This document shows, one piece after another, positions 1 through 64,000 of a stretch of 64,000 bases of DNA (positions are counted from its first letter, which is position 1; every line of letters starts with the position of its first letter). The notes beneath the pieces were generated by a model that made no database searches, was not told the origin of the DNA, and saw nothing but the letters and a program-made list of their open reading frames with translations. This DNA comes from Lacunisphaera limnophila (GTDB lineage: Bacteria > Verrucomicrobiota > Verrucomicrobiia > Opitutales > Opitutaceae), in the NCBI RefSeq assembly GCF_001746835.1, contig NZ_CP016094.1:310001-374000 (forward strand), given 5' to 3'. The position numbers and the translations under genes were made by a program.

Positions 1-757
<757 letters not shown>

Positions 758-2353
758 TCAGGCCGCGAGCCGCACCCCGAGGCGGCAGACCATCGCCAGC
801 ATGATGCGGATCGAGCGGACGCATTCCTGCGGCAACACGATCTGCCGCGTCTCCGCCCATCCCGCGACCAGCACCCCGCGCACCTGCGCGCCATCACTCA
901 GGGGCAGCAAAACAAACGCCCCCAGTCCGTCCTGCGTCTTCAACCAGTCCGGCAGGTAAGCCATGATCTTTTCCTCGCGGGCGTGGTGGATGATGATGTT
1001 CTCGTTCCGGGCCAAGCACACCCCCAGGACGGTGCGTTCCCCGATGACCACCTGCAGGCCGGAACGACCCTGCAGCACTTGGTACAGGTCACCCCGGCCA
1101 TGCACCAAGGGAAACGCGCGGTTGGCCGCCTCCCCGGCGAACAACAGGCACATGTGTGCGCCGAAACCCCGCTGAACCGTCTCCAACAAGGCCTCATGCA
1201 TGCGGAGGCGAGACATCCCGGGCTGCCGCAGCAGGTCGGTCAGCTGATTTAGGCTGCCGGCCCAGTCGACCGCCGCCAGATTCGCGGCCGGCGCCGGCAT
1301 CCCGTCCGCCTGGGCGGCGGGAACCGCGGGGACCTTCGCGGCGGGCGGCGGCGGCGCGGCGACCACGACGGCCGCGACGGCCGGCGGCACGACCTCCGGC
1401 GGCCGGTTCGGATCAACCGCGTTCCGGCATTTGGTCATGCGGGTCATGATGCGCACCGGCAGGCTCTTCAGGCGGAACACGCTCACAAATTCGTCCAATT
1501 GCTCCTTGGCGACGTCCATCACGTGATGAATTTCCTCATGCAGCCGCGGCAGTGCGTGCTCGTAGCGCCGGGCCAGTTCCAGCGACTTCGCGGCAAAGTC
1601 CGCCGGGTCGCTTCGCGGATCGGTGGTCAGCGCCGACAGCTCGCCGGCAAACGCCGTGAGCGCGCGCATCTGGTCGTCGGGCTTGCTCTCCAGCACCGCA
1701 AAGGTCTCGGGTGGCATCGCCTTGAGGGTCGTGAGGATATCCTCGGGCAGGTTGGCCGCATCGAGCAGCTGGTGTCCCAGCTCCAGTGGGGTCATGCCGA
1801 AGATCCGGCGGTACGCCGCATCGTCCGGCTCGCCCCCCGCCTCGCGCCGCAGCTGGCGGAATTCCTCACCCATGCACGAGGTCAGCACAATCTGGCCGAA
1901 ATTCCTCAGCGAGGCGCACAGGAACGCCTGCTCCTTGTCCAGCGTCGCCCGACCCGCGGCCAGCGCCTGCGCCAGGCAGCCCGCCATCAGCGACTGCGCC
2001 GCATACTCGCGCTGCTCGTCCGGCGAATTGCTCCGCGACACCTGCTCCGCCAGCATCAGCGACATTGCCAGCGTGCGGATCCGGTCATAGCCGATCACAT
2101 GGATCGCCTGGTGCACGGAGGTCACCTTCACGCCATTCGGATTGTACGCGAAGGCGTTGGCCGCCCCGACCACCTTCGCCACGATCAGCGGGTCGCTCTG
2201 GATGACCTCGGCCAGCTCGACGACGGAAACCTGCTGCGAATTGCCGGTGAGCGTGCGCAGGAGTTTCACGATCTCGGGCAACGACGCGATTTGCGCCGAT
2301 TGCATGGCGGATCGCGCCCGATCCATGGTACGGGCGGCTAAGGATGCTTGCAT
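758..2353 (-). CDS. HDOD-domain signalling protein with C-terminal GAF-like domain
   Basis: A 531-residue cytoplasmic protein. Residues about 15-215 form an HDOD domain, a relative of HD phosphohydrolases without the full catalytic set, with the characteristic run ELAEVIQSDPLIVAKVVGAAN followed by VTSVHQAIHVIG. A Pro/Ala-rich linker (about 310-350) leads to a C-terminal region of about 150 residues that looks GAF-like. HDOD proteins usually act as regulatory or scaffold proteins in bacterial signalling. The ATG at 2353 was chosen because GAGGGTG lies just upstream and the longer frame runs into the divergent peptidase gene. The gene is convergent with the helicase gene, without a gap. Confidence 0.85.
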   Translation of the reverse strand: MQASLAARTMDRARSAMQSAQIASLPEIVKLLRTLTGNSQQVSVVELAEVIQSDPLIVAKVVGAANAFAYNPNGVKVTSVHQAIHVIGYDRIRTLAMSLMLAEQVSRSNSPDEQREYAAQSLMAGCLAQALAAGRATLDKEQAFLCASLRNFGQIVLTSCMGEEFRQLRREAGGEPDDAAYRRIFGMTPLELGHQLLDAANLPEDILTTLKAMPPETFAVLESKPDDQMRALTAFAGELSALTTDPRSDPADFAAKSLELARRYEHALPRLHEEIHHVMDVAKEQLDEFVSVFRLKSLPVRIMTRMTKCRNAVDPNRPPEVVPPAVAAVVVAAPPPPAAKVPAVPAAQADGMPAPAANLAAVDWAGSLNQLTDLLRQPGMSRLRMHEALLETVQRGFGAHMCLLFAGEAANRAFPLVHGRGDLYQVLQGRSGLQVVIGERTVLGVCLARNENIIIHHAREEKIMAYLPDWLKTQDGLGAFVLLPLSDGAQVRGVLVAGWAETRQIVLPQECVRSIRIMLAMVCRLGVRLAA

Positions 2354-2560
2354 CACACCCTCACTCGGCACCGGGGCCGGAAAATTTAGCGGGAAACGCG
2401 CTTTCTGCCTGCCTCGCAGGACGATGCCGCCGGTCCGACCGGCCAAAATCTCCGCTTTAAGACAAGGTTTCTCAAAATCCCGCGCTCGACGGCCCGCGAC
2501 GGCCTGCGCTACGTTGCTCCCGCTACGGGCCGCCTGTCGTTCTTGTCTTCTCCCCACCCC

Positions 2561-4576
2561 ATGAACTTGCGTTACCCCGCCTTACTGGCCTGGTCGTTGA
2601 CCCTGGCCGCCTCCCTCCCCGCCGCCGCGCCCGTTGACCTCGCGCGGGTCACCCCGGTCCCCGCCGACCAACCGGTGCCCCTCCAGGACTTCTTCCGCCC
2701 GCGCCTCCTGGCCCAGCCCCGGCTCAACCCCTCCGGCACCCACATCGCCGCCATCGTCACCGCCGGCGAGGACCGCCACCAGCTGCTGGTCTACGGCCTC
2801 GCCGACCAGAAGACCGAGTTCGCCGCCGGCTCGGGCGACAAGGATATCTACGACTTCAGCTGGCTCGACGACCACCGCCTCATCTTCAACCTCGCCGCCC
2901 GCAAGATGTACGGCCTCGGCCTGATGGCCGCCAACGTCGGCCGCCTCTCCGACGGTTATCCGCTGCTGCAATACTACGGCACCAGCCTCATCGCGATCCC
3001 GCCCAAGGACCGGCTGCGGCCCCTGGTCTGGAACCGCTTCGACGCCCTCGACACCCGCCGCGACCTCGGCGCTGCCGTCGTCAACACCGACATCCGCCGT
3101 GGGAACATGATCAACCTCGCCAGTGCCGGCGCGGACCACTCCCTCGCCATCGACGCCCGCGACAACAACGAGCGGCACATCGTCAGCACCTTCCCCACAC
3201 CGGGTCGCGGCCTCACCATCAGCTACCTCGCCGACCGCGAGGGCGCGCTCGCCTTCGCCCTCACCGCCGACCAGGGCGTCTTCGCCCTGCACCGGTTTGC
3301 CGACGGCCAATGGACCCAGTGCCCCGTCGACCTTGATAACATCGACGTCATCACCGCCGGCGACCAGCCCGGCCAGCTCGTCGTCCTCGGCCCCCGCCAG
3401 GAGGGCCAGCCCCGCGCGCTCCAGTACCTGGACGCCGCCACCGGCACCCTCGGCGACGTGCTCCTGCAGGACAAGGCCTACGACTTCAACGGCTGGATCT
3501 ACCGCGATCCCGCCACCCAGGCCATCATCGGCGCCATGTTCGACCGCAACGGCCCGCGCACCGTCTGGTTCAACGAGGACTACCGCGCCCTCCAGAAGGT
3601 CCTCGACGGTTTCTTCCCCGGACTCGTCGTCCGCATCATCGGCAGCAACGAGGCCCAGAATTTCTTCCTCGTCGCCACCTTCTCCGACCGCCAGCCCGTG
3701 ATCTACAACTGGGTCGACCTGGCCAAGCGCACCGCCGGGCTCTTCAAGAATTCCGCCCCGTGGATCGACCCGGCCCGCATGGCGCCAGTGAACATCATCA
3801 AGTTCAAGACCCGCGACGGCCGCGCGCTCGACGCCTACCTCACCCTCCCCGTCGGTGCCACCAAGGCCAATCCCCCGCCCCTCGTCGTCCTTCCCCACGG
3901 CGGCCCCTGGGCGCGTGACCACTGGGGTTTCGACGGCGAGGCCCAGTTCCTCGCCAGCCGCGGCTACGCCGTGCTCAAGCCCAACTACCGCGGCTCCACC
4001 GGCATCAACTGGCTGTTTCCCCAGGAGGATGAATGGGACTTCGCGAAGATGCACCACGACATCACCGATGCCACCAAGACGATGATCGCCTCGGGCCTCA
4101 TCGATCCCGACCGCATCGGCATCATGGGCGCCTCCTTCGGCGGCTACCTCGCCATCTCCGGCGTCGTGAACGAACCCGGCCTCTACCGCTGCGCCATCAC
4201 CAACGCGGGCGTTTTCGACTGGGAGCAACAGGTCAAGAACTCCAAGTACGGGCAGTATGACTCCCCCATCTTCGGCCGCCTCATCCGCAAGCTCGGCGAC
4301 CCGAAGACGCAGCCGGAAAAATTCGCCGCCATCTCCCCCGGCCGCCAGGCCGACCGCATCCGCGTCCCGGTCTTCGTCGCCGGCGGCAAGGACGACCAGA
4401 CCGTCGAGATCAACCAGTCGCGCGACCTCATCGCTGCCCTCGCCCGCAACGGCGTGCCCCACGAGACCCTCCTCGTCGGCGACGAGGGCCACGGCATGGG
4501 CCACCTCGACAACCAGGTCGAGCTCTACGGCCGCATCGAGGCCTTCCTCGCCAAACACCTCATGCCGAAGAAGTGA
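2561..4576 (+). CDS. secreted S9-family prolyl oligopeptidase
   Basis: A 671-residue exported serine peptidase (alpha/beta hydrolase, S9 family). An N-terminal signal peptide (LLAWSLTLAASLPAAA) is followed by a beta-propeller-like region to about residue 400 and then the catalytic domain. The nucleophile is Ser525 in GASFGG. The Asp is likely in GGKDDQ (611-612) and the His in GDEGHG (644). HGGPW and NYRGSTG are typical oxyanion and strand motifs. The family cleaves short peptides, often after proline or with dipeptidyl/acylaminoacyl specificity; the exact substrate is unknown. ATG 2561 gives a clean signal peptide. It is transcribed alone, divergent from the HDOD gene. Confidence 0.92.
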   Translation: MNLRYPALLAWSLTLAASLPAAAPVDLARVTPVPADQPVPLQDFFRPRLLAQPRLNPSGTHIAAIVTAGEDRHQLLVYGLADQKTEFAAGSGDKDIYDFSWLDDHRLIFNLAARKMYGLGLMAANVGRLSDGYPLLQYYGTSLIAIPPKDRLRPLVWNRFDALDTRRDLGAAVVNTDIRRGNMINLASAGADHSLAIDARDNNERHIVSTFPTPGRGLTISYLADREGALAFALTADQGVFALHRFADGQWTQCPVDLDNIDVITAGDQPGQLVVLGPRQEGQPRALQYLDAATGTLGDVLLQDKAYDFNGWIYRDPATQAIIGAMFDRNGPRTVWFNEDYRALQKVLDGFFPGLVVRIIGSNEAQNFFLVATFSDRQPVIYNWVDLAKRTAGLFKNSAPWIDPARMAPVNIIKFKTRDGRALDAYLTLPVGATKANPPPLVVLPHGGPWARDHWGFDGEAQFLASRGYAVLKPNYRGSTGINWLFPQEDEWDFAKMHHDITDATKTMIASGLIDPDRIGIMGASFGGYLAISGVVNEPGLYRCAITNAGVFDWEQQVKNSKYGQYDSPIFGRLIRKLGDPKTQPEKFAAISPGRQADRIRVPVFVAGGKDDQTVEINQSRDLIAALARNGVPHETLLVGDEGHGMGHLDNQVELYGRIEAFLAKHLMPKK

Positions 4577-4778
4577 GGGTGGAGCCCGCGCTCCGCGCGG
4601 GCTGGCCCGGAGCCACGGCGACCCCGCTGTGGCCTTCTTGGAGGCGGGGTGCCCCCACCCCGCGAGCCCGGCTAGGCGGGCCCGTACGCGAGAAAACAAG
4701 GCCAGGCCCTCAGGCCCAGACCCGTCTCTCCACCCCAAACCAACAACTAACAACCAACAACCGCGCGGCGCGCCGCGC
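4577..4778. repeat. intergenic repeat patchwork between convergent genes
   Basis: No gene seen. It holds a copy of the GCCACGGCGACCCCG / GTGGCCTTC hairpin (4612-4637; others at 10373 and 22544), a G/C-rich palindromic stretch, and the low-complexity tract AACAACTAACAACCAACAAC at 4738-4762, which recurs at 56363-56390. Confidence 0.6.
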
Positions 4779-5921
4779 TCACCGGTCGTACACCTTGTCC
4801 GCGTTCACCCACGGCGTCACCTTGTCCAACGCGGGATAAATCGCCCGGCGCAGCTTCAGGAAATTGATCGAGCCGCTCTCGCGGTAAAGCACCTCGCCAC
4901 CCGGCCCGATCAGCAGCGTGTACGGCAGCTCGCCGTTCCACTCCTTGTCGAAGGCCTCGATGAAGGCGTACTTGTCGGTCTCGCCGAAGATCAGGTTGCG
5001 GCCGGAGGACTTGTGCTCCTTCAGGAACGCCAGCACCTTCGCCTCCTCGTCGGGGAACTGCGCGGCGACCGTCACCATCTCGAAGCCGCGGTGGCGGAAA
5101 CGCAGGTTCTGCTCGATCAGCTCGTCGAACTCCGACACGCAGGGGCCGCACCAGGTGGCCCAGAAATTCACCAGCCGCAGCTTGCCCGAGTCGGCGTTCG
5201 CGCGCAGCGCCTTGATGCCGGCCACGTCCACCTTCTCCAGGCTGACCGGCTCCTTGGCCACCTTGGCGCGCCAGCGGAGGTTGTCCTCCACCTTGTCTTT
5301 CCACTTCACGGAGCAGCCGAAGACCCGCGTCGACGTGATCGCCGGCGCCCGGCCCGCCAGCACCGCGTCGAGCGCGTCCCGCGTGTCGTGCACGTTCGCC
5401 AGGTCCTCGCGCTCCGAGTTGTCGATGCGCCCCTGGAAGGCGAGCTTCCGGTCCGCGTCGAAGATATAGACGTGCGGCGTGGCGATCGCGCCGAACTTCA
5501 GGGTCAGCGCCTGCGTCTCGCCGTCGTCGAGATACGGGAAATTCCACTGGTGGTCCCGGTGGCGGATCACCATCTCCTCAAACGTGTCGCCCAGGTCACC
5601 GTAGCCCTGCTCGTCGAGCCGGACCGCCGCGGCGTGGTTGGGATTGATCGCCACGACCGCGACGCCTTTCGGACCGTATTCCGCCGTGAGCCGCTTCAGG
5701 CGCGCCTCATAGGCCTGCGCCGTGGGGCAGTGGTTGCAGGTGAAGACGACCATCAGCACCTTCGCGGCGGCAAAATCCGCCGGCGTGTAGGTTTTGCCGT
5801 CCACCCCGGGCAGCGCGAAATCGGGCAGCGGGGCGCCGATCGGCAACACCGGCGGGTTGGTGGCGGCCGTGGCGCCGACGGCGGCGAGCAGCAACAGGCA
5901 GGAATAAAGAAATGAACGCAT
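4779..5921 (-). CDS. exported protein with two thioredoxin-fold domains
   Basis: A 380-residue protein with a signal peptide (MRSFLYSCLLLLAAVGATA). Domain 1 (about 25-195) is redoxin/AhpC-like with C62-N-H-C65 (TCNHCPTAQAY). Domain 2 (about 230-378) is TlpA/ResA-like with C258-G-P-C261 (WATWCGPC). Both motifs could be redox-active, so the protein may pass electrons between its own domains in the periplasm. The joining of a CNHC redoxin to a WCGPC thioredoxin is known from verrucomicrobial and planctomycete proteins. ATG 5921 was chosen over an upstream TTG because it starts the signal peptide. The substrate is unknown. Confidence 0.85.
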   Translation of the reverse strand: MRSFLYSCLLLLAAVGATAATNPPVLPIGAPLPDFALPGVDGKTYTPADFAAAKVLMVVFTCNHCPTAQAYEARLKRLTAEYGPKGVAVVAINPNHAAAVRLDEQGYGDLGDTFEEMVIRHRDHQWNFPYLDDGETQALTLKFGAIATPHVYIFDADRKLAFQGRIDNSEREDLANVHDTRDALDAVLAGRAPAITSTRVFGCSVKWKDKVEDNLRWRAKVAKEPVSLEKVDVAGIKALRANADSGKLRLVNFWATWCGPCVSEFDELIEQNLRFRHRGFEMVTVAAQFPDEEAKVLAFLKEHKSSGRNLIFGETDKYAFIEAFDKEWNGELPYTLLIGPGGEVLYRESGSINFLKLRRAIYPALDKVTPWVNADKVYDR

Positions 5922-5951
5922 GGAGGTGGGGGTTTGGGATGACAAAAAGGA

Positions 5952-7058
5952 TCAGGGCCGGCCCGGTTGGTAACGCACGTACGCGATCCGCGTGCCGTCC
6001 GGCGACCAGCTCGGCGGACTGAGCGGCCCGTGCCCCGCCTCCAGCTTCACCAGGGTGCGCGCCTCGCCGCCGTGCACCGGCGCGACGCCCAGCAGCACGT
6101 CGCCGGCGACCAGGGACAGAAAAGCCACCTGCGCCCCATCGGGCGAAATCTGCGCGAAGAGCCGGTCCGGGTTGAAACCGGCCGGACGGCCCGGCGCTGC
6201 CGGCGCGGGCCCCTCTTCCACCGGCCGGCTCCCGGCCCCGAGCTCAAGCCGGTGGCGCCGGCCGCCCCCGTTGAATCGGATCGCGCGGCCCCCGTCCGCC
6301 CACGCGGGGGCCTCAACCACCTCGCTCGTGTGCCACACGCTGCGCCGGTCGCCCGAGGCGACGTAGACAAACTCCAGCGAGCTGCGCACCGCCGTGACCT
6401 CCGCCGAGGGCGGGCCGATCACCACGTTGGAAAAAACCGCCGTCTCGAACGCCGCGTCGTTGTGCGCGCAGACGCCGATGCCGAGATAAAACGGCCCCGC
6501 GAAGGGCAGGCGCGTCGAGCAGCCCGAGGGTCGCAGTACACTATCCTCCCCGGCCAGTGACATGTAAACATAGTCCCCGACCTTTTCGATCCGCAGGCGC
6601 TTCGGGGCGGTGATCGCGGTCTGCACCTCGTGGGTGACCTCCCCCGCCGTCTCGCGAAATTGTAGCGAGGTCAGCCCGTCGCCGTGCACGGCGACATCGG
6701 CATAGGCCGCATCGGGCGCCAACGACTGGCGGATCATGAGCACGGCCTTGCGGTGCGGATCGCCGCCGGTCCCGGCGAAGGCGATGTCGGTCGCCAGCGC
6801 GATGTCACCCTCGACCTGGGTCCACACCAAATGAAAGGCATCGTTGCGGAACCACATGTTGGTCCCGCCGCCCCCGACGGTGTAGGTCTTCGCCTGCTCA
6901 TCGTATGCGACAGTGCCCGCGTGCCGCGGCGCCCCGATGTCCGTGTGGTCCGCGAACTGGCCGAGCCGGCCTTCGTGCGCTCCCAACCCGGCGGACCAAA
7001 GCAGCCCGGCAAAGAGGATCACGACGACCCGGGTGGGGTGCAGCAGGGGGGTAAGCAC
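5952..7058 (-). CDS. secreted protein with lectin-like N-terminal domain and C-terminal PD40/WD40-like repeats
   Basis: About 368 residues from a GTG start that places a hydrophobic signal (RVVVILFAGLLWSAGLGAHEG) at the N-terminus. A longer frame is open but would run into the divergent mannanase gene. Residues about 30-225 form a beta-rich region of the concanavalin/DUF1349 type (GTNMWFRNDAFHLVW, AVLMIRQSL, DYVYMSLAG). The C-terminus has TolB/PD40-type repeats (FAQISPDGAQVAFLS, PSWSPDGTRIAYVRY). Such proteins bind polymers or cell-surface partners; no catalytic motif was seen. Its divergent position next to the GH26 gene hints at a role in polysaccharide use, as inference only. Confidence 0.7.
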   Translation of the reverse strand: MLTPLLHPTRVVVILFAGLLWSAGLGAHEGRLGQFADHTDIGAPRHAGTVAYDEQAKTYTVGGGGTNMWFRNDAFHLVWTQVEGDIALATDIAFAGTGGDPHRKAVLMIRQSLAPDAAYADVAVHGDGLTSLQFRETAGEVTHEVQTAITAPKRLRIEKVGDYVYMSLAGEDSVLRPSGCSTRLPFAGPFYLGIGVCAHNDAAFETAVFSNVVIGPPSAEVTAVRSSLEFVYVASGDRRSVWHTSEVVEAPAWADGGRAIRFNGGGRRHRLELGAGSRPVEEGPAPAAPGRPAGFNPDRLFAQISPDGAQVAFLSLVAGDVLLGVAPVHGGEARTLVKLEAGHGPLSPPSWSPDGTRIAYVRYQPGRP

Positions 7059-7153
7059 CCGACGAGCAAAGCCATCCTGCGCCCACGTGCAAGCCGGGCC
7101 GTCATATTTGCGGGCCGGGTTGCACGCGGGCTGAACCTGACCACACTGCCCGC

Positions 7154-8191
7154 ATGCTTTCACGTCACCCCACCGTGCTGCTGGTCCTCGCTCTCGCTTT
7201 CACCGCCGCCCGCGCCGCGGATCCGACCGCGCCGGCCGATCCGGACCTGAATCCCCGCGGCCGCGCCATCCTCTCGTGGTTTCAACAACTCTCGGCCGGC
7301 TCCGAGCTTAGACTCGTCTCCGGCCAGTTCGCCGGCTGGAGCGGCAGCGCCAGTATCGGCGAACTCGGCCGCATCCACGCCGCCACCGGCCGCTGGCCGG
7401 TCATGATCGGGCTCGATTACTGCGGCTGGGACAAGGGCGAGGCCCTGCTCGACGTCCGCCAGCCCAACCAGCTCGCCACCGCATACTGGCAGGCCGGCGG
7501 CCTCGTGAACCTCTCCTGGCACGCGCCCAATCCCTCGAAGCCTAACGGCGGCGGCCTCAAGGAACGCGGCATGGATCTCGCCACCGTCCTCACGCCCGGC
7601 GCCACGCACGACCGCTGGATGAAGTACCTCGATGCCGTGGCCGCCGGCCTGCAGGAACTTCAGGCCGCCGGGGTCGTCGTCATCTGGCGCCCGCTCCACG
7701 AGATGAACGGCGGCTGGTTCTGGTGGGGCGCGCAGGATCCCGCCACCTTCATCGCCGTCTGGCGCCACATGTTCGACTACCTCACGCAGACCAAAAAACT
7801 GCACAATCTGATCTGGGCCTACAGCCCGAACCACGGCCAGAAACCCGCCGACGCCTACTACCCCGGCGACGCCTACGTCGACCTCGTCGGCCTCGACGCC
7901 TACACCGACCACATCAACCCCGACAAGATCATCGGCTTCGAACGCTACGCCGGCATCCGGAAGCCGATCGGCCTCACCGAATACGGCCCGCACGGCGCCT
8001 CGAAGCCCCCCGGCGACTACGACTACCGCCGCCTCCTCGACGGCATCGAGAAAAACTTTCCGCAGCTCCGCCACTTCCTGGTCTGGAACGAAAAATGGAA
8101 TCCCGCCTCGAACCACTTCGCCCGGGAATTCTACAACGACCCGCGCGTCCTCACCCGCGAGACCATGCCCCCCGGCCTGGCCGGCCCCTGA
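7154..8191 (+). CDS. secreted GH26 beta-mannanase
   Basis: A 345-residue glycoside hydrolase of family 26 with a signal peptide ending near AARAAD. The family cleaves beta-1,4-mannosidic bonds by a retaining mechanism. The acid/base is Glu183 in RPLHEMNGGWFWWG and the nucleophile Glu276 in GLTEYGPHG. VNLSWHAPN and WAYSPNHG are also typical. Length fits a single catalytic module with no carbohydrate-binding domain. The start is the ATG shared with the signal peptide, 95 bp from the divergent lectin/PD40-like gene. Activity on beta-1,3-xylan or mixed glucans also exists in GH26, so mannan is the likeliest but not the only substrate. Confidence 0.93.
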   Translation: MLSRHPTVLLVLALAFTAARAADPTAPADPDLNPRGRAILSWFQQLSAGSELRLVSGQFAGWSGSASIGELGRIHAATGRWPVMIGLDYCGWDKGEALLDVRQPNQLATAYWQAGGLVNLSWHAPNPSKPNGGGLKERGMDLATVLTPGATHDRWMKYLDAVAAGLQELQAAGVVVIWRPLHEMNGGWFWWGAQDPATFIAVWRHMFDYLTQTKKLHNLIWAYSPNHGQKPADAYYPGDAYVDLVGLDAYTDHINPDKIIGFERYAGIRKPIGLTEYGPHGASKPPGDYDYRRLLDGIEKNFPQLRHFLVWNEKWNPASNHFAREFYNDPRVLTRETMPPGLAGP

Positions 8192-8282
8192 CCGGGTTCC
8201 CTATCGCCCGCTGTGGGCCAGCGAACTTGCTCGCGCTCCGAACCGCCCTTGCCCGTCCGCCCCTCGTCGCTACACTCCCCGC

Positions 8283-9173
8283 ATGAAACGCCCCGCCGTT
8301 CTCGCCACCCTCTTCCTCGCCTCGCTCCTCGCCGCCCCGCTCGCCGCCGACGACTACCTCGCCTCCGTCGAGGCCTGGCGCACCCGCCGCCTCGACGGCC
8401 TGACGCGGGCCGACGGCTGGCTCGCCCTCATCGGTCGCCACCCGCTGGAGGTCGGGATCTGGTCGGTCGGCACCGACCCCACCAACGCCATCCGCCTCGC
8501 CGCCGGCCCGGCCCGGCTCGGCACCGTCACCCGCACCGGCGACAACACCATCACCTTCGCCCTCGCCGACGACGTGGACGCCAGCATCGACGGCACCACC
8601 GCCCGCACCGCGCCGCTCGTCTACGGCGGCACCGGCAAGCCCACCTACGTCCGCAGCGGCACCATCAATTTCTACATCCTCGAATCCTCGGGCCAATTTT
8701 TCCTGCGCGTGCGCGATAGCGAGGCCCCGCGCCGCAAAAATTTCGCCGGCATCGCCATCTGGCCCGTCGACCCCGCCTGGCGCATCGAGGCCGACTGGGT
8801 CCCCTTTGATCCGCCGCGCCAGCTCCCCATCACCAACATCGTCGGTCTCACGCAGGATGCCGCCTGCCCCGGCAAGGCCGTCTTCACGCACGAGGGCCGC
8901 ACCTACGAGTTGCTGCCCCTCCAGGAAACCCCGGAGTCGCGCCTCTTTTTCATTCTGACCGACACGACCGCCGGCGAGGAAACCTACGGCGCCGGCCGCT
9001 TCCTCTACGCCGACCCGCCGCGCGACGGCAAAGTGGTCCTCGACTTCAATCAGGTCTACAACCCGCCCTGCGCCTTCTCCCCCTTCACCACCTGCCCGCT
9101 CCCGCCCAAAGAGAACGTTCTGCCTTTCGCCTTGCGGGCTGGGGAAAAGAAATATCGGGGAGACTCCCACTAA
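8283..9173 (+). CDS. secreted DUF1684 protein
   Basis: A 296-residue exported protein (signal peptide ending LAAPLAADDY). It carries DUF1684 features: the early EAWRTRRLDGLTRADGWLAL segment and the C-terminal block VLDFNQVYNPPCAFSPFTTCPLPPKEN. The family is widespread in Bacteria and has no established function. The end is odd. A second, diverged version of the last residues (PKEYVLPFPLRAGEKK) follows about 75 bp downstream in another frame, after a repeat, as if the 3' end had been duplicated or replaced. The coding frame used here is complete and ends RGDSH. Confidence 0.85.
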   Translation: MKRPAVLATLFLASLLAAPLAADDYLASVEAWRTRRLDGLTRADGWLALIGRHPLEVGIWSVGTDPTNAIRLAAGPARLGTVTRTGDNTITFALADDVDASIDGTTARTAPLVYGGTGKPTYVRSGTINFYILESSGQFFLRVRDSEAPRRKNFAGIAIWPVDPAWRIEADWVPFDPPRQLPITNIVGLTQDAACPGKAVFTHEGRTYELLPLQETPESRLFFILTDTTAGEETYGAGRFLYADPPRDGKVVLDFNQVYNPPCAFSPFTTCPLPPKENVLPFALRAGEKKYRGDSH

Positions 9174-9182
9174 CCTGCTCGC

Positions 9183-9277
9183 CGCGCCGTAGCCCCGGCG
9201 GAGGCGGGCCCCCGAAGGAATACGTCCTCCCCTTCCCCCTCCGCGCCGGCGAGAAGAAAGACGAGGGCACCCTGTAA
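9183..9277 (+). other. repeat followed by a relic of the DUF1684 3' end
   Basis: The segment starts with a GCGCCGTAGCCCC repeat. From about 9212 it then encodes PKEYVLPFPLRAGEKK and a TAA at 9275-9277 in a different frame from the preceding gene. This matches the gene's own C-terminus (PKENVLPFALRAGEKK) at protein level, with many synonymous differences. Confidence 0.7.
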
Positions 9278-9302
9278 GCCGGTTCAGTGATTGGGCACGG
9301 AC

Positions 9303-9369
9303 GTCGCGCGCGACGACCCCGCAACCGCCGGCCACCCGGCCAAACAGGATTGCCAGCCCCCTGTTTTGG
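9303..9369 (+). promoter_or_regulatory. structured leader upstream of the PEP-CTERM gene
   Basis: Contains the self-complementary CGTCGCGCGCGACG and a hairpin CCAAACAGG / CCTGTTTTGG (arms 9340-9348 and 9360-9369). It lies 45 bp before the ATG at 9414. It could act as an attenuator or as the terminator of the upstream unit; no known riboswitch was recognised. Confidence 0.35.
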
Positions 9370-9413
9370 CTTCTATCTCCGGCGTCCCCACCCAAGCCCA
9401 ACCCGCCCTCATC

Positions 9414-10328
9414 ATGCGCCGCTTCCTGCTTGTCTGCTCCCTCCTCGCCGCGGCCATCACCGCCCCGGCGCAGCTGACCTTCGTCTTCGACTACACCTAC
9501 GACACGGGTAGCTTTTTCAGCGGCGGCAACATCGGCAACCGCACCTACCTCGAGGCCGCAGGTACCTACCTGAGCAATTATATATCCGGCACCACCCTCA
9601 ACGCCATCACACCGGGCGGCGGGAATTCTTGGAACGCCGATACGTTCCACCCGGGCACGGGTGATAATCAGGTCCTCGGGAACATCAGCATCGCCGCCAA
9701 CACCATCTTGGTCTTCGCGGGGGGCTACGATCTCGGCGGTTCGACCCTCGGCGTGGGCGGTGGCGGCGGCTACGGCGTCACCGGCACGCAGCCATGGCTT
9801 GATGCCATCAGCTACCGCGGGAACGGATCCTTTAGCATGCCCTGGGGCGGCAGCATCGCCTTCGACAGTTCCGGCACCTCGTGGCACTTCGACAGCGACA
9901 CCTCCACCACCGAGACCTTCACCGGCCAGTCCGACTTCTTCTCTGTGGCTGTACACGAGCTGATGCATCTGGTCGGCGTCGGCACCAACGCGACCTGGGA
10001 CAGCCTGATTTCCGGCACGTCGCCGACCTCCACCTTCACCGGCGCCGCGAGCGTCGCGGAAAACGGCGGCGTCATCCTGCTCGACCCGGGCGAGGGCCAT
10101 TGGGTCAACGGCACCATGAGCACCATCGCCGGCACGGCCACCCCCCAGGAAACCCTCATGGACCCATCCATCGTCATCGGCACCCGCAAGTATCTCACCG
10201 ATCTCGATCTGGCGGCCCTGCAGGACCTCGGCTACACCGTCACCGCCGTGCCCGAGCCCGCCACCATCGCCGCGCTCTTCGGCCTCGCCGCGATGCTGAG
10301 TGTGATCCGCCGCCGTCGCACTTCCTGA
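9414..10328 (+). CDS. PEP-CTERM-anchored zinc metalloprotease-like protein
   Basis: A 304-residue secreted protein. A signal peptide (FLLVCSLLAAAITAPAQ) comes first, then a Gly/Ser/Thr-rich beta body. The zinc motif H181-E-L-M-H185 lies in AVHELMHLVGVG. The end is VPEPATIAALFGLAAMLSVIRRRR, a PEP-CTERM signal (VPEP, hydrophobic helix, Arg cluster) processed by exosortase. The canonical third metzincin histidine (HExxHxxGxxH) is absent: the sequence reads GVGTN, so the third ligand may be elsewhere, for example in EGHWVNG. The catalytic Glu182 is present. Likely an exported surface peptidase. ATG 9414 was chosen for the signal peptide. Confidence 0.8.
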   Translation: MRRFLLVCSLLAAAITAPAQLTFVFDYTYDTGSFFSGGNIGNRTYLEAAGTYLSNYISGTTLNAITPGGGNSWNADTFHPGTGDNQVLGNISIAANTILVFAGGYDLGGSTLGVGGGGGYGVTGTQPWLDAISYRGNGSFSMPWGGSIAFDSSGTSWHFDSDTSTTETFTGQSDFFSVAVHELMHLVGVGTNATWDSLISGTSPTSTFTGAASVAENGGVILLDPGEGHWVNGTMSTIAGTATPQETLMDPSIVIGTRKYLTDLDLAALQDLGYTVTAVPEPATIAALFGLAAMLSVIRRRRTS

Positions 10329-10419
10329 GTCCGTTCCCCGGCCCCGCCGGATCGACCGCCTCCTCGAGCCACGGCGACCTCGCCTTGGTCCCGCCCCGCC
10401 CGTCACGCGATGGCCTAGT

Positions 10420-10515
10420 CTGAGGTCTCAGGTTTCAAGTTTCAGGTCCCACCTTCGCGACCCCTGCGCGAACCCCGCGGGCTCGCTGCGCCGTAGCCCA
10501 CCGGGCGAAGGCGGA
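10420..10515. repeat. intergenic repeats between convergent genes
   Basis: Holds the tract TGAGGTCTCAGGTTTCAAG (10420-10450; relatives at 34661, 45910 and 57317, and inverted at 51425) followed by a CTGCGCCGTAGCCCA repeat near 10486. No gene seen. Confidence 0.6.
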
Positions 10516-11175
10516 TCACCCCTTCGGCGGCTCGCCGAAGTGCACCTTGTGCGCCGCATACGCCGCCGTGTCCGCGAGCATGGCGTCAATCGTCGCCGCC
10601 AGCGGCTCCAGCTGCACCAGCCCCGAAAACACCGCCTTGTCCCCGATTGCATCCGTCAGCACAAACGCCGGGCGCTGCGTGAGCTGGTGCGCGAGAAAAT
10701 CCGCCGTGCTCGTCGCCACGCGGTCCTTCACGAGGTTCGACTCCGCCGCCTTCTGCAGCTTCTTCACCTCCATCCGGCCGGCCTTGGCCGCCACTTTCAC
10801 CGCCGTCGCCAGGTCCCCGACTTTCTGCCCCTCGCGCAGCGCGGCGTGCGCGATCGCCAGCCGGATCTCGTCGCCGGTGAACCCGAAATCCTTCGCCGCC
10901 TCCGCCACCAGGTTCGGCGCCGTGTAGTCGCCTTTCCGCGCCGCCTCGAACCAACCGGAGTTCAGCCGGTACGGAGAGTGCATCACCGTGCCGCCGCTCC
11001 GCTGGTAGAACCACTCGCACTGCGCCAGTGACGCGGGGAAATCCTCCGGCCGCATCAGCGCGATCTTCCACTCAAATTCCGCGCGGCCCGCATAGCGCCG
11101 CTTCAACTCCACCCACACCGGCTCCACCCAGTGACACCACGATGACAGCACTTCCACATAGTAGGTGATTTTCAT
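10516..11175 (-). CDS. DsbA/FrnE-like thioredoxin-fold oxidoreductase
   Basis: A 219-residue protein without signal peptide, of the DsbA superfamily clade that includes FrnE and 2-hydroxychromene-2-carboxylate isomerase. The N-terminus MKITYYVEVLSSWCHWVEP places a single cysteine (C14) where DsbA has CPHC, so a classical disulfide exchange is unlikely. The central helical insert (about 65-150) and the C-terminal PAFVLTDAIGDKAVFSGLV, resembling the cis-Pro segment, fit the family. A glutathione-dependent isomerase, or reductive handling of a small molecule, is possible. It is transcribed alone, convergent with the PEP-CTERM gene. Confidence 0.75.
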   Translation of the reverse strand: MKITYYVEVLSSWCHWVEPVWVELKRRYAGRAEFEWKIALMRPEDFPASLAQCEWFYQRSGGTVMHSPYRLNSGWFEAARKGDYTAPNLVAEAAKDFGFTGDEIRLAIAHAALREGQKVGDLATAVKVAAKAGRMEVKKLQKAAESNLVKDRVATSTADFLAHQLTQRPAFVLTDAIGDKAVFSGLVQLEPLAATIDAMLADTAAYAAHKVHFGEPPKG

Positions 11176-11329
11176 CCCCTATTGCGTCACCCGGCCCCCG
11201 GGCAGTCAAACCGCGATCCCCCGTCCCTGCCACAGCGCCGCTCATGCGGGCCTCAAACAGTCTGCCCTCTGCCCCATACCCCCGCTCCCAGGCTCGTTCC
11301 GCCTATCTACCGGTCCGGCTAAACCGTTA

Positions 11330-11500
11330 AATTTCTACCGGGAAGCCATTTAAGGGCCTTGTTGATGTAAAAGCCTCAATATCAGATCAAAAGCCGCCCA
11401 TTTGCGCCGATTAATGGGATCTTATGAGTGTGCGATCTGGCTAGAAAGATAGGGTATATTACCTACTTATTGATAGGTAGTACCTCTAATCAAATCCTTG
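11330..11500 (+). promoter_or_regulatory. A/T-rich regulatory region before the sensor kinase operon
   Basis: The gap 11176-11500 is G/C-rich at first and clearly A/T-richer from about 11330. It contains GGGTATATT (a possible -10, 11452-11460), the inverted repeat ACCTA / TAGGT (11461-11479), and the palindrome AGGTAGTACCT (11476-11486) about 15 bp before the start codon. A transcription start and an operator or leader hairpin are likely here; the binding protein is unknown. Confidence 0.45.
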
Positions 11501-14335
11501 GTGAAGCGCTTTCTCTCTCAGCTGCGTGAAAATCAACCCCTCATGGCCTTGGCCATGGGAGCCGTGGGCTTTGGCCTGAATGGGATCCACCTGCCGGTCT
11601 TTGGGGAAACCGGCATCATCCTCGGCGGCCTCGCCACCCTCCTCGCCACCTACTGCCTCGGTCCGTGGTGGGGCGCCGCCACCACCGCCCTCGCCTTCAG
11701 TCACGACTGGATGAACACCGGCCTCCCCTGGGGGCTCCTCCTCTACACTCTCGAGGCCGTCGTGGTGGGTTGGCTCAAGCATCGCCGGAACTGGCACCCC
11801 CTGACCGCCGCCCTGGCCTTCTGGTCCTTCCTCGGTGTGCCGCTGGCCCTGCGCGTCTTGCAGCCGCCTGGCACCCTGCCCTTCCCGAATAATTGGGCGC
11901 TCATCGCCCTTTACCCCTGCAACAGCCTCCTGATGGCCCTCGGCGCCCTCACGCTCAAGCAGATGAGCTGGCTGCAACCCACGTCCGGCCAGCCGTCCAA
12001 CCGGGATGCCGACACCCCCCTGCAACGCGTCCTGCTCCGCCGGCTCGGGCTCATCATCGCCCTCTCCACCGCCCTGCTCGGACTCTTCCTCGGGCGGCAA
12101 CTCGACCTGGCCCTGCGCGACCTGAGCGCCACGCGGCTCTCCGGCGACGGCCATGAGGTCGCCCGCGCCGTCCAGGATCACCTCGACCGCCATCAACGCG
12201 TCCTCACCCTGCTGGCCGCGACGCACGAGGCCGACACCGCCCGCGCCGCCCCGCTCGACCGCGTGCGCCTCAACTATCCGGGCTTTCTCTCCCTGCGCGA
12301 AACGGATGCCTCCGGGCGGATCGTCGCCAGCTCGCCCGCCTCGGATGCCGCCCCGGACCCCACCCACGAACCCGCCACCCTGCCAGCCCTCCTCGGGAGC
12401 GTTTCCCGCCGCGCGGCCCCCGGGGATGCACTGGTCGTGACCATGCGCGCCCCGCTCCCCGGCCCCACCGGTTCACCCCGCGGGCTGATCGTCGGCGAAC
12501 TGGTGCTCGACCGCCTGATCGAGGAACTGGCCCTGCCGGCCCAGCTCGCCCACCACACGATCGTCATCGTGGACCGCCACCAGCGCGTCGTCGCCAGCCG
12601 CGGCGACCTGGCCTGGTCACCGCTGGAAGCCGTCGGCCCCGGTCGCTTCACCGCCAACGAACGCCAGCCGGATGGCGAAACCTTCCTCTTCAACCTCACC
12701 CGCCCGCAGCGGCTGGAACGATACCTCGGCACCCGGCAGGCGATCCCGGATTTCGGCTGGGAGGTCTACCTCGCCGAACCCGTCTGGAAAACCCAGCGGC
12801 TGATCGCCCGTTACTACCTGGCCATCCTGTGCGGCGCCGCCGCGATCGCCGCACTCGCGATGCTGCTCGCCCGCGGCCTGGCCGCGGAGATCACCGAGCC
12901 GTTCCTCCAACTCGCGACCACGATCCGCGGCCTCACCAACGGCCACACGGATCCCGCCCCGCCCCCCGTCCCGCAGGCCTCCCGGGAACTCACCGCCATC
13001 GGCCGCGAACTCCAGGCGGTCGCCATCATGTTCACCCGCACCAACCGCCGCCTCGTCGGCGCCGTGGCCGAGCGCGACCGCACCCAGGCGGAACTGCGCG
13101 AACTGCTCGCCCGCCTCGAGGAGAAGGTCGCCGACCGCACCCGCGAACTCGACTCCGCCCGCCACGCCGCCGTCTCCGCCAATGAGGCGAAAAGCGAGTT
13201 CCTCGCCAGCATGAGCCACGAGCTCCGCACGCCGCTCAACGTCATCGTCGGCATGTCCGAGCTCATCGCCGAGCGCCACCTCGGCGACCTCAACGAGCGC
13301 CAGTCCGAGGGCGTGCGCAGCATCCACGAAAGCGGCCGCCACCTGCTCGAGCTCATCAACGACATCCTCGACCTCTCCAAGATCGAGTCCGGCATGCTCG
13401 AGCTCAACGTCCAGCCCATGGAGATCGCCGACCTCTGCACCGCCAGCCTCCGCTTCGTCCAGACTTCCGCGCACCAGAAATCCATCACCCTCGAGTCCGC
13501 CCTCACCGACTGCCCGCCCGTCATCCTCGCTGACGAGCGCCGCCTGAAGCAGATCCTCGTCAACCTCCTCGCCAACGCCGTCAAGTTCACCCCCGCGGGC
13601 GGCCGCGTCGGCCTGCGCGTCGCCCCCCAGTCCGGCGGCCACTCCCTCCGCTTCGAGATCTGGGACACCGGCATCGGCATCGCCCCGGAAAACCACGAGC
13701 GCATCTTCCAGCCGTTCCAGCAGATCGACAGCTCCCTCTCCCGCCAGTACGCCGGCACCGGGCTCGGCCTCGCCCTCGTCCGCAGCATGGCCCAGCTCCA
13801 GGGCGGCTGCGTCGACGTCTCCAGCACCCTCGGCTCCGGCAGCACCTTCGGCGTCGCGATCCCCCTCCTCCTCCCGCCCCCCGAGCCCGCCACCCCCGCC
13901 CTGCGCGAAGCCAGCGCCGCCCCCATGCCCGCGCCCCGCGCCCGCCTGCTCATCGCCGAGGATAACGCCGCCAACCGCGCCGTCTACGACGCCTTCTTCG
14001 AGGACAGCGACTGTGAGATCATCCACGCGGTCACCGGGGTCGAGGCCCTCCACCTCGTCCGCACCCACCGGCCCGACCTCATCCTCATGGACATCAACAT
14101 GCCGGAAATGGACGGCCTCGAGGCCATCCGCCGCCTGCGCGCCGACAGCACCACCGAGCACCTGCCCATCATCGCCGTCACCGCCTTCGCCATGTCCACC
14201 GATCGCGTCCGCTGCCTCGAGGCGGGGGCCAGCGCCTACCTCAGCAAGCCCATCGACCTGCGCGAGCTCAAGCGCCTCGTCTCCCGTTTCACCTCCAGCG
14301 TCCGCACCAACATCCCTTTCGAATTCGTCCCATGA
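11501..14335 (+). CDS. membrane hybrid sensor histidine kinase (HisKA-HATPase-REC)
   Basis: About 944 residues. Several transmembrane helices lie in the first 160 residues (GIILGGLATLLATYCLG, WGLLLYTLEAVVVGWL). A further membrane helix, a periplasmic sensor-like region (about 200-430), another helix (AILCGAAAIAALAMLLA) and a coiled linker follow. HisKA carries His in MSHELRTPLN (about residue 573). HATPase_c has DTGIGI and GTGLGLALV. A C-terminal REC has phospho-Asp in LILMDINMP (about 864). It can autophosphorylate and pass phosphate to its own REC. No Met start fits; GTG 11501 (or TTG 11498) was chosen. It overlaps the next kinase by ATGA, so the two are translationally coupled. The signal is unknown. 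Confidence 0.9.
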   Translation: MKRFLSQLRENQPLMALAMGAVGFGLNGIHLPVFGETGIILGGLATLLATYCLGPWWGAATTALAFSHDWMNTGLPWGLLLYTLEAVVVGWLKHRRNWHPLTAALAFWSFLGVPLALRVLQPPGTLPFPNNWALIALYPCNSLLMALGALTLKQMSWLQPTSGQPSNRDADTPLQRVLLRRLGLIIALSTALLGLFLGRQLDLALRDLSATRLSGDGHEVARAVQDHLDRHQRVLTLLAATHEADTARAAPLDRVRLNYPGFLSLRETDASGRIVASSPASDAAPDPTHEPATLPALLGSVSRRAAPGDALVVTMRAPLPGPTGSPRGLIVGELVLDRLIEELALPAQLAHHTIVIVDRHQRVVASRGDLAWSPLEAVGPGRFTANERQPDGETFLFNLTRPQRLERYLGTRQAIPDFGWEVYLAEPVWKTQRLIARYYLAILCGAAAIAALAMLLARGLAAEITEPFLQLATTIRGLTNGHTDPAPPPVPQASRELTAIGRELQAVAIMFTRTNRRLVGAVAERDRTQAELRELLARLEEKVADRTRELDSARHAAVSANEAKSEFLASMSHELRTPLNVIVGMSELIAERHLGDLNERQSEGVRSIHESGRHLLELINDILDLSKIESGMLELNVQPMEIADLCTASLRFVQTSAHQKSITLESALTDCPPVILADERRLKQILVNLLANAVKFTPAGGRVGLRVAPQSGGHSLRFEIWDTGIGIAPENHERIFQPFQQIDSSLSRQYAGTGLGLALVRSMAQLQGGCVDVSSTLGSGSTFGVAIPLLLPPPEPATPALREASAAPMPAPRARLLIAEDNAANRAVYDAFFEDSDCEIIHAVTGVEALHLVRTHRPDLILMDINMPEMDGLEAIRRLRADSTTEHLPIIAVTAFAMSTDRVRCLEAGASAYLSKPIDLRELKRLVSRFTSSVRTNIPFEFVP

Positions 14336-15831
14336 ACGCCCCCCTGCCTCCCACCCGTGCCACGATCCTCGTCGTGGATGATGAACCCCGCGCCCAGGCG
14401 CTCCTCCGCAACCTCCTCGAGGTCGAGGGCTACCAGGTCCTGTGCGCCGGCAACGGTCCCGAGGCGCTCGCCGCCGCCCGCCAGCTGCCCGACGTCGTGC
14501 TGCTCGATCTCATGATGCCCGGCATGGACGGCTACGAGGTCTGCCAGAAACTGCGCGCCGACCCCCTGCTCGCCCTCATGCCCGTCATCATGCTCACCGC
14601 CCTCGATGACCGCGCCTCGCGCCTGCGCGGGCTCCAGGCCGGCGCCGACGACTTCCTCGCCAAGCCCTTCGACTCCGCCGAGCTCCGCGCCCGCCTCCGC
14701 ACCATCACCCGCCTCAACCGCTACCGCACCCTCTACGAGGAACACGCCCGCTTCGAGGCCGCCATCGCCCACGCCCCCGAGGCCATCGTCCTCGCCGAAC
14801 TCGACGGCACCATCCTCCACCGCAACGCCGCCTTCGACACGCTCATCGCCGCCGCCGGCGATCCGCGCCCGAATTTCTACGCCTACCTCCCCGCCGAGGC
14901 CGGCCTCGCCCTCCGCGCCGCCGTCGGCACCCCCGGCCGCGCCCGCGGCCTCGAGACCACCCTGCGCGCCGGCGGCCCCGCCGATACCGTCGTCGAGATC
15001 ACCCACGGCCTCATGCCCTGGGCCGGCCGCGGCATCGTCCAGTTCCATCTCCGCGACCGCACCGAGCAGAAGCGCCTCGAGGCCCAGCTGCTCCGCTCCC
15101 AGCGCATCGAGCTGCTCGGCCAGCTCGCCGGCAGCGTCGTGCACGACATGAACAATATCCTCACCGCCATCGGCGGCAGCGCCATCCTCCTCGAGCTCAA
15201 CGCCGGCTCCGACCCCGCCCAGCAGCTCCGCAACATCCAGAACGGCGTCAAACGCGGCGCCGGCGTCCTCCGCCAGCTCCTCATGTTCGCCCGCGGCTCC
15301 GACGGCGAACTCGAGACCCTCAGCGCCATCGGCCCCGTCGCTGAGGTCGTCGACCTCGTCCGCGAGACCTTCGGCCGCTCCTACGAGGTCGACTTCCAGA
15401 TCGACGAGGACCTGCCCGCGCTCCGCCTCGACCCGACCCAGGTGCACCAGATCGTCATGAACCTCTGCGTCAACGCCCGCGACGCCATGCCCGTCGGCGG
15501 CCGCCTCGCCATCTCTGTCCGCCGCGAGACGGTCGCCACCACGCCCGCCTGCGCACCCGACGCCGCCCCCGGCGATTATGTCGTCGTCGCCGTCCGCGAC
15601 CAAGGGACCGGCATCCCACCCGAGGTCCTGCCCCGCCTCTTCGACCCGTTCTTCACCACCAAGGCCGAGGGCAAGGGTACCGGCCTCGGCCTCGCCACCG
15701 TGATGCGCCTCGTCCGCCGCCACGGCGGCTTCGTCACCGTCGACACCGTCGTCGGCTCCGGCACCACCTTCCTGTGCCACTTCCCCATCACCCCGGCGGC
15801 CACCCCGGCCCCGTCGCTGGCCGTCGCCTGA
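14332..15831 (+). CDS. hybrid response regulator / histidine kinase (REC-PAS-kinase)
   Basis: A 499-residue soluble protein. An N-terminal REC has phospho-acceptor Asp59 in VVLLDLMMPGMDG and Lys in FLAKPFD. A PAS-like domain covers about 140-245. The phospho-acceptor His271 lies in GSVVHDMNNILTAIGG, the HisKA form common in soluble hybrid kinases. A HATPase domain follows with NARDAM, DQGTGIP and GTGLGLATVMRLV. It starts inside the stop codon of the membrane kinase (ATGA overlap), so it is probably its partner: phosphate could pass from kinase 1 to this REC and modulate its kinase. Confidence 0.9.
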   Translation: MNAPLPPTRATILVVDDEPRAQALLRNLLEVEGYQVLCAGNGPEALAAARQLPDVVLLDLMMPGMDGYEVCQKLRADPLLALMPVIMLTALDDRASRLRGLQAGADDFLAKPFDSAELRARLRTITRLNRYRTLYEEHARFEAAIAHAPEAIVLAELDGTILHRNAAFDTLIAAAGDPRPNFYAYLPAEAGLALRAAVGTPGRARGLETTLRAGGPADTVVEITHGLMPWAGRGIVQFHLRDRTEQKRLEAQLLRSQRIELLGQLAGSVVHDMNNILTAIGGSAILLELNAGSDPAQQLRNIQNGVKRGAGVLRQLLMFARGSDGELETLSAIGPVAEVVDLVRETFGRSYEVDFQIDEDLPALRLDPTQVHQIVMNLCVNARDAMPVGGRLAISVRRETVATTPACAPDAAPGDYVVVAVRDQGTGIPPEVLPRLFDPFFTTKAEGKGTGLGLATVMRLVRRHGGFVTVDTVVGSGTTFLCHFPITPAATPAPSLAVA

Positions 15832-15888
15832 GGGCGCCGGCTCAAGCCGGTCCCGCGCCGGCCGATTTACGGCTATCCCTTCCCCCCT

Positions 15889-16551
15889 ATGCAACCCGCC
15901 CGCATCCTGATCGTCGAAGACGACCCGATCGCCAGCACCCTGCTGGCCGGCTGGGCCCGCCATCAGGGCGCGGCGGTCACCACCGTGGGCAGCACCGCCG
16001 AGGCCGACACCGCCCTCGACACCTGGGACTTCGACCTGATTATCAGCGATGTTCACCTGCCCGGCAACGACGGCTTGGTCTGGATCGAGGTCGTGCTGGC
16101 CCGCCCGCAGCCCCCGCCCGTCATCCTGATCACCGGCTCGCCGGAACTCACCACCACCGTCCGCGCCGCCAACCTGCCCATCGCCGGCTACCTCCTGAAG
16201 CCACCCGATTTTGCGTCCCTCTCCGCCCTCGCCCAACGCCTGGTGGCCGAACACCGCCACCGGCGCGAATTGCGCGAGCTCTCCCGTGAGACGGCCTGGC
16301 TGATCACCCAGCTGGCCGGGGAGACCGACCCGCTCCGCGACAAACTCCTCCAGCTTTCGCGCTGCCTCATGGCCGAGGCCGACCAGAATCCCCGCCTGGC
16401 CCCGCAGCCCGTCCACGACCAGCCCTGGCGCGCCATGATCGCGGATACCATCGCCACCTTGGAGAAGACCAAGCATAGCTTCCGCTCCAAGGAACTCGGC
16501 CAGCTCCGCCAACGCCTCGCCCTCGCCCTCGGCGGCCGCGCCGCCGCCTGA
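15889..16551 (+). CDS. response regulator without DNA-binding domain
   Basis: A 220-residue protein. REC domain residues 1-120 carry Asp54 in LIISDVHLPGNDG and Lys in YLLKPPD. The C-terminal 100 residues are helical (RHRRELRELSRETAWLITQL ..., EKTKHSFRSKELGQLRQRL) with no recognisable output domain. The end may resemble a Fis-like or kinase-docking helix pair, but this is weak. It follows the soluble kinase after 57 bp and precedes a terminator, making it the last gene of a three-gene phosphorelay unit. A phosphate sink or shuttle role is plausible. Confidence 0.85.
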   Translation: MQPARILIVEDDPIASTLLAGWARHQGAAVTTVGSTAEADTALDTWDFDLIISDVHLPGNDGLVWIEVVLARPQPPPVILITGSPELTTTVRAANLPIAGYLLKPPDFASLSALAQRLVAEHRHRRELRELSRETAWLITQLAGETDPLRDKLLQLSRCLMAEADQNPRLAPQPVHDQPWRAMIADTIATLEKTKHSFRSKELGQLRQRLALALGGRAAA

Positions 16552-16568
16552 GCCCGGCTTGGTTGTAG

Positions 16569-16594
16569 GGGCGTGGCTCGTCCACGCCCTTTTT
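16569..16594 (+). terminator. rho-independent terminator of the phosphorelay operon
   Basis: Stem GGGCGTGG / CCACGCCC with loop CTCGT, followed by five T residues, 17 bp after the response-regulator stop codon. Confidence 0.8.
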
Positions 16595-16699
16595 CCCCAT
16601 TAGCCGCCCCCGACCCACCCGATTAGCCCGCCGACTGCCTGCGCGACTGACCGCCCCACCGCTCAAGTCCGGCTCCGGGGAGCCGATATGCGGATACAA

Positions 16700-16770
16700 C
16701 GTTGCGGTGCGCCCAAGGGCGCGACCGCCTGATTCGGACCGGTCCCGACCGGGAAGGATGAGGAGCGACG
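16700..16770 (+). ncRNA. structured leader RNA candidate, copy 1
   Basis: A 71-nt element whose sequence and fold match the one at 17227. The outer pairing is CGTTG / CGACG. Hairpin P2 (GGTG-CGCCC / GGGCG-C-G-ACC) has a bulged G. Hairpin P3 is CCGGT / ACCGG. Conserved single-stranded words are TCGGACCG and GGAAGG. It lies 36 bp before a small ORF. It does not fit the c-di-GMP, SAM, cobalamin or TPP riboswitches as remembered; an Rfam search would settle this. Confidence 0.55.
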
Positions 16771-16806
16771 CCCCCAACCCGCCATTCCGGCCGGTCGCTC
16801 CCTCCT

Positions 16807-17022
16807 ATGTCCTCCTCCGAAATTCCCGCCTCGCCCAGCCAACCCAACGCCCCGACGCCGCCGGCCGCCCCGACGCTGTCCGCGGCCGACGCCGAGACCC
16901 TCCTCAACCGTCCGCGCGCCCTCGTCACCGTCCTCTGCCCCACCGGCTTCACGCCCTACGCCACCGAGGGCGTCGACCTCAGCCAACCCCTCTTCGCCCG
17001 CGTCACCTACCGGCCGGAGTAA
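16807..17022 (+). CDS. small hypothetical protein (71 aa)
   Basis: Not recognised. The ORF begins with ATG and encodes a Pro/Ala/Ser-rich N-terminus (SEIPASPSQPNAPTPPAAP) followed by a more protein-like segment (SAADAETLLNRPRALVTVLCPTGFTPYATEG). It sits between two copies of a leader-like RNA element and just downstream of copy 1, which supports translation. No ribosome binding site is obvious. It may be a genuine small gene, a leader peptide, or the remnant of a larger gene, since A/T-richer non-coding DNA follows to 17226. Confidence 0.4.
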   Translation: MSSSEIPASPSQPNAPTPPAAPTLSAADAETLLNRPRALVTVLCPTGFTPYATEGVDLSQPLFARVTYRPE

Positions 17023-17120
17023 TAACTCCGGCGCATCAACTTCGACGGCGGTACCCGGCTCGCGCAGCTCATCACCCTGACCGTCGGGGCGCAATCCGCC
17101 CTCCCCGCTCCACTTTCCCC

Positions 17121-17143
17121 TTTCAAATCTGAATTCTGATTTT
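17121..17143. repeat. A/T-rich palindromic repeat
   Basis: TTTCAAATCTGAATTCTGA belongs to the family of A/T-rich imperfect palindromes also found at 19411, 22675, 37239, 44928, 45867 and 56163. Confidence 0.55.
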
Positions 17144-17226
17144 GCCGCGAACAGCACGGAAAGTCGTCCAACGGCCCCCTTTTGTTTTCTCTCAATTCCA
17201 CCCCCTTTGTGCCGATGTGACCCGAA

Positions 17227-17298
17227 CGTTGTGGTGTGCCCTCCCGGGCCCGACCCCTTCACTCGGACCGTTCCGCACGGTAAGGGTGGGAATCGACG
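17227..17298 (+). ncRNA. structured leader RNA candidate, copy 2, upstream of the chemoreceptor gene
   Basis: A 72-nt element aligned end to end with 16700-16770. It has the same outer pairing CGTTG / CGACG. P2 has the same bulged G (GGTG..GCCC / GGGC..C-G-ACC), P3 is CCGT / ACGG, and the conserved words CTCGGACCG and AAGG.TG.G recur. It ends 45 bp before the chemoreceptor ATG. Sequence differences in P2 and P3 mostly keep pairing. Confidence 0.6.
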
Positions 17299-17343
17299 CC
17301 TGATCCGGCCCCCGGCCTTTTCCACGCCAGCTCATCACCCGCC

Positions 17344-19392
17344 ATGTCCCGTCGCTCGTCCCTCACGTTCAAGCACAAGCTCGTCCTCTGCCTCCTCGGC
17401 ATCGGGGTGCTGCCGCTCGTTGCCATCTCCCTGCTCGCCTTGCGGTCGATCGATCAGCTCCGGGACACCGTTGAGCAGACCCACGAGGGCGCCAGCCGCG
17501 CCGCCATGGATGTCATCGACCGCAACCTCTTCGAGCGCTACGGCGACGTCCAGGCCTTCGCGCTCAACTCCGCCGTCCTCGACCGCCCGGCCTGGTATGC
17601 CCGCGACCCCGCGCAAAACAGCATCGCGCAGGCCATGGACAACTACGTCCGCCTCTACGGACTCTACGTCCTGACCATCGCCGTCGACCTCGACGGCCGC
17701 GTCATCGCCGTCAACAGCCGCAACGCCGCCGGCAACGTCCTCGACACGGGCTCGCTCTACGACCGCAACTTCAAGGACGAATCCTGGTTCCGCGCCACGC
17801 TGGCCGACGAATTCCTCAAAAGCCCCACCCTCGACGGCACCCACGTCACCGCCCCCTGGTTCGACACCGACAGCGCCCGCCTCACCGGCGGCGACGGCCT
17901 CGTCCTCGCCTTCTCCGCCCCGATCCGCGACGCCACCGGCCGGGTCGTCGGCGTCTGGCACAACCGCGCCGACTTCGGCTTCATCGAGGAGATCGCCCGC
18001 TCCACCCAGGTGACGCTCGCCACGCGCGGCTTTCGCTCCGCCGATATCCGGGTCATCGACGGCGAGGGTCGCATCCTCGTGGAATACGACCCGCTGGGCT
18101 CCGGCAATCCCGCCCTCACCCGTGACCGCGCGGTCGTCCTCCAGTCCAATTACGTCACCGCTGGCGCCGCTCCCGCGCTGCTCGCGGTCCGCGGGCAGTC
18201 CGGCGTCAGCCATTTCATCCCTCCGGGCGAGGACACGGATCATGTCTGCGGCTACTCCGCCTCGCTGGGCGCACTGGGTTTCCCCGGTTTGAAATGGTCC
18301 GTCCTCACCGCCGTCCGCACCGAGGAGGCCGATGTTATCGTTTACGACACGCGCCGCCAGCTCCTGCTGGTCAGCGGCGCCAGCCTCTTGCTGCTCGCCG
18401 GCGCCGCCTTCTGGCTCGCCCGCTCGCTCAGCCGCCCGATCCTTACCGCGCTGGAAAAGATCCGCCTCGGCGGCGAGGAGATCGACACCCACACCCAGCA
18501 GGTCTCCGTTTCCGCCCATCAACTCGCGCAGGACTCCAGCAGCTCCGCCGCCTCCCTCGAGGAAACCGCCGCCTCCCTCGAGGAGATGTCCGGCATGACC
18601 CAGCGCAATGCCGGCTCCGCCGGGCAGGCGCAGACCGCCGCCGCCCGCGCCCGCGCGGCCGCCGACACCGGTGCCGGCCAGATGCAGTCCATGCAGGGCG
18701 CCATGCAGGGCATCAAGGCCGCCTCCGACGACATCACCAAGATCCTGAAGACGATCGACGAGATCGCCTTCCAGACCAACATCCTCGCCCTCAACGCCGC
18801 CGTCGAGGCCGCCCGCGCCGGCGAACACGGCGCCGGCTTTGCCGTCGTCGCCGAGGAGGTCCGCGCCCTCGCCCAACGGTCTGCCTCCGCCGCCAAGGAG
18901 ACCGCGACCAAGATCGCGGACTCCGTCGCCCGGAGCCAGCAGGGCGTCGCGATCAGCACCGCGGTTGCCGGCAGCTTCACCCAGATCCAACAGCAGGTCC
19001 TCGAACTCGACCGGCTGGTCGCGGAAATTTCCACGTCCTCCCGGGAGCAAGACTCCGGCATCACCGAGATCAACCGCGCCGTCGCCCAGATGGATCGCAT
19101 CACCCAAGGCAACGCCGCCACCGCCGAGGAAAACGCCTCCGCCTCCGAGGAACTCAGCTCCCTCTCCACCTCCCTCCGCACCACCGTCGGCGAACTCTTC
19201 GTCCTCATCGGCGGCCGCGGCACCCACGACGCCGCCGGCACCAGCGGCCAGCCCCACCCCAACCAGCGCCGCCAGAGCGATCAAAAGACCGTCGTCAGCG
19301 CCCCGCGCGCCGGCTCCGCCGCCAACCGCCGCCCCGCCGCCGTGACGCCAAAGGCCAAAGCCAACGCCGACGCCTTCTTCGAAAACACCTGA
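17344..19392 (+). CDS. methyl-accepting chemotaxis protein with dCache-like sensor domain
   Basis: A 682-residue inner-membrane chemoreceptor. TM1 covers about 14-34. A large periplasmic dCache-like domain follows (about 40-335: [40 protein letters not shown]). TM2 is at about 340-362 ([20 protein letters not shown]). The cytoplasmic coiled coil has the conserved hairpin tip [21 protein letters not shown] near residues 470-500, which binds CheA/CheW. Glu/Gln pairs for methylation flank the tip. A HAMP domain is weak or absent, and there is no CheR-binding pentapeptide at the C-terminus. The ligand is unknown; dCache domains bind small metabolites. No other che genes are in the window. Confidence 0.94.
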
Positions 19393-19410
19393 CCCCGGCG
19401 CTCCACGCCG

Positions 19411-19482
19411 ATCTCAAATTTAGAATCTGAGATTCCAGCCCTGATTTGCGCCGCGCAAATCACCCTGAGCCTGTCGAAGGGC
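19411..19482 (+). repeat. A/T-rich palindrome plus two-hairpin intergenic element
   Basis: First an A/T-rich palindromic repeat (ATCTCAAATTTAGAATCTGA, 19411-19436). Then the composite element (19443-19482): GATTTGCG / CGCAAATC hairpin followed by ACCCTGAGCCTGTCGAAGG. This is one of seven copies, all on the + strand. Confidence 0.75.
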
Positions 19483-19488
19483 TGAGCC

Positions 19489-20322
19489 TCAGCTCCCCCG
19501 CTTCAAAATCCGCTGCGTATCCTGCAGCACCTTCCCCGGCCCGACGTAGTTGTCGCCGTCGTAACTGTCCGACAACACCCGCCCGTTCGCATCCACCAGC
19601 ACCAGGCAGGGGATGCCGGGGCCCGAGTAACGTTGGATCTCGGGCGACCGCGGCACCTGGTCGTATTTCATCGCCAGCCAGGGCATGCCGTCCTGCTTCA
19701 TGTAGCCGGCCATCTCGCCCGCCGAGTTGTCGGCACTCACGAACACGACTTCGAACTCCGGGTGCTTCGCCTTCATCGCGCGATAAAACTGCACGAACCC
19801 CGGCGTGAACTGCCGGCACGGCCCGCACCAGCTCGCGGAAAAATACAGCGCGTAATACTTCACGCCATCCAGCCGCCCATCCGCCACCGGCTGCAGGCCG
19901 CCGCCCGCCAGCGCCACCAGCTTGCCCGCCAGCCGCCGCTGCATCGCCGGACGCGCCCCCGGCGCGAGCGCGGGCGCGGGCGCCGGCGTCTCCTCCCGGG
20001 CCTCCTCCGCCACCTCCTCGGGGCCGCTGCCGCCCGCGAGCAAATTGGTCTTCTCCACCGGCACCCTCACCGTGGCGCCCCCGAGCTTGCCCGTCACGCC
20101 ATCGGCCGCGATGCCCGTGACGGTCAGCTTCTTCCCCGCCCCGATCAGCATCATGCCCGCGGGCTGCCCGTTCCGGAGCACCGTGGCCTTCGCCGAGCCC
20201 GTGACCGTCACCTCCTGCGGCCAGAGCTGCGGATCCGCCGCCAGCTGCTCAAGCGTCGCCGCCGCACTGGACGCGAGCGGCAGCAACAAGGAAACCAGCA
20301 GGGCAATCAGGCGTGATTTCAT
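19489..20322 (-). CDS. exported thioredoxin-like (nucleoredoxin/TlpA-type) protein
   Basis: A 277-residue protein. A signal peptide (LIALLVSLLLPLASSAAA) and a small beta-rich N-terminal region (about 22-95) are joined by a Glu/Pro/Ala linker (100-128) to a thioredoxin fold with C166-G-P-C169 (FSASWCGPC). The run KAKHPEFEVVFVSADNS and the GIPCLVLVD cis-Pro segment are typical of the tryparedoxin/nucleoredoxin subgroup. It is probably a periplasmic disulfide reductase with unknown target. It is codirectional with the AsmA-like gene upstream, 140 bp apart. Confidence 0.87.
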   Translation of the reverse strand: MKSRLIALLVSLLLPLASSAAATLEQLAADPQLWPQEVTVTGSAKATVLRNGQPAGMMLIGAGKKLTVTGIAADGVTGKLGGATVRVPVEKTNLLAGGSGPEEVAEEAREETPAPAPALAPGARPAMQRRLAGKLVALAGGGLQPVADGRLDGVKYYALYFSASWCGPCRQFTPGFVQFYRAMKAKHPEFEVVFVSADNSAGEMAGYMKQDGMPWLAMKYDQVPRSPEIQRYSGPGIPCLVLVDANGRVLSDSYDGDNYVGPGKVLQDTQRILKRGS

Positions 20323-20428
20323 GGTGCAAGAAGAGGTAGGGCGAGTCGTCCCGACGAGCAGGTGCGTACGAGAAGCAGGCGTGTTTTCAATTCGATTTTC
20401 AAAATGGTCGCAGACGCGAGTCGGGGAT

Positions 20429-20460
20429 GCTCGTTACTCACTACTCGCTACTCGCTACTT
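20429..20460. repeat. short tandem tract CTACTCGCTAC
   Basis: TACTCACTACTCGCTACTCG-type tract, also upstream of parE (22882-22916) and in frame inside parC (25130-25162). It overlaps the frame-shifted 3' end of the AsmA-like gene. Confidence 0.6.
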
Positions 20461-21211
20461 CATTATTTGTCCTTCTTGAAAAATCCCTTGAGGCTTTCGC
20501 CCATCTGCTTGGCGGCTTCCTTCGTCTTCTCGACCGAGGTCGCCCCGCGGTGCCCCCGAGCTGGCCCAGCGCGTTGGCCGTGCCCGCCACGATGCTGCCC
20601 AGCACGTTCTTCATCAGCGCGCTCGCCATCTGGTCGGCCGTGATGCCGCCCTCGGCCACGCCGAGGTTGTCCAGGCTGATCGGCGGCAACGGCACCGGCA
20701 GCGCCGCCCCGGCTGCGCCGATCGTCGCCTGCGCATTGGTCAACCGGAATTTCTTCACCACGAACTTGATCGTCTTTCCGTCCTTCGTCGCGGGCTCCTG
20801 CCCGCCGCTGCCCGTGAAGGCCTCGATGTTCTTCAGCAGGTCCTTGATGTTGCTCGCGACGATCTTCGTCTCGTAGTTGAACACCGGTGCGTCGATCGTG
20901 ATCTCGTTGATCACGATGTGGTCGCCAAAGATCGACATCGGATCCACGTCCACGTGCACGTGCCCAAGCGTGAACGCGTCACCCGCACTCCACCCCGCCG
21001 GGTTGCCCACCGTCAGCCCGCGCAGCGTGCCCGATCCGGTGAGCGGTGACACCGTCGCCGCCTTCAGCTCGACCTTCGTCTGCGTGAGTTTCGGCCCGAA
21101 GTTGTTCACGCCCGACTTCACGATCGACCCGAGGAAAAACGCCGCGACCACATAGCCGCCGACCAGGACGAGCAACAACCCGCCGCCCAGGATTAAAATG
21201 ATTTTTTTCAT
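20441..21211 (-). CDS. AsmA-like envelope protein with frameshifted C-terminus
   Basis: The frame as it stands gives 256 residues. It has an N-terminal membrane anchor (KKIILILGGGLLLVLVGGYVVAAFFLGS) and a beta-rich body resembling AsmA/DUF748-type proteins (LTGSGTLRGLTVGNPAGWSAGDAFTLGHV). This family acts in the envelope and is linked to lipid transport or outer-membrane assembly. After LGQLGGT the frame gives an Arg-rich tail. One extra G in the C4 run at 20543-20546 would instead restore SVEKTKEAAKQMGESL and an ending KGFFKKDK with TAA at 20463-20465. So it carries a single-base frameshift, or a homopolymer sequencing error. The start ATG 21211 gives the clean membrane anchor. Confidence 0.75.
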   Translation of the reverse strand: MKKIILILGGGLLLVLVGGYVVAAFFLGSIVKSGVNNFGPKLTQTKVELKAATVSPLTGSGTLRGLTVGNPAGWSAGDAFTLGHVHVDVDPMSIFGDHIVINEITIDAPVFNYETKIVASNIKDLLKNIEAFTGSGGQEPATKDGKTIKFVVKKFRLTNAQATIGAAGAALPVPLPPISLDNLGVAEGGITADQMASALMKNVLGSIVAGTANALGQLGGTAGRPRSRRRRKPPSRWAKASRDFSRRTNNEVASSE

Positions 21212-21278
21212 GCAGAAATAAGACTCCGCCCACCCTACCCCGTTCCCCCCACCCGGCAAGCCCCCCCTGTGTCCAAAG

Positions 21279-21360
21279 ATTTCAAATCCTGATTTGCGCC
21301 CCGCAAATCACCCCGAGCCCGTCGAAGGGCTCGCCGCGCCGTAGCCCCTAGGGCGAAGGC
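21279..21360 (+). repeat. composite intergenic repeat between two minus-strand genes
   Basis: GATTTGCGCCCCGCAAATC hairpin followed by ACCCCGAGCCCGTCGAAGG (21291-21330), then a GCCGCGCCGTAGCCCC repeat (21333-21360). The element is on the + strand although both neighbours are on the minus strand. The rest of 21212-21424 shows no gene. Confidence 0.7.
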
Positions 21361-21424
21361 GGGTCGCACCCCCTTAAACTTAAACTTCAAACTTAAACTG
21401 GCGCAGCCGCGTCCCGCGGCTCGC

Positions 21425-22153
21425 CTACGCCGCCACCGTCTCCGGTTCACACGCGAGCACATACCCCGACCCCGGCACGGTGCGGATCCATTGCGGCTCG
21501 TCCCCGCCGTCGCCCAGCTTCTGCCGCAGGCGCCACACATGCGTCTCCACCGTCCGTGTGTTCGGCCGGTTCGTGTAGCCCCACACGGCGTCGAGGATCG
21601 TCGCCCGCGCCACCGGCCGGCCATGATGCCGCGCCAGCAGGTCCAGGATCGCGTACTCCGTGCGGGTCAGTGCCACCGCCCCCGTGGCCGAGACCGCCGT
21701 GCGATCCGTCAGGTCAACCGTGATCCCGCCAAACTGCAGCCGCGTCCGCCCGCTCGCCTCCGGCTGGCTCCGCCGCAGCAAGGCCTGTACCCGCGCAATC
21801 AGTTCCCGAAAATCACAGGGCTTGCCCAGGTAGTCGTCCGCCCCCGCCGCCAGTCCCCGCACGCGGTCGGTCACCTCGTTGAGCCCCGTCAGCAGCATCA
21901 CCGGTCGCCGGCAGCCGCGCAGCTTCAGCTTCTCCAAGGTTTGCCACCCGTTCAACCGCGGCATGTTCAGATCGAGCAGGATCAACTCCGGATCCTCCCG
22001 CTCCCACAGCTCCAGCGCCTCCACGCCATCCGCCGCCTCGAGCACCCGGTACCCCGCGGTCCGCAGCAACTCCGCGCAGTTCACGCGCAACTCCACGCTG
22101 TCCTCAACGAGAAGCAGCTTGGCCCCGGCAATAGTGGTGGAAGGGACGGGCAT
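21425..22153 (-). CDS. OmpR/PhoB-family response regulator (orphan)
   Basis: A 242-residue transcription factor. REC domain (10-125) has Asp61 in LILLDLNMPRLNGW and Lys in YLGKPCD. The C-terminal winged helix (about 140-235) has LTRTEYAILDLLARH, TRTVETHVWRLRQKLGD and RTVPGSGYVLA, the normal OmpR/PhoB recognition region. No histidine kinase is next to it. 57 bp upstream of its start, on the gene's own strand, is an 11-bp direct repeat resembling a Pho box, so it may be self-regulated and respond to phosphate; the kinase must lie elsewhere. Confidence 0.92.
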   Translation of the reverse strand: MPVPSTTIAGAKLLLVEDSVELRVNCAELLRTAGYRVLEAADGVEALELWEREDPELILLDLNMPRLNGWQTLEKLKLRGCRRPVMLLTGLNEVTDRVRGLAAGADDYLGKPCDFRELIARVQALLRRSQPEASGRTRLQFGGITVDLTDRTAVSATGAVALTRTEYAILDLLARHHGRPVARATILDAVWGYTNRPNTRTVETHVWRLRQKLGDGGDEPQWIRTVPGSGYVLACEPETVAA

Positions 22154-22209
22154 GTGGGCGGGTCCTGACTCCCCTTAAATCGGTCCCCCGGGGGGCCGGC
22201 TTGAGCCCT

Positions 22210-22228
22210 TTTGTGACGTCTTTGTGAC
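22210..22228 (-). promoter_or_regulatory. Pho-box-like direct repeat upstream of the response regulator
   Basis: On the minus strand the sequence is GTCACAAAGACGTCACAAA: two GTCAC repeats 11 bp apart with an A-rich spacer. This is the geometry of PhoB/OmpR-family sites (7-bp repeats, 4-bp A/T-rich spacers). It lies 57-75 bp before the regulator's ATG. Confidence 0.6.
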
Positions 22229-22365
22229 TGGCCCACCCCGCCTCCCGGACCGTTCAAACCCGTGGCGGACATGACGTCCCCACGGTGGCCACGCCACCGC
22301 CCAGCAACCCATCGTCTCCCACCCAGCCGATCCATTCCACAATTCAGCAAGGATGTCTGAAAAAG

Positions 22366-22401
22366 AAAACCGACGACCCTCACCGGTCCGTCGGTTTTTT
22401 T
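22366..22401 (+). terminator. rho-independent terminator in a non-coding region
   Basis: Perfect 10-bp stem AAAACCGACG / CGTCGGTTTT with a 13-nt loop and a following T run. No + strand gene precedes it: the nearest coding sequence is the minus-strand regulator ending its start at 22153. It could therefore end a small non-coding transcript from about 22240-22400. Confidence 0.65.
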
Positions 22402-22922
22402 ACGCCCGGATAGGCCCGCACAATCCCCCGACCCGGTGGAACGCGTTGCCCCCAACGCGTTTCGGCCCTGATTTGTGATTTGCGCAGCAAATCACCCTGA
22501 GCGCAGTCGAAGGGCCCCACCCGCTTAGCCCATCCTGGAGCCACGGCGACCCCGCCGTGGCCTTCCCGCGCCGTAGGCTAGTCGCTCGCGACGACCTTCC
22601 GCGCATACCCGCCCCCGTTCCGGCCCGGTGGAACGCGTTGCCCCCAACGCGTTACCGCTCCGCCGCCCCGACCAATCTCAAATTTCAAATCTGAGATTTC
22701 AAATCCTCGCACCCTCGCATCCTCACCCCCTCGCACCCTCCGCGGCGCCTACGGCGCCGCCCCCCTTCTCACTTGGCACTTGATACTTACGCCGCTTCTT
22801 CCACACCCTTCGCCCATCCACCTCGTTCCCGTCTAGCCGGGCACGAGCCGCTCCGAAGCCCAGCGGGCTTAGGCGGGCCCCCTACTCACTCCTCTCTACC
22901 CGCTACTCGCTACTTTCAGCCA
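22402..22922 (+). repeat. non-coding repeat block upstream of parE
   Basis: No gene seen. In order it holds hairpin GGTGGAACGCGTTGCCCCCA/ACGCGTT (22434-22461), two-hairpin element (22469-22515), GCCACGGCGACCCCG hairpin (22541-22565), GCGCCGTAG repeat (22567), a second GGTGGAACGCGTTGCCCCCA hairpin (22625-22653), A/T-rich palindrome (22675-22705), CTCGCACCCTC tandem tract (22705-22742) and the CTACTCGCTAC tract (22882-22916), which ends 7 bp before parE. Confidence 0.7.
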
Positions 22923-24764
22923 ATGGCATCCAACTACACCGAAGCCAGCATCAAGACCCTCAGCTCCCTCGAGCACATCCGGCTCCGCCCCGGCATGTAC
23001 ATCGGCCGCCTCGGCAACGGCACCCATGCCGAGGACGGCATCTACGTCCTCCTCAAGGAGACCATCGATAACTCCATCGACGAGTTCATGATGGGCGGCG
23101 GCCGCAAGATCGAGGTCGAGCTCACCGACCGCTCCGTCAAGGTCCGCGACTACGGCCGCGGCATCCCCCTCGGCAAACTGGTCGACTGCGTCTCCATCAT
23201 CAACACCGGCGCCAAGTACGACTCCGAGACCTTCCAGAAGGCCGTCGGCCTCAACGGCGTCGGCCAGAAGGCCGTCAACGCCCTCTCCCTCTCCTACCGC
23301 GCCCAGGCCTTCCGCGACGGCGAGACCAAGGTCGTCGAGTTCGAGCAGGGCCGCCTCAAGTCCCAGACCAAGGTCACCAAGACCACCGACCGCACCGGCA
23401 CCCTCATCGAGTTCACCCCCGACGAGAAGCTCTTCGGCAAGGACTTCAAGTTCCGCACCGAGTTCATCGAGGACATGCTCTGGAACTACGCCTTCCTCAA
23501 CCGCGGCCTCACCCTCACCCTCAACGGCAAACCCTTCCGCTCCGAGCACGGCCTCAAGGACCTCCTCACCAAGGAACTCTCCGGCGAACCCCTCTACCCC
23601 ATCATCCACCTCGAGGGCGAGGACATCGAGATCGCCGTCACCCACGGCAAGCACTACGGCGAGGAATACTGGTCCTTCGTCAACGGCCAGCACACCACCA
23701 TGGGCGGCACCCACCTCGCCGCCTTCCGCGAGGCCTTCGTCGAGACCCTCCGCAACCACTTCAAGAAGGACTTCGACGCCGCCGACGTCCGCCAGTCCAT
23801 CGACGCCGCCATCGTCGTCCGCGTCCAGGAACCCGTCTTCGAGTCCCAGACCAAGACCAAGCTCGGCTCCACCGAGGTCGGCCCCAAGGGCCACACCCTC
23901 AAGGAATTCGTCGGCAAGTTCGTCCAGCAGTCCCTCGACACCTACCTCCACAAGAACCGCGAGACCGCCGAGATCATCAAGGCCAAGATCGAGGAGAACG
24001 AACACGAGCGCAAGGAACTCGCCGGCATCCGCAACATCGCCCGCGAGCGCGCCAAGAAGGCCTCCCTCCACAACCGCAAGCTCCGCGACTGCCGCCTCCA
24101 CCTCGGCGACCGCAACCCCCGCGCCGAGGAATCCACCCTCTTCATCGTCGAGGGCGACTCCGCCGCCGGCTCCCTCACCGCCACCCGCGACGTCCAGACC
24201 CAGGCCGTCTTCGCGCTGAAGGGCAAACCCCTCAACACCTACGGCCTCACCAAGAAGGTCATCTACGAGAACGAGGAATTCCACCTCCTCCAGGCCGCCC
24301 TCAACATCGAGGAATCCCTCGACGGCCTCCGCTACAACCGGATCGTCATCGCCACCGACGCCGACGTCGACGGCATGCACATCCGCCTGCTCCTCCTCTC
24401 TTTCTTCCTCCAGTTCTTCCCCGACGTCATCCGCAACAACCACCTCTTCATCCTGCAGACGCCCCTCTTCCGCGTCCGCAACAAGAAGATCACCCGCTAC
24501 TGCTACTCCGAGCCCGAGAAGCAGGCCGCCATCGTGGAGTGCGGCGCCAGCCACGAGATCACCCGCTTCAAGGGCCTCGGCGAGATCAGCGCCGGCGAGT
24601 TCAAGGACTTCATCGGCGAGAACATCCGCCTCGACCCCGTGAACCTCCACCACCTCTACAGCTCCGACGAGCTCCTGTCCTTCTTCATGGGCAAGAACAC
24701 CCCCGAGCGCCAGGACTTCATCATCGGCAACCTGAGAGTCGAAAAAGACCTGGTCGAAGCCTGA
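22923..24764 (+). CDS. parE: DNA topoisomerase IV subunit B
   Basis: A 613-residue ATPase subunit of the type IIA topoisomerase that decatenates and relaxes DNA. The GHKL ATP-binding site has the [10 protein letters not shown] helix (Asn/Glu), DYGRGIPLG and [13 protein letters not shown]. The transducer domain is central. The TOPRIM domain has EGDSAAGS and DADVDG for metal binding and catalysis. The Toprim-linked C-terminus ends in [13 protein letters not shown] 22923 is the natural start ([20 protein letters not shown]). The length and the neighbouring ParC subunit favour ParE over GyrB. It is followed by parC after 215 bp of repeats. Confidence 0.93.
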
Positions 24765-24979
24765 TTTTCACGCCAAGCCGCCAAGGCGCAAAGTTCCGAA
24801 CCCAGTATTGGATCAATTCCCCATCATCCCCTCCTCCCCTTTGCGCCTTAGCGCCTTTGCGTGAAACCAATTCCCCCGCCTGTCTCCGTGCTCTCAGTGC
24901 CTCTGTGGTTCAAACCCTAATCCCCCTTCCCTCCTCTCTGCGTCTTAGCGCCTTTGCGTGAGACCAAATCCTTTCAGAA
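24765..24979 (+). repeat. repeat-filled spacer between parE and parC
   Basis: Contains an inverted copy ACGCCAAGCCGCCAAGGCGC (24770-24792), then CTTAGCGCCTTTGCGTGA elements at 24838-24868 and 24937-24965, and a TGCCTCTGTGGTTC phrase at 24898-24912 that recurs near 34577. The first and second can pair as long arms of a hairpin. No gene seen. Confidence 0.65.
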
Positions 24980-27178
24980 ATGGCCAAGAAGAAACCTTCC
25001 AAGAAATCCGACCAACCCGAGCTCCCTTTTGCCTCCGTTTCGCCCGGCGAGAACGGTGGACAAACCCCGGGCAGCCAGCAGGCCGCCACGGTGCCTCCGG
25101 CCGCGGAGCTCCCTGATCCTGACTCGGACCTACCCGCTACTCGCTCCTCGCTACCCGCTACTGCGGAAGCCGCCGAGCCGGCTCCGAAACGCCCCAAGGG
25201 CCAGAAAGTCCAGGACGAGGCCGCCCCCCTCGCCGTCGCCTACCGCAACTGGTTCCTCGACTACGCCTCCTACGTCATTCTCGACCGCGCCGTCCCCCAC
25301 CTCGACGACGGCCTGAAACCCGTCCAGCGCCGCGTCCTCCACACCCTCTGGGACATGGACGACGGCCGCTTCCACAAGGTCGCCAACGTCGTCGGCGCCA
25401 CGATGAAGCTCCACCCGCACGGCGACGCCTCCATCGGCGCCGCCCTCGTGTCCATCGGCCAGCGCGCCTGGCTCATCGAGCCCCAGGGCAACTACGGCAA
25501 CACCCTCACCGGCGACGACGCCGCCGCCCCCCGTTACATCGAGGCCCGCCTCACCGCCTTCGCCAAGGACGTCCTCTTCAACCCGAAGACCACCGCCTGG
25601 CAGCTCAGCTACGACGGCCGCAACAAGGAGCCCATCACCCTCCCCGCCAAGTTCCCCATCGTCCTCCTCGAGGGCGCCGACGGCATCGCGGTCGGCCTCT
25701 CCACCAAGATCCTCCCGCACAACTTCAACGACCTCTGCCGCGCGGCCATCAACCACCTCCAGGGAAAAACCTTCCGCATCCTGCCCGATTTCCCCACCGG
25801 CGGTACCGCCGACTTCGCGGAATACAACGACGGCGAGCGCGGCGGCAAGGTGAAGGTCCGCGCCAAGATCGAGGAACGCTCCAAGTACCTCCTCGCCGTC
25901 ACCGAGCTCCCCTACGGCGTCACCACCGAGTCCCTCATCGAGTCCATCCTCGCCGCCAACGCCAAGGGCAAGATCAAGGTCAAGCACGTCGACGACAACA
26001 CCGCCGACAAGGTCGAGATCCTCATCCACCTCCCCCAGGGCTCCGAGCCCGACAAGGTCATCCAGCAGCTCTACGTCTTCACCAGCTGCCAGGTCCAGCT
26101 CAACCCCGCCGCCTGCGTCATCGTCCGCGACCCGACCACCGGCGACGACAAGCCCGTCTTCACCGGCGTGCGCGACATCCTCAAGGCCAGCGCCGACGCC
26201 ACCAAGGAGCTCCTCCGGCGCGAGCTCGAGATCAAGCTCGGCGAACTCGAGCAGCAGTGGCACTGGGACTCCCTCGAGCGCATCTTCATCGAGGAGCGCA
26301 TCTACCGCCTCATCGAGAAGTCCAAGACCTGGGAATCCGTCCTCGAGGAAATCCGCGGCGGCCTGAAGCCCTTCCTCAAGCAGCTCAAGCGCGAGGTCAC
26401 CGACGAGGACATCACCCGCCTCACTGAGATCCGCATCAAGCGCATCTCCGCCTACAACCGCTTCCAGGCCGACGAGGCCATGAAGAAGATCGAGGAAGGC
26501 ATCAAGGAGACGAAGGCCAACCTCAAGAAGCTCACCGAATACGCCGTCGCCTGGTTCGAGATGCTCCAGGAGAAATACGGCAAGGGCCGGAAGCGCATGA
26601 CGAGTTACGACGAGATCGAGCAGATCGACGCCTCGGCCGTGGTCAGCGCCAACCAACGCCTCTACGTCAACCGCGAGGACGGTTTCATCGGCCTCAACTG
26701 GCGCCAGCACGAGTTCGTCACCGAGTGCACGATCCTCGACTCCGTCCTCACCATCATGGGCGACGCGTCCCTCAAGGTCACCAAAGTCGCCGACAAGACC
26801 TTCATGGGCCGCGACATCAAGCACATCGCCATCTGGCCCAAGGACGGCGACACGCGTTTCTACACGATGGTCTACCGCGACGGCCCCGAAGGAAAGTGCT
26901 ACGCCAAAAAATTCCAAATCGGCGGCCTCTCCCGCGACAAACTCTACCCCCTGGCCAAGACCGAAGGCTCCAAACTCATTTGGATGCACGTGTCCGAGAA
27001 AGAAAAAGACATGCCGAAGAGCATCCATGTTTCTTTGGATGGCCGCTCCGGCGCCCGCGTCCGCGAACTGGACTTTGATCTCACCCCCGTGCCGGTAAGC
27101 ACCAGAACCTCCAAGGGCCTACTGGTGACAAAGTGGGCGATCAAAGATGTGGTTCCTAACGATCTGGCCCTGAAGTAA
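24980..27178 (+). CDS. parC: DNA topoisomerase IV subunit A
   Basis: A 732-residue breakage-reunion subunit. A long low-complexity N-terminal extension (about 1-84) precedes the winged-helix/tower core. The catalytic Tyr is in DDAAAPRYIEARLT. GADGIAVGLSTKILPHNF and LHPHGDASIGAAL are conserved. The C-terminal domain is short, with no full set of GyrA pinwheel blades, as in ParC. The quinolone-contact positions read HGDASIGA, so the usual Ser/Asp pair is replaced by Ala/Ala; the same form exists in Bacteroidota-type ParC. Residues 51-61 (LPATRSSLPAT) are encoded by an intergenic-type tract. ATG 24980 starts MAKKKPSKK. Confidence 0.92.
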   Translation: MAKKKPSKKSDQPELPFASVSPGENGGQTPGSQQAATVPPAAELPDPDSDLPATRSSLPATAEAAEPAPKRPKGQKVQDEAAPLAVAYRNWFLDYASYVILDRAVPHLDDGLKPVQRRVLHTLWDMDDGRFHKVANVVGATMKLHPHGDASIGAALVSIGQRAWLIEPQGNYGNTLTGDDAAAPRYIEARLTAFAKDVLFNPKTTAWQLSYDGRNKEPITLPAKFPIVLLEGADGIAVGLSTKILPHNFNDLCRAAINHLQGKTFRILPDFPTGGTADFAEYNDGERGGKVKVRAKIEERSKYLLAVTELPYGVTTESLIESILAANAKGKIKVKHVDDNTADKVEILIHLPQGSEPDKVIQQLYVFTSCQVQLNPAACVIVRDPTTGDDKPVFTGVRDILKASADATKELLRRELEIKLGELEQQWHWDSLERIFIEERIYRLIEKSKTWESVLEEIRGGLKPFLKQLKREVTDEDITRLTEIRIKRISAYNRFQADEAMKKIEEGIKETKANLKKLTEYAVAWFEMLQEKYGKGRKRMTSYDEIEQIDASAVVSANQRLYVNREDGFIGLNWRQHEFVTECTILDSVLTIMGDASLKVTKVADKTFMGRDIKHIAIWPKDGDTRFYTMVYRDGPEGKCYAKKFQIGGLSRDKLYPLAKTEGSKLIWMHVSEKEKDMPKSIHVSLDGRSGARVRELDFDLTPVPVSTRTSKGLLVTKWAIKDVVPNDLALK
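25130..25162 (+). repeat. CTACCCGCTAC tract inside parC
   Basis: The tract CTACCCGCTACTCGCTCC continuing CTCGCTACCCGCTAC is the same as the intergenic tracts at 20429 and 22882. Here it is translated in frame within the ParC N-terminal extension. Confidence 0.65.
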
Positions 27179-27218
27179 CCCTCAGGTATCCCGGCCACCG
27201 CGAAGGCGGTCGACCGAT

Positions 27219-27246
27219 CCAGTTGCGGTGAGCGCACCGCAACTGG
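27219..27246. terminator. perfect hairpin between convergent parC and sigma-factor genes
   Basis: Stem CCAGTTGCGGTG / CACCGCAACTGG (12 bp, no mismatch) with loop AGCG. It can serve as a terminator for both convergent genes, but no clear T run follows on either side. Confidence 0.6.
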
Positions 27247-27258
27247 AAGCTCTCCGTT

Positions 27259-28884
27259 TCAGGATTTCACCTTTTGGCCCATGCGCCGCCGTACCGCCCG
27301 TGCGTAATACGCCACCGGGATCAGCGTGAGCAGTGAGATCACGATGAAAATGATCACCCGGCTCGGACCCCCGGTCGGATCATCCAGGTACCCCCGGGCC
27401 ACGGCATCGTTCGCGTGCGGTGCCAATGCTACCGGTGCCAGCGCCGACCACCACGCCACGGCAAAGCCGCCGCTCTGCGCTGTGATCCAGCCGAGGGCCG
27501 ACAACCAGGCGTACGCCTTCACGCCGACCGACACGCACCCCAGCGCAAACGCGCCCACCGCGACAGTGCCTAGGGAGATAAACCCGATGCTGAGCGAGCC
27601 CACCGTGAGCACCCCCACCGAGATCGCTCCCACGCTGACCGGAGCGACCGCATAGCCGCCCCACGCGAACAACAGGCCATAGGCCCGGTCACCCGCAGCC
27701 AGCCAGCCGAATACCGGACGTTCGCCTTCATCGGGCGTCGAAAACCGGATGTGCACCAGCGGCACGCCGAGCAATTGGAAACGGCTCTTGTATTGCCCCG
27801 CCGTCGACCCGACCTGATCCCGCGCATCCTGAAACAACTCGGGGTGCGCCCGCCGTTCCGCCGAGCGCAATCTCCGCATATAACGCATGGTTCTCATCAG
27901 CGCCACTGGCCAGATGACCACCGTGACCAGCAGCAGCGCCTGAGCCCCAACAGCAAACCCCACCCGCTGGTCCCACCAGCGAAACGCCCCAGCCCGCAGC
28001 AGATACCACGCAACCAAGAAGCCCAGGGCCCCGAAAAAGATCCATCCCGTCGCCTTCACCACCGCGCGACGCTCCCGCGGTGTCCGTGACTGGTCGAGGT
28101 TGGACCGCAGAGCCATGACCGCGCTGGCCACTCCGCTGAGCGATGCCACCAGCGCCGCGATCCCAGTGGTCTTGGCCAGCATACTGCCATGGGCTGCCGC
28201 CGTGCCGATACCCACCGTTTCCACTGGGTCTGGAAACGCCGGCAGCGCCGCCAGCACCCCGACCGTGAACATGTTGCCCGGCGTACTCCGTACCAGCGCT
28301 CCTTCCACAAACGCCAGTACCTGCTCCTGCAAAATGTGCCGCCCGCGCGCCAGCCGCTGCTTCACCGTGTCCTCCGTCAGATCGAGGGCATCCGCCACGT
28401 GCTCCACCGAGCGGTGCTCGCGATAATAAAGGACGAGCGGCTCGCGATACAACGCCGGCACCCGCTCCAACGCACTCCACAGAATCGCTTGCTCCTCCTG
28501 CTGCATGGCCTGATCGGCCACGGGCATTTCCGCCGACACCACTTCCCCCGCGTCCTCGAGCGTGCCCGCCTGCCGCACCGGTTCCTTGCCATCCGTCCGT
28601 CGCAACCGGCCGACCTTGTGGCGCAAAATCCCGCACAGCCAAGAGCGAAGCTTTTCCGGCTCACGCAACGAGCCGAGTTGGCGCCAGGCCTCGAGAAACG
28701 CCTCCTGCGCGAGGTCTTCACTCTGGCTCAGCTGGCCGGTCGAGGAGTAGGCCAGGGAACATAGCAACCGTTGGTACCGCTCCACAATCCGGCTAAACGC
28801 CACCCGATCCCCAGCCAGGGATGCTGCGACCAACTCGGCGTCGCTGATGAGATCGAGGGAGGGCATCGGTTCTGAGGAATGCAT
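27259..28884 (-). CDS. ECF-type sigma factor fused to a multi-pass membrane domain
   Basis: A 541-residue protein. Residues about 15-195 are an ECF sigma factor: region 2 (IVERYQRLLCSLAYSSTGQ, SEDLAQEAFLEAWRQLGSL) and region 4 (ERVPALYREPLVLYY, VEHVADALDLTEDTVKQRLARGRHIL). The rest contains several membrane segments (WIFFGALGFLVAWYLL, LLLVTVVIWPVALM, and a repeated SVGAISVGVLTVGSLSIGF block). No separate anti-sigma gene is adjacent, so the tail may tether or control the sigma domain. The motif ACTTTGTCACC lies 37 bp before its ATG and also before the neighbouring CIA30 gene, which suggests autoregulation. Confidence 0.85.
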   Translation of the reverse strand: MHSSEPMPSLDLISDAELVAASLAGDRVAFSRIVERYQRLLCSLAYSSTGQLSQSEDLAQEAFLEAWRQLGSLREPEKLRSWLCGILRHKVGRLRRTDGKEPVRQAGTLEDAGEVVSAEMPVADQAMQQEEQAILWSALERVPALYREPLVLYYREHRSVEHVADALDLTEDTVKQRLARGRHILQEQVLAFVEGALVRSTPGNMFTVGVLAALPAFPDPVETVGIGTAAAHGSMLAKTTGIAALVASLSGVASAVMALRSNLDQSRTPRERRAVVKATGWIFFGALGFLVAWYLLRAGAFRWWDQRVGFAVGAQALLLVTVVIWPVALMRTMRYMRRLRSAERRAHPELFQDARDQVGSTAGQYKSRFQLLGVPLVHIRFSTPDEGERPVFGWLAAGDRAYGLLFAWGGYAVAPVSVGAISVGVLTVGSLSIGFISLGTVAVGAFALGCVSVGVKAYAWLSALGWITAQSGGFAVAWWSALAPVALAPHANDAVARGYLDDPTGGPSRVIIFIVISLLTLIPVAYYARAVRRRMGQKVKS

Positions 28885-28920
28885 GGTGAGTTGCCTATAC
28901 GTGCCCGAAAAGCCTCAACC

Positions 28921-28931
28921 GGTGACAAAGT
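28921..28931 (-). promoter_or_regulatory. promoter-like motif upstream of the sigma-factor gene
   Basis: On the minus strand ACTTTGTCACC, followed at fixed spacing by TTTTCGGGCACGTA. The same arrangement stands on the + strand at 29075. TGTCAC is the -35 word known for ECF41-type promoters; the match is to a family rule and needs experimental support. Confidence 0.55.
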
Positions 28932-29074
28932 TTTTTCTGACCGCGAAAGATTTATTCTGCGAAGGCGAAACGCCGAGTCCGACTTTCCTAACGCACCGTC
29001 CTTTATCCACTTCCTGACCCCGGGGTGGACCGAGGCGACTCCGGCCGATCCGCAATGACAAACGCGACTAAAAT

Positions 29075-29085
29075 ACTTTGTCACC
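29075..29085 (+). promoter_or_regulatory. promoter-like motif upstream of the CIA30 gene
   Basis: ACTTTGTCACC, followed 14 bp later by GGGC.C.TA at the same spacing as the copy before the sigma gene. It lies 56 bp before the ATG at 29142. Confidence 0.55.
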
Positions 29086-29141
29086 TTCCGCCCCGTTTTG
29101 GGCCCTTACCGCTGAACTCTAAAATCAAACCATCCAATACA

Positions 29142-29753
29142 ATGATCCCACTCCTTCCCTTCTTCCTGAGCCGCCACGTCCTGCCGGCGACCATACTTAT
29201 TCTCGTGCCGCTATCAGTGGGACCGATCACCGCCCGGGCCACGGCCACCCCTGCGATCCTCGACACCTATTCCAATGACAAGCAGAACGCCCACGGCGTC
29301 GACCGCCTCCTGTTCGATGACAAGGGCGCGGGCGGTCAGTCGCATGCGACCCAAAAGTCCGCAGACGGTATCCTCCAGGTTGAGGGCGAACTTATCCCCG
29401 GACGCGGCGCACCCGCCTTCATCAGCCTTGTCTCGCTCCTAACCCCCGACGCCAAGCCGCAGGATCTAACCGGCTACGAGGGCGTTCGCCTCCGCGTTAA
29501 GAACACCAAGGGCCTGCTTTCCGTCCAGGTCGCCAGCACCGAAGTCCAGAACTTCGACTACCACACCAGCACCCCGATTGCGGCCATACGCGGTGAATTC
29601 CAAGAAGTCCGCCTGCCCTTCAAGGCCATGAAGCGCGCGTGGTCTGAACAAACCGTCCTCAACTTGAACACCATCACGAGCATCAACCTCGTTTCCTTCG
29701 CCATGGCCCGGGAGACCTTCTCCTACGAGGTTGACGAGATCGGGTTCTATTAA
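29142..29753 (+). CDS. secreted CIA30-family protein
   Basis: A 203-residue protein with signal peptide (LLPFFLSRHVLPATILILVPLSV). Its body matches the CIA30 (complex I intermediate-associated protein 30) fold: GAGGQSHATQKSADGILQVEG, LTGYEGVRLRVKNTKGLLSVQV, EFQEVRLPFKAMKR, INLVSFAMARETFSYEVDEIGFY. Bacterial members are carbohydrate-binding-like beta sandwiches of unknown function, often exported. ATG 29142 was chosen because it starts the signal peptide. It is divergent from the ECF sigma gene and shares its promoter motif, so it is a likely target of that sigma factor. Confidence 0.82.
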   Translation: MIPLLPFFLSRHVLPATILILVPLSVGPITARATATPAILDTYSNDKQNAHGVDRLLFDDKGAGGQSHATQKSADGILQVEGELIPGRGAPAFISLVSLLTPDAKPQDLTGYEGVRLRVKNTKGLLSVQVASTEVQNFDYHTSTPIAAIRGEFQEVRLPFKAMKRAWSEQTVLNLNTITSINLVSFAMARETFSYEVDEIGFY

Positions 29754-29800
29754 ACCACCGCGCCTCCCCCAACCGCATCCGGCTGCCTCACGCCCGCCCC

Positions 29801-31042
29801 ATGACGACCTCACCGCCCAGATCACGACTCGATTACCTCGATGCCACCCGGGCCTTCGTCCTCCTCCTCGGGATCGTGTTTCACGCCAGCCTGTCGTTCA
29901 TGTCGGTCTTCATCGGCTGGGCGGTGCAGGACGTCTCGACCAGCCCGCTGGTTGGGATTTTTTTCAGCGTGAGCCACACCTTCCGCATGGGGACATTCTT
30001 CCTGCTCGCGGGCTTTCTCGGACATGTGACCTATCACCGCAATGGCGCGGCGTCTTTCGTCCGCTCCCGCCTCCTCCGGATCGGGGTGCCGTTCGTCGTT
30101 GGCTGGTTCCTGCTCCGCCCCTTGCTGGTGTCCGGCTGGATCATGGGCTCGGCCAGCCTTCGCGGGGACTACAGCGTCTGGGCCGGCCTGCGCGGTGGCT
30201 TCGAAAGCCTCCGCACCTTGCCCGCCGGTCTGTTCACCGGCAGCCATTTGTGGTTCCTCTACTATCTGATGGTGATCACCGCCCTGACGCTCGTCCTCCG
30301 GCTCGCAGTCAAGGCGTCCGGGCTGTGGGCTGCCCCGCTGGCGCGCCGCGCCGACACCCTCATGATATGGCTGGCGCATTCGCCGTTAACCCTGCCGGTC
30401 CTCGTGATGCCGACCGCCGTTGCACTGGGCTTCATGCAGTACTGGGGCATGGACACCCCCGACCAGAGTCTGCGGCCCCACCTGCCGGTCCTCACGATCT
30501 ATAGTGCCTTCTTCGGCTTCGGCTGGCTGCTAGCGCGGCAGCAAGCGATGCTGGCCCCGTTGACCCGGCTGACCTTGTCACGCTGGATCCAGGCCGCCGT
30601 CGGAATCGCCGTCATCCAGTATCTGGCCCGCTTCCAATCCGACTCGGGCCACCCGTACTACCAACTGCTCCACGCCACCTACGTCATTGGCTATGCCCTG
30701 ACCATGTGGTCGCTCACCCTCCTCACCATCGGCCTCTTTCGCCATTTCTGCGCCCAACCCAACGCGATTGTCCGCTACCTCGCCGATTCGTCCTACTGGC
30801 TCTATCTTGTCCACTTACCCATCGTTATCTGGCTCCAGGTCGCCATGGCCGAGCTGCCTTGGCACTGGTCCCTTAAACTCGGCACCATCTCCACGCTCAC
30901 GATCCTCTTTGGCCTGCTCTCCTACGACCTCTTCGTCCGCCCCACCTGGCTCGGAGCCTTCCTCAACGGCCGCCGCCGCGAGCGCGCCCTGTCCCGGCTC
31001 TTCGCGCGTTCCGAGCCTGCCATTTCCCTTCACGGCCGATGA
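29801..31042 (+). CDS. membrane acyltransferase, acyltransferase-3/OpgC-like family
   Basis: A 413-residue integral membrane protein with about ten hydrophobic helices. Acyltransferase-3 features are RLDYLDATRAFVLLLGIVFHAS (helix 1, histidine in FHAS), a helix with FRMGTFFLLAGFLG, RSRLLRIGVPFVVGW, and SYWLYLVHLPIVIWLQ near the end. Such proteins O-acylate sugars or glucans at the membrane; the OpgC branch modifies periplasmic glucans. It follows the CIA30 gene after 47 bp and is probably cotranscribed, suggesting an envelope response to the sigma factor. Confidence 0.85.
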   Translation: MTTSPPRSRLDYLDATRAFVLLLGIVFHASLSFMSVFIGWAVQDVSTSPLVGIFFSVSHTFRMGTFFLLAGFLGHVTYHRNGAASFVRSRLLRIGVPFVVGWFLLRPLLVSGWIMGSASLRGDYSVWAGLRGGFESLRTLPAGLFTGSHLWFLYYLMVITALTLVLRLAVKASGLWAAPLARRADTLMIWLAHSPLTLPVLVMPTAVALGFMQYWGMDTPDQSLRPHLPVLTIYSAFFGFGWLLARQQAMLAPLTRLTLSRWIQAAVGIAVIQYLARFQSDSGHPYYQLLHATYVIGYALTMWSLTLLTIGLFRHFCAQPNAIVRYLADSSYWLYLVHLPIVIWLQVAMAELPWHWSLKLGTISTLTILFGLLSYDLFVRPTWLGAFLNGRRRERALSRLFARSEPAISLHGR

Positions 31043-31090
31043 TTCGTCCGAACAGTCAGACTAACCTTCGGTCAGCCCGAGCCCCACTGA

Positions 31091-31255
31091 TCAATGCTGC
31101 TGGGTCGCGACCGGCTTCAGCAGTAACGCCCCCGACGGAGTCACCTCAAACGCCATCTTTGACCCGCCCTTGAGGCCATACTTCTTCCGCACCAGCGCCG
31201 GAATCGTCACCCGCCCCCGTGTCGAAAACTTCACTCGGTAGATCTTCGTGCTCAT
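31091..31255 (-). CDS. AbrB/SpoVT-type small DNA-binding protein
   Basis: A 54-residue protein. The sequence MSTKIYRVKFSTRGRVTIPA and then LVRKKYGLKGGSKMAF fits the swapped-hairpin AbrB/MazE fold: VKFSTRGRVTIPALVRKKY is the standard signature. Such proteins are often antitoxins or self-regulators. No toxin partner of PIN or MazF type follows. It is divergent from the HNH endonuclease gene (55 bp apart) and could repress it. Conservation of the signature makes a real gene likely despite its small size. Confidence 0.75.
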   Translation of the reverse strand: MSTKIYRVKFSTRGRVTIPALVRKKYGLKGGSKMAFEVTPSGALLLKPVATQQH

Positions 31256-31310
31256 CGTTATTGGAAGGTTGAACCCATTGCGGCTTTAGCATTTAGCTCA
31301 CCAGCAGCAT

Positions 31311-32297
31311 ATGGCCACCCCAGCAACTGCTGCCGATCTAGCAGAACGTCTCCGGATATTCCGGGCCACGGCGTCGCATTTCGGGAAAGTTTTGCCGGCC
31401 TCATTCTTCCAGAAGACTAACCAAGTCTTGCCGGGTGTAGAGCGCGTTCACCACCTGATTGAAGGTATCTATAAACCAGCGTGGTCCATCTACCCGCTCA
31501 GCATCTCATCGATGCTCAAGAGCCAGTATAGCGATCAGGTTCACTACAATCCTGACCGAACATGGTGGATTCAATATAGCCCCAAGGACGGCGGAATGGA
31601 TATGGCCGTGAATGCAGCGCTCATCCGCTGCATGGCAGATCACCAGCCGCTCCTGGTACTACGGCAAGTAGCCGACAAGACAGGCCCTGAAGGTGCCCAG
31701 CACCGACTACTCGGCCTTGGCTATGTCGAAACATTCGATTCTTCATCTAACCTCTTCCGCATTCGCGGTCTCGAGTGGAACGAAGTTGGTGAGGTACTGG
31801 GTCTAGACTTGTCAGATGATTTGCTTGAAACCGCACTCCGCCTCGAATCTCTCGAAAAATGGATGCCTTTCGAAGAAGTGAACCGTGCAGTCTACACCGT
31901 AACGCGGCAGAAGCGTGATGCTGCCTTCGCTCGGATCGTTTTGGACAACTACGGGTATACCTGCGCAGTGACCGGCCTGCGGTTCCAATCAAGAAATCAC
32001 ACAGAGGCCCACGGCGCTCATATCATCGGTAAAGAGGAGCGTGGCACAGACGATCCCCGCAACGGCCTAGCCCTTTCACGTTCCGTCCACTGGGCCTTCG
32101 ACCAAGGCATCTTCACCATCTCCGACCAATACGAAGTCGTGATTAATCCGAAGGCCCGCGCCGCTACCATCGCCAGCTTCCCCCTGATGGATATGGACCG
32201 GAAAAAGATATTTCTACCAAAAGACGCGTACTACCACCCCCACCCCGAAGCCCTCGCCTGGCACAAGTCGGAAGTCTTCGATCGTTTCACTCTCTGA
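31311..32297 (+). CDS. HNH endonuclease, restriction-like
   Basis: A 328-residue protein. The HNH_2-type nuclease is at about 195-275: DNYGYTCAVTGLRF, AHGAHIIGKEERGTDDPRNGLALSRSVHWAFD, with His237, Asn251 and His260 as catalytic or metal residues. The N-terminal 160 residues (VHHLIEGIYKPAWSIYPLSI, WWIQYSPKDGGMDMAVNAALI) resemble domains attached to HNH enzymes that read DNA, but no exact family could be named. No methyltransferase is nearby, so a modification-dependent (type IV) or anti-phage nuclease is possible. Base composition is visibly A/T-richer than the neighbours. The 3' end overlaps the convergent gene by 11 bp. Confidence 0.83.
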   Translation: MATPATAADLAERLRIFRATASHFGKVLPASFFQKTNQVLPGVERVHHLIEGIYKPAWSIYPLSISSMLKSQYSDQVHYNPDRTWWIQYSPKDGGMDMAVNAALIRCMADHQPLLVLRQVADKTGPEGAQHRLLGLGYVETFDSSSNLFRIRGLEWNEVGEVLGLDLSDDLLETALRLESLEKWMPFEEVNRAVYTVTRQKRDAAFARIVLDNYGYTCAVTGLRFQSRNHTEAHGAHIIGKEERGTDDPRNGLALSRSVHWAFDQGIFTISDQYEVVINPKARAATIASFPLMDMDRKKIFLPKDAYYHPHPEALAWHKSEVFDRFTL

Positions 32298-32886
32298 TTA
32301 GCTGCATGCTGCCGATCCGGCACGCCGTGCTCCACGCCACAACGTGCGCATTCCTGCCAGTGCCGGCTGGTAGCTTGCTCCGGGAAATGAAGCGCACGTC
32401 GAGGGTGTCGTCGGCGGCGATCTTCACGATCGCGAGAATATTGAAATTGCCCGTCAACTTTACCCGCACAAAGGGGCGGTGCTTGTGCGGAGTAATCGTC
32501 TTGATCTCGACCAATTCATCCCCCCACCGGCCGTCGTGACCCTGGGTGTACATCCGGCTGAGTTTCACCCCGAATTGCTGGGCCACGTAATCCTCTCCAA
32601 TCCGGCCCCAGTCAGGCGAAATCTGATCCAACGTGTTCTCAAAGTGATTTCGCGCGGCCCGAATACGATTCAGCAGTTCAATATCCGGTTCTTTTGAATC
32701 TGGTTCGATGTCATCAGCCGACCCTCCGTCCTCGACCACCAGCTCGGGTGCAGGCCCATTCTCCTGCAGATCCAGCTGCTCATTGATGTAGGCCCAGCTG
32801 ATCCACTCCCCGTCATCCCAAACGCCGTCCCCAGAATTCCGGATCTCAACGCCGGTCATCGCACATCGCATCGGTGAATCGTTCAT
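32287..32886 (-). CDS. putative PD-(D/E)XK-type nuclease-like protein
   Basis: A 199-residue protein of unknown family. A C-terminal core (about 92-175) has the shape of restriction-endonuclease folds: helix with Glu98 (WGRIGEDYVAQQFG), then a beta strand WGDELVEIKT with Asp123-Glu124 and Glu127-Ile-Lys129 (the D..ExK pattern), then VRVKLTGNFNILAIVKI. The N-terminus CAMTGVEIRNSGDGVWDDGEW is unfamiliar. The start ATG 32886 is one option (an upstream extension is open). It is convergent with the HNH gene and shares its A/T-richer composition, so the two were probably acquired together. Confidence 0.6.
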   Translation of the reverse strand: MNDSPMRCAMTGVEIRNSGDGVWDDGEWISWAYINEQLDLQENGPAPELVVEDGGSADDIEPDSKEPDIELLNRIRAARNHFENTLDQISPDWGRIGEDYVAQQFGVKLSRMYTQGHDGRWGDELVEIKTITPHKHRPFVRVKLTGNFNILAIVKIAADDTLDVRFISRSKLPAGTGRNAHVVAWSTACRIGSMQLIRE

Positions 32887-33080
32887 GGCGGGCTCGCTTG
32901 CCGCGACTGTGCCGCCTTCCTGCGCCCGATCAAGGTACGAAACCCCAGTTGTTCGTTTTGAAGCCCGAGGCACCCGTCAAAACTCACCCGCCGGCCCCCG
33001 ATCGATCGACCAATCCGCCGGGAGTCTAAAATATTGTACTGGGTGGAACGTTCCCACCATCGTCGGGTCAGTTTGGCCCC

Positions 33081-33803
33081 ATGAAAAACACCTTCCGCGT
33101 CCTCCTCGCCCTCCTCTGCGCCCTGCCCGCCGCGGCGGCCCTGAAGGAGGCCGCCCTGCGCCTCCCCGACGCCCTCGCCACCGCCCCGCGCCTGCCCGTG
33201 CAGGGCCGCCAGGGCTGGAAACTCCTCGAACGACTCGAGTTCGGGGGCCTCACCGTCCACGACGTCCAGCGCTCCCTGAGCAAGGGCGGCGACCTCGCGA
33301 TCGCCATCCCCGGGCTCGGCTACGAGGGCAGCAAGCGCCGCCAGACTTTCCTCTTCAAGGTCGACGGCCCCGACCTCCCCGCCTGGCGGGGCGCCGCCGC
33401 AACCAACCTCCGCCGCCGCGCCCTCGACGTGGGGGTCGACCTCGAGCTCCACAACAAGTCGGGCTTCATGGCCCTGCTCTCACCGGATGCACAGGCCGAC
33501 GTCCAATGGACCCTCGATCTCCAGGAAAAGGGCGAGCGCCCGCTCGTCGGCACCCTCAGCCGCGATGACGTAATCGTCACCGTAACCGGCACGAACAAGC
33601 TCGCCGGCACGATTCTGCCCCTGGGTGAAACCACCGGCTATATCTTCGAGGTGAAGGGCCGCCCCCTCGCCGCCGTCGAAGTCATCAACCACGGCGCCGT
33701 CTGGTTCGCCCCCGATCTCGACCCCGCGCTGCGCGCCCCGGTGACCACCGCCATTTCCTCGCTCCTCCTTTTCGAGGAATTGCGCCAGACCCTGCCCGAA
33801 TAG
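33081..33803 (+). CDS. secreted hypothetical protein
   Basis: A 240-residue exported protein with signal peptide (FRVLLALLCALPAAAA). No family recognised. Features seen: ERLEFGGLTVHDVQRSLSKGG, FLFKVDGP near 90, and a beta-rich second half (DVQWTLDLQEKGERPLVGTLSRDDVIVTVTGTN). Codon use is typical of the genome, so it belongs to the host backbone. It starts 47 bp after an A/T-rich stretch (TCTAAAATATTGTACT, 33026-33041) that may hold its promoter. Function unknown. Confidence 0.75.
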   Translation: MKNTFRVLLALLCALPAAAALKEAALRLPDALATAPRLPVQGRQGWKLLERLEFGGLTVHDVQRSLSKGGDLAIAIPGLGYEGSKRRQTFLFKVDGPDLPAWRGAAATNLRRRALDVGVDLELHNKSGFMALLSPDAQADVQWTLDLQEKGERPLVGTLSRDDVIVTVTGTNKLAGTILPLGETTGYIFEVKGRPLAAVEVINHGAVWFAPDLDPALRAPVTTAISSLLLFEELRQTLPE

Positions 33804-34020
33804 TCTGCCCTCCGCCCTCCGTCCTCTGTCCTCCGTCTTCTGTCCTCTGTCCTCCGCTTCGCGCCTTAGCGCCTTTGCGTGAACCCCTCCGGTCTGGGGA
33901 TTCCACCCAACCGCGCCCCCATTCTGCGCAGATCTTGGCCTGGCATTAGATGCCGAAATACCGGGGGCCTCGTTGCACTTATCGCCTCAGCTCGCGGCGG
34001 GTCCGGGCCGATAGCTCGGC
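33804..34020 (+). repeat. intergenic repeats
   Basis: Tandem pyrimidine tract TCCTCTGTCCTCCGTC (33803-33857), then a CTTAGCGCCTTTGCGTGA element (33857-33886). The remainder has no recognisable feature and leads into the hemerythrin start. Confidence 0.6.
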
Positions 34021-34440
34021 ATGCTCGAATGGACATCCAATCTGGCCACCGGGAATGCTGACGTCGACCGCCAGCACCAGGAGATCTTTGCCAAGCTCAA
34101 CGGCATCGAGGAGGTCATCCAGCAGGGCGCCGACAAGGAATGCCTGATCCGCCTGATCACGGCGCTGCTGGACTACACCTACATCCACTTCCACCACGAG
34201 GAGAGCGCCATGAGCTGCACCCGCTGCCCTTTCCACGACAGTAACTGCGACGCCCATCGCGGCTTCATCGAACGCCTGCGCCACTGGCTGGCCGTGGTCA
34301 TGGAGGGCCGCGCCACTCCCGCCATGCTGCAAGAGGTCCACAGCGAATCCTGCGCCTGGATCCTCCACCACATCGCAAAGGTCGACATCGGCCTCCTCCA
34401 GTCCAGCTCCCGCTCAAACGCCCCCCTCCTCGCCAGCTGA
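34021..34440 (+). CDS. bacteriohemerythrin with unusual cysteines
   Basis: A 139-residue four-helix di-iron oxygen-binding protein. Hemerythrin motifs seen: EWTSNLATGNADVDRQHQEIF (His19), YTYIHFHHEES (His56, Glu60) and WILHHIAKVDI (His and Asp near the C-terminus). The third region reads CTRCPFHDSNCDAHRGF. His79 fits, but the residue four before it, normally a His ligand, is Asn75, and three cysteines (66, 69, 76) lie here. A weakened iron site or a redox role is possible. The protein may bind oxygen or nitric oxide. It is transcribed alone. Confidence 0.85.
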   Translation: MLEWTSNLATGNADVDRQHQEIFAKLNGIEEVIQQGADKECLIRLITALLDYTYIHFHHEESAMSCTRCPFHDSNCDAHRGFIERLRHWLAVVMEGRATPAMLQEVHSESCAWILHHIAKVDIGLLQSSSRSNAPLLAS

Positions 34441-34697
34441 CCCCCGCTCGTCGCGCCGTAGTCCCCGGACGATGAAGGATACTCTCGCTCCTGCACCCTT
34501 TGCGCCTCTGCGTCTTTGCGTGAGCCCACTCCTCACCCCCCCTGCTTTGGTCTTCTGCCTTCCTCCGTGCCCTCTGTGCCTCTGTGGTTCCATCAATCTG
34601 CCCGAGCCCCTTCTCCCTCCTTCCCGCTTCGCGCCTTAGCGCCTTTGCGTGAAAAAATCCTCAGGTCTGAGGTCTCAAGTTTCAGGTCTCTCCTCGC
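34441..34697 (+). repeat. repeat block between convergent genes
   Basis: No gene seen. It holds GCGCCGTAGTCCCCGG (34454), the element at 34498-34526, a TCCGTGCCCTCTGTGCCTC phrase near 34565, the CTTAGCGCCTTTGCGTGA element at 34627-34655, and the TCTGAGGTCTCAAGTTTCAG tract at 34661-34690. Confidence 0.65.
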
Positions 34698-35540
34698 TCA
34701 CACCTCCACCGTCACCCGCAGGAATGTCGCCGTGATGGCTGTCGCCGCCGGGTCCAGACTCCGGTTCTCCCGGGTGAACAATTCCTCCAGCTCCCGCTGC
34801 AGCTCGGCCGCCCGGCCGGCCTTCTCCGCGGCGGCGAAGGCGTTCATCGTCGGCCCGTAGAATTGCCGGAACTCACCCACGAATGCCGCCGGCGTGCCGG
34901 CATACTCGAAGGTAAAGGCGTCGCGCTCGCAGGCGACCTGCTGCGCGGGCACACCCGCCCGCGTGAAGCGCTCGACCACGTGTTGCTCCACGCCCCACAG
35001 CATCGGGCTGACAAACCCCTCCGGCGGCGGCGGCGTGTAGGCCGAGCTGATCTTTAAAATCTGCGCCACCAGCGTCGGGTCGCCGGGAATCCAGTTCCCC
35101 ATCACGATCCGCCCGCCGGGACGCGTGACGCGCACCAACTCCTTCGCCACCTCCTGCGGCCGCGGGGCGAACATCGCCCCGAAGATCGTGACGACGCGGT
35201 CGAACGACTGGTCGGCCAGCGCGTGCAGGTTGCTCGCGTCGCCTTCCTGGAACTTCAGGCAGTCCACCCCGTGCTCCCGGGCCCGGCGGTTGCCGGCCTC
35301 CACGAGGTTGCGGGCGATGTCGACGCCGAGCACGTCGGCGCCGCGCTGCGCCGCGGGCAGCGCGGTCGTGCCGTCGCCGCTCCCCAGGTCGAGGACGCGG
35401 TGGCCGGACCCAACCCCGATCCGGGCGATGAGGGCGTCGCCGCTGCGCCGCATGGTCGCGGCGATGCGGGTGAAATCGCCCTTTTCCCAGAGGGCCTGGT
35501 TGGGGTTGTCAGAGGGAGGAATGGTCGTGGAGGTGTTCAT
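34698..35540 (-). CDS. class I SAM-dependent methyltransferase (UbiE/COQ5-like)
   Basis: A 280-residue soluble enzyme. Motif I VLDLGSGDGTTAL (residues 49-59) binds SAM, followed by GVDIARNLVEAG and EGDASNLHALADQSFDRVV (motif II/III region) and RPGGRIVMGNWIP. This is the usual Rossmann-like methyltransferase with a C-terminal substrate domain (SSAYTPPPPEGF, FRQFYGPTMNAF). It transfers methyl groups to an unknown acceptor. It is divergent from an HxlR-type regulator (94 bp) and likely controlled by it. ATG 35540 is the natural start. Confidence 0.88.
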   Translation of the reverse strand: MNTSTTIPPSDNPNQALWEKGDFTRIAATMRRSGDALIARIGVGSGHRVLDLGSGDGTTALPAAQRGADVLGVDIARNLVEAGNRRAREHGVDCLKFQEGDASNLHALADQSFDRVVTIFGAMFAPRPQEVAKELVRVTRPGGRIVMGNWIPGDPTLVAQILKISSAYTPPPPEGFVSPMLWGVEQHVVERFTRAGVPAQQVACERDAFTFEYAGTPAAFVGEFRQFYGPTMNAFAAAEKAGRAAELQRELEELFTRENRSLDPAATAITATFLRVTVEV

Positions 35541-35541
35541 G

Positions 35542-35586
35542 CGTGGATTTACCCCAGCTTATCCGCTTCGCCGGTTGCCATCCACG
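35542..35586. promoter_or_regulatory. inverted repeat in the divergent methyltransferase/HxlR promoter region
   Basis: CGTGGAT (35542-35548) and ATCCACG (35580-35586) are exact inverted copies with a 31-bp spacer, between the two divergent genes. They may be an operator for the HxlR-type regulator. Confidence 0.4.
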
Positions 35587-35634
35587 ACACAAAATGTAGT
35601 GATGCGTCCACGCCGGTCGCCCGGACTCCACGCC

Positions 35635-36336
35635 ATGCGCTTCCGCTACCAGCAGTTCTGCCCCCTCGCCAAGGCCGCCGAGGTCCTCGGCGAACGCTGG
35701 ACCATCCTGATCGTTCATGAACTCCTCCTGGGCACCCGGCGCTACCGCGACTTCCAGCGTGCCCTCACCCGCCTGTCCCCGTCGCTCCTGACCAAGCGCC
35801 TCAACCAGCTCGTGGACTTCGGCCTCGTCACCCGCACGACCGCGCCCGGCCAGCCCCATCCGGAATACGAGCTCACCGCCGCCGGCCTCGAACTCCGCCC
35901 CATCGTGAAGGGCCTCAGCCGCTGGGGCATGAAATGGGCGCGCGGCCAGATGCGCGACGACGAGCTCGACGTGCACCTGCTGATGCATGACTACACGCGG
36001 AGGATCGACACGAAGCACCTGCCCGCCGGCCGCACCATCCTCGCCTTCGTGTTCCCCGGCCTCCCCAAGTACGGGCACTGGTGGATCGTCATCGACGGCC
36101 CCAAGGAACGGGAACTCTGCGTCCACAATCCCGGCGGCACCCCGGACCTCCTGTTCCGCACGGACGTGCGGACCCTCACCGAGATCTGGGCCGGCGACAC
36201 CGAGCTCGCCGCCGCCCGCAAGTGCGGCCGCCTCCAACTCACCGGCGACCCCAAGCTCATCCGCTCCCTCCCCCGCTGGTTCCGCCACTGCAGCCTGGCC
36301 CACATCCGCCCCGCCGCGAAGCCGCTGCGAGTGTAA
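35635..36336 (+). CDS. HxlR-type winged-helix regulator with C-terminal SCP2-like domain
   Basis: A 233-residue protein. The N-terminal HxlR/MarR-like winged helix (1-110) begins FCPLAKAAEVLGERWTILIVHELLLG and has RYRDFQRALTRLSPSLLTKRL and ELTAAGLELRP. Residues about 125-233 (LPAGRTILAFVFPGL, WWIVIDGPKERELCVHNPGG, WAGDTELAAARKCGRLQL) match the sterol-carrier-like extension of this regulator group, which probably senses a hydrophobic ligand. ATG 35635 was chosen because HxlR members start close to the CPLA motif. It likely regulates the divergent methyltransferase gene. Confidence 0.88.
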   Translation: MRFRYQQFCPLAKAAEVLGERWTILIVHELLLGTRRYRDFQRALTRLSPSLLTKRLNQLVDFGLVTRTTAPGQPHPEYELTAAGLELRPIVKGLSRWGMKWARGQMRDDELDVHLLMHDYTRRIDTKHLPAGRTILAFVFPGLPKYGHWWIVIDGPKERELCVHNPGGTPDLLFRTDVRTLTEIWAGDTELAAARKCGRLQLTGDPKLIRSLPRWFRHCSLAHIRPAAKPLRV

Positions 36337-36400
36337 GCCCGTGGCCCCCCCTTCAACGCTTGGGCTTCTTCAGCCTCGTGCGAATCCCCTCTGCTTCCCC

Positions 36401-36427
36401 TTTGCGCCTTAGCGCCTTTGCGTGAGC
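36401..36427 (+). repeat. CTTAGCGCCTTTGCGTGA element
   Basis: One of nine copies of this element, all on the + strand. It lies in the 244-bp gap between the convergent HxlR and EF-hand genes, which otherwise shows only pyrimidine-rich sequence up to the terminator. Confidence 0.7.
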
Positions 36428-36511
36428 CCCCCGGCCTTCTCTGGTTCGCGAGCTCTTTTCCGCGCTTCCGCGTTTCCGCGATCCCGCAATCTCTCCTCAC
36501 CTTCAGCCCAC

Positions 36512-36543
36512 AAAAAAGCCCGCACCCCATCGGGGCACGGGCT
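36512..36543 (-). terminator. rho-independent terminator of the EF-hand gene
   Basis: On the minus strand a G/C stem AGCCCGTGCCCC / GGGGTGCGGGCT around GAT is followed by a run of six T. It lies about 40 bp after the stop codon. Confidence 0.85.
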
Positions 36544-36580
36544 GATCGCTACCAAAGCTTAACGACTGAGGCGCTAGCCC

Positions 36581-37075
36581 TCAGTATTCGCTCTTCATCA
36601 TCTTCTCGCCGGCCTTGCACTCTTCCTTGCTCAACGACTTGTCGTTGTTCGAGTCCATCTTGGTGAACATCGCGTCGCAGCCCGCCGTGTGCTCGGCGGT
36701 GCTCAGCTGACCGTCGCTGTTCTTGTCGTGCAGCTTGATCATCGCGGCGGGCGACATCTCATCCGGAGCCGCCTTGGCCACATTCCCAGGCTGGTCGCTC
36801 TTCGTCGTCATCTCGGATTTCATTTTTTCATGGGCGGCAGTCATCTCGACGAGCGTGACCGAGCCGTCGCGGTTGGTGTCCGAGTCGGTGAACATCTTCT
36901 TGCTGGTGACGGCATGCTCCGAACGCGAGAGCTTGCCGTCGCTGTTGGTGTCCGACGCCTTGAACATGTCATCCGCGGTGTGCTTGCCCGTGTGCGTTTC
37001 GGCGAAAGCCGGCAGGGCCGCCAGGGCGAAGCCGCAGGCGAGGAGGAGGGTGGTTTTGATTTTGATCTGAGTCAT
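36581..37075 (-). CDS. exported EF-hand calcium-binding protein
   Basis: A 164-residue protein with signal peptide (KTTLLLACGFALAALPAFAETH). Four EF-hand loops are visible: DTNSDGKLSRSE, DTNRDGSVTLVE, DKNSDGQLSTAE and DSNNDKSLSKEE, each with Asp/Asn/Ser at coordinating positions and Glu at position 12. It should bind up to four calcium ions in the periplasm or outside; the fourth loop lacks the usual Gly. The role is unknown. ATG 37075 starts the signal peptide. The gene stands alone with a clear terminator. Its base use is a little less G/C-rich than its neighbours. Confidence 0.87.
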   Translation of the reverse strand: MTQIKIKTTLLLACGFALAALPAFAETHTGKHTADDMFKASDTNSDGKLSRSEHAVTSKKMFTDSDTNRDGSVTLVEMTAAHEKMKSEMTTKSDQPGNVAKAAPDEMSPAAMIKLHDKNSDGQLSTAEHTAGCDAMFTKMDSNNDKSLSKEECKAGEKMMKSEY

Positions 37076-37463
37076 GGGATTCGTGGTTGGGTTGTGGATT
37101 ACTATGCCCCTCAGGCTAGACGCCCTGCCCGTCATCCGCCACCCCACCCACCCCCGGCGAGCCCATCAGCCTTCGTCTTGGATTCCTCAGGATAGTCCGC
37201 ACCTAGCCCCGCAGAAAACCTGAGCCGCCCCACCCCCTCTCAAATCTCAAATTTGAAATCTGAAATTTAAACCGTCCGCCGTCCGCCGTCTGATTTGCCC
37301 CCAGGCAAATCACCCTGAGCCCGTCGAAGGGCCCCTGTCCCCCGCCCCCTTTTACCTACAGCGCCCACCCCCGCGACCGATGATATAAGCCGGCGGCCTC
37401 CCCGGCCGGTCAGGCGTGTATTCCCCGCTGCGCCCGGCTGTTCGTTCGGCCGTCGCCCCGGCC
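37076..37463. other. non-coding divergent spacer with repeats
   Basis: No gene seen in 388 bp. It contains an A/T-rich palindromic repeat (37239-37270: CTCAAATTTGAAATCTGAAA), the GTCCGCCGTCCGCCGTC tract, and the two-hairpin element (37292-37332). Promoters of both divergent genes should lie here. Confidence 0.6.
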
Positions 37464-37712
37464 ATGAACCTCATCCAACGCGTCATCCTCTGCCTGGGGG
37501 CCAACACCCTCATGTGGATCTGGATCCATCCGCCCGTCTACCGCCTCACCTCCGACGGACGTCTCGAACACAACCTGTACTACGTCTGGCAGGTCCCGAT
37601 GGACTGGTCCGTCAACCTCCCCATGGTCGGCCTGCGCCTCCTGACCGTGGTCCTCGTCACCACCGCTTTCTACCTGGCCTTCCGCCCGGGTGAGAAAAAA
37701 GGGGCCGCATGA
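37464..37712 (+). CDS. small two-helix membrane protein
   Basis: An 82-residue hypothetical with two hydrophobic segments (RVILCLGANTLMWIWI near the N-terminus and LRLLTVVLVTTAFYLAF near the C-terminus). Between them DGRLEHNLYYVWQVPMDWSVNLP faces outside. It ends ATGA, overlapping the prepilin start, so translation is coupled. Function unknown; possibly a partner of the prepilin. ATG 37464 was preferred to an upstream ATG at 37416. Confidence 0.65.
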   Translation: MNLIQRVILCLGANTLMWIWIHPPVYRLTSDGRLEHNLYYVWQVPMDWSVNLPMVGLRLLTVVLVTTAFYLAFRPGEKKGAA

Positions 37713-38113
37713 AAACCCCGCGTTCCCGCCGGGCCTTCACCCTCGTCGAGATCATGGTCGTCGTGACCATCGTCGGCCTCCTCTCGACGCTCGCGATCGC
37801 CGGCATCCACCGCGTCAAGGCCGCCACCACCCGCACCATCGTGCTGAATAATCTCCGTCAGATCTACCAGGCCAAGGAAATGTATATTTCCAGCGGCGAG
37901 GCCGACCCGCGCGGCTTCATGGTGCAAAACATGCACGATGACGGCTACCTCTCTGAATCCCTCTGGGTCGCCTGCTTCGCCACGCCCGCCTCCCACGGCT
38001 TCAGCTACCAGGGCGGTGCCTTTGTGCCGGGCGAAAGCGTCTGGGCCGCGCCCACCAGCGACGGCGGCCGGACCGTCGGCGACTACATCTTTTATCCGGC
38101 CAAGGAACCGTAA
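37709..38113 (+). CDS. type IV pilin/pseudopilin-like protein
   Basis: A 134-residue prepilin. The N-terminal signature RRAFTLVEIMVVVTIVGLLS is the class III signal peptide: cleavage before Phe9, Glu5 of the mature protein, then a hydrophobic helix. The remaining 100 residues form a small head with one cysteine. It would be processed by a prepilin peptidase (not in the window) and exported by a type IV pilus or type II secretion-like machine. It sits between two small unknown genes in a three-gene operon, and no assembly ATPase is nearby. Confidence 0.9.
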   Translation: MKTPRSRRAFTLVEIMVVVTIVGLLSTLAIAGIHRVKAATTRTIVLNNLRQIYQAKEMYISSGEADPRGFMVQNMHDDGYLSESLWVACFATPASHGFSYQGGAFVPGESVWAAPTSDGGRTVGDYIFYPAKEP

Positions 38114-38119
38114 TCCGCC

Positions 38120-38515
38120 ATGTCCTTCTTCGATGCCCTCCGCCCGTCGCGCTCCACCCCGGGTGGTCCCGCCGCCAAGCTGGATGCCAAGGCCGACCCG
38201 ATCTTCGCCGTCCCCATCGCCACCCGCAAGCTCACCCCCGCCGGCGTCGCGTCCAAGGCCACCTACATTTATTACGCCTTCCTCTTCGCCGACTCAGCCG
38301 ACGACGCCGTCGCCCGCGTGCGCCGCGAGGTCCGCGACGAGGGCTACGAATTCCTGCAGCTGACCGGCCCGGTGCTGACCACCTCGCTGCCCGCCTGGAC
38401 CGATTTCGTGGCCAACCGCTTCGATTGGATGAAGGAATCCCTCCCCACCACCCAGCAGCTGAACACGCAGGCGCGAGGCATCGTGTATTACTCGCCCATG
38501 ATCGTGCAGTCGTAG
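38120..38515 (+). CDS. hypothetical protein, third gene of the prepilin operon
   Basis: A 131-residue protein of unknown family, 6 bp after the prepilin stop. Features seen: a basic Pro/Lys-rich start (ALRPSRSTPGGPAAKLDAK) and DDAVARVRREVRDEGYEFLQLTGPV, followed by WTDFVANRFDWMKESLP. No signal peptide. Codon use is normal. It could be an accessory factor for the pilin; this is based on position only. Confidence 0.65.
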   Translation: MSFFDALRPSRSTPGGPAAKLDAKADPIFAVPIATRKLTPAGVASKATYIYYAFLFADSADDAVARVRREVRDEGYEFLQLTGPVLTTSLPAWTDFVANRFDWMKESLPTTQQLNTQARGIVYYSPMIVQS

Positions 38516-38754
38516 CCGGATCCCGCGCCGGCGATCCCGGCCGGTGCTGCGCCGGCTGGTTTGTTCGACTTTGCGCCTGCTGCGCTTTTTCGCGGCCACA
38601 CCCGAGGCGTTAAGCCCCCCGTTTCCGGCCTCCGGCCGCAGCGTCGTCCGCTTGCCCGCCGCAGCCTTTTCTGCCTGAGTCCCCGCACCCCCCCGGTTGC
38701 AGAAGCCCCCAGTACCAGGTCCGCCCCATCAGCCCCATCAGTCGTCTGCCGTCT

Positions 38755-38792
38755 GATTTGCCCAGCAAATCACCCTGAGCCCGTCGAAGGGC
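38755..38792 (+). repeat. two-hairpin intergenic element
   Basis: GATTTGC / GCAAATC hairpin followed by ACCCTGAGCCCGTCGAAGG, on the + strand. It lies in the 288-bp gap 38516-38803, which also holds GCCGTCTGATTTGCC-type tracts (38740) and no gene. Confidence 0.7.
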
Positions 38793-38803
38793 CCCCTCCC
38801 CCC

Positions 38804-39322
38804 ATGCCCCACCCCGCCCCCCTCAGCAGCTTTCGTGTCCGTCCGCGTTTTGAGCAGTTCGTGACCGCCCCGCCCGAGGCCGTGCACGCCACGCTCGTCG
38901 AGGGCCTGACAGCCAGCGACGCGGGCCTCGTGGTGAAACCGTTCCCCGGTTTCATCGGGATCCACCTGCCCGACACCGAGCGCCGCGACTGGTCCCCGCG
39001 CCTCTTCCTCAGCGTCGACGCCGCCGCGGACGGCCGCACCCGCATCGAGGGCATCTACGGCCCCGAGATCGAAATCTGGTCCGTCTTCCTCTACGGTTAC
39101 CTCATCACGGGGCTCCTCGGCACTTTCTCCGGCATCTACGGCGCGGTCCAGGTCCTCCTCGATGACACCCCCTGGGCCCTCTACGTCACCGGCACCATGG
39201 CCATCCTCGCCGGCGTCCTCTACCTCGCCGCCCAACTCGGCCAGAAACTCGGCGCCTGGCAGACCATCCGCCTCCACCAAGCCTACACCGCCGCCGCCGC
39301 GAAAGTGACCAGTGCCGGGTAA
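38804..39322 (+). CDS. two-helix membrane hypothetical protein
   Basis: A 172-residue protein of unknown family. Its N-terminal half (FEQFVTAPPEAVHATLVEGL, GFIGIHLPDTERRDWSPRLFLSV, TRIEGIYGPEIEIWSVF) looks like a compact soluble domain. Two membrane helices follow (LYGYLITGLLGTFSGIYG and WALYVTGTMAILAGVLYLAAQL). The ATG at 38804 follows a repeat element. Function unknown. Confidence 0.7.
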   Translation: MPHPAPLSSFRVRPRFEQFVTAPPEAVHATLVEGLTASDAGLVVKPFPGFIGIHLPDTERRDWSPRLFLSVDAAADGRTRIEGIYGPEIEIWSVFLYGYLITGLLGTFSGIYGAVQVLLDDTPWALYVTGTMAILAGVLYLAAQLGQKLGAWQTIRLHQAYTAAAAKVTSAG

Positions 39323-39342
39323 CAAGGCGCCGGTCCGCCCCT

Positions 39343-39380
39343 GATTTGGCCCGCAAATCACCCTGAGCCTGTCGAAGGGC
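39343..39380 (+). repeat. two-hairpin intergenic element, abutting the CHAT gene stop
   Basis: GATTTGGCCCGCAAATC hairpin and ACCCTGAGCCTGTCGAAGG on the + strand. It ends one base before the CHAT stop codon, between two convergent genes. Confidence 0.75.
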
Positions 39381-42068
39381 TCACCGCCCCGGCAACGCCT
39401 CCCGCCCGCCATACAGGTTGAACGGCGCCCAATACTGCGGGTGACGGAATCCGCCCGCCCGCCCGGAAATGAACTCCCGTTTCACTTCCGCCACCGCGAG
39501 ATCCCCCGGCAGCCCCTGAATCAGGTGATGAAAATAGAATCGCTGCATGAAATACACCGAGCTGGCGTCGCTCACCGGCCACAGCGAGGCCAGCACACTG
39601 TCCGCCCCGGCCGTGAACAATGAACTGGTCAGCCCCACCACGCCCTCCCCGGCGATGATTGCACCCAGGCCCGTCTCGCACGCGCTGAGCGTGACGAGCT
39701 CCGCCCGCAGCGGCAGCCGCTCGATCTCCGTGATCTGCAGGAACCCGTCGCGATCGGCCGGCGTCCCGGGCCGGGGGTCTTCATACGAAAGAATGATGCC
39801 CGACATCTCCGGCATCGCGGGCATGGCCATACCGTGCACGGCAAAATGCACGACGCGCGACTTCCGCAGCTCGCCCTGTGCCGCCAGCGCCCGGATGTTC
39901 CCCTCGCTCACCGCGCGGCCCAGCTCAATCCGTGAGCCCGGCACGAGCTCGTTGATCATCAGCACCTCCGTCTTTGTGCCCGCCAGGTTGCTCTGCGGCC
40001 CGAACCGCCCGGCATACGGGCTGCCGGCAAACACCGCCTGCCGGACGCCCACCAGCTTGTCGAACTGCTGCTTCATCGCCGGGACGTTGGCCATCACCTG
40101 GTCGTAACCCTCGGGGTTGTACACCGCTCCGCCGAAGCCCAGCAACGGCCGCTCATACGTGCCCGGCGCCCGCGCCGCAAGGGTCTGCGTCACCAGTAGC
40201 GACGGCGTCAGGGTCACCGCATAATCCTGCACCAAGGCCCGGTTGGTCGGGCCGATGAGGATGTCGAAGGGCAGGTACGCCAGCAGTCCGCTCGGCGACA
40301 CCAGCAGGCGGTTCTTGCCCGCGAGCCGCGCCTCGATGGGCCCGAAGAGCAGCTCATGCAGGATCCCCGCGGTGGCAAACATCGGCTCCACCCGGGCCTG
40401 CATCTGCTCGGGTTCGCAATAGATGCAGTCCCGTAGGTAGGCCACGATGCCCGCCAGCCCGATCTCGTCACCGAGATCATACCGCCGGGCGTCCACTTCC
40501 TTTTTCTGGGCGGCCAGCACGTCGGCCAGCGGCAGCTTGCCTGCGAGCGCTGGCAGAGCCGCGAGCGGCAGGCGCACCGCCGCGAGGCCGGCGCCGGTGA
40601 TCACGAAGGCGACCGGCTCCGTCCGGCTCCAGTCCGCATTGGCGTAGCTCACTATCGCCGTCGACCCGTCCAAGGCGGCCGGCAGGGTCTGCAGGCGCGC
40701 CACCGTGGCCGCAAAGCTCTCACCCACCGCGGCGTCCGCCGTGAGGGTCTCCCGCAGCTGCCGCGCCTTGAGCGCCTCGCTCGCCGCCAGCGCGGACCAG
40801 GCGTCGCCCTCGCGCACGTACGCCTCCGTCAGCCAGCGGTAATAGTCGGACTGCAGCGCGAGGAAGTTCTGTTTCTCGGCGGCCGTGGCCGCGGCGCGCG
40901 TGGCCTCGACCAGCCCCACGGCCTGCTGAAACGAGCGGATCGCCGCCGCCGGCTGGCCCTGCGCCAGTTGGATCTCACCCAGCAGGCCGAGCGCCTCGAA
41001 GCGGATCACCGGGAAATCCTCGTAACCGGTCAGGTCCGCCACGCCCGCGACATCGGCATCGAAAAACAGCGGTTTCTCCCCGGCCTGCAGCGCCTGCAAC
41101 GAGGCGCGGGCCCGGCCGAGGTCCGCGCGGTAAAGTTCGTTGGGCGACACGAGCCGGAAGGCCAGCTGCCAGGCCAGGTGGTAGTTCTCGCGCGCGGCCT
41201 TGCGTTCGCCGAGCGCCAGCTGGCAATCCGCCAGCAACAACAGCCCTTCCGCCACCGGGCGGTCGCCGCGCTGGAGCCAGTCGCTGGACGGACGCCGCCG
41301 GCTCGTGCCCACGCGCCGCAGGTCGGTGCCCAGCGCCTCGAGCGCCAGCGCCCGGGCCCCGGGCTTGTCGTTCAGGCCCAGCAGCACCCGCGCCGTCTCG
41401 CGCTGCACCTGCGCCACCTGCGCCAGGTCGTCCGTGGCCGCAAGGACCGCCTGCGCCTCCTGGTACTGCGCCAGGGCCCCCTGCAGGTCGCCCCAGGCCG
41501 CCGTGGTGCGGGGGGTCTCCAGCGCAAGCTGCGTCTGCAGTGTCCGCTCGTTCGGGTATTTGGCCACCAGCCCCTCGAGCCGGCGCAGGGTGTCGGCCGC
41601 CGCGCGAAAATCCCCCTGCCCGCGGGCCACTTCGAGGAGCGCGAAGCCGGCCGTAAGATTGTCGGGCTCCAGCTCCAGTGCGGCGGCGAGGTCCGCCCGC
41701 GCCTGCTTCCACAGTCCCAGCCGGGCCCGCATTGCGCCCCGGCGGCTCAAGGCAAAAACCCGGTCAACCGGGGACTCCGCCCGCTCCACCGCGCGGTCGT
41801 AGGCCGCCTCGGCGTCCCGCACTTTGCCCAGCGACTCCGCCTGGTAGCCTTCGTTGAAGGCGATGGTGTATGGGTCGTTCAGCGCCGCCTGCAGCTGCGC
41901 CTGCGTCGGCTTTTGGGCGTGAGTGAGCAGGGGAAATGCCAGTAGCACCGCCGCGACGGCGACAACCGCCCTGGCCGCTGGGCGGCCAGCTTGCTGTCGC
42001 CACGCCCGCGGCCCGAGGGGCGCCAGCCCTGAGGATGCCCACCCAATCAACCGCGGTGGCGTGCTCAT
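39381..42068 (-). CDS. exported TPR protein with C-terminal CHAT (caspase-like) protease domain
   Basis: An 895-residue protein. A hydrophobic signal segment (AVVAVAAVLLAFPLLTHAQ, about residues 33-52) and TPR-like helices (AFNEGYQAESLGKVRDAEAAYDRAVERA, LAAALELEPDNL ...) over about 60-440 are followed by the CHAT domain (about 600-895). Catalytic His745 is in VVHFAVHGMA and Cys797 in LVTLSACETGLG, the classical dyad. CHAT proteases cleave specific partners, often as part of conflict systems, but this one looks exported. It overlaps the upstream gene by one base (TAATG), so both are translated together. Confidence 0.9.
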   Translation of the reverse strand: MSTPPRLIGWASSGLAPLGPRAWRQQAGRPAARAVVAVAAVLLAFPLLTHAQKPTQAQLQAALNDPYTIAFNEGYQAESLGKVRDAEAAYDRAVERAESPVDRVFALSRRGAMRARLGLWKQARADLAAALELEPDNLTAGFALLEVARGQGDFRAAADTLRRLEGLVAKYPNERTLQTQLALETPRTTAAWGDLQGALAQYQEAQAVLAATDDLAQVAQVQRETARVLLGLNDKPGARALALEALGTDLRRVGTSRRRPSSDWLQRGDRPVAEGLLLLADCQLALGERKAARENYHLAWQLAFRLVSPNELYRADLGRARASLQALQAGEKPLFFDADVAGVADLTGYEDFPVIRFEALGLLGEIQLAQGQPAAAIRSFQQAVGLVEATRAAATAAEKQNFLALQSDYYRWLTEAYVREGDAWSALAASEALKARQLRETLTADAAVGESFAATVARLQTLPAALDGSTAIVSYANADWSRTEPVAFVITGAGLAAVRLPLAALPALAGKLPLADVLAAQKKEVDARRYDLGDEIGLAGIVAYLRDCIYCEPEQMQARVEPMFATAGILHELLFGPIEARLAGKNRLLVSPSGLLAYLPFDILIGPTNRALVQDYAVTLTPSLLVTQTLAARAPGTYERPLLGFGGAVYNPEGYDQVMANVPAMKQQFDKLVGVRQAVFAGSPYAGRFGPQSNLAGTKTEVLMINELVPGSRIELGRAVSEGNIRALAAQGELRKSRVVHFAVHGMAMPAMPEMSGIILSYEDPRPGTPADRDGFLQITEIERLPLRAELVTLSACETGLGAIIAGEGVVGLTSSLFTAGADSVLASLWPVSDASSVYFMQRFYFHHLIQGLPGDLAVAEVKREFISGRAGGFRHPQYWAPFNLYGGREALPGR

Positions 42069-44797
42069 TATTTGCCCTGCTGCGTCATCTGGTAGGCATA
42101 CCGCGCGGCGTCCATGAACTGCTTGTCGTTCTTCTTGGCCGGCTCCATCTCGATGATGGCCGACGCGACGCGCGTGCAGAGGTTCCAGTCGCTCAACCCG
42201 TAGGCCAGCGAGAAGACGGACGGCAGCACGTTCATCTGGTCCTCCTTGGTCCGGCAATAGTCTAGGCTCTTGATGTAGTGCTCGATCGCGAGCCGGTGGT
42301 TGCCGGCCTTGTAGGCGGCGTCGGCGGCGTCAAAAAGCACGACCTGCCGTGAATTCGCATGGGGGGCATCCTCGGGCTGGAGCAGGTCCATGGCATCGAT
42401 TTCCTTCATCGCCGCATCGATGTTGCCCGCCCGGGAAAACATGTCCGACCGGTAGCGGTGGTTCAGGTAGGCGAGGTCGGTGCTCTGCGGATAGGCCGCC
42501 AGCGCCTCGGCGAAGAGCGCCTCCGCCCCCGGGGGCCGGGAGCGATTCGCCGCCACCAGCATGTAGAAATAGATATTCCTCGTGTTCACCCCCTCCTGCA
42601 GCGACTGGCGCCCCAGCTGCAGGGTCTCCGGGAAGCGCTTGGCCTTGTTCAGGGCGGCCAGCTCGGCCTCGCGGGCCCCGCGGACGGTGTTTAGCACGAA
42701 TTCCTTGAGCCCCGCCGCCTCGAGCGCGACGCCATCGTCGACGAGGAACTGGCGCGCATACGCGACCTTCGCCGCCGGGTCCTCGGTGTCCCGCATCGTG
42801 AGGAACTTGGCGATGATCGGGCGGCGCGCCTGCTCCGCCGCGAGCGCCGCGGCGAGCGTCGCCGCGTCGGCCGCCGGGACGTCGCCGTCCAGCGTGGCCA
42901 GCAACCGGCCGTCGGCGGCGGACCACCGGTACAGGCCCGGCGAGCCGAGGTTCGCCGTGATGAGTTCGCCGCCGTGCAGCGCCATCGCGATGCCCTGTGC
43001 CCCGCTCGGCACGACGTAACGCGCCAGCAGGTCGCCGCTCTTCCCCGACCACACGCGGATCACGCCCTGCCGGGTGCCCGCGACCACCACGGGCGCGTCC
43101 CCCTCTCCCGCGAAGCCGACAAAGGTATACGGCTGGTTGTCGAGCGCGAGCTGCGTGATCTGCGGCTTCAGCGGGTCCAGGAAATGAAACACCTCGACGC
43201 TGCCGAAGCTGCTGCTGCCGGCGGCCAGGACCACGTGCCCGGCGCCCTCGGTCACCGCGATGGCGTTGACCGGCGCGGCAAACGCCGGGTTGAAGGAACG
43301 AGACTCCACGGAGAGCTTGGCCAGATCATCGGACGATTCCGGCAGGCTGAGGATGTCGAAGCCGTGGCGGACCTTGCCGTCGCCGGTGTCGTTGAGGCCG
43401 CTGAAGGCGATGAGCGCGTGGCGCCCCGCGCGGTCCATCGCGACCGCCGTGACGCGGCTGGAGGAGTTCGCCTTGAACAGCATCTCCTTGCCCGCGTCGG
43501 CGAGGGCCGGGGCCGCGCCCCAGGCGTACACGAAGCGCTCGCGCGCGGTGGCGGCGGCGATCGCCCCCACCAGCATCTGGTAGCTTACCCGGTTCAACGG
43601 CTCGAAGGTCACCTCCGTTCCGCCCGCGGCGGGGCTTACCACGAGCGTGCCACCGGTGGTGAAGGCATAGAGCCGGCCGTCGGCACCGGCGGTAAGGCCG
43701 CGGATCGGGAATTCGCTGCGGGCGCGGAAAACCACCGCGCCGGTCGCCAGGTCGCGGGCCTCCACCCCCAGGCCGTCCCCGGTGGTGGCCGCCCAGCTGC
43801 CATCCGCGGCGATGGCCAGGTCGTTGCACCCGTCGGCCACGGCCGCGTCGTCGGCCTTGCCCAGCCACTGGGCGAACACCGCCTTCCAGTTCTCCAGCAT
43901 CACCGAGTAACCGATCGAGTCGCTGCGTTTGCGCCGCTCCAGCGCGATCACGAACTCGAACAACGCCCGCTCCTCGGCCGGGGCGTCGCCCGGGATGCCC
44001 GCAAGCTGCTGCTCCAACTGGGCCTCCGACATGCCCGCGGTCTGCTGGTTGATCTCGAGCGCGTTCGCGAGCAACTGGTCGCGCTTTTCCAGGATCTGCT
44101 CATCGAGCCGGCCGTCGAGGCGGTAACGGATGAACTTCTGCTCCGCCAGCACACCCAGCGCGGGATGGATCGCGGCGGAAGCGGCGATGAACTTCGCGTC
44201 CCGCTGCGCCGGCGTGGCGGCGGCATACTCGTAATTCGCACTGTCCCCCAGGTTCAGGCTCCGGAAAAAAATGATGCGGGGCCCGCCCGCGGCCACGATG
44301 CGGTTGTCGATGGCGAGGTGCAACCGGTGGAGCGGCGCCTTGTAGCCGTCGACCGTCCGGAACTGCGCGCCGGCCCGCAGGAAGTTCTCCATCGTGGCCT
44401 GCGGGTTCATGTTGGCGCTGCCGGCCTTCGTGGCGTGGCCCGCGGCCGTGAGGCGCAGCGGCGTGAGCGCGTTGTCCAGCATCGCGATCAGCTGCTGGCG
44501 GTACTCCACCAGGTCCGCCCCGAGGCCCTCGACCGCGTCACCATCGCGGGCGTCGAGGAACTTTTCCGTGCGCGCCATGATCTCGTTCAGCTGCACCACG
44601 GAAAACTCCATGAAGTTGCGCGCGGCATAGGCGCCGTTGGCGGCGCGATACGCGATGAGCTCCGCCTGGAGTTTTTTCCAATACGCGACTTCCGCCGCGG
44701 TGGCCGGGGTGGCAACCGCCGGCGCCGGATCCGCGGCGCGGAGCAACCAGGCGGGCGTGAAGAAGGCAACAAGCAGGAGGAGGTGAAGGGCTTTCAT
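42068..44797 (-). CDS. exported beta-propeller/TPR-like partner of the CHAT protein
   Basis: A 909-residue protein with signal peptide (ALHLLLLVAFFTPAWLLRAA). A helical N-terminal third is followed by WD40-like propeller blades (AIAADGSWAATTGDGLGVEARDL, AVAMDRAGRHALIAFSG, GTRQGVIRVWSGKSGDLLARYVV). The C-terminal third is TPR-like (NRSRPPGAEALFAEALAAYPQ, YKAGNHRLAIEHYIKSLDY). It reads as a scaffold or sensor. As the first gene of the two-gene operon it likely delivers, holds or activates the CHAT protease. No homologue could be named. Confidence 0.8.
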   Translation of the reverse strand: MKALHLLLLVAFFTPAWLLRAADPAPAVATPATAAEVAYWKKLQAELIAYRAANGAYAARNFMEFSVVQLNEIMARTEKFLDARDGDAVEGLGADLVEYRQQLIAMLDNALTPLRLTAAGHATKAGSANMNPQATMENFLRAGAQFRTVDGYKAPLHRLHLAIDNRIVAAGGPRIIFFRSLNLGDSANYEYAAATPAQRDAKFIAASAAIHPALGVLAEQKFIRYRLDGRLDEQILEKRDQLLANALEINQQTAGMSEAQLEQQLAGIPGDAPAEERALFEFVIALERRKRSDSIGYSVMLENWKAVFAQWLGKADDAAVADGCNDLAIAADGSWAATTGDGLGVEARDLATGAVVFRARSEFPIRGLTAGADGRLYAFTTGGTLVVSPAAGGTEVTFEPLNRVSYQMLVGAIAAATARERFVYAWGAAPALADAGKEMLFKANSSSRVTAVAMDRAGRHALIAFSGLNDTGDGKVRHGFDILSLPESSDDLAKLSVESRSFNPAFAAPVNAIAVTEGAGHVVLAAGSSSFGSVEVFHFLDPLKPQITQLALDNQPYTFVGFAGEGDAPVVVAGTRQGVIRVWSGKSGDLLARYVVPSGAQGIAMALHGGELITANLGSPGLYRWSAADGRLLATLDGDVPAADAATLAAALAAEQARRPIIAKFLTMRDTEDPAAKVAYARQFLVDDGVALEAAGLKEFVLNTVRGAREAELAALNKAKRFPETLQLGRQSLQEGVNTRNIYFYMLVAANRSRPPGAEALFAEALAAYPQSTDLAYLNHRYRSDMFSRAGNIDAAMKEIDAMDLLQPEDAPHANSRQVVLFDAADAAYKAGNHRLAIEHYIKSLDYCRTKEDQMNVLPSVFSLAYGLSDWNLCTRVASAIIEMEPAKKNDKQFMDAARYAYQMTQQGK

Positions 44798-45232
44798 GAA
44801 AACAGACTTGGTTTAGGAGGACGCCAACCGGTCCATCCGGGCGGGACGACACTCTAGCCGGTCCGTCGCCCCCTGACCATACGCAGGAACACGTAGCCAC
44901 GCCGCCCGCCGCCCCCTCCCTCATCGCTAAATTTAAATCTGAAATCTCAAATCCCCGCTTGTTCCGGCCCGCCCCCAGCCACCAACGCCTGACCGCCCAT
45001 GTCACATCGTGCCAAGCCAACTGGTAACCTAATAGGTTACTATTTTCGGGACCAAACCTCCGGGCAAAGCGAACCAAGCGAACTCAATTCCACCCTTCGC
45101 GCCTTTGCGTCTTCGCGTGAGACCTCTCCTTTTCCGATTCCCCCAGCCCACGCTGGCCCACACCCGGAACGGTCGGCGCGCCTGCCGAAAATCCTACGTG
45201 CACCGCCGCGCGAACGGCATTACCCTGCCCCC
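44798..45232. other. non-coding spacer with palindromic operator and repeats
   Basis: No gene seen in 435 bp. It holds an A/T-rich palindromic repeat (44928-44952), an isolated operator-like palindrome (45024-45040) and a CGCGCCTTTGCGTCTTCGCG element (45096-45124). Confidence 0.6.
45024..45040. promoter_or_regulatory. perfect palindrome GTAACCT-AAT-AGGTTAC
   Basis: A 7-bp perfect inverted repeat with 3-bp spacer in locally A/T-rich DNA, 190 bp before the next gene. This shape fits an operator for a dimeric winged-helix regulator such as an HxlR or MarR protein. No adjacent regulator gene was found. Confidence 0.5.
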
Positions 45233-45655
45233 ATGTCCGATCTCATCACCCCCGGCACCCGGTGGCTCATCACCTTCGCCACCCTCGCCTACGGGGTGGG
45301 CCCGTTCATCATCGACATGAACCGCACCCACCTGACCCACCCCGCCTGGCCGGGCCACGCGCGCTTCCACCTCCTCTGGTCCGCCGTCTCCCAACTCGCC
45401 GTGGCCGGCCTCGCCCTCTGGCTCGTGTGGGCCGACTCCGCCGATCCCGTCTGGCACTGCCGCCTCGCCGTGATCATCGGCCTCGGCATGAACTCCGGTT
45501 TCTGGGGCGCCTTCCTTTTCCGCCGCGCCTACCGCGGCACCCTCCACGACCCCCAAGGCATCCCCCCGCTCTGGGGCAAACTCGACGGCAACCTCCTCGC
45601 CGTCTCCCTCATCACCGCCCTCCTCCTCGTCGCCTTGTGGCAGACGTGGCCCTGA
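45233..45655 (+). CDS. four-helix membrane hypothetical protein
   Basis: A 140-residue membrane protein of unknown family with four hydrophobic helices: LITFATLAYGVGPFIID, LLWSAVSQLAVAGLALWLVW, LAVIIGLGMNSGFWGAFLF and LLAVSLITALLLVALW. Histidines RTHLTH and HARFH lie in the first loop. It may be a small transporter or sensor; no motif supports a function. ATG 45233 was chosen over an upstream start in the repeat region. Confidence 0.75.
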   Translation: MSDLITPGTRWLITFATLAYGVGPFIIDMNRTHLTHPAWPGHARFHLLWSAVSQLAVAGLALWLVWADSADPVWHCRLAVIIGLGMNSGFWGAFLFRRAYRGTLHDPQGIPPLWGKLDGNLLAVSLITALLLVALWQTWP

Positions 45656-46006
45656 AAAGTAACAGGCACCAAGTAACAAGGATCAGGTGCTCGATTCCCC
45701 CCGGCCGGATCAGAGGCCCCTTGCGCCTTTTGCGCTTTTCGCGGCCAACCCCGGTCCCTGCCTCCCCATCCCAGCCTCGCGTTAAGGACGCCAAGCACGC
45801 CATGGATCCAACCCCCCTTGGCGCCTTCGCGCCTTTGCGTGAGACCTGCCTTTTCCCCGGCTTTGTTGGATTTGATATTTGAAATCCGAGATTTCTGATC
45901 CGAGCCATCAGCTCTCAAGTTTTAGGTCTCTGCCTCGCCTAGACGCGCGTTTGTCACATTGCCCGGCTTGCCCGGCCCGCCCCACCCCCTAGCCTGACCC
46001 TCCCCC
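45656..46006. other. non-coding repeat-rich spacer upstream of sixA
   Basis: No gene seen in 351 bp. It has CACCAAGTAACAAGG (45670), the pair of arms GACGCCAAGCACGCC and GCGCCTTCGCGCCTTTGCG (45785-45846) that form a hairpin, an A/T-rich palindrome (45867-45898) and a CTCAAGTTTTAGGTCTC tract. TTTGTCACA at 45950 resembles the -35 word seen before the ECF gene. Confidence 0.55.
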
Positions 46007-46468
46007 GTGCATCTCTACCTGATCCGCCATGCCCACGCCCTCGATGGCGACGATGATGTCGTCCGCCCGCTCAGCCCCAAGGGTCGGAAACAAATCCGCG
46101 CCGTGGGCAAATGGCTGCGTGACACCGGCGCCTTCGAGGCGGTCGAGATCTGGCACAGCCCCCTGCGCCGCGCCGAGGAAACCGCCAAGTTCCTCGCGCG
46201 CCGGCTCAAGTCCAAGGCCCGCCTCACCGATGTGGGCGGCCTGCGGCCCGACGACGCCGCCGATTCGATTTATAAAAAACTCCACCAGCTGCGCCACCCC
46301 GTGGCCCTGGTCGGCCACGAACCGCACCTGAGCGCGCTGGCCTCGCTCCTCGTGGCCGGCGAATCCGTCCCCGCCCGCTTCGTCTTCAAGAAATGCTCCG
46401 TTCTCCGTCTCGACCGCATCGACGGCGTCTGGGCCGTGCGCTGGCAGATCTCCCCCGAACTGGTCTGA
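46007..46468 (+). CDS. sixA: phosphohistidine phosphatase SixA-like
   Basis: A 153-residue histidine phosphatase. The RHG motif is LIRHAHA (His8) at the start and the second catalytic His is in VGHEPHLSALASLLV. ARG-rich and HSPLRRAEETA segments are typical of the SixA branch, which removes phosphate from histidine phosphotransfer (HPt) domains. GTG 46007 is the only suitable start. It may tune the phosphorelay cluster at 11.5-16.5 kb. Its position next to the lipid genes has no evident link. Confidence 0.85.
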   Translation: MHLYLIRHAHALDGDDDVVRPLSPKGRKQIRAVGKWLRDTGAFEAVEIWHSPLRRAEETAKFLARRLKSKARLTDVGGLRPDDAADSIYKKLHQLRHPVALVGHEPHLSALASLLVAGESVPARFVFKKCSVLRLDRIDGVWAVRWQISPELV

Positions 46469-46482
46469 CCGGCGGGGGAACC

Positions 46483-47133
46483 TCACGCTTTCCGTCCGAC
46501 GTACAACAGGTATTCCCACACGCCGCCGTAGGCCCGACACACCCGATCGGTCACCGGCGATAGCGTCTCGCGCAACAGCGGCCGCAGGTGCCCGTCCATG
46601 CGCACATGATTGACCCCCATCCACCGGGCGAACCAGCGTTGCCGCGTGGCGTGGAAATCCACCAGCGCCAGGTGACCGCCGGGAACCAGGTCGCGCCGCG
46701 CCGCCTCGATCGCGGCCTCGAACCCGGGATTGAACATCGAGAGCGCGTACGAGCACAGCACGAGTTGGTGCCCCCGCGCCGCGGCCACCGGCGCATCGTA
46801 GGCGCGCCGCAGCAGCGTCACGCGCGAACCGTACGGCGTTGTCTTGCGCCGGGCGATCGCCAGCATCTCCCCGGACAAGTCCACCCCCGTGATCTGCGCC
46901 CGCGGGAACCGACGCGCCAGCGCCACCAGGTTCCGCCCGGTGCCGCAGCCGACCTCCAGGATCCGCGCCGGCGCGGGCTGGGCCGCGGCCGCCCGTTCCA
47001 GGATCGCATCCCGCCCGAAAAGGAAACTCCAGCGGGTCGCGTCGTAGATCCCGGCGTGCATCCGGTAATAGGCTTCGATCCCGGGCGGGCGCTCCGGAGC
47101 GGCGGGCAGGGAAGGCAGGAAACGGGAACGCAT
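46483..47133 (-). CDS. btaB: BtaB: betaine-lipid N-methyltransferase
   Basis: A 216-residue SAM methyltransferase. Motif I is ILEVGCGTGRNL; SYALSMFNPGFEAAIEAARRDL and PGGHLALVDFHATR follow. The order after BtaA, 14 bp downstream on the same strand, identifies it as BtaB, which makes three methyl transfers to diacylglyceryl-homoserine to give diacylglyceryl-N,N,N-trimethylhomoserine (DGTS). On its own it could be any small methyltransferase; the BtaA neighbour decides it. ATG 47133. It stands with BtaA in one operon. Confidence 0.83.
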   Translation of the reverse strand: MRSRFLPSLPAAPERPPGIEAYYRMHAGIYDATRWSFLFGRDAILERAAAAQPAPARILEVGCGTGRNLVALARRFPRAQITGVDLSGEMLAIARRKTTPYGSRVTLLRRAYDAPVAAARGHQLVLCSYALSMFNPGFEAAIEAARRDLVPGGHLALVDFHATRQRWFARWMGVNHVRMDGHLRPLLRETLSPVTDRVCRAYGGVWEYLLYVGRKA

Positions 47134-47147
47134 GGGAGCAAGACGGT

Positions 47148-48332
47148 TCAAAGCACCTCGGCGAAGTGCAGGCTGCCGTACGTGCCGACCCGGTCGGTGC
47201 GGTGCAGGGGTTCCGTGCGTTCCGGGTGGAAGCGCAGCCGCGACCGCACCCCGGGCGGCACAAAACCGAGGTCGAGCCCGGCCGAACGCATCAGGATCCG
47301 GGTCCCGGGCCGGCTGTTGGCAAAAATCAGTTCCCATTCCTCCGCCAGCGCGGTGGGATCGTGATGCGCGAGCCAGTCCTGGTGGTCCAGCAGCACATAA
47401 TGCGAGTACACCCCGGGATGCTGTTGCAGGAACTGCGTCACGGTGCACGTGTGCGGGTGCACCCGGTCGGCCCGCGCCGCGAGCCCCGGCAGGTTCTCCT
47501 CCCGCAGGTAGTTCGGGCAGCACGACAGCGTGTAGGACCCGGTCATGTAGACCCGCCAGAAATAGTTTTCCCGCGCCGGCAGCTCCGACATCACGTGGCG
47601 CAGTTTGTCCTTCACGTAGGCGGTCACGCCGCCCGGATAGTGATCGTCGATCAGCTTGATCTGCGGCGCCGGCACGCCGAGGAGCGTCATGAGCAGGCGC
47701 TGCCGGATGAGCCAATGACTGAGCTTCCCCCAGATCTTGGGCTCGAGCAGCGCGTACACCCGCGCCTGCTGCGCGAGCGTGTCGGCGTCGAGCAGGCAGA
47801 GCGCGTGATTCTTGATGTTGGGCTTGGCGCGGAACAGGGCGCCACCCATCAGCCAAGCCGCCATGCCGGCCGCCCCGTGGTAATAAAACGACTTCTTCAT
47901 GCTGCCCGGATCAAAGAAGGTGATGTGGTCGTCCCAGAAGGCCTTCGCCGGGGCCGACAGGCCCGCCCGCAGGGCCCGGTACACCGGGCGGAACCGCTCG
48001 TGCGAACCGATGCCGAAGAATTCAAACAGGTCGCCGAAATCGCCCCGCCGGATCAGCGCCAGCTTGAGCTCAAGCACGGCATTCTGGCGGTGGTTCACAT
48101 CCACCGCATGGATCTCGGCCGGACCGTCGAGCAGGTAGTCGAGGGCATTGCAGCCGGCGCTGGTGATCATCACCACCCGGCTCCGTTCGTCGAGGCCCAG
48201 CAGCTGCCGGTCAATGCGCGGATCCTCCCAGCAGGCGTTGTAGATGAGCTGCCCGCCATGGACGTGGTGAAAGACCAGGTCGTGGGTCGCCTTGAGAAAA
48301 CGCCGGGGAAAGACAGTGCGGGATTCGGCCAT
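47148..48332 (-). CDS. btaA: BtaA: SAM:diacylglycerol 3-amino-3-carboxypropyltransferase
   Basis: A 394-residue enzyme that moves the aminocarboxypropyl group of SAM onto diacylglycerol, giving diacylglyceryl-homoserine. DUF3419/BtaA hallmarks are QLIYNACWEDPRIDRQLLGL, VMITSAGCNALDYLLDGPAEIHAVDVN and NAVLELKLALIRR (SAM site). The rest (FDPGSMKKSFYYHG, YLREENLPGLAARAD) is typical. The product feeds BtaB. The lipid replaces phospholipids, classically under phosphate limitation. ATG 48332 gives MAESRTVF. It is divergent from the RidA gene; no Pho box was seen in that spacer. Confidence 0.93.
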   Translation of the reverse strand: MAESRTVFPRRFLKATHDLVFHHVHGGQLIYNACWEDPRIDRQLLGLDERSRVVMITSAGCNALDYLLDGPAEIHAVDVNHRQNAVLELKLALIRRGDFGDLFEFFGIGSHERFRPVYRALRAGLSAPAKAFWDDHITFFDPGSMKKSFYYHGAAGMAAWLMGGALFRAKPNIKNHALCLLDADTLAQQARVYALLEPKIWGKLSHWLIRQRLLMTLLGVPAPQIKLIDDHYPGGVTAYVKDKLRHVMSELPARENYFWRVYMTGSYTLSCCPNYLREENLPGLAARADRVHPHTCTVTQFLQQHPGVYSHYVLLDHQDWLAHHDPTALAEEWELIFANSRPGTRILMRSAGLDLGFVPPGVRSRLRFHPERTEPLHRTDRVGTYGSLHFAEVL

Positions 48333-48509
48333 GTTTTCGCGAGCAATCCACGGGCCGGGCCCCGGCTCAATCCCAAGCCTCCGTCCCGATGCAAACTTTA
48401 CCTGTCCGACACATTGGCCCCGCCCTTGCCCTCGCCCTCGTGGGAGCCCGCGCCTCGCCCCGTGGGAAGGAGTTTTACCCGGCCCGGGGTTTAGCCTCAA
48501 TCTCCCCCC

Positions 48510-48947
48510 ATGAAATCCCTGCTCCTGCTCTGCCTCCTCGCCGTCACCGCCTTGGCCGCCGCCGACCCGGCCCCCGCGCCCAAAATTGAGAAATTCAAGC
48601 TCGGCGACTGGGAGGACGACATCGGTTACCGCGCCGCCGTGCGCGTGGGCGACACCCTCTACATCTCCGGCATCGCCGCCGCCGGCCCCATGCCCGCCGC
48701 CATCGCCAGCGTCTACGGCGAATTGAAAAGCGTGCTCGCCGCCCACGGCCTCACCTTCGCCCACGTCGTGAAGGAAAATCTCCACACCACCGATCTCGAG
48801 GCGGTGAAGGCCCATCAACCGCTGCGCCGCGCCTGGTACGGCCAGGATTTCCCCGCCGCCACCTGGGTCCAAATCAGCCGGCTCTACCAACCCGACCAAA
48901 TCCTCGAGGTCGAGCTGATCGCCGTCTTCCCCGCCGCGACCCGCTGA
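48510..48947 (+). CDS. exported RidA-family (YjgF) protein
   Basis: A 145-residue protein. The RidA fold is seen in RAAVRVGDTLYISGIAA, VVKENLHTTDLEAVKAHQPL and LEVELIAVFP. RidA deaminates reactive enamines from PLP enzymes and normally works in the cytoplasm. Here an N-terminal signal peptide (SLLLLCLLAVTALAAADP) precedes it, so it is probably exported. The canonical Arg in the active site (R-xx-xxxxP) is not clear: the segment reads WVQISRLYQPDQILEVE. Exported RidA-like proteins are uncommon and their function is open. Confidence 0.78.
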   Translation: MKSLLLLCLLAVTALAAADPAPAPKIEKFKLGDWEDDIGYRAAVRVGDTLYISGIAAAGPMPAAIASVYGELKSVLAAHGLTFAHVVKENLHTTDLEAVKAHQPLRRAWYGQDFPAATWVQISRLYQPDQILEVELIAVFPAATR

Positions 48948-49083
48948 GCTTCACGCGGCGGCCTGGAACCGCTTGCGGGGCCACGTCCGCCCGCAGCCAA
49001 GTCCTGCTCCGTGGGGAACGGCGCTCGGCGACACCCGGTTCAGCCGGCGGCGCGGGTAGAAACAGCGCGCTTGGTGCGCCCGC

Positions 49084-49353
49084 TCAGATCCCCGCCAACT
49101 CTTCACCTGGCGCGGGCGCGGGCATGGTCGCGTCCGCGGCCGCCGGCGGACCGGCCTCGAAGGAGAGGATGTCCCCCGGCTGGCACTCGAGCGCCGCACA
49201 GAGCTGCTCGAGCGTGCTGAAGCGGATGGCCTTGGCGCGGCCGGTCTTGAGGACCGACAGGTTCTGCGGCGTGATCCCCACCTTCTCGGCGAGCGTGTTC
49301 AGGCGCATTTTGCGCCGGGCGAGCATCAGGTCGACATTGACGATGATAGGCAT
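49084..49353 (-). CDS. XRE-family HTH regulator (YozG-like)
   Basis: An 89-residue cytoplasmic DNA-binding protein. Residues 1-65 are a Cro/CI helix-turn-helix: VDLMLARRKMRLNTLAEKVGITPQNLSVLKTGRAKAIR, then FSTLEQLCAALECQPGDILSF. The last 24 residues are Ala/Pro-rich. This HTH type normally stands next to a DUF2975 membrane protein, as here (11 bp after it), forming a conserved pair. It probably represses its own operon through the TATCG repeats upstream of the DUF2975 gene. Confidence 0.88.
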   Translation of the reverse strand: MPIIVNVDLMLARRKMRLNTLAEKVGITPQNLSVLKTGRAKAIRFSTLEQLCAALECQPGDILSFEAGPPAAADATMPAPAPGEELAGI

Positions 49354-49364
49354 GGGGGGCTCCG

Positions 49365-49889
49365 TTAGATGGTGAGTTCGCTCTCTTCGCGCAGTTCGGC
49401 CGCCATCTCGGCCAGCCAGGAGATACCGATGATGACCGCCCCGATGATGAGGATGTCGGCGTCCAGCCTGACCGTGTGCTGCGCCTGCGTCGCGAGCATC
49501 AGCGGCAGGAAGGCGCCGGCCAGCTTGACCAGGCCCCACAACACGCAGGTGACGCCGAGCTGACGGATCTGCCGGGCCGAGTCCAAGGTGAAGATTTCCC
49601 GACGCGCATAGTTGCCCAGCAGGTGACGGAGGTGACCCAGGCCCTTGGCGGCCACCGCCGCCGCGGCCAGCACCACCGCGGCGAGGAGCAGCCGTGAGGT
49701 CAGCATCAATTCGGAAGGCACGAAGGTCTGGCCGTCGAACGTGATGTGCGCCGTCCACCCGGCCAGGATCGAGGTGGTGGCCGCGACACCGATGATGGCG
49801 ACCGGGATGAAAAGGCCCGTGCACACGGTCCGCAGGAGCCTGCTGTAGCGTTCGATCTTAAGAAGTTTGGTCTCTGTATCTGAATTCAT
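49365..49889 (-). CDS. DUF2975 membrane protein
   Basis: A 174-residue protein with four membrane helices (TGLFIPVAIIGVAATTSIL, LTSRLLLAAVVLAAAAVAAKGL, VTCVLWGLVKLAGAFLPLML, ILIIGAVIIGISWLAEM). This architecture, followed directly by a YozG-type HTH gene, is a known pair of unknown function, thought to act as sensor plus regulator. The DUF2975 signature NYARREIFTLDSARQIRQLG is present between helices 2 and 3. ATG 49889. Confidence 0.87.
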   Translation of the reverse strand: MNSDTETKLLKIERYSRLLRTVCTGLFIPVAIIGVAATTSILAGWTAHITFDGQTFVPSELMLTSRLLLAAVVLAAAAVAAKGLGHLRHLLGNYARREIFTLDSARQIRQLGVTCVLWGLVKLAGAFLPLMLATQAQHTVRLDADILIIGAVIIGISWLAEMAAELREESELTI

Positions 49890-49941
49890 GGTGGTTGTGG
49901 GGTTACGCCCCTCACCATCGGCACAGATCAGCGTTAGTCAA

Positions 49942-49964
49942 TATCGAATTATCGTTTATCGATA
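49942..49964. promoter_or_regulatory. three TATCG repeats in the DUF2975/HTH promoter
   Basis: TATCG words at 49942, 49950 and 49957 with 8- and 7-bp steps; the last forms the palindrome TATCGATA. The stretch is A/T-rich in a G/C-rich genome and lies about 53 bp before the DUF2975 start. It may be the operator of the HTH protein. The rest of 49890-50061 shows no gene. Confidence 0.5.
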
Positions 49965-50061
49965 CTTTATTACTGATTAAACGTATCCAAACCCCGAACC
50001 AAACTCCTAAACCTCTGATCAAGAGAGCTCGTCCGTAGCCGGGGTCGCGAACCGCCGCCGC

Positions 50062-51411
50062 TCACAACCCCGCCAGGCGCGCCGTGGCGTCGCCGAAGCG
50101 GTCGAGCTTCACGCCCATGCGGTCCATGAGCGACAGGTGCAGGCTCGACACCTTGCGGTTCTCATCCCCGGCCGTGAGATAATCCAGCACGCGTCCGGTC
50201 TGCAGCGTCCCGCCACCCTTGCCCGCGAGCAGGATCGGCAGCCGGTCCGCGCTGTGCGCGTCTCCGTCGAACAGGCTCGAAGCCATCATCAGGATCGAGT
50301 GGTCGAGCATCGTGCCCTCGCCTTCCTTGATCTCCTTCATCCGCTGCGTGAGGTAGGCGAACTGCTCGATGTGAAACTGGTTTGTCCGGAGGTACATCGC
50401 CTCCTTGTCCGCCGCCTTGCCGTTGTGCGTGAGGTCGAGGTGCAGCGCCCCCTGCACACCCTGCAGGAACCGGAAATTCATCTGCGAAAGGTCGTTGTTC
50501 AGCATCAGCGTGGCGATGCGGCTCTTGTCCATCTGGAACGCCAGCACGGTCAGGTCCAGCATCAGCTTCATGTGCTCGGGCACCAGCTGCGGCAGCTCGT
50601 TGGCCGGGCGCGGCAGGTTCGGCTGCGCGAGGGTCGGCCGCCAGCCCTCGAGGCGCTCCTCGCGGTTGGCCCGCTCGATGCGTTTCTCGATGTCGCGGAT
50701 CGATTCGAAATACTCCTGCAGCTTCACGTGGTCGTCCCGGCTGACCTTCCGCTTCAACCCGGCGGAATCCTCGCGCACCTCGTCCAGGATGCTGCGGTCA
50801 AGTTGCCGCCCCGTACCATCGCCGACCAGCCGGTCAAAGGCGCGGCTCGGGTAGATCTCCTTGGTCGCCGGCTTGGTCGGCGAGATCCACGACAAACTGG
50901 ACCCGTAGATCATCGACAGGCCGTCCTCCAGCCGCAGCTCGTTGGGTTCGATGCCGAGCACCAGGCTCGGGACCGCCGTGTGATGGCCGATCTGCGCCGC
51001 CAGCACCTGGTCCATCGTGGTGCCCACCCGGATCTCCCCCGGGTCCAGGCTGACCGGTGCGCCCGACAGCAGGTTCATGCGACCCAGGTGGGGGCTCGAG
51101 GAATCCAGCGCCGCCTGGCTGTAGAGCCCGTTAATGAAGACCATGTCCTCCCGGTGCGGCGCCATCGACGCCAGCGCCGGCCCGAGCTCCATTGTGGCAC
51201 CGGTGCCGCGCGCCCACCAGTGCGCGGGCTCCACGCCGTTGGAGAAATACACAATGCCCAGCCGCAACGGCGGCCCCGCCGTCTTCGCCGCCGCCCCGGC
51301 CGCGACCTGGCCGAACAGCGGCATCGACTCCAGCCACGGCAACGCCAGGGCGACGCCAACCCCCCGCAGGAAATGCCGCCGGGACATGGGAGCAGGGCTG
51401 GAGTGGCTCAT
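50062..51411 (-). CDS. DUF1552 exported protein (Tat signal)
   Basis: A 449-residue protein starting with a twin-arginine signal ([22 protein letters not shown]). DUF1552 features: [47 protein letters not shown] and [22 protein letters not shown]. The family is common in Planctomycetes and Verrucomicrobia, nearly always beside a DUF1592-type protein, and its role is unknown. It overlaps the upstream gene by ATGA, so the pair is cotranslated. The C-terminus is complete. Confidence 0.9.
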
Positions 51412-54400
51412 GGGGTGGAAGGGGTGAGACCTGAAACGTGGGACCTGAGACTCGAAAGTGGAGTCCCGCCGGCAGCGGGGGAATGGTAGTCAGCCTGCAC
51501 ACTTTCGCACCCTTGTCGGTGCCGAAACTGGCGGCTGGAGACGATTTTCACCGCGAGGTCGGCGAAGGCCGCCTCCCCACCCGCGCCGACCAGGTCGTCC
51601 ACCAGCGCGCGGTCGGATGCCAGCACCGTGCGGCCGAGCGCGTAGCCGATCATCTTTTTCGCCAGCGTCTTCCGGACCTGCGCGTCGCGGCTCTCGAGGT
51701 AACCCAGCAGACCGGGCACCCCGGAAATCGTGCTCTTGTCCGCAAACTCTCCGGCCACGTCCACCGCCGCGCCGTCCTCGTAGGCGGTGCGTGAGCGGCC
51801 GATGGCGTCGAAGCCCTCCAGCGGGAAACCCAGGGGATCGATCCGCAGGTGACAGTTGGCGCAACTCGCGTTGCGTTTGTGCGCATCCAGCCGCGCCCGC
51901 AGCGTGAGCCCACCAAAGGCCGCCGGATCCGACGGCAACGTGCCCGCATCCGCCGGCGGCGGCGGGGTCGGCGTGCCGAGGATGCGCCGCAAGATCCAGT
52001 CGCCACGCTTGACTGGGCTCGTGCGCAGCGGGGCCGAGGTCGTCGTGAGCACCGACCCCAGCCGCAGGGCGCCGCCGCGGTTCAGCGTGCCGGCGTTGCC
52101 GACGCGCTCCACCGCGGTGGTCGAGGTGACCGGCGCGGTCACGCCATAAAACTCCGCCAGCGGGCGATTGAGGAAGGTGTAGTCGGCATGCAGGATCTCG
52201 CGCAGGGGCCGGCCCTCGCGCACGATGTACTCGAAGGTCGAGACGGCCTCGTCGTACATGGCGTTCTTCACCTCGTTGGTGAATTCCGGGAACCGCGCCT
52301 GGTCCACGCCGGTGAAGGCATCGAACCGATAAAAGCCCAGCCACTGGCCGAAGAACTCCGTCGCCAGCCGGCGCGCCTTCGGGTCCGCCGTCATCCGGCG
52401 TACTTGTCGCGCCAGTTGCTCCGGCTCGCGCAACTCCCCGGCGGCCGCGGCACGGCGCAGCTCCTCATCCGGAACCGACGACCACAGGAAGAAACTCATC
52501 CGGCTCGCCAGCTCCCAGTCGTCGAGCGGTCGCTCGGCCGGGTCGGCCGTCGGCTCCAGCCGGTAGAGAAAGGCGGGCGACACCAGCACTCGCGCGAGCA
52601 CGGCCTTGATCGCCTCGTCATGGTCCAGCTTCAGCGCCGTGCGGCTCCGCGCATAGAAGGCCCGGAGCCGCGCCTCCTCCCCCTCGGCCAGCGGCCGGCG
52701 CCAGGCCCGGGCGGCAAATTCCAGCGCGTCTCCAAGGTGGCGTTCCTCGCCCTGCCGCCGCGCCTGCGTCACCTCGTCGAAATGCCGGCGCAACGCCGCC
52801 ACATAGGGCCGGGCCGCGTCGGGCAGGGCGGCGAGGCGGGCCTCGTCCATGTCCTCCATGCGCGGACTGTCCAGCTTCAGCCCAAAATGCTCGGCCAGCA
52901 TGCCCAGGTACGCCGTGTGGTAGGGCCACGAGCCAAAGAGGTCGTTCCACGCCTCGTTCAGGCGCTGCCGGTCGGCGCCGTCCACCAGCTTCTCGGTGAA
53001 GAAGGCGTCGTTGCGCTGGTATTTCACCTTCAGCACGAAGGCGTCGTGCTCCGCGCCGTTGTAGGTGTTGTCAAAGGGTGCCGGCACCGGGTCGCGATCG
53101 GCCGGGTTCGCCTCGCCGTGCGAATTAGGCGGCAGCAAGGCGGCGTATTCCGCCAGGCCGGCCCGGAATTCCCGGTAACCCGGGCTGGCCGGGTCGCCCA
53201 CCAAAATGCGGTGACGCTTGTCGCGGGCCCCCGGCGGCAGGACGTCGGACACCAACACCCGCACCACTGCGTCGCGGTCGCCGCCCAGCTCGGCGTCGGC
53301 CTCGAAGAAATACACCGTGTCCGCCAGCGCGCGCCCCGCCAGGCTCGCCGCGAGCTCGGGGCCGGTCAGCCGGATGGTCCGCGGTCCGGTGGCGGCGAAA
53401 TCGTCGGGCCCGAGGCGCGTGCCGTCCGCGCTCTCCCCGAAGCGGAAGGCCGCCGCCTGGTCCGGGGACAACACCGTCCGCAGGGGCAGCGTGGCCAGGA
53501 TCGGGCCGGACACCGCCGCCCGCCGCGCTTCCTGCACCACCGTGGCTCCGACGAGGAACTTGTCCTCGGGCGGCACGACTTCGCGGATGACAATCCGCGG
53601 GTTCCGCCAGATCACCACCGGCTCGCGGCCCGGCCGCGGGTTCACGTCGTCAAAGGACAGGTGCAGGGTCCACGGTCCCGGCAAGGTCGGCACGAACAGC
53701 ACCGGTTTCACGCCGGCCGGGGCCGGGGGGAATTCCGGCGCACCCAGCCGGTAAAGATAACGGTGCTGCGGCGCCGCCTTGAGCGAGACGTCGTCAAACT
53801 CGATCGGGCTCTCGTCGCCCTGCCCGCCCGCCGCCAGGTCGCCGCGCGCGAAGAACCAGCTCGGCCACGTCGTGAGCTTCCGGTAAAGCTCATCGCAGCC
53901 CGCGCGCGCCGCCGCCTGGGCGGCCGCCGGGTCCGCGCCAGGTGCCGGCAGCGCCTGCCAGCGCGCGATGGTCTCCCGCGTCGGGAAACCCGGGTCGGGC
54001 CGGTTGACCACGGCCCAGATGTGCTCGGCAAACGGACCGCTGATGCCTTCCTTCGCCGCCAGGCCGCGCAAGGTGGCGTCCGGGTCGCCCAGCGCGGCCC
54101 GGTGCCGGTAATACCAGCTGACATAAAACGCCTGCCCGTAGCGCTCCAAGCCGAAGGGCCGCCCGCCCTCGCCCGAGGCCACGCGGAAACCATGGGCGGC
54201 GTAGAGGGCGTTGATGCGATCGAGCGCGGACAGTTCCACGCCCGTGCGGCCGGCGTCGGCATGGAATTGCAGCGGTCCCGCGCCGACCACCGCGTGGTCC
54301 GCGATCACCTTGGCCGCCTCGAGAAACCGCTCGAGGGTGGCGTCCTGCACGAACTGCACGTCGCCAAAGTTGGTGAACCCCTCCCCGCCCACCGAGTCGC

Positions 54401-54851
54401 TCGAGGCATCGATGCCCGCCGGCAGCTCCACGCCGGTCAGGTCGCGCACCACATACGAATATTCGCCGCTCGTCAGCCGCCGCACCGTGACCCGGCCGGG
54501 CTCGCCGGCGTGGGCCTTCTCGTAGGCGTCGAGCTCCGCCCGCACCCAGCCGGCCGCGGCGGCCCGCTCCGCCGCGGTCGGCAGCAGGTCGGCATCGTCC
54601 GGCGGCATGTCACCCGACTCCACCACCTCGGCGATCACCTCCCACACGTCGGCCCGCGGCCCGACCGCGGGCGTCGCCACCAGTTGCTCGAGGCTGACCT
54701 TGCCCTTCGGCTTGGTCGTGCCGTGACACTCATAACAGTAGGTGCGGAAAAAATCCGGCGGCGGGGTCTGGGCGGCCAGGGAAGGCAGCAGCCCGCAGAC
54801 GGCGGCAACGCAGATCCCTAGGGGTGACCGGGGTCTCGGGGTACGAAACAC
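51408..54851 (-). CDS. DUF1592-type cytochrome-like exported protein
   Basis: About 1147 residues from GTG 54851, which gives a signal segment ([17 protein letters not shown]). The N-terminal CYECH (C39-x2-C42-H43) is a heme c site. The DUF1587, DUF1592, DUF1595, DUF1588 and DUF1585 order is seen: [93 protein letters not shown]. The family is planctomycete/verrucomicrobial and probably redox-active at the cell surface. The last 30 residues derive from intergenic-like DNA: the reading frame continues through a CTGAGACTCG repeat before stopping. Confidence 0.87.
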
Positions 54852-55005
54852 GCCCGAAAGATTGGCAGGTCGGACGAAGGCGCAAGCGTTTGCTGCGCAA
54901 ATCTTGTCCTCACGCCCGGGCGCGCCCGCTCGCCGACCGCGCCGGTGGAATCGCACGTTGCAGTTCCGGGCGATCGGACAATCTTGAACCCAACCTCCTT
55001 CCCCC

Positions 55006-56070
55006 ATGGCCAAACCCGTCTGCTACTCCACCAAGGCGTTCTCCACCACCGGCGCCACCGCCCCGCTCAGCGCCGCCACGATCGAGCGCCGCGAGCCGAC
55101 GCCCACCGACGTCCGGATCGAGATCCTCTACTGCGGCGTCTGCCACTCCGACCTGCACTTCGCCCGCAACGAGTGGGGCTTCACCCAGTACCCCGCCGTG
55201 CCCGGCCACGAGATCGTGGGCCGCATCACCGCTGTCGGCGGCGCCGTGAAGAAATTCAAGGTCGGCGACACCGTCGGTGTGGGCTGCCTCGTCGACTCCT
55301 GCCGCACCTGCCCGAGCTGCCGCGCCGGCATGGAGCAGTTCTGCGATCTCGGCCTCGCCGGCGGCACCTACGGCGGCACGGAAAAACACCTCGGGACCCC
55401 CACCCTCGGCGGCTACGCCCAAAGCATCGTCGTGACCGAGGATTTCGTGCTGCGCCTCCCCGCCAACCTCGACCCCGCCGCCGCCGCGCCGCTGCTCTGC
55501 GCCGGCATCACCACCTACTCGCCGCTGCGCCACTGGAAGGTCGGTCCCGGCCAGAAGGTCGGCATCGTCGGGCTCGGCGGCCTCGGCCACATGGGCGTCA
55601 AGTTCGCCAAGGCCTTTGGCGCCCACGTCGTCCTCTTCACCACCTCCCCGGGCAAGGTCGCCGACGGCCAGCGCCTCGGCGCCGACGAGGTCGTGATCTC
55701 CACCGACGCCGCGCAGATGGCCGCCCAGGCCGGCAGCTTCGACTTCATCCTCGATGCCGTCTCCGCCTCGCACGACATCAATGCCTACATGAATCTGCTC
55801 AAGCGTGACGGCAACCTCACGCTCATCGGCGCACCCGAGAAGCCCCTGCCGGTCGCCGCCTTCCCGCTGCTCATGCGCCGCCGCTCCCTCTCCGGCTCAC
55901 TCATCGGCGGCCTGCCCGAGACGCAGGAGATGCTGGATTTCTGCGGCCGGCACAACATCACGAGCGACATCGAGATCATCCGCATGGATCAGATCAACGA
56001 AGCCTACGAACGCATGCTGAAGAGCGACGTGAAGTACCGCTTCGTGATCGACATGAAGACCCTCCTCTGA
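55006..56070 (+). CDS. zinc-dependent alcohol dehydrogenase (YahK/cinnamyl-alcohol type)
   Basis: A 354-residue MDR oxidoreductase that reduces aldehydes with NADPH. The catalytic zinc ligands are Cys in GVCHSDLH (residue 46), His in PGHEIVG and a Cys/Glu further on. The structural zinc cysteines are in SCRTCPSCRAGMEQFC. The Rossmann turn is GIVGLGGLGHMGVKFAKA. AAAAPLLCAGITTYSPLRHW is the CAD/YahK signature. It is transcribed alone. The substrate is likely a broad range of aldehydes. Start ATG 55006. Confidence 0.92.
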   Translation: MAKPVCYSTKAFSTTGATAPLSAATIERREPTPTDVRIEILYCGVCHSDLHFARNEWGFTQYPAVPGHEIVGRITAVGGAVKKFKVGDTVGVGCLVDSCRTCPSCRAGMEQFCDLGLAGGTYGGTEKHLGTPTLGGYAQSIVVTEDFVLRLPANLDPAAAAPLLCAGITTYSPLRHWKVGPGQKVGIVGLGGLGHMGVKFAKAFGAHVVLFTTSPGKVADGQRLGADEVVISTDAAQMAAQAGSFDFILDAVSASHDINAYMNLLKRDGNLTLIGAPEKPLPVAAFPLLMRRRSLSGSLIGGLPETQEMLDFCGRHNITSDIEIIRMDQINEAYERMLKSDVKYRFVIDMKTLL

Positions 56071-56499
56071 GCCCCGCCGTCGGGGTCAGGACTCGGCCCA
56101 TGTCGGGTCGTCGCTTGCGACGACCTAACCCACGTCCATGGGCCTCCCAGGGCCTCTCGCCCATCTCAAATTTCAAATCTGAGATTTCAAATTCCATCCG
56201 ACCAATCCCTGCCACGCGCCAAGGCCGCCAAGGATCCAACCCCTTTGCGCCTTCGCGCCTTTGCGTGAGACCTCACAATCTCTCGCCTCCCCCTTCGCGC
56301 GAGGCCCTCTGATTTGCACCCCGCAAATCACCCTGAGCTTGTCGAAGGGCTTCCTCCGCCTTCCCAACAACCAACAACTAACAACCAATACCTTCTCCTC
56401 CCCACTCCCTCGCACCCTGACACCCTCGCACCCTCTTCGTCTCCCTTTTCGCGTCTTTTTGTGCTTTTTCGTGGCCACCCTCCGTGGTTTCATCCCGCC
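56071..56499 (+). other. repeat-rich spacer upstream of the acid phosphatase
   Basis: No gene seen in 429 bp. In order: A/T-rich palindrome (56163-56193), hairpin-forming arms CGCGCCAAGGCCGCCAAGG and CCTTTGCGCCTTCGCGCC (56211-56272, a full-length copy of the CTTTGCGTGA element), two-hairpin element (56311-56350), AACAACCAACAACTAACAAC (56363-56390) and CCCTCGCACCCTGACACC (56408-56432). Confidence 0.65.
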
Positions 56500-57171
56500 A
56501 TGCCCAAGCGCTTCCCCGTCCGCCTCGCGCTCGCCGTCCTGCTGGTCCTCTCGCTCACGCTGGCGCCGCTGCGCGCCGCCGAGCCGGCCAACCTCACGCT
56601 GGCCAAGGAAACCGTCCACCGCTACCTCACCTCCGGCGCCTACGGGGAGGACCTCACCAAGGTCGCCGTCAAGGCCGGCAAGCACCTCGCCAAACGCGTC
56701 GCGCGCCCGCTGAAGGCAGGCGAGAAACGCGCCATCGTCTTCGACATCGACGAGACCACCCTCACCAACCTCTCGCATATCACGGCCAACGACTACGGCT
56801 ACGTGCCCGAGGTCTGGAGCCGCTGGACCGCCACCGGCCAGGCCCGTGCCATCATCCCCGTCCAACTGATCTACGATGTCGCCACGCACAACCAGGTCGC
56901 CGTCTTCTTCATCACCGGCCGCGGCCCGGCCGAGGCCGCGGCGACCGAGAGAAACTTGCGCGAGACCGGCTACGCCACCTGGGAGAAAATCTATTACAAG
57001 CCCGATGACCACAGCGGCACCGCCCGCGGCTACAAGACTGAGATCCGCCGCCAGCTCGCCGCCCAGGGCTACACGATTCTGCTCAACATCGGCGACCAGG
57101 AGAGCGACCTCGCCGGCGGCTTCGCCGAGGCCACCTTCAAGCTGCCCAATCCGTTCTACCTGATCCGGTGA
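56500..57171 (+). CDS. exported class-B-like acid phosphatase (HAD superfamily, e(P4) type)
   Basis: A 223-residue exported HAD phosphatase. The signal peptide is RLALAVLLVLSLTLAPLRAAE. The catalytic DxD is Asp82/Asp84 in VFDIDETTLTN; the second motif FFITGRG and the third NIGDQESDLAGG follow the HAD pattern. The arrangement places it in subfamily IIIB (acid phosphatase/5'-nucleotidase e(P4)-like). It removes phosphate from nucleotides or other esters outside the cytoplasm, in line with phosphate scavenging. No lipobox was seen. ATG 56500. Confidence 0.88.
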   Translation: MPKRFPVRLALAVLLVLSLTLAPLRAAEPANLTLAKETVHRYLTSGAYGEDLTKVAVKAGKHLAKRVARPLKAGEKRAIVFDIDETTLTNLSHITANDYGYVPEVWSRWTATGQARAIIPVQLIYDVATHNQVAVFFITGRGPAEAAATERNLRETGYATWEKIYYKPDDHSGTARGYKTEIRRQLAAQGYTILLNIGDQESDLAGGFAEATFKLPNPFYLIR

Positions 57172-57192
57172 CCGCGGGCGTTAACTCTCCCT

Positions 57193-57300
57193 TGTAGGGC
57201 GGGGTCGCCGACGGAGGCTTGGCGGAGATGGCGAAGCAACCCCGCCTTGGTGCGCAGGTGGCACCACGCTCGAGGCGGGGTTCAGCGACCCCGCCCTACA
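57193..57300. mobile_element. 108-bp MITE-like element, copy 1
   Basis: Terminal inverted repeats TGTAGGGCGGGGTCGC / GCGACCCCGCCCTACA, 108 bp in all, without coding capacity. Copy 2 (59642-59749) has the same length, similar ends and a near-identical left half (CGGAGGCTTGGCGGAGATGG). They bracket the spermidine-synthase-like gene as direct copies. No target-site duplication could be confirmed. Confidence 0.7.
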
Positions 57301-57392
57301 ATCTAAGCCCGTTATCAGATTTCAGGTCTCAGGTTTCAGGTTTTTTCTGTCCCTTGTTACTTGTCACTTGCCCCTTTTCACTTCTCCCCCGC

Positions 57393-59639
57393 GTGCTTCT
57401 CCCCGCCTTCACCATCTTCACCGGCGCCTTCCTGCTGTTCCAGATCCAGCCGCTGATGGGTAAGTATCTGTTGCCGTGGTTCGGCGGCGGACCGGGCGTG
57501 TGGACCACCTGCCTGCTGTTTTTCCAGACCCTGCTCCTCGGCGGCTACGCCTACGCCCACTGGCTCTCGTCCGCCTTCCCGCCGCGCCGGCAGGCCGTCA
57601 TCCACCTCACACTCCTGGCCGCCTCCCTGGCTTTTCTCCCCGTGATCCCGGGCACCGGCTGGAAACCGGAAGGACAGGACGAGCCGGTCGGCCGCATTCT
57701 CCTGCTCCTGCTCACCACGGTCGGCCTGCCCTACCTCGTGCTCTCCGCCACGGGTCCGCTCGTCCAACGCTGGTTCAGCCTCCTGCACCCGGGCACCTCA
57801 CCCTACCGGCTCTACGCTCTCTCCAACGCCGGCTCGCTCCTCGCCCTGCTGACCTTCCCGTTCGTCTTCGAGCCGCTGGCCCCGCGCGCCAGCCTCGCCT
57901 GGGCCTGGTCCGCCGGGCTAATCGTTTTCGCGACGCTCTGCGGCGCCCTCGCCTGGCGGCTGCGCGGCCTACCGACGATCCAAGCCCCGGACATCGCCCC
58001 CCAGATCCCAACTCCGGCCCCGGCCGCCACCGATCGCCTGCTCTGGTTCGTCCTGCCTGCCCTCGCCTCGCTCCTGCTCGTGGCCACGACCAACAAGATC
58101 TGCCTCGATATCGCCGCCGTGCCTTTCCTCTGGGTGCTCCCGCTCGCGGTCTACCTGTTCACCTTCATCCTCTGCTTCGATCACCCGCGCTGGTATTCGC
58201 GCCGGCTCTGGGCCGCGCTGCTCACCGCCGGCTGCGGCGCCACGGTCCGCTGCGTGCAGGATGCCACGATCTCCCTGCCCGTGCAAGTCGGGGTCTACGT
58301 GACCACCCTCCTCGCCGCGGGCATGGTCTGCCACGGGGAACTCCACCGCTTGCGTCCGACCGCGGCCCGGTTGACGGGCTACTACCTGACCATCGCCGCC
58401 GGCGGCGCGGCGGGCAGCATCTTCGTGGCGCTGCTCGCGCCGCTGCTCTTCGCCGACTACCGCGAGCTGCAGCTCGGCCTCGTCCTGCTGCTGTATTTCA
58501 CCGGCGTCGTCTGCCTCCTGTACCGCAGCCGCTCCCTCGCCCTCGGTGTAGCCCTGGGCGCGCTTGCCGTCCCCTTCGTCGTGCCCGCGCTGCAGGCGGA
58601 GGCGGGGCGCGGGGCCGCCGCCTGGTTCGGTTCCTGGGCGATGGAGTGCTACCTCTTCTGCCGCGAACACCTGCTGGCGATCGGAGCCGGCCTGGTGCTG
58701 ATCGCCGTCGGCCTGCGCCATGGCGCGCGGATCGGCACGGGGGGCTGGCAGCGCCGCATGGGCGCCGTGCCGCTCCTCCTGGCGGTGCTGCTAGGCGTGG
58801 TCTTCGTGCGGCAGGCACAGCACGACGGCCGGAACGTCCTCGCTGCGGCCCGCAATTTCTACGGCGCCTACAAGATCCTGCTCTACAACGAAAACGACCT
58901 GCTCGGCCGCTGTTTCATGCTCTCGCACGGCGGCATCGTCCACGGGCTGCAGTTCGGCCATTTCGAGTATGCGGGCTGGCCCACCTCCTACTACGGCGCC
59001 ACCAGCGGCGTGGGCCGCGCCCTCGACTCGATCCCGGGGGAACGCCGCATCGGGCTCGTCGGGCTCGGCGCCGGCACCCTCGCCGCCTACGGCCGGCCGG
59101 GCGACGTGTTCCGTTTCTACGAGATCGACGCCGCCATCGTCGGCGTCGCCCGCACCCACTTCTCCTTCCTCCGCCGCACCCCCGCCACGGTCGAGATCGC
59201 CCTCGGCGACGCCCGGCTCACGCTGGAGGACGAGTTGCGCCGGGGTGATTCCCAGCCCTTCGACCTGCTCATCCTCGACGCATTCAGCGGCGATGCCATT
59301 CCGATCCATCTGCTCACGCGCGAGGCGATGGCGCTCTACCTGGCCCGCCTCAAGCCGGGCGGTCTGATCGCCGTGCACATCTCCAACCGCCACCTCGACC
59401 TGCGCCCCGTGGTCGAGGGCCTCGCCCGGCACCACGGTCTGCACATCGTGAACATCAGCGACCAGGTCGAGAAGCGGGACTGGTGGCTCTACGACAGCAG
59501 TTGGATGCTCCTCTCCGCCGACCCCGACAAGCTGGCCGCCGAGGCCATCAGCTCGGCCGCCGAGGAACCGCCCGACGCGACCGCGACCTACGTCGACTGG
59601 ACCGACGACCACGCGAGCCTGTTTGAGATCCTGAAGTGA
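57393..59639 (+). CDS. membrane-fused spermidine-synthase-like protein
   Basis: About 748 residues from GTG 57393. The N-terminal two-thirds has many membrane helices (TIFTGAFLLFQIQPLMGKYLL, CLLFFQTLLLGGYAYAHWL, LYALSNAGSLLALLTFPFVF). The C-terminal 250 residues are a spermidine-synthase-type Rossmann domain (GLVGLGAGTLAAYGRPGD, FYEIDAAIVGVART, IALGDARLTLEDEL, LLILDAFSGDAIPIHLLT, LKPGGLIAVHISN). The fusion is a known bacterial family. It may use a decarboxylated-SAM-like donor or another aminopropyl or methyl group; its substrate is unknown. The start was chosen to exclude the upstream MITE-like element. Confidence 0.82.
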   Translation: MLLPAFTIFTGAFLLFQIQPLMGKYLLPWFGGGPGVWTTCLLFFQTLLLGGYAYAHWLSSAFPPRRQAVIHLTLLAASLAFLPVIPGTGWKPEGQDEPVGRILLLLLTTVGLPYLVLSATGPLVQRWFSLLHPGTSPYRLYALSNAGSLLALLTFPFVFEPLAPRASLAWAWSAGLIVFATLCGALAWRLRGLPTIQAPDIAPQIPTPAPAATDRLLWFVLPALASLLLVATTNKICLDIAAVPFLWVLPLAVYLFTFILCFDHPRWYSRRLWAALLTAGCGATVRCVQDATISLPVQVGVYVTTLLAAGMVCHGELHRLRPTAARLTGYYLTIAAGGAAGSIFVALLAPLLFADYRELQLGLVLLLYFTGVVCLLYRSRSLALGVALGALAVPFVVPALQAEAGRGAAAWFGSWAMECYLFCREHLLAIGAGLVLIAVGLRHGARIGTGGWQRRMGAVPLLLAVLLGVVFVRQAQHDGRNVLAAARNFYGAYKILLYNENDLLGRCFMLSHGGIVHGLQFGHFEYAGWPTSYYGATSGVGRALDSIPGERRIGLVGLGAGTLAAYGRPGDVFRFYEIDAAIVGVARTHFSFLRRTPATVEIALGDARLTLEDELRRGDSQPFDLLILDAFSGDAIPIHLLTREAMALYLARLKPGGLIAVHISNRHLDLRPVVEGLARHHGLHIVNISDQVEKRDWWLYDSSWMLLSADPDKLAAEAISSAAEEPPDATATYVDWTDDHASLFEILK

Positions 59640-59641
59640 CC

Positions 59642-59749
59642 TGTAGGGCGGGGTCGCCGACGGAGGCTCGGCGGAGATGGCGAAGCAACCCCGCCTCGGA
59701 CGTGTTGCGATCCGCGAAGAAAGGCGGGGTCCGGCGACCCCGACCTACA
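59642..59749. mobile_element. 108-bp MITE-like element, copy 2
   Basis: Same length and orientation as copy 1, with ends TGTAGGGCGGGGTCGCCG and CGGCGACCCCGACCTACA. It starts three bases after the stop of the spermidine-synthase-like gene. Interior sequence from about 59695 differs from copy 1. Confidence 0.7.
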
Positions 59750-59758
59750 AATTATGCC

Positions 59759-61927
59759 TTACTTTGCCGGCTCGGCCACCGCCGCCGGCGCGGCCTCAAC
59801 CGCGACGGCCGGCGGCGGGTTCTGCCAGAAATAATGCCCGCGCTGGGTGCGGTCCCAGCGGACATACAGCGCGGCGGCGGCCAGCACCAGCAACAGCACC
59901 CACAGCAGCCGGCGGCGGCGGGCGGCGTCCTTGTCCTCATAGGGATCATCCAGCGAACGCCGGGCCCCGGCCGGCAGCACGGCTAGGTCGGTGAGCTTCG
60001 TGCCGAAGGGGATGTTGATCGCCACGCGGCCGTTCACCGCCCAGCCGTTGCCCTCGAGGATGGGGCCGAGGGTGCGTTGCCGCAGCTTCAGCCACGCGAT
60101 CACCATCGAAGGGGTTGAGATCACCAGGATCAGGCCGAGGACCACGAGCGGGTACTGCCAGGGCTTGAGCTGGAAGACATACCCGAGGATGAGCGTCAGG
60201 GCGGTGACCGCACCCGAGATGGCGACGCCGATGGCCGCCACGGCGCCGACGTCCACCTTCTTCGGCGGCTCGATCTTGGCGGCGACCGCACCCTCGGCCG
60301 TGCTCGCGAGCTTGGCGCTCGAGGCGGCCTCGGCGGCGGCGGCGCGCTTGGCCACCTGCTCCTCGATCATGCGGAGGAACTTCTTGTACGGCGACCAGAA
60401 CGCCTGCCGGATGCTGATCGGGTTGTCCACGATGGCCGTGACCACGGCGTCCCAGTCCCGGCCCTGCCGGTCGTAGAAGACGCCGTTGCGGCCGACAAAG
60501 AGGTAGTCGCTGTCGCCCTGCGTGAAACAGGCCGCGATCTTCATCGGCGGGAGCCCGGCGCGCTTGCAGTCCACATAGGCGATGTAGGCCTTGCTCATGG
60601 CCGCGAGCGGGTTCGGCGCATCCACCCGGATGCACAGCTCGGTGCTGCGGCTGTCGAGATAGAGCGTGCCGGCCTGGAAGACCGCCCACTGGTCGCGCGA
60701 ATAGAAATCGGCGAAGTTGACGAAATTGTGCAGCAGCGCGCGCAGGTCGCGGTGGTAATGCGTGAGGCGGTCCACGTCGCTGATGGCCTTGAACTCGGGC
60801 TCCAGCGCCTGATCGCGGGCGACCAGCGCGGCAAGGGCCGCGCGCCCTTCCCCGGCCAGGATCGCCTTGATCCGAGCCAGCCCAAGCGGCTCCACCGCGC
60901 TGCCGGCCTTGCCGCCGAGCCAGGTCTCGTAGGGCGCAAATTTGGCGTTGAGCGCGGCCCAGTCGGCCTCGGTGAGGGCGGTCTTGGCGGCCCCGAGCAC
61001 GGGCGTGACGACCGCGGCGTGCAGCGTGGCCAGCGCGGCGGCCCAGGCCGGATTCACCCCGTCAAACAGCGGCAGCGCGCGCCCGCCCTCGATGCGGGAC
61101 AGCGGGAAGCCGGTGACCTCGTCGGCCGTGATCTTCAGATCCTTCGCGGCGATGGCGAGATACTCGCTCTCGGCGCCGTTGAGCGCCGCGGCGGCGCGGC
61201 CGTCGTAGGCCGCGAGCCGGCAGCGGCCGAAATAATCCTGCACCTTCGGCCGCACGGCCTTGAGGGCAGCGACGGCGGCATCGGTCGCCTCGCCCAGCAC
61301 GGCGATGTCCTTGCGCGCGCTGTGCTCCACCCATGCGGCATACGCGGTGAGTTCACCGAAAAAGGCCTCGATCTGCGCAGCCGTGACGCCGATCGCGCCG
61401 GTGCGGTCCGCCGTGCCGCCCAGGCACGCGATGATGTCCTTGATCAGCGCCTGCACCGCCGCGTCCTCCGTGGCCTCGGGCGGGATCACGCCGTCACCGT
61501 TGAGCGCGCTGGCGGCAAAGATCTGCGCGGTGTTGCTCGAGTCGGCCACCGTGATGGCCGCGGCTTCCTTCTTGCCCAGGTTGGCCAGGATCTGCCGGGC
61601 GGAAGCGAGGAGGATCTTCCCCTCGGGCGTGGCGTCGTTGATCGCGGCCAACGGCAGGCCGTCGGTGCCGTGCAGCAGGACGCCAAGGTCCTTCAGCCGC
61701 GGCGTGGCCCATTTGATGGCGGCCAGCAACTCGGGCACGCGGATGCGGCCGTCGCCATCGGCGTCCAGCAGCTTGAGCGTGGCCTCGTCCAGCTCGAGCC
61801 CCTTCACCGGGCAGCTCAGCGCCACCCACAGTTTCTGGTCAAGCTGCTCAAGATTGAGGAGGTCGGCGCCTGATTCGAGGGTGACTTGATCGAGGCCGCC
61901 GGTCCGGAAGAATTTCCAAGTGTGCAT
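59759..61927 (-). CDS. large hypothetical protein with EF-hand-like loops and C-terminal membrane helices
   Basis: A 722-residue protein of unknown function. Near the N-terminus, LKLLDADGDGRIRVPELL (residues 52-68) is a good EF-hand loop, and SALNGDGVIPPEA a weaker second one. The middle (about 150-500) is helical. Two hydrophobic segments follow (VAAIGVAISGAVTALTLILGYVF and PLVVLGLILVISTPSMVIAWL), then a cytoplasmic/basic part and a last helix (LLWVLLLVLAAAALYV). It has no signal peptide. Calcium may control it; the true role is open. ATG 61927. Confidence 0.75.
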   Translation of the reverse strand: MHTWKFFRTGGLDQVTLESGADLLNLEQLDQKLWVALSCPVKGLELDEATLKLLDADGDGRIRVPELLAAIKWATPRLKDLGVLLHGTDGLPLAAINDATPEGKILLASARQILANLGKKEAAAITVADSSNTAQIFAASALNGDGVIPPEATEDAAVQALIKDIIACLGGTADRTGAIGVTAAQIEAFFGELTAYAAWVEHSARKDIAVLGEATDAAVAALKAVRPKVQDYFGRCRLAAYDGRAAAALNGAESEYLAIAAKDLKITADEVTGFPLSRIEGGRALPLFDGVNPAWAAALATLHAAVVTPVLGAAKTALTEADWAALNAKFAPYETWLGGKAGSAVEPLGLARIKAILAGEGRAALAALVARDQALEPEFKAISDVDRLTHYHRDLRALLHNFVNFADFYSRDQWAVFQAGTLYLDSRSTELCIRVDAPNPLAAMSKAYIAYVDCKRAGLPPMKIAACFTQGDSDYLFVGRNGVFYDRQGRDWDAVVTAIVDNPISIRQAFWSPYKKFLRMIEEQVAKRAAAAEAASSAKLASTAEGAVAAKIEPPKKVDVGAVAAIGVAISGAVTALTLILGYVFQLKPWQYPLVVLGLILVISTPSMVIAWLKLRQRTLGPILEGNGWAVNGRVAINIPFGTKLTDLAVLPAGARRSLDDPYEDKDAARRRRLLWVLLLVLAAAALYVRWDRTQRGHYFWQNPPPAVAVEAAPAAVAEPAK

Positions 61928-62075
61928 GGGTGTGGTGTGTCCGGTCAGCCTTTAAGGTCGGGCCCGGGCAGGCAAATGCGAAGTGGCCGGCAGGCCCCCC
62001 ACCCTGGGCAAGATGTGCGCATTGCTGGCCAAGGACCGCCGGTCCCGCCGGCCGGTTTGGTGCTATGCTCACCGC

Positions 62076-62525
62076 ATGAAAACCTTCCTCGTGCCCGTCG
62101 ATTTCTCGCCGGTCACCGACAAGGTGATTGACGCCGCCCTGGGTTTCGCCCGGGCCATGCAGGGTCGGGTTATCCTGCTCCACATCATCCAACCCCCCGT
62201 GATCGCCGGCGGAGAGCACGCCCTCCCGGCCGATGTGATCGAGGAGGTGGTCCAAAACAACCAGCGCGCCGCCCTGCAGAAACTCGACGGCCGCCGGGAG
62301 AGCTTCCGCAAGGAGGCGATCGACTGCAGTGTCGCCGCCGAGGTCGGCGCCCCCGACCGCGTAATCGTGGCCGAGGCCGCCAAACGCCAGGCTGACTTCA
62401 TCATCATGGGGTCACACGGCCATGGCCGGCTCTACGACTTCCTCGTCGGCAGCACCGCCAGCGGCGTGATCAAACAGGCTACATGCGGCGTGATCGTGAT
62501 CCCGCCCGCCGACCGGCACGACTGA
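62076..62525 (+). CDS. universal stress protein (UspA family)
   Basis: A 149-residue Usp-fold protein. It begins FLVPVDFSPVTDKVIDAAL and ends with the ATP-binding motif DFIIMGSHGHGRLYDFLVGSTASGVIKQATCGVIVIP (Gly-x2-Gly-x9-Gly-Ser). This form usually binds ATP. It helps survival under stress or starvation. ATG 62076. A palindromic hairpin follows the stop. Confidence 0.9.
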   Translation: MKTFLVPVDFSPVTDKVIDAALGFARAMQGRVILLHIIQPPVIAGGEHALPADVIEEVVQNNQRAALQKLDGRRESFRKEAIDCSVAAEVGAPDRVIVAEAAKRQADFIIMGSHGHGRLYDFLVGSTASGVIKQATCGVIVIPPADRHD

Positions 62526-62540
62526 ACCCATCCCCCCGCC

Positions 62541-62563
62541 GCCGTTTTTCACCGGTGAACGGC
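62541..62563 (+). terminator. palindromic hairpin after the uspA-like gene
   Basis: GCCGTT and AACGGC arms around the palindrome CACCGGTG, 16 bp after the stop codon, without a T run. A weak terminator candidate. Further on, 62675-62713 holds a GTCCGTCGTCCGTCGTCTG tract. Confidence 0.4.
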
Positions 62564-62721
62564 GCACCGCAAAAACGGACCGTCCGACCGCGATCCGGGC
62601 GCAATTCGCGGCCTTCTCCCTTGGCAGACCCCGCCGCGTGACTACGGTCGCCAGACCCCGTTCAGGCTTGGTTAGTCCGTCGTCCGTCGTCTGTCGTCTC
62701 TAATCCGTCCTCCCCCTCCCC

Positions 62722-64000
62722 ATGAACCACCCCACCCCCACCGGTGTCGACCGGCGCGCCTTCTTCAAAACCCTCTCCGCCGCCGGCCTCGTGCTGGGCG
62801 CCGCCCCGGGCCGCCTCGCCGCCGCCGTGGCCGGCCGCCGCAAACGCTACGCCATCGTCGGCCTCGGCTCGCGCTACCGCATGTATCACGACGCCATCGA
62901 AAAAACCTACCCGGAACACGCCGAGCTCGTCGGCCTGTGTGACAAGAATCCTGGCCGCCTCGCGCTCGCCCTGCAGCGCTCGGCCGAAAACGGCGCCCCG
63001 GTGCCGCGCGGCTACGTCCACACCGATTTCGACCGGATGATCGCCGAGACGAAACCCGACGTTGTCATCGTCACCACCATGGACGCCACCCACGACGACT
63101 ACCTCGTGCGGGCCATGGAGCTCGGCTGCGACACCGTCACCGAGAAGCCGATGACCACCACGCCCGCCAAGGCGCAGCGCATCCTCGATACCCGCGCCCG
63201 CACCGGCAAACTCGTACGCGTCCTGTTCAACTACCGCTACTCGCCGCCCCGCACCCAGGTGAAGGACATCCTCATGTCGGGCGAGATCGGCGAGGTGCTC
63301 TCCGTCGACTTCCAGTGGCTGCTCAACACCAGCCACGGCGCCGACTACTTCCGCCGCTGGCACGGGCGGAAGGAAAATTCCGGCGGGCTCATGATCCACA
63401 AGGCCACCCACCACTTCGACCTCGTCAACTGGTGGCTCGGCGCCGTGCCTGTCTCCGTCAGCGCCACCGGCAAACGCGAGTTCTACACCCCGGCCATGGC
63501 CCGGCGCTTTGGCCTCTCCTCCCACCATGACCGCTGCCACACCTGTCCGGAAAAGGAGAAATGTGGCTTCTTCATGAGCCTGGCCGACAACCCCTCGCTC
63601 AAGACCCTCTACCTCGACCAGGAACACCACGACGGTTACTTCCGTGACCAGTGCGTCTTCAACCCGCGCATCGACATCGAGGACACGATGAACGTCATCG
63701 TCGGCTACAACAACCACGTCACCCTGAGCTACAGCCTCAACGCCTTCAACGCGTGGGAGGGCTACCAGATCGCCTTCAACGGCACCCTCGGCCGCCTCGA
63801 GCACCGCATCGTCGAGCAGGTCTACGTCAACGGCGCGGACTCCGACGCCAGCCAGGGCGCGATCGCCGAGGACGGCGTCACGACGACGGTGATTCCCCTG
63901 CGCGGCGCGCCCCGGCGGCTCGAGGCCTGGACCGGCGCCGGCTCGCACGGCGGCGGCGACAAGCTCATGCTCGACGATCTCTTCCTGCCCGTGCCCCCCG
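62722..64000 (+). CDS. Gfo/Idh/MocA-family oxidoreductase with Tat-like signal (3' end outside window)
   Basis: The first 426 residues of an exported NAD(P)-dependent oxidoreductase. It begins with a twin-arginine-like signal (DRRAFFKTLSAAGLVLGAAP), then the Rossmann motif AIVGLGSRYRMYH. EKPM is the conserved catalytic-lysine segment. The substrate domain includes KATHHFDLVNWWLGA. An insert, RCHTCPEKEKCGFF, followed about 29 residues later by another Cys (RDQCVF), is a possible metal site. The family oxidises sugars, inositols or sugar acids. Frame open to the window edge. Confidence 0.88.
   Translation, partial: MNHPTPTGVDRRAFFKTLSAAGLVLGAAPGRLAAAVAGRRKRYAIVGLGSRYRMYHDAIEKTYPEHAELVGLCDKNPGRLALALQRSAENGAPVPRGYVHTDFDRMIAETKPDVVIVTTMDATHDDYLVRAMELGCDTVTEKPMTTTPAKAQRILDTRARTGKLVRVLFNYRYSPPRTQVKDILMSGEIGEVLSVDFQWLLNTSHGADYFRRWHGRKENSGGLMIHKATHHFDLVNWWLGAVPVSVSATGKREFYTPAMARRFGLSSHHDRCHTCPEKEKCGFFMSLADNPSLKTLYLDQEHHDGYFRDQCVFNPRIDIEDTMNVIVGYNNHVTLSYSLNAFNAWEGYQIAFNGTLGRLEHRIVEQVYVNGADSDASQGAIAEDGVTTTVIPLRGAPRRLEAWTGAGSHGGGDKLMLDDLFLPVPP

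Follow-up and report, generated by a model that had tools for sequence, protein, structure and literature searches.

A structured leader RNA family found 5' of chemoreceptor genes in Opitutaceae

Two leader elements at a chemoreceptor locus

The window analysed here is a stretch of 64,000 nucleotides (positions 310001–374000) of the 4.2-Mb genome of Lacunisphaera limnophila. It carries two related elements that lie on either side of an ORF for a protein of 71 amino acids and 5' of a gene encoding a chemoreceptor, i.e. a methyl-accepting chemotaxis protein (MCP) (Table 1). A sequence-only reading of the window had proposed elements of 71 nt (16700–16770) and 72 nt (17227–17298) which align end to end and are followed by start codons after 36 nt (ATG 16807) and 45 nt (ATG 17344); placement, alignment and distances were all borne out. 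Both copies contain the features that it had listed, namely the CGTTG/CGACG base, a bulged G, a second hairpin and common unpaired words. It had also stated that changes in the stems mostly preserve pairing; a few stem pairs are, however, broken in copy 2. Judged by folding energy alone, copy 1 is unusual (z −3.2) and copy 2 is not (z +0.3). The real evidence for an RNA comes from the family-wide covariation described below and not from the two window copies alone.

The window contains two occurrences of the pattern CGGACCG-N(4-10)-CGGNAAGG, compared with 0.03 expected by chance, and none of 100 shuffles reached two. A longer pattern from the 5' part of the element was found just twice in the whole genome of 4.2 Mb, and its reversed control was not found. 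For each of two patterns that represent separate parts of the element, the window copies were the only occurrences in the genome.

Table 1 Features of the locus in the window of Lacunisphaera limnophila
Feature	Position	Strand	Evidence
Single-domain response regulator, upstream of element 1	15889..16551	+	Pfam
Sigma-28-like promoter of element 1: −35 CTCAAGTC, 12-nt spacer, −10 GCCGATAT	16662..16689	+	13/16 consensus positions; ends 8 nt 5' of the element
Leader RNA element 1 (helices P1 to P3; bulged G in P2, internal loop in P3)	16698..16772	+	88.4 bits with covariance model R2, alignment, covariation
P4-like hairpin 3' of element 1	16777..16795	+	Window fold −7.7 kcal/mol
ORF for a small protein of 71 amino acids	16807..17022	+	Relatives of about 72 amino acids directly 3' of MCP genes in G100, G101 and G103
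Sigma-28-like promoter of element 2, weaker: −35 CTCAATTC, 12-nt spacer, −10 GCCGATGT	17191..17218	+	11/16 consensus positions; ends 6 nt 5' of the element
Leader RNA element 2	17225..17300	+	70.5 bits with covariance model R2, alignment, covariation
Short P4-like hairpin 3' of element 2 (GGCC/GGCC), followed by TTTT	17307..17317	+	Folding
Methyl-accepting chemotaxis protein, 682 amino acids, presumed target	17344..19392	+	PF00015, E 3.9e-41

The small ORF between the elements matched 8 of the 252 genomes of the family at E ≤0.001, its own genome included. The relatives encoded directly 3' of MCP genes were found in the three related genomes G100 (E 1.2e-10), G101 (E 3.2e-9) and G103 (E 5.5e-9), and the window ORF is predicted to encode a conserved chemotaxis-linked protein. 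Members of this small-protein family (window 16807–17022; L226, L227, L228) carry the motif CPxGFxPxxxEGxxLxxPLFARVxY near their end; the two of them scanned against Pfam, the window ORF and its relative L228, gave no match. For the window MCP, an orthologue was sought within the genus, and matches outside its own locus span the signalling half only.

Membership, fold and range of the family

Three covariance models were used, built from the two window copies (R1), from 12 members (R2) and from 25 members (R3). Against 57 relatives, R1 recovered a strong third member with 65 bits, and among the 252 genomes of the window's bacterial family it matched 9 at E ≤0.1, some of them weakly. R2 matched 18 of the 252 genomes at E ≤0.05, of which 17 were accepted. 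The window copies are members of a real structured-RNA family, which comprises 26 elements in 17 genomes, all within the window's own bacterial family; 25 elements derive from the R2 search and one further copy, in G101, was shown by R3. Excluded from the counts were the match in G078 (23.5 bits), a third match in G098 (23.3 bits), L007, L008 and L009 (21.8–26.5 bits) as well as L016 and L017 (26.2 and 24.6 bits), while L109 (31 bits) was retained as a decayed member. L210 is included in the 26 elements and stands outside the alignments, the promoter count and the P4 count; L109 stands outside the P4 count and L107, at a contig end, outside the promoter count. A weak second element-like match of 27 bits (L103:8991-9057), which is likewise uncounted, lies further along the same MCP locus.

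The elements fold into a junction of three helices; P2 carries a bulged G, and the CGG/AAG internal loop of P3 is near-invariant. In the wider family P1 reads GCGUUGC/GCGACGC, and P3 consists of an outer helix, the internal loop and an inner helix, so that compared with the structure first described from the two copies P3 is longer and contains an internal loop. The conserved fold is backed by compensatory changes. Since all members come from one bacterial family, the pair counts are inflated by relatedness. In the model-fitted alignment (A7, 25 of the 26 members) 93.3% of 667 cells are paired and 17 of 27 pairs have changed on both sides; the corresponding values are 93.5% and 15 of 27 for 21 of the 26 members aligned with MAFFT without regard to structure (A8). 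The covariation score of A7 is 0.458, compared with 0.249 for shuffles, none of 500 of which reached it, and 0.058–0.123 for slid structures; that of A8 is 0.389, compared with 0.217 for shuffles and at most 0.104 for slid structures. Folding of single sequences is less telling: the mean z is −2.6, but window copy 2 and L107 have positive values.

These alignments also bear on the idea that the copies, two of which stand close together in the window, are a DNA-level or mobile repeat and not an RNA. We find this very hard to believe. Pairs at the RNA level are kept by compensatory changes, and at one pair of the outer P3 helix C-A stands in place of U-G in at least four rows by our own reading, although it was scored as unpaired. 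The flanking sequence of the elements differs, all 26 are sense-oriented, and 25 precede a gene or gene remnant, the other one (L102) being located near a contig end. As the genome holds only two copies, the mobile repeat was rejected.

Samples of the order (372 genomes) and of the phylum (387 genomes) gave matches in the window's own family only, in 7 and 5 genomes, respectively. With 12 candidates scored per listed genome, these searches may have overlooked divergent relatives. When 84,980 species were scanned for an exact pattern, 54 loci were obtained; the 7 that score above 50 bits all belong to Opitutus or Opitutia MAGs. These 7 correspond to genomes G097–G100 and G171 and were not recounted, and the other 47 were excluded because they scored 27.3 bits or less or were not among the matches listed. 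Within the limited sensitivity of the order and phylum samples and of the pattern scan, no accepted element was found outside the window's family. Nor was there an accepted element in the 20 further genomes of the genus Lacunisphaera, where the one weak match of 26.5 bits was excluded.

The sequence-only reading had recognised no known riboswitch class, and Rfam assigns no family to the elements. The whole window had 0 matches to Rfam 15 at the gathering cut-off, eight loci searched at E ≤5 gave three weak matches, none on an element, and copy 1 and L094 searched alone at E ≤10 gave four matches far below the gathering scores. This loosest setting covered copy 1 and L094, whereas copy 2 was covered by the searches of the window and of the eight loci. 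Among the papers listed, no title or abstract opening describes the element, and a mention in the 224-RNA study (NAR 2017) is excluded via Rfam only. The main texts of PMC8632094 and PMC11109978 contain no word beginning with Opitut- or Verrucomicrob-, no chemotaxis and no flagell- word. Our results thus add a family of structured RNAs for which there is no matching model in Rfam 15 and define its promoter type, gene set and phylogenetic range, which makes a search for its ligand directly testable.

Promoter-like sequences and presumed target genes

The 24 upstream stretches were scored against the sigma-28 consensus CTAAAGTT-N12-GCCGATAA, with 16 positions. At least 12 positions agreed in 16 of the 24 stretches compared with 33 of 9760 control positions; at least 10 agreed in all 24, but also at 1011 of the 9760 control positions. 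The best −10 match ends 5–10 nt 5' of the element in 18 stretches and 13–24 nt 5' of it in the other six. With a sigma-28-like promoter just upstream, the element would correspond to roughly the first 75 nt of the transcript, and it probably lies at the very 5' end of an mRNA of the flagellar regulon, the start of which we infer from the promoter-like sequence. The sequence upstream of the elements also fits the FliA (sigma-28) consensus TTAAG-N16-CCGATA reported for Bdellovibrio in PMC3627812, while in comparison with the promoters of that regulon an extra RNA domain is added here.

FliA (TIGR02479 above cut-off) is encoded in 137 of the 252 family genomes, namely in 16 of the 17 with an element and in 121 of the 235 others (one-sided Fisher p 3.3e-4, uncorrected for ancestry). 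The only genome with an element and without FliA above cut-off is G096, which is 74% complete and bears the decayed copy. This degenerate element (L109:4386-4461) is located 5' of an apparently broken MCP gene and may show decay after loss of motility.

Pfam searches and inspection of the reading frames placed 19 of the 26 elements 5' of MCP genes. In six of the 19 loci (L090_83715, L092, L096, L103, L104, L108) an ORF of 25–90 amino acids starting with ATG lies between the element and the MCP start. Three further elements precede genes of outer-membrane-type proteins, one of them with an Alginate_exp match and two without Pfam match that we read as barrels. The remaining ones are window copy 1 with its 71-amino acid ORF, L105, which precedes a response regulator, L109, which precedes the apparent MCP remnant, and L102. 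The elements are thus placed and oriented alike within the presumed 5' UTRs of genes with related functions. Further genomic copies, mostly 5' of chemotaxis genes and with covariation, were what the sequence-only reading had named as support, and they were found. That reading stands as far as it described a conserved structured leader RNA without Rfam match; it had missed the sigma-28-like promoters, the hairpin P4 and the family of the small ORF.

A putative outer-membrane barrel family with the motif DSNVYLQD (L090:7077-8480, L093:4208-5605, L103:6748-8301) is either preceded by an element or encoded directly 3' of an element-led MCP, and the two members scanned had no Pfam match.

The element is a minority feature of MCP genes. 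In six genomes, ten elements precede MCP genes, compared with 87 match rows for MCPsignal. In the window's genome one of ten MCP genes is preceded by an element; at the nine others there is none, and a simple pattern finds no sigma-28-like site near their starts. The related genomes also contain sigma-28-like promoters without an element 5' of CheX/CheY, FliS and response-regulator genes and of some MCP genes, as named from our reading of the encoded N-termini and not from a family scan. In 20 such other stretches with sigma-28-like promoters no model match exceeded 17.7 bits. Since chemotaxis and flagellar genes of the same genomes, some MCPs included, can have a sigma-28-like promoter and lack the element, the element is optional. 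Two apparent MCP genes with sigma-28-like promoters (L195, L207) have a different hairpin-rich leader, which the model does not detect.

Downstream region and possible mode of action

The element is followed by a hairpin, P4, whose sequence is unrelated between members. Its z value is below −1 in 20 of 24 windows (mean −1.86). Such values are found in 2 of 24 windows that cover the following 30 nt and in 2 of 23 upstream windows, and the 30 nt beyond P4 are unstructured (mean z 0.14). The first ATG that is at least 10 nt downstream lies 34–47 nt 3' of the element in 17 of 25 cases. A run of four or more T within 45 nt of the element occurs in three of 24 leaders; its absence from the other 21 led us to reject a terminator in P4. 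The duplex energy between the 3' strand of the element and the start region averages −17.7 for own spacers and −16.9 for permuted ones. Due to the p value of 0.056 for this complementarity, a start-site switch stays hypothetical and sequestration of the start site by the 3' strand is not claimed.

We consider it likely that the elements form a lineage-restricted family of 5' leader RNAs which are transcribed from sigma-28 promoters and control translation or stability in cis by means of a bound ligand or protein. According to this proposal, the sigma-28 (FliA) promoter would give rise to an mRNA beginning with a folded domain of about 75 nt, followed by the variable P4 hairpin, a stretch of little structure and the start codon. 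The leader would act in cis, and some genes of the flagellar regulon would be its targets, namely chemoreceptors and their partners. The bulged G of P2, the CGG/AAG loop of P3 and the purine-rich 3' strand are candidates for a binding or tertiary-contact site, and since the conserved unpaired residues resemble such a site, we propose that the leader, once it has bound a small molecule or a protein, gates either the translation or the stability of its mRNA. What the data show is the fold (through covariation), the searched range, the promoter-like sequence with its position, P4 and the gene context; cis action, binding and direction of control are what we infer.

The role of the element might also be passive. 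A folded 5' end might protect the mRNA and leave an unstructured tail open to ribosomes, which would fit both the expected position of the element at the 5' end of the transcript and a P4 that is kept as a hairpin but not as a sequence, followed by unstructured RNA. Such a stabiliser or translation enhancer would, however, on its own explain neither the near-invariant unpaired residues nor the choice of a subset of genes, and we regard it as improbable.

Within the proposed control by a bound ligand or protein, the partner might be a CsrA-like regulator or a nearby response regulator that binds the domain and controls translation. The 3' strand is purine-rich, GGA words occur in some members, and response regulators are encoded upstream of several elements: besides the one in the window, they were found in L097 and L098 (Pfam) and in L092 (by resemblance). 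The window's response regulator, however, has a receiver domain only (Pfam, E ≤1), and GGA words and hairpin loops vary, unlike in ANTAR and CsrA targets. Because of this variability an ANTAR or CsrA target was set aside, and a protein-binding leader appears unlikely.

A small-molecule riboswitch proper is a possibility that we hold tentatively. Its junction and P3 loop would bind a motility-related metabolite or a second messenger such as c-di-GMP, and P1 would be in competition with P4 or the start region. The compact three-helix fold with conserved unpaired residues is in accordance with it. The c-di-GMP-I and -II riboswitches (GEMM; RF01051, RF01786) are compact structured leaders 5' of motility, chemotaxis and surface genes, and the targets found here are motility and surface genes of the kind they generally control. 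For Bdellovibrio, PMC3627812 reports massive expression of a c-di-GMP-riboswitch RNA during the attack phase, where a FliA-type consensus is present at 92 of 140 promoters; its authors propose a reservoir of c-di-GMP for this RNA and not control in cis. Against a riboswitch stand the lack of an Rfam riboswitch match on copy 1 and L094 even at E ≤10, the non-significant pairing with the start region and the scarcity of T-runs, with no intrinsic terminator evident. The Rfam models of the c-di-GMP riboswitches had no match on the elements, and the conserved residues differ.

The flg-Rhizobiales (RF01736) and Termite-flg (RF01729) motifs are located 5' of flagellar genes. They belong to other lineages, and the window elements have no Rfam match. 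Both motifs are named in the candidate-RNA table of PMC2864571. The element may work like such candidate cis-regulatory leader RNAs of motility genes, and it falls outside every family tested.

As a rather doubtful extension, we speculate that the leader represents a new riboswitch class that couples a signal from the cell to the late flagellar programme governed by sigma-28. A sensor domain at the head of the mRNA would then check a second messenger or CO2/bicarbonate before the receptor or carbonic-anhydrase fusion is translated. If the proposal is true, control by the flagellar sigma factor would be followed by an RNA checkpoint before the receptor is made. The unusual carbonic-anhydrase chemoreceptor fusions among the targets hint at sensing of CO2/bicarbonate: six of the 19 MCPs contain an N-terminal Pro_CA carbonic anhydrase domain, and these fusions are possible receptors for CO2 or bicarbonate. 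The fusions of Pro_CA and MCPsignal are encoded at L090:2171-4633, L094:169-2652, L098:1928-4441, L099:1973-4483, L104:263-2770 and L107:1236-3620.
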